Shown here: positions 1 through 10,828 of the stretch, piece by piece | How the letters are laid out: every line of letters starts with the position of its first letter | Position numbering within the stretch: position 1 is the first letter of the stretch | Origin: a bacterium | GTDB taxonomy: Bacteria; Krumholzibacteriota; Krumholzibacteriia; LZORAL124-64-63 | Reading direction: 5' to 3' | Assembly (NCBI GenBank): GCA_030591105.1 | Contig: JAUVBS010000033.1 | Span: 1-10,828 of the forward strand | DNA length: 10,828 nucleotides | Made by a program: the position numbers and the translations under genes | The notes under the pieces: model-generated | What the model saw: only the letters and a program-made list of their open reading frames with translations | Database searches by the model: none | Told to the model about the DNA's origin: nothing

Positions 1-727
1 GCACGCGACCGCCCTGGCGCTGGCCGGCGAGCCGCCGCCCGGCTACGAAGCGACGCTGGTCGACTACAGCCGCAGCGGCGACCGCGAACAGGACTACTCG
101 CTCTCGGTGAGCTACGCGAGTGTCTTGCTCAGCGCTGGACCGGATGAATCCGAGAGCGGCTTGCGAAACGCCGAGCGCGAATTCCTGCTCGCCGTTGCCC
201 GTCAAGCGGTGACCGCCGCCGTGCACGACGAACCGCCCCCCGAGATGGCCGCGTTCGCGACGGCCCGTGGCGTTGCGCTCACGGAGCGGTTGACCGAACG
301 GGGGGGAGCATTCGTCACTTTGACGTATCAGGGAGCGCTGCGTGGATGCATCGGCCACATCGAGGCGATCAAGCCGTTGATCGAATCGGTTCTGGACAAC
401 GCACGCAGCGCGGCGATCGGCGACCCGCGTTTCGCACCGGTTCGTCCCGAAGACCTCGACGAGATCGTGATCGAGGTCTCGGCGCTGACACCGCTGCGCC
501 CGGTCGACGGACCGGAAGCGATCACAATTGGCCGGCACGGCATAGTCCTCGAAAAAGGGCAGGCCAAGGCTGTTTTCCTGCCCCAAGTGGCTCCAGAGCA
601 AGGTTGGGACCTCGAAACCACGCTCGCCCATCTGGCGATCAAGGCGGGATTACCAGCTACAGGCTGGAAAACCGGGGCGAGGTATTTCGTTTTCGAGGCC
701 GAGACCATGAAGGAGGGCCGGATCTGA
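1..727 (+). CDS. Memo-AMMECR1 fusion (AmmeMemoRadiSam proteins B and A), 5' truncated
   Basis: The reading frame is open from base 2 to the TGA at 725-727, giving 241 visible residues, so the gene starts outside the window. The first 40 or so residues look like the C-terminal end of a Memo-family protein (YSRSGDREQDYSLSVSYASV, the usual Y-x-x-SGD...V-x-YA ending). After a linker of about 12 residues comes a complete AMMECR1 domain with its hallmark LRGCIG at bases 338-355, followed by GDPRFAPVRPEDL and a W-TGARYFVFE-like end. A GTG at 107 could be taken as a start, but it lies inside the Memo ending with no clear ribosome binding site, so I read one fused polypeptide. Memo, AMMECR1 and a radical SAM protein commonly form a three-gene set of unknown biochemical function; the radical SAM partner would be upstream of the window. 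The fusion is seen directly; the role is not known. Confidence 0.85.
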   Translation, partial: HATALALAGEPPPGYEATLVDYSRSGDREQDYSLSVSYASVLLSAGPDESESGLRNAEREFLLAVARQAVTAAVHDEPPPEMAAFATARGVALTERLTERGGAFVTLTYQGALRGCIGHIEAIKPLIESVLDNARSAAIGDPRFAPVRPEDLDEIVIEVSALTPLRPVDGPEAITIGRHGIVLEKGQAKAVFLPQVAPEQGWDLETTLAHLAIKAGLPATGWKTGARYFVFEAETMKEGRI

Positions 728-751
728 ATCGGTCCGCCTCGTGAATAGCTA

Positions 752-780
752 TTGTTGATATGGCTGAATACGGCTATCTT
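752..780 (+). promoter_or_regulatory. Candidate promoter of the sphingolipid operon
   Basis: TTGTTG at 752-757 and TATCTT at 775-780 are separated by 17 bases, in a locally AT-rich patch between the AMMECR1 gene and the palmitoyltransferase gene. A perfect 10-base palindrome, AATAGCTATT (744-753), touches the -35 hexamer and could be an operator. The predicted transcript would start near 787, leaving a leader of about 67 bases. Match to consensus is moderate and this is inferred from sequence only. Confidence 0.4.
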
Positions 781-853
781 GGTCTGACTCCACGATTAGA
801 AAACGCGGTTGTCGCCGCGGCGAGTTCTTCATACTACGCAAGCGACGGAGGCC

Positions 854-2035
854 ATGGGTCTACTCGACAAAGTTCACAACTTTCAGGCGGCCAAGGATCT
901 GCAGAAAGCAGGTCTTTATAATTGGTTCCGGGTCATCGAGTCGGCCCAGGAGAGCACGGTCAGGTACAACGGGCGTGAAGTGATCATGCTCGGCAGCAAC
1001 AACTACTTGGGCCTAACCAACCATCCCCGGGTCAAAGAAGCAGCGCAGCGGGCCATCGAGAAGTACGGCACTGGGTGCGCCGGATCACGCTTTTTGAACG
1101 GGACCCTCGACATCCACGTCGAGCTGGAGGAGAAACTCGCCAAGCTGGTCGGCAAGGAGGCCGCGCTGGTCTTCAGCACCGGCTTCATGGTGAATCAGGG
1201 GGCGATCTCGACCCTGGTCGGCCGCAACGAGACTGTCATCGTCGACCGGACCGACCACGCATCGATCATCGACGGCACCCGTCTCTCCTTCGGCAATGTG
1301 CGGAAATACCGACACAACGACATGGAGAACCTCGAGTACGTGCTGCAGGCAGAAAAGGACACGAACAAGCTGATCGTCGTCGATGGCGTCTTCTCCATGG
1401 AGGGCGACATCGCCAATCTGCCGCAAATCGTCGAGCTGGCCGAGCGGTACGACGCTGTCCTCATGGTGGACGATGCCCACGGCATCGGCGTGATGGGTGA
1501 CCACGGGCGCGGTACCTGCGAACACTTCGGCTTGACCGATCGCGCGCACGTGATCATGGGCACCTTCAGCAAGTCCTTGGCATCGGTCGGTGGTTTCATC
1601 GCCTCGGACGAGCAGACCATCCACTACATCAAGCACCTCGCCCGCGCGTTGATGTTCTCGGCGAGCATACCGCCCGCTTCGGTGGCGTCGGTCTCCGCCG
1701 CGGTGGACGTCATGCTCGAGGAGGATTGGCGGCACGAGGCGCTCTGGCGCAATACCGAAGTGATGCGCGATCGGCTCCACGAGGCGGGCTTCGACACCGG
1801 CCCCAGCGCGACACCGGTGATCCCGGCCGTGATCGGCGACGACATGACTGCGTACAAGATGTGCGGTAGGCTGTTCGAAGAAGGGGTCTTCGTCAACGTG
1901 GTTGTCTCGCCTGCGGTCGAGGTGGGCAACGCGCTGATCCGACTGAGTCTGATGGCCACCCACACCGAGGATGAGATCCACCAAGCCATGGACAAGATGG
2001 TTAAGGTCGGCCGCGAGTTGGGGACGATCCCTTAA
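854..2035 (+). CDS. spt: Serine palmitoyltransferase (alpha-oxoamine synthase family)
   Basis: This PLP-dependent enzyme of 393 residues would condense L-serine with a long-chain acyl thioester to 3-ketosphinganine, the committed step of sphingolipid synthesis, in the cytoplasm or at the inner membrane face. Visible landmarks are GSNNYLGL (48-54), YGTGCAGSRFLNGTLDIHVELE starting near 71 in part, DHASII with the cofactor-stacking His135, VDDAHG with Asp206 and His209, and the Schiff-base Lys240 in GTFSKS. The AGSRFLNGT segment matches serine palmitoyltransferases rather than 2-amino-3-ketobutyrate ligase or 8-amino-7-oxononanoate synthase. The ATG at 854 begins the conserved MGLLDKV-type N-terminus; GGAGG (847-851) lies only 2 bases upstream, closer than usual. 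A TTG at 809 would add 15 unconserved residues. The gene leads a four-gene operon whose later members fit ceramide synthesis, which is the main support for the substrate. No dedicated acyl carrier protein gene is present here. Confidence 0.85.
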   Translation: MGLLDKVHNFQAAKDLQKAGLYNWFRVIESAQESTVRYNGREVIMLGSNNYLGLTNHPRVKEAAQRAIEKYGTGCAGSRFLNGTLDIHVELEEKLAKLVGKEAALVFSTGFMVNQGAISTLVGRNETVIVDRTDHASIIDGTRLSFGNVRKYRHNDMENLEYVLQAEKDTNKLIVVDGVFSMEGDIANLPQIVELAERYDAVLMVDDAHGIGVMGDHGRGTCEHFGLTDRAHVIMGTFSKSLASVGGFIASDEQTIHYIKHLARALMFSASIPPASVASVSAAVDVMLEEDWRHEALWRNTEVMRDRLHEAGFDTGPSATPVIPAVIGDDMTAYKMCGRLFEEGVFVNVVVSPAVEVGNALIRLSLMATHTEDEIHQAMDKMVKVGRELGTIP

Positions 2036-2085
2036 CCTTCTTAGCCCTCTTGGCCCGGACTGGCGGCTGCGACCGGGGCGGACAG

Positions 2086-2091
2086 AAGGAG
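2086..2091 (+). promoter_or_regulatory. Ribosome binding site pointing to an ATC start
   Basis: AAGGAG is a near-perfect Shine-Dalgarno sequence. Five bases later, at 2097, stands ATC in the frame of the acyltransferase; no ATG, GTG or TTG in that frame lies between 1974 and 2117. The site therefore argues for initiation at ATC 2097. Confidence 0.5.
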
Positions 2092-2096
2092 CTGCC

Positions 2097-3218
2097 ATCG
2101 CCGTAATAGTAACCAAAGTGGCTGGCAAAGCGGATCTGGACGAGTTCTTACGCGTCCCTTACCACCTTTACGCCGACGACCCGCACTACGTATTCCCTCT
2201 GCTCGGTGAGCAAAAGAAATTTTTTGATCCCGACGACAATCCGTTTTACCACCACGCCGAAACGTCGCTCTGGACGGCCCAACGCGACGGCCGCGCCGTC
2301 GGCCGCATCGCCGCTTGTATCGACAGCTACCACAACGACCACCACCAGGAGAAGACCGGCTTCTTCGGTTTCTTCGAGACCGAGGACGACCCCGCCCTGG
2401 CCGAAACCCTGCTCGAAACCGCGAGGGCTTGGCTCGCCGAACGCGGCATGGATGTCATGCGTGGCCCAGCCTCGTTCACCACGAACCACGACTATCTGGG
2501 CCTCTTGATCGAAGGCTTCGACGAGGATCCCACGGTGGGTATGCCGTACAATCCGCCCTACTACGCCGACCACCTCGAGAACTTCGGCTTGACCAAGTCC
2601 AAGGACCTCTGGGCTTGGGACGTGGTAACGGACGGCAAGCAGGTCCCACCGAAGATCCAAAAACTCATCGAGAGTATCCTGCACAACGCGACCTTCACCG
2701 TACGCCCGTTCCGCATGAACCGATTCTGGGAGGACGCGCGGATCGCCCGCTCACTCTACAACGAGTGCTGGAGTCGGAACTGGGGCTTCGTGCCGATGGA
2801 CGACGACGAATTCGCTTTTCTCGCGAAGGACATGAAATCGATGGTCGACGCGGACTTCCTGCTGATCGCGGAGCACGAGGGGCGTCCCATCGGCTTCTCC
2901 TTGACCATCCCCGACTTCAATCAGGCGCTCAAACCATTGCGCGGCAAACTGATGCCGTTCGGCTGGCTGAAATTCCTCCTGGCCAAGCGCAAACTCGATA
3001 GAGCCCGCACCTTGCTGCTGGGCGTACTGCCGGAGTACCGCAAGAAGGGCGTCGATGTGGTGATGGTCTACCGGACCATGGTCGCTGGACAGGCCAAGGG
3101 CTTCGACCGGTCCGAATGTTCCTGGGTGCTGGAGGACAACCGCTCGATGAACCTGATCCTACGCGGCTACGGCGCCAGCAAAAACAAGACCTACCGAATC
3201 TACGATCTTCCTTTGTGA
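2097..3218 (+). CDS. bcerS: GNAT-fold N-acyltransferase, candidate bacterial ceramide synthase
   Basis: About 373 residues. The protein belongs to the large GNAT-like family that often sits beside bacterial serine palmitoyltransferase genes; in Caulobacter such a protein N-acylates 3-ketosphinganine to 3-ketoceramide. Seen here: the N-terminal LYADDPHYVFPL and KFFDPDDNPF block (about 24-50), GRAVGRIAACID strands (65-76), the GFFGFFE block (88-94), MPYNPPYY (149-156), and a C-terminal acyl-CoA-binding-like loop LPEYRKKGVDVV (311-322). The soluble protein has no signal peptide. The start is uncertain. ATC 2097 has AAGGAG 5 bases upstream and includes the first beta strand. GTG 2118 lacks a binding site and would trim that strand. 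ATG 1971 lies inside spt with GAGG directly abutting it. The gap to spt is 61 bases, and the stop overlaps the next start (TGATG). The family assignment is firm; the ceramide synthase role is inferred from neighbours. Confidence 0.7.
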   Translation: MAVIVTKVAGKADLDEFLRVPYHLYADDPHYVFPLLGEQKKFFDPDDNPFYHHAETSLWTAQRDGRAVGRIAACIDSYHNDHHQEKTGFFGFFETEDDPALAETLLETARAWLAERGMDVMRGPASFTTNHDYLGLLIEGFDEDPTVGMPYNPPYYADHLENFGLTKSKDLWAWDVVTDGKQVPPKIQKLIESILHNATFTVRPFRMNRFWEDARIARSLYNECWSRNWGFVPMDDDEFAFLAKDMKSMVDADFLLIAEHEGRPIGFSLTIPDFNQALKPLRGKLMPFGWLKFLLAKRKLDRARTLLLGVLPEYRKKGVDVVMVYRTMVAGQAKGFDRSECSWVLEDNRSMNLILRGYGASKNKTYRIYDLPL

Positions 3219-4279
3219 TGAATGACCGCACCGGTACCGCGCACGAGCGCGCAGAAAATGGGCCTCTGGTCGCACTGACCGGCGCGACCGGTTTTCTCGG
3301 TAGCCACATCGCCGACCTGTTGTCGCTTGGCCGCTGGCGCGTGCGGGCCACGATCCGGCCGAGCAGCGATTTGCGCTGGCTACGCGGCAAACCGATCGAG
3401 ACGGTGACCGCCTCACTGGTAGATCAAGACGACGTACGGCGGTTCGTGGCCGGCAGTGATGCAGTTATCCACTGTGCCGGGGTGGTCAGAGCACGGGATG
3501 AAGCGGCCTACCGAGCGGGCAACGTCGAGACGACACGAATGCTGTTGCAAGAGGCCGCGGCGTCCGGCACAACGCGCACCTTCATCCTGATCTCCAGCCT
3601 GGCGGCTGCTGGGCCGGCTCCGGTCGATGCCCCCCGTCGCGAAGATTCTCCCTGCGCGCCGCTCAGCGCGTACGGCCGAAGCAAGCTCGCTGCCGAACAG
3701 CTACTGCGCGACCAGGAGTGGCCGTTCCGGACCGTCGTACTCCGTCCACCGGCGCTTTATGGCCCCCGCGACCACGCTTTCTTACCGCTTTTTCGTGGGG
3801 CCCAGGCAGGTTGGTCCGCGCGTCTGGGCAACCGCATGACCGGTCTGTCGCTGGTCCACGGGCAGGACGCCGCCAACGCCGCGATGGCGTTACTCACGAC
3901 CGATACGACCGCTGGCGTCTATTTCGTCGACGACGGTTCCGCACCACCCAATCCAGCCGCACCTGAACCGCGCCGCCACGATTGTGGCTACGAGTTGGCA
4001 GAGCTCACGGCAGTCCTGGCCTCGTTACTGCGCCGCCGCATCCGCACGGTGCCGATACCGCTCGGATTGCTGAGGACGCTCTCCCGGCTAGCCGGGAGAC
4101 GTTTGGGGGCGCGGGTACCGATCCTCGGTGCCGACCGCATCGCCGATCTCTCGGCGCCCGGTTGGGTCTGCTGCGGGGACAAGCTGTGCCGGGAAACAGA
4201 TTTCATATCCCGTTTCGGACTGGAGGCCGGCCTGCTCGATACCCTCGCCTTCTACCGCCAGAACGGATGGCTCACGTGA
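3218..4279 (+). CDS. cerR: NAD(P)-dependent epimerase/dehydratase-family reductase, candidate CerR
   Basis: This is a 353-residue extended short-chain dehydrogenase. The N-terminal Rossmann fold has LTGATGFLGSH (Gly22, Gly25, Gly28), and a catalytic triad is visible as Ser126/Ser127 with Tyr152 and Lys156 in YGRSK. RPPALYGPRD follows, as in the epimerase family. In Caulobacter a protein of this family (CerR) reduces the 3-keto group of ketoceramide, and here the gene sits directly behind the candidate acyltransferase, so that reaction is the best guess. A sugar-nucleotide or sterol-type epimerase is the alternative. The ATG at 3218 shares its A with the preceding TGA, which implies translational coupling, and the 3' end overlaps the PAP2 gene by 13 bases. 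A perfect 20-base palindrome lies inside the coding sequence at 4080-4099. Family membership is clear; the substrate is inferred from context. Confidence 0.75.
   Translation: MNDRTGTAHERAENGPLVALTGATGFLGSHIADLLSLGRWRVRATIRPSSDLRWLRGKPIETVTASLVDQDDVRRFVAGSDAVIHCAGVVRARDEAAYRAGNVETTRMLLQEAAASGTTRTFILISSLAAAGPAPVDAPRREDSPCAPLSAYGRSKLAAEQLLRDQEWPFRTVVLRPPALYGPRDHAFLPLFRGAQAGWSARLGNRMTGLSLVHGQDAANAAMALLTTDTTAGVYFVDDGSAPPNPAAPEPRRHDCGYELAELTAVLASLLRRRIRTVPIPLGLLRTLSRLAGRRLGARVPILGADRIADLSAPGWVCCGDKLCRETDFISRFGLEAGLLDTLAFYRQNGWLT
4080..4099. repeat. Perfect 20-base palindrome inside the reductase gene
   Basis: TCTCCCGGCTAGCCGGGAGA equals its own reverse complement. As RNA it would form an 8-bp GC-rich stem with a CUAG loop. 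It encodes part of a Leu-Ser-Arg-Leu-Ala-Gly-Arg stretch near the reductase C-terminus, about 170 bases before the PAP2 start. It may be a chance result of codon choice or an intra-operon mRNA processing or attenuation element. Confidence 0.6.
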
Positions 4280-5214
4280 TAGACCGTCCAATTCGCACCG
4301 CTAGCGTCCTGGATCGCATTGGCGCCGAGCGCGGCATCCTTGAACGACTCGCTGTGGTCTACCTGATCACCAGCGCGCTCTACCCCCTGCTCCGACCGCA
4401 AGTCCTCGCTGATCCCATGGCGAACCTGTTCCTCCACGCAGCGCTGGCTCTGGTCATCTGGTACCTGCCGCCGTGGCTGCGTACGCGGAATGCGTTCGTG
4501 CCGCGGCTGTTGGGCACCATCTACCTACCGTTACTGTTTCCGTTGCTATACAGCGAGATGGGCCGGGCGAGCCTGATCTTTTACGATTTCCGCGACTCAC
4601 TCGACCCGGCCTTCATCAAGGCCGAGAGTATCTTGTTCGGTTGCCAGCCGAGCCTCGAGTGGTCACGCGTCTGGCCGTGGCCGTGGTTCCACGAACTGAT
4701 GGAGTTCGCGTATTTCAGCTACTACTTCGTCAGTGTCACCTGTCTGGTATTGCTGCTGACCGGCCCGGGAATAGCCAGCGACCAGCGCTGGCCCGCGGTG
4801 CGCTCGTTCATCCGTGACCTGTCGGCGACCATGTTGCTCTGCTACACTATCTACACCTTTTTCCCGGTGTGGGGACCGAAGTATTTCGAAACCGGACCGA
4901 TCCCGGTCAGCGGCGGCATCTTCACACGCATCATGCTGCACATACACGAAAACGGGGCCTTCCTAGGGGCCGCATTCCCGTCGAGCCATGTCGCCGCGAC
5001 GGTGATCCCGTGGTGGTACGTCTGGAAATGGCAACCCCGGCACCGCTGGTGGTTCACAACGGTGTTGGTGTTGCTGGCGGCGGCGACGGTCTACTGCCGC
5101 TACCACTATGTGGTGGACGTGATCGGCGGGTTAATACTGGCGTGGGCGATACTCTACCTCGGCACCCGGCTCGATCGTGAGTCCGGACCGATCGTCAAGC
5201 CGGCCGTGGAATAA
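4267..5214 (+). CDS. PAP2-superfamily integral membrane enzyme, candidate sphingolipid headgroup transferase or phosphatase
   Basis: A multi-pass membrane protein of 315 residues with about six to eight hydrophobic segments (roughly 27-45, 55-72, 80-97, 145-166, 184-201, 240-255, 263-277, 283-299). The PAP2 signature is present: a FPVWGPKYF block (199-207), FPSSH with His241, and CRYHYVVD with Arg278, His280 and Asp284. The His-x3-Asp in a YHY-VVD setting and the FPSSH context resemble the Aur1-like branch of PAP2 enzymes, which includes fungal inositol phosphorylceramide synthase, more than soluble phosphatases. As last gene of the operon it most likely acts on ceramide or a ceramide phosphate, adding or removing a phosphoryl headgroup; neither the donor nor the product can be seen. 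ATG 4267 overlaps the upstream gene by 13 bases. GTG 4276 (4-base overlap, GTGA) is a credible alternative start that would remove three residues. Confidence 0.75.
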   Translation: MAHVIDRPIRTASVLDRIGAERGILERLAVVYLITSALYPLLRPQVLADPMANLFLHAALALVIWYLPPWLRTRNAFVPRLLGTIYLPLLFPLLYSEMGRASLIFYDFRDSLDPAFIKAESILFGCQPSLEWSRVWPWPWFHELMEFAYFSYYFVSVTCLVLLLTGPGIASDQRWPAVRSFIRDLSATMLLCYTIYTFFPVWGPKYFETGPIPVSGGIFTRIMLHIHENGAFLGAAFPSSHVAATVIPWWYVWKWQPRHRWWFTTVLVLLAAATVYCRYHYVVDVIGGLILAWAILYLGTRLDRESGPIVKPAVE

Positions 5215-5355
5215 CTCGCCCCGCGCAGACTCTCCTGGTGGTCCACCGCCGCGATCTCGGCATGATGATACAGTCGTGCCTTCAAGAATGTATCCGGCGG
5301 CAAGCGGCAGTGTGATCAAGAACTAGATCATCAGTACACGCCTAATAGATCAAGT

Positions 5356-5377
5356 GAGGACCCCCCGGGGGGTTCTC
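5356..5377. terminator. GC-rich inverted repeat between convergent genes, possible bidirectional terminator
   Basis: GAGGACCCC, then CCGG, then GGGGTTCTC forms a 9-bp stem (one G-U pair) around a 4-base loop. It sits in the 245-base space between the convergent PAP2 and FmdB genes (5215-5459). Neither strand has a clear T-run after the stem, so it is not a textbook rho-independent terminator. The rest of this space holds no supported gene; a smaller 6-bp hairpin, ACGGCC-CAC-GGCCGT, lies near 5429-5443. Confidence 0.35.
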
Positions 5378-5459
5378 GTCGTTTCCGAACCGTAAAGCCA
5401 GGCCAATTCGAGGTGAGTTATTTTCCGCCAACGGCCCACGGCCGTAGAAGAGTCTAGCC

Positions 5460-5678
5460 TCAAGTGAACCCGCCACCGCCACCACAGCCGCCGCCGGTAA
5501 AGCTACCGACCGATCCACCGGACGCCGACGATCCAGTCGCAAAGGTCGAGAAACCCCGCTGAACGTCACGGCAGCCGCAGCTAGGGCACTTCAATTCGCC
5601 CTTGGCCAGCTCGGCGAGCGACAGGATCTCCTCGAACCCGTGGCCGCACTTCTGGCAGGTGAACTCGTAGATGGGCAA
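5460..5678 (-). CDS. FmdB-family zinc-ribbon protein
   Basis: This small protein of 72 residues begins MPIYEFTCQKCGHGFE, the typical FmdB-type opening. Two zinc-binding pairs are visible (Cys8-x2-Cys11 and Cys31-x2-Cys34), and a glycine- and serine-rich tail with one further cysteine ends the protein, which is usual for the family. FmdB was first named as a putative regulator in amide degradation, but most members have no proven function; a nucleic-acid or protein-binding role is only a guess. The start is TTG at 5678-5676, supported by GGAGG at 5690-5686 with 7 bases of spacing and by the conserved MPIYEF. The gene lies 12 bases behind the end of the small upstream reading frame and probably shares its promoter at 5909-5936. 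Confidence 0.85.
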   Translation of the reverse strand: MPIYEFTCQKCGHGFEEILSLAELAKGELKCPSCGCRDVQRGFSTFATGSSASGGSVGSFTGGGCGGGGGFT

Positions 5679-5690
5679 GTCTCGGCCTCC

Positions 5691-5864
5691 CTAATCCTTA
5701 TGGTCGGATCCGGTAGTACCGGAATTTTGACTCTGTCGCACGTTGTCGCTCTGATCTCCGATCGAGCAGCTTGGAGCCGTTCACCCGGCTCGGATACCGA
5801 ATCGGGGCAATACGACGTGAACCAACAACAGATACACGACGACAAAAACCACCAGTTCCGTCAC
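5691..5864 (-). CDS. Candidate small single-pass membrane protein, possible selenoprotein (in-frame TGA at 5783-5781)
   Basis: From GTG 5864 the frame reads a short VTE start, then an unbroken hydrophobic run (LVVFVVVYLLLVHVV) ending LPRFGIRAG, then TGA at 5783-5781 after 27 codons. GAGG (5873-5870) lies 5 bases before the GTG, and the promoter at 5909-5936 gives a leader of about 38 bases. If TGA were read as selenocysteine, the frame would continue 29 codons (with Cys at 5 residues after the TGA) to TAG at 5693-5691, just before the FmdB ribosome binding site. A stem-loop at 5767-5748 starts 13 bases after the TGA and fits the loose bacterial SECIS pattern. Both readings are possible: a 27-residue membrane peptide ending at 5781, or a 57-residue selenoprotein. 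The hydrophobic segment is seen directly; translation and selenocysteine are inferred. I do not recognise a named family. Confidence 0.35.
5748..5767 (-). promoter_or_regulatory. SECIS-like stem-loop downstream of an in-frame TGA
   Basis: On the minus strand GCTCGATC, loop GGA, then GATC, a bulged A and GAGC form an 8-bp stem. The loop begins 21 bases after the TGA at 5783-5781 and its first two bases are G. As I recall them, the published bacterial SECIS search limits are a 4-16 bp stem, a 3-14 base loop with a G in the first two positions, and 16-37 bases from UGA. It fits, but hairpins this loose also arise by chance. Confidence 0.35.
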
Positions 5865-5908
5865 AACAGCCTCACTATCATGGTTAGTTGCGCAGTTTCT
5901 TGACGGAC

Positions 5909-5936
5909 AATATAAGCGACAGCACCGCAGTGTCAA
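5909..5936 (-). promoter_or_regulatory. Sigma70-like promoter reading toward the small frame and the FmdB gene
   Basis: On the minus strand TTGACA (5936-5931) and TATATT (5914-5909) are 16 bases apart, the best consensus match in the window. The transcript would start near 5902. On the plus strand the same AT core gives TATAAG (5911-5916) with TTGCGC (5888-5893) 17 bases upstream, so a weaker outward promoter may overlap it. Confidence 0.6.
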
Positions 5937-6007
5937 GACGGCCGCGGCGGCCCGTTGGCCACCGGTGCCCTACTCGGCGGCTCGCTACACCCGTAACCTA
6001 TATCAGA

Positions 6008-6799
6008 TCAAAACGTTCCACGCACCCAGCCACCATCGGCAACGATGCACTGGCCGGTGATGAAAGCCGCCTGCTCGGACATTAGAAAAGCGACAAGAGC
6101 GGCCAGCTCCGCCGGCTGTCCCAACCTGCCGACGGGAATCTCGGCCTCGTGCCCGGCCCGGATCTCCGCCACACTACGCTGCTCCCGCTCCGCCTGGTCG
6201 GCCATCAGCACATCGACACGGTCGGTGGCGTGATGACCCGGGGCGACCGAGTTTACCGTCACCCCGTGCGGCGCCGCCTCGAGGGCCAGTACCTTGGTCA
6301 ACGCGTGGACCGCCGGGCGCAGTACGTTCGAAAGCGTCAAGTTCGGCACCGGTTGCTGCACGGTCACCGACGTGATCTGAACGATACGTCCCCAACCGCG
6401 CTGCGTCATACCGGGCAACAACAGGCGAGACAGTCTCAGCGCGCTATCGACCAGCAGCTCGTACGCCGCTTCGAATTGCGACGGCCGCAGATCGTTGAGT
6501 CCACCGGGTGGTGGACCGCCCACGTTGATCAGACAACAACTGATCGGACCGAGGCGGTCCTCGGTCTCGTGGACGAACTGCGCCAGGGCTTCCGGATCGG
6601 TCACGTCGGTCGGCCGCGCCACCACGCGCCCGGGACCGGCGGCGTCGACCACGGCCGCGGCTTCCTTCAGAGCTTCTTCGCCACGAGCACACATGGCGAC
6701 GTGCGCACCCTCGGCAGCCAGAAGTTCGGCTACGGCCCGGCCAAAACCGCGCGAGGCGGCCGTAACCAGAGCCACGCGGTCGGTTAATCCGAGATTCAT
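6008..6799 (-). CDS. Short-chain dehydrogenase/reductase family protein lacking the Tyr-x3-Lys pair
   Basis: The 263-residue protein has a Rossmann N-terminus with TAASRGFGRAVAE (TGxxxGxG variant, about 13-25), a DVTD strand end at 65-68, INVGGPPPG (91-99) in place of NNAG, the catalytic-type Ser144 in QITS, and a C-terminal ITGQCIVADGGW. The usual Tyr and Lys, expected 13 and 17 residues after Ser144, are Ser157 and Arg161 in the LTLSNVLR motif. This NxGGPPPG and LSNxxR combination is a recognisable SDR subgroup often annotated as 3-oxoacyl-ACP reductase, so it is a lineage trait and not decay; normal reductase chemistry is doubtful. ATG 6799 is preceded by GAGGGG with 6-7 bases of spacing and matches the domain start; the frame upstream of it is not conserved-looking. 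The gene stands alone, divergent from the peptidase gene. Its substrate is unknown. Confidence 0.8.
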   Translation of the reverse strand: MNLGLTDRVALVTAASRGFGRAVAELLAAEGAHVAMCARGEEALKEAAAVVDAAGPGRVVARPTDVTDPEALAQFVHETEDRLGPISCCLINVGGPPPGGLNDLRPSQFEAAYELLVDSALRLSRLLLPGMTQRGWGRIVQITSVTVQQPVPNLTLSNVLRPAVHALTKVLALEAAPHGVTVNSVAPGHHATDRVDVLMADQAEREQRSVAEIRAGHEAEIPVGRLGQPAELAALVAFLMSEQAAFITGQCIVADGGWVRGTF

Positions 6800-6805
6800 G
6801 ACTAT

Positions 6806-6817
6806 CCCCTCGAGGGG
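6806..6817. repeat. Palindrome covering the ribosome binding site of the dehydrogenase gene
   Basis: CCCCTCGAGGGG is a perfect 12-base palindrome, and the GAGGGG part is the Shine-Dalgarno sequence for ATG 6799. In the transcript CCCC and GGGG could pair around a UCGA loop and hide the binding site; as DNA it could be an operator. Only the symmetry is seen. Confidence 0.45.
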
Positions 6818-6948
6818 CCGCTGAGCCGACGGGCGCTGGTTCGCGCAGGTCCGGCGGACGCGGCACAATGGTTGCGAATCGGAAACGCTGCGCCGCAACA
6901 GGTCTACGCGAAACCGCGGCCGGGAACAACGAGGAATCGTGAGTCGCT

Positions 6949-6970
6949 TGCACGGCTACCCGACCGTGCA
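6949..6970. repeat. Inverted repeat directly before the peptidase ribosome binding site
   Basis: TGCACGG (6949-6955) and CCGTGCA (6964-6970) are perfect 7-base arms around an 8-base loop. The right arm abuts GAGGAAG (6971-6977), the binding site for ATG 6985. It could be an operator half-site pair or an mRNA hairpin affecting translation. No convincing promoter was found in this 185-base divergent space. Confidence 0.5.
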
Positions 6971-6984
6971 GAGGAAGAATACGT

Positions 6985-8466
6985 ATGGCTAGACTGACGC
7001 AACCTGCACGCAACCGGTCGGTCGGCAACACCTTCGGGCGGTTCTTGCTGCTCGGCTTCCTGATCGCAATCTTCGCCGCGGCCTCCTGGTACGCCGTCCC
7101 CCGGCCGCCACAACCGGTAACCTTGACCTATGAATTGGACCTGGCCCACGCTGCCAGAGGCGAGTTGACGATCTGTATGGTCGTCGACGGCGATCTGCCC
7201 GAATCGCTCGAACTCGCATTCCCGCCGGGAGTTTTCGGCGACCGTCGCAATGGCGTTACGCCGTCGATCACCTCGGCCCACGCGCTGTTGAGAAACGGGA
7301 GGATCGGCGACTCCTTACCAGTGAGCGTTACCGTCGACGGCTGGCGCTTACCGCTTTTGCCCGGCGAGCGTATCGGGTTCACCTACCGGATCGACCTGGC
7401 GTCCGTCGGCCAGCTCGAGCAGGACATCCGCAAACACATTTCCGCGCCGGTCGTCGGCGGCCTACGGGCGGTCGGCTTCGAGGTCTTTCTGCAACCGCGT
7501 GGGGTGCAGGTCGGCGATATCTCGGTCAACTTTCGCAACGGTGGCGGCATGCCGTTGGTCGTACCGTGGAACGCCGGTCCGATCACCGACGACGGACCGG
7601 TGCCGGCCAATCTGCTCTATCACCCGCGTGACCAGCGCGATTTGAACAACTCCTTGATCGCTTGCGGCGACCTGCGCATCGCCACCGCCGAGGCCGGAGA
7701 CTCCCTGATTCGCTTTGCCACCGCCGACCGCTGGCTGTTTGCCGATCGCGACGTCCTGCAGCTGCTGCAGCGCATCGCGCGGGCGGAGATCGCGTTTTTC
7801 GGCACCGCGCCCGAACCGTTGATCACCTGTCTGCTTGCCGCAAACCCGGTCGGCGGCGCCGAACGGTTCGACACTTACGGCGTGCACACCGGCTCCTCGA
7901 TCCTGCTGCTGCTCGATGCACAGACCACCTACGCCGACCTGAACGAGAGCGCGGCGAGCGTCTTGGCCCACGAGATGTTTCACGGCTGGCTCGGTGAGGC
8001 GATCCGGCAAGTGGATCCGGCCACTCTCTGGTTCACCGAAGGGGCGACGACTCTCTACGCGGCGCGTATGCTCGTCGCCGCCAACGTGTGGTCGCCGCCA
8101 TACGGTCGGCAGATGCTCGAGGCGCGGCTCGCGCGTGACTACTACGGCAGTACGCGGCTGGGCCAGATCTCGGTCGCTGCCGCCGCCGCGCAGGTGATGG
8201 CCGACCCCGAGACGGTACGATTCGGCTATGCTGGCGGCGTGGCGGTTTGCGCCGCACTCGAGCACTCGTTGATCGCGCAAGGCAGTTGCGGTGACCCACT
8301 GGGCGAACTGCTGCGGTACCTCTATAATCAGGGCAGCGACGCTCCACTCACACGCGCCGGCATCGTCGCGGCGGCCCTCGCCGTGACCGGCATCGAGTGC
8401 GGCACGTGGCTCGACCACTACGTCTACGGCACTGAGCCCTTGCCGTCGATCGAGCCGATGATATAA
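6985..8466 (+). CDS. Membrane-anchored M61-like zinc metallopeptidase
   Basis: Of 493 residues, the N-terminus has basic residues followed by one hydrophobic segment (about 20-38) that should act as a signal anchor, placing the rest outside the cytoplasm. The catalytic motif is HEMFH (His329, Glu330, His333) with Glu352 in WFTEGAT 18 residues later, giving the HExxH-x18-E zinc site of gluzincins. The following TLYAARML helix and the ending WLDHYVYGTEPLP resemble the glycyl aminopeptidase (M61) family more than the M1 aminopeptidases, since the M1 GAMEN motif is not seen. A C-terminal PDZ domain, common in M61, is absent. The region 45-250 is probably beta-rich. ATG 6985 has GAGGAAG 7-8 bases upstream. 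The gene ends 64 bases before metG, and its stop codon overlaps the probable metG promoter. The natural substrate is unknown. Confidence 0.75.
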   Translation: MARLTQPARNRSVGNTFGRFLLLGFLIAIFAAASWYAVPRPPQPVTLTYELDLAHAARGELTICMVVDGDLPESLELAFPPGVFGDRRNGVTPSITSAHALLRNGRIGDSLPVSVTVDGWRLPLLPGERIGFTYRIDLASVGQLEQDIRKHISAPVVGGLRAVGFEVFLQPRGVQVGDISVNFRNGGGMPLVVPWNAGPITDDGPVPANLLYHPRDQRDLNNSLIACGDLRIATAEAGDSLIRFATADRWLFADRDVLQLLQRIARAEIAFFGTAPEPLITCLLAANPVGGAERFDTYGVHTGSSILLLLDAQTTYADLNESAASVLAHEMFHGWLGEAIRQVDPATLWFTEGATTLYAARMLVAANVWSPPYGRQMLEARLARDYYGSTRLGQISVAAAAAQVMADPETVRFGYAGGVAVCAALEHSLIAQGSCGDPLGELLRYLYNQGSDAPLTRAGIVAAALAVTGIECGTWLDHYVYGTEPLPSIEPMI

Positions 8467-8467
8467 T
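8440..8467 (+). promoter_or_regulatory. Sigma70-like promoter of metG, overlapping the peptidase stop codon
   Basis: TTGCCG (8440-8445) and a perfect TATAAT (8462-8467) are separated by 16 bases. The -10 hexamer includes the TAA stop of the upstream gene (8464-8466). Transcription would start near 8474, giving a leader of about 57 bases to metG, so metG can be expressed independently of the peptidase gene. Confidence 0.55.
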
Positions 8468-8530
8468 TTCCTTACCGAACTCCAGAGTCCGCCGCACCGT
8501 AACATTTGCCCCTAGCCGCGGAGAAGCCGT

Positions 8531-10255
8531 GTGAGTTCCGCAGACGAATCGGGTCAGCAGGCCTTCAAGCGCACGCTAGTCACCGCCGCTCTACCCTACG
8601 CCAATGGCGACATCCACCTGGGACATCTCGCCGGAGCGTACCTACCGGCCGACCTCTACGTCCGCTACCTCCGTTTGCGCGGCGAGGAGGTACTCTTCAT
8701 CTGCGGCAGTGATGAGTATGGAGTGCCCATCACGTTGACGGCTGAAAAGCTGGGGATCTCGCCCCAGGAACTGGTGGACCGGAATTACGAATCGATCAGG
8801 AAGAGCTTCGCGGATTTTGGCATGAGCTTCGACAATTACAGCCAGACCAGCCGGGAGATTCACACCGAGACCAGCCAGGCTTTCTTTACCGACCTGCACA
8901 CCCAAGGGCTGTTCAAACAGAAGACCACCGACCAGTTCTATAGCGTCAGTCAGAACCGGTTTCTAGCCGACCGCTATATCGAAGGCACCTGCCCCAAATG
9001 CGGCAGCGAAGATGCGCGCGGCGACCAGTGCGAGAAATGCGGCACCACCCTGGATCCCACTGAACTGATCAACCCCCGCAACGCCATGGACAACAGCCCC
9101 CTGGAGCTGCGCAAGACCACCCACTGGTTCCTTCCCCTGGGCGACTGGCAGGAGAAGCTCAAGGCCTTCCACGGTCGGCATCCGGAGTGGAAGGAGAACG
9201 TACTACGCTACTGCAACGGCTGGTTTGCTGACGGTTTGCAGGACCGGGCCATGACTCGTGACCTGAGCTGGGGAGTACCCGTACCCCTGCCCGATCACGA
9301 GGGCAAGGTGATGTTCGTGTGGTTCGATGCTCCCATTGGCTACATCTCCGCCACCCGTGAGTGGGCCGCCGAAAACGGCGCCCCTGAAACCTGGCGAACC
9401 TGGTGGCAAAACCCCGACACTCGTCTGGTACATTTCATCGGTAAGGACAACATCTTTTTCCACGCGTTGCTGTTTCCGATCATGCTGATGGCCCACAGCG
9501 AAAACTACATCCTGCCGGACAATGTCCCGGCCAACGAGTTCCTGAATCTGGAAGGCCAGAAACTTTCGACCAGCCGCGGTTTCGCCGTCTGGCTACCGGA
9601 ATACCTGGCCAAGTTCCCGGCCGACGCGTTGCGTTACACACTGGCGCGCAACCTGCCGGAGACGCGCGACATGAACTTCACTTGGCAGGGATTCCTGGCG
9701 CGCAACAACAGCGAGCTGGGCAACAATTTCGGCAACCTGATCAACCGGGTGTTGACCTTCTGCCACAAGTATTTCGCCGGCGTGGTACCGGAGTGGTCGC
9801 TGGACGCAGCGACCGATCTGGACCGCACCACCCTCGCCGAGGTCGAGGACCTTTTGCAACGCTGGTCCGAACACATGGCGCGTTTCGAGCAGAAGGCGGC
9901 CGTCAACGTGGCGTTTCAGGCCGGTCAGGCAGGTAACCGTTACTTCGACGAGTCGGCGCCATTCCGCACACGCAAGAGCGACCTGGCACGCTGCGGCCAG
10001 AGCGTCGGCGTCGCGATCCAGATCGTGCGCATGCTCGCGCTGATGCTCGCACCGGTCACGCCGTTCGCCATGACGAAACTGTGGGGCTGGCTCGGTATGG
10101 AGAGCGATCTGTGGCCCGGCGGCTGGCAGGAAGGCACCCTTCCGATCCCGTCGGGCCGGATACTGGGCCAACCGGAGATCCTGTTCCCGCGTATCGAAGA
10201 CCAAGCCGTCCAGATCGAGATCGAGCGGTTAGAAAAACTGCTCGACAATGCGTGA
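8531..10255 (+). CDS. metG: Methionyl-tRNA synthetase
   Basis: This class I synthetase attaches methionine to tRNA-Met in the cytoplasm. In order: the HIGH motif as HLGH (29-32) within ALPYANGDIHLGH, SDEYGVP (60-66), the connective zinc knuckle with Cys154/Cys157 and Cys167/Cys170, FVWFDAPIGYIS (262-273), HFIGKDN (301-307), and the KMSKS loop as KLSTS (344-348), then an alpha-helical anticodon-binding domain. At 574 residues it stops after that domain; the C-terminal tRNA-binding domain of the 677-residue E. coli enzyme is missing, as in many MetRS. The SDEYGVP and KLSTS forms recall Bacteroidota-type enzymes. Start is GTG 8531 with GGAG at 8520-8523, 7 bases upstream; the conserved LVTAALPY begins about 15 residues in. 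It converges on guaA with 26 bases between the stop codons. Confidence 0.95.
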   Translation: MSSADESGQQAFKRTLVTAALPYANGDIHLGHLAGAYLPADLYVRYLRLRGEEVLFICGSDEYGVPITLTAEKLGISPQELVDRNYESIRKSFADFGMSFDNYSQTSREIHTETSQAFFTDLHTQGLFKQKTTDQFYSVSQNRFLADRYIEGTCPKCGSEDARGDQCEKCGTTLDPTELINPRNAMDNSPLELRKTTHWFLPLGDWQEKLKAFHGRHPEWKENVLRYCNGWFADGLQDRAMTRDLSWGVPVPLPDHEGKVMFVWFDAPIGYISATREWAAENGAPETWRTWWQNPDTRLVHFIGKDNIFFHALLFPIMLMAHSENYILPDNVPANEFLNLEGQKLSTSRGFAVWLPEYLAKFPADALRYTLARNLPETRDMNFTWQGFLARNNSELGNNFGNLINRVLTFCHKYFAGVVPEWSLDAATDLDRTTLAEVEDLLQRWSEHMARFEQKAAVNVAFQAGQAGNRYFDESAPFRTRKSDLARCGQSVGVAIQIVRMLALMLAPVTPFAMTKLWGWLGMESDLWPGGWQEGTLPIPSGRILGQPEILFPRIEDQAVQIEIERLEKLLDNA

Positions 10256-10281
10256 GCGCTACGACCGCTCCGATCGCCCCT

Positions 10282-10828
10282 TCACTCCCACTCGATGGTC
10301 CCGGGCGGCTTCGATGTCACGTCGAGGGCCAGGCCGGAGATTCCTGGTAGGGCCGTGATCGATGCACGCAACTCGGCGAGCAGGGCGTCCGGCAACGGCG
10401 CCGGCTTGGCGGTCATGGCGCGCTCGGAATGGACCGGCCGCACGATACAGTATTCACGGCCGCGGCCGTCGACTTCCAGCGGGACCAGAACCGTTGGACA
10501 CTGCCAGATTTCCTCATACACACCGTGCCGCCGTAGCCCCTGCATGACCAGGTGGTCGGCTTCACGCAGCAGATCGAGCCGCGCCCGTGTCGTGGCCGCT
10601 GCGAGCGGTTGCAGTTGTTCGGGCAGCGCCTCACCCAGATTCCAGAGGCAACGGTTCAGCCCCGGCACCTCCTTCAAGATAGCGCCGGACGCTTCGAGCA
10701 AGCGCTCCCAGGACGTGGTGCCGTGCAACAGTACGGGGTGTTCGTAGGAACGCAGATCTGCTTTCACACCGACCGACTTGATGGGCAGCACACGCGCGGT
10801 GAGGTCGAACCGCGCGGCCATTTCACAC
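10282..10828 (-). CDS. guaA: GMP synthase (glutamine-hydrolysing), C-terminal part, 5' truncated
   Basis: The frame ends with DVTSKPPGTIEWE, the signature C-terminus of GMP synthase, which aminates XMP to GMP. The frame stays open to the window edge, past the ATG at 10821, so about 182 residues are visible and the amidotransferase and ATP-pyrophosphatase domains lie outside. Two dimerisation modules can be seen. The first is LPIKSVGVKADLRSYEH through VPGLNRCLW. The second is LLREADHLVMQGLRRHGVYEEIWQ in part, through VLVPLEVDGR, RPVHSERAMTAK and PGISGLALDVTSKPP. Standard bacterial GuaA has only one such module, whereas human GMPS has two (D1 and D2) in this order. The identity is certain; the relationship to the eukaryotic type is my alignment from memory. 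Confidence 0.9.
   Translation of the reverse strand, partial: CEMAARFDLTARVLPIKSVGVKADLRSYEHPVLLHGTTSWERLLEASGAILKEVPGLNRCLWNLGEALPEQLQPLAAATTRARLDLLREADHLVMQGLRRHGVYEEIWQCPTVLVPLEVDGRGREYCIVRPVHSERAMTAKPAPLPDALLAELRASITALPGISGLALDVTSKPPGTIEWE

Follow-up and report, generated by a model that had tools for sequence, protein, structure and literature searches.

INTRODUCTION

The Caulobacter-type ceramide cluster reportedly comprises Spt, an ACP, CerR, an acyl-activating enzyme and bCerS. We compared clusters of the Caulobacter/Sphingomonas type directly through their Sphingomonas and E. coli representatives. On a plasmid of Sphingomonas parapaucimobilis, a GNAT homologue has an SDR-ACP-aminotransferase set and LptF/LptG in its neighborhood. 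In E. coli, YghO is accompanied by an aminotransferase, an ACP, an SDR and a fatty acyl-AMP ligase; RefSeq names the aminotransferase spt (full-length rows among the matches listed), and among 5426 complete genomes of E. coli, 4022 contain 80% or more of the stretch from spt to yghO. One E. coli sequence (NZ_MG591698.1, L081, 3531-9128) has a Sphingomonas-like ceramide set beside an extra LptF/LptG pair. Plasmids of Streptomyces NBC_01001 and Rubrobacter radiotolerans carry SPT-GNAT-SDR units. As for inositol headgroups, we take the AUR1 structures 9vj4 and 9ivc to represent the fungal inositol phosphorylceramide synthase, and the phosphoinositol dihydroceramide synthase of Bacteroides (NF052609) is said to lie outside any SPT-bCerS-CerR operon.

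Here we analyze a four-gene operon at positions 854-5214 of the window, by which we mean the whole stretch of 10,828 nucleotides that was analyzed. The operon shares homologous SPT, GNAT and SDR with the Caulobacter/Sphingomonas-type clusters, but the window contains no ACP gene, acyl-activating gene or LptF/G pair; the operon genes form one coupled unit, followed by an AUR1-like enzyme. It has the same three-gene order and tight junctions as the Streptomyces and Rubrobacter units, in which the next neighbor encodes a condensation-domain protein or an LTA-synthase-family (sulfatase-domain) protein, whereas the window has a PAP2 gene in this place. In our reading, to which we assign a probability of roughly 0.6, this is a complete sphingolipid operon that yields inositol phosphorylceramide through its AUR1-like fourth gene.

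RESULTS

Organization of the operon and its flanks

Gene content, homology, gene order, motifs and predicted-fold similarity were observed directly. As originally predicted, four plus-strand genes make up the operon. Gene 1 (854..2035, 393 amino acids, Pfam aminotransferase I/II) is assigned as a serine palmitoyltransferase (SPT), and gene 2 (2097..3218, 373 amino acids, Acetyltransf_1) as a GNAT N-acyltransferase of the bCerS/YghO type. Gene 3 (3218..4279, 353 amino acids, Epimerase PF01370) encodes an NAD(P)-dependent epimerase-like reductase of the CerR type, and gene 4 (4267..5214, 315 amino acids, PF14378) a PAP2_3 membrane protein that is AUR1-like and a proposed phosphoinositol-dihydroceramide synthase. 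The junctions also agree with the prediction: a 61-base gap separates SPT and GNAT, GNAT and SDR overlap at TGATG, and SDR and PAP2 overlap by 13 bases. Tight junctions are the rule in the family as well, with the start codons of relatives picked by script as those nearest to an expected length. Across the 21 operons measured, that of the window among them, the GNAT-SDR distance always falls between -4 and +13. An overlap of SDR with PAP2 was seen in 17 of 19 operons, the exceptions being L044 (+38) and L053 (+17).

The GNAT gene has no ATG, GTG or TTG at the start position conserved in the alignment with its relatives. The codon aligned with their start, at 2097-2099, is ATC and stands behind the ribosome-binding-like sequence AGAAGGAG (2084..2091, plus strand), read from the sequence; either translation starts at a rare codon or the assembly is in error here. 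The single candidate promoter of the original prediction was not recovered, as a sigma-70 consensus scan of 600-5500 gave no hit (1.2 expected in shuffled sequences), a result that leaves room for promoters of other kinds. The operon had also been described as a compact version of the pathway. What stands of this is gene 4 as the added part, for the SPT-GNAT-SDR order is found on the Streptomyces and Rubrobacter plasmids as well.

An AMMECR1-domain gene (107..727, plus strand, PF01871) precedes SPT in the window and in the family. Its neighborhood was the sole argument for counting it as a pathway gene; we rejected it, and it is probably not part of the pathway. Its frame (window 1-727) is open to the left edge, and a longer or fused protein is suggested because the frames of the relatives L047, L048 and L053 encode 486-640 amino acids. 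An open reading frame with a match to the GMP synthase C-terminal domain, which starts near the right edge of the window (10285-10821, minus strand), is probably a guaA fragment.

Genes 1 to 3 match the enzymes of ceramide synthesis

The best PDB matches of gene 1 are the SPT chains 3a2b and 8guh (455 bits each), presumably from Sphingobacterium multivorum, compared with 314-316 bits for BioF/Kbl-type chains and 278-287 bits for Kbl; the other bacterial SPT chains listed (2x8u, 2jg2 and alike) fall below Kbl, at 264-270 bits. SerpalmtaseCFB (NF047600) is the best of the 24 NCBIfam models listed, and its 587 bits fall short of the curated SPT equivalog cut-off of 640. Aligned to 3a2b, gene 1 shares the PLP-lysine, DHAS and VDDAH motifs with the solved SPT; we take the roles of these residues in SPT as given. 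In a tree of 36 proteins, which took in 27 of the 32 GNAT-neighbor SPTs and in which BioF is a long branch, a 100/99 branch separates an SPT side (window, Sphingomonas, E. coli cluster, Streptomyces and Rubrobacter) from a side with E. coli Kbl, E. coli BioF and the second gene 1 homologue of the window's own genome, which is Kbl by cut-off. L064, one of the 27 GNAT-neighbor SPT rows, grouped on the Kbl/BioF side. Clustering of gene 1 with 2-amino-3-ketobutyrate ligases, the outcome that the original prediction had named as speaking against it, did not occur in the tree, and on the strength of tree and profiles we rejected a Kbl or BioF identity.

Pairwise BLAST taken by itself would have left SPT and Kbl undecided, since gene 1 has 37% to E. 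coli Kbl and 35% to Sphingomonas SPT. These values, the missed equivalog cut-off and the scores of Sphingomonas-type SPT chains under Kbl speak for a reading in which genes 1 to 3 form no ceramide pathway, gene 1 makes amino ketones as Kbl does and the GNAT acylates something else. However, the tree and the strength of the SPT match make this reading very improbable, as does the finding that clusters whose spt is annotated contain all three partners too.

Gene 2, which adjoins SPT in the window, falls into the same protein family as YghO of E. coli. Its identity to the GNATs of the named clusters is 35% (Sphingomonas), 36% (YghO), 38% (Streptomyces) and 41% (Rubrobacter), and the structures closest to its model (mean pLDDT, 66) are tandem-GNAT folds. 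From sequence it is predicted to be of the bCerS type and to N-acylate 3-ketosphinganine. Membership of the GNAT family alone is no proof of a ceramide synthase, because the same genome has a second YghO-type GNAT on another contig (L117 166-1323, G000:C476; 34% identity) and a Roseomonas GNAT homologue has LptF/G permeases nearby, with no SPT in the 15 kb that were covered. The SDR encoded by gene 3 has 32-38% identity to the SDRs of all four named clusters. Sequence, tree and gene neighborhood in named organisms thus agree with the predicted assignment of genes 1 to 3 as SPT, bCerS and CerR and, to judge by these sequences, the three genes are the known bacterial ceramide pathway. The homology of genes 1 to 3 also supports the claim that the operon makes dihydroceramide, the activity and the lipids being predictions.

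The operon is conserved in the family

The GNAT was found in 75 of the 193 genomes searched (own genome included) and in 32 of the 38 genomes of the window's family. Of the first 20 family loci retrieved, 17 have the full set AMMECR1-SPT-GNAT-SDR-PAP2, the other 3 being cut by contig ends; eight further family loci comprise 3 complete ones, 4 cut by contig ends and an altered one (G037). The last (L127 2946-5348) has kept SPT-GNAT and has an 801-amino-acid unrelated gene where SDR and PAP2 are expected; this relative has lost genes 3 and 4. GNAT and PAP2 occur together in 30 of the 38 family genomes, with neither in 5, GNAT only in 2 and PAP2 only in 1 (Fisher test, p 2e-4, scoring G016 without PAP2 and G015 without GNAT, though both operons are cut by contig ends).

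Outside the family, gene order was read from the 20 best-scoring GNAT loci. SPT is directly upstream of GNAT in 13 of them, and GNAT-SDR-PAP2 follow in order on one strand in 5. The same four-gene order, sought in related genomes as a check on the original prediction, was found in most family loci and in 3 of these 20 (L071, L073 and L076). On two Cloacimonadota contigs, a GNAT gene is followed by a PAP2 gene (L003 1276-3292, whose protein was scanned as PAP2_3-type, and L004 2723-4736); these pairs sit after YggS-like and PlsY-like genes, named by eye, and no SPT was found on the two stretches (3.9 and 9.8 kb). Plasmid homologues of the gene 4 PAP2 amount to 2 weak Bacteroidota records, of which the Prevotella one has PAP2_3 but no NCBIfam match at 1e-5.

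Gene 4 resembles AUR1 in predicted fold

H241, H280 and D284 of gene 4 do not vary among the 19 sequences aligned, one of which is that of the window, and the KX6RP motif is absent from 19 of 19. The PAP2 proteins of L062 and L077 (21% identity) were omitted from alignment A3 and retained in A1. We take His-His-Asp to be catalytic and the lack of KX6RP to mark the AUR1 type. AUR1 ranks first by fold for the predicted structure of gene 4, with a match over 248-268 residues; the FPSxH and HYxxD motifs are in register, and the structural alignment of this bacterial protein with AUR1 has 12% identity. The sequence-profile match to AUR1 is not significant (E 0.013-0.018). Gene 4 is also a weak match to the Bacteroides synthase, for which the proposed reaction is the same: it scores 22 bits against a curated NF052609 cut-off of 480, and 5 of 19 members of the gene 4 family have weak matches to this model (best, 1.3e-9). 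Motifs and the AUR1-like predicted fold lend support to the prediction that gene 4 completes or modifies the headgroup. PAP2_3/PAP2 domains and the His-His-Asp site serve phosphatases too, and the best PDB profile match of gene 4 is the PAP2 phosphatase 5jki (0.0004, 57 residues). We nevertheless consider it quite unlikely that gene 4 is a phosphatase of sphingoid-base or ceramide phosphate, or of an unrelated lipid phosphate, with the headgroup added elsewhere.

Headgroup donor

PS decarboxylase was found in 0 of 38 family genomes (own genome included) and in 6 of 14 controls. MIPS was found in 32 of 38 (32 of the 37 relatives) and likewise in 6 of 14 controls; it was not found in the own genome, which is 82.6% complete. 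We rejected the idea that MIPS marks the presence of the PAP2 enzyme, as there is no association within the family (p 1.0). Of 20 genomes with the GNAT outside the family, MIPS occurs in 16: in 6 of 7 with a PAP2 match in the locus and in 10 of 13 without.

The 38 family genomes have one (19 genomes), two (12), three (4) or no (3) CDP-alcohol transferases, five of which were taken for a profile scan. Three, including that of the own genome, best match archaetidylinositol-phosphate/PI-phosphate synthase models at 125-139 bits, and the remaining two give only weak matches. The PI-phosphate-synthase-like transferase of the own genome scores 132-139 bits, below the cut-offs of 170/180, and the best PDB relative of the transferase of G024, another family member, is a phosphatidylinositol synthase. 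The counts of PS decarboxylase, MIPS and transferases therefore suggest that inositol is available in the family and that ethanolamine is unlikely, and phosphoethanolamine is disfavored as a headgroup.

The same ceramide operon might instead use gene 4 to move another phospho-headgroup, such as phosphoglycerol or phosphoethanolamine, to dihydroceramide. Ceramide phosphotransferases that use different donors, such as AUR1 and SMSr, fall within this fold class, and the genes after SPT-GNAT(-SDR) vary, from the sulfatase-domain gene of Rubrobacter and the condensation-domain gene of Streptomyces to an LPG_synthase_TM gene after SPT-GNAT in L061. Given the lack of PS decarboxylase across the family, and with none of the five scanned transferases reaching the pgsA cut-off and three best matching inositol-type models, we regard another headgroup as unlikely, if less so than a phosphatase.

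DISCUSSION

The operon represents a variant, spread across the family, of the ceramide pathway known from bacteria; it includes an AUR1-like enzyme that would carry out the step following dihydroceramide. By homology, and with the order of the steps taken from the Caulobacter pathway, whose biochemical order is reportedly the same as the gene order here, SPT would form 3-ketosphinganine by condensing serine and a fatty acyl thioester, the bCerS-type GNAT would N-acylate this product, and the CerR-type reductase would reduce the keto group to give dihydroceramide. The AUR1-like PAP2 enzyme would then transfer phosphoinositol from phosphatidylinositol to dihydroceramide via its His-His-Asp site, producing inositol phosphorylceramide. 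That gene 4 uses inositol is inferred less firmly than the three backbone activities. Because three ceramide enzymes are joined by an AUR1-like fourth, this uncultured bacterium probably makes a complete sphingolipid.

More tentatively, and with somewhat less than even odds, we propose that a family of uncultured bacteria with PI-phosphate-type phospholipid synthesis and without PS decarboxylase carries a self-contained inositol phosphorylceramide operon, with the AUR1-like enzyme translationally coupled to the ceramide genes. The operon is a single 4.4-kb DNA unit, and its expression could put an entire sphingolipid pathway of bacteria to the test, headgroup step included. AUR1 is an antifungal target, and the family offers distant bacterial relatives of it for structural and evolutionary comparison. 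If our proposal is true, the GNAT-SDR-PAP2 linkage found in other lineages would imply that a complete inositol sphingolipid pathway, similar to that of eukaryotes, arose in bacteria out of backbone enzymes of independent origin.
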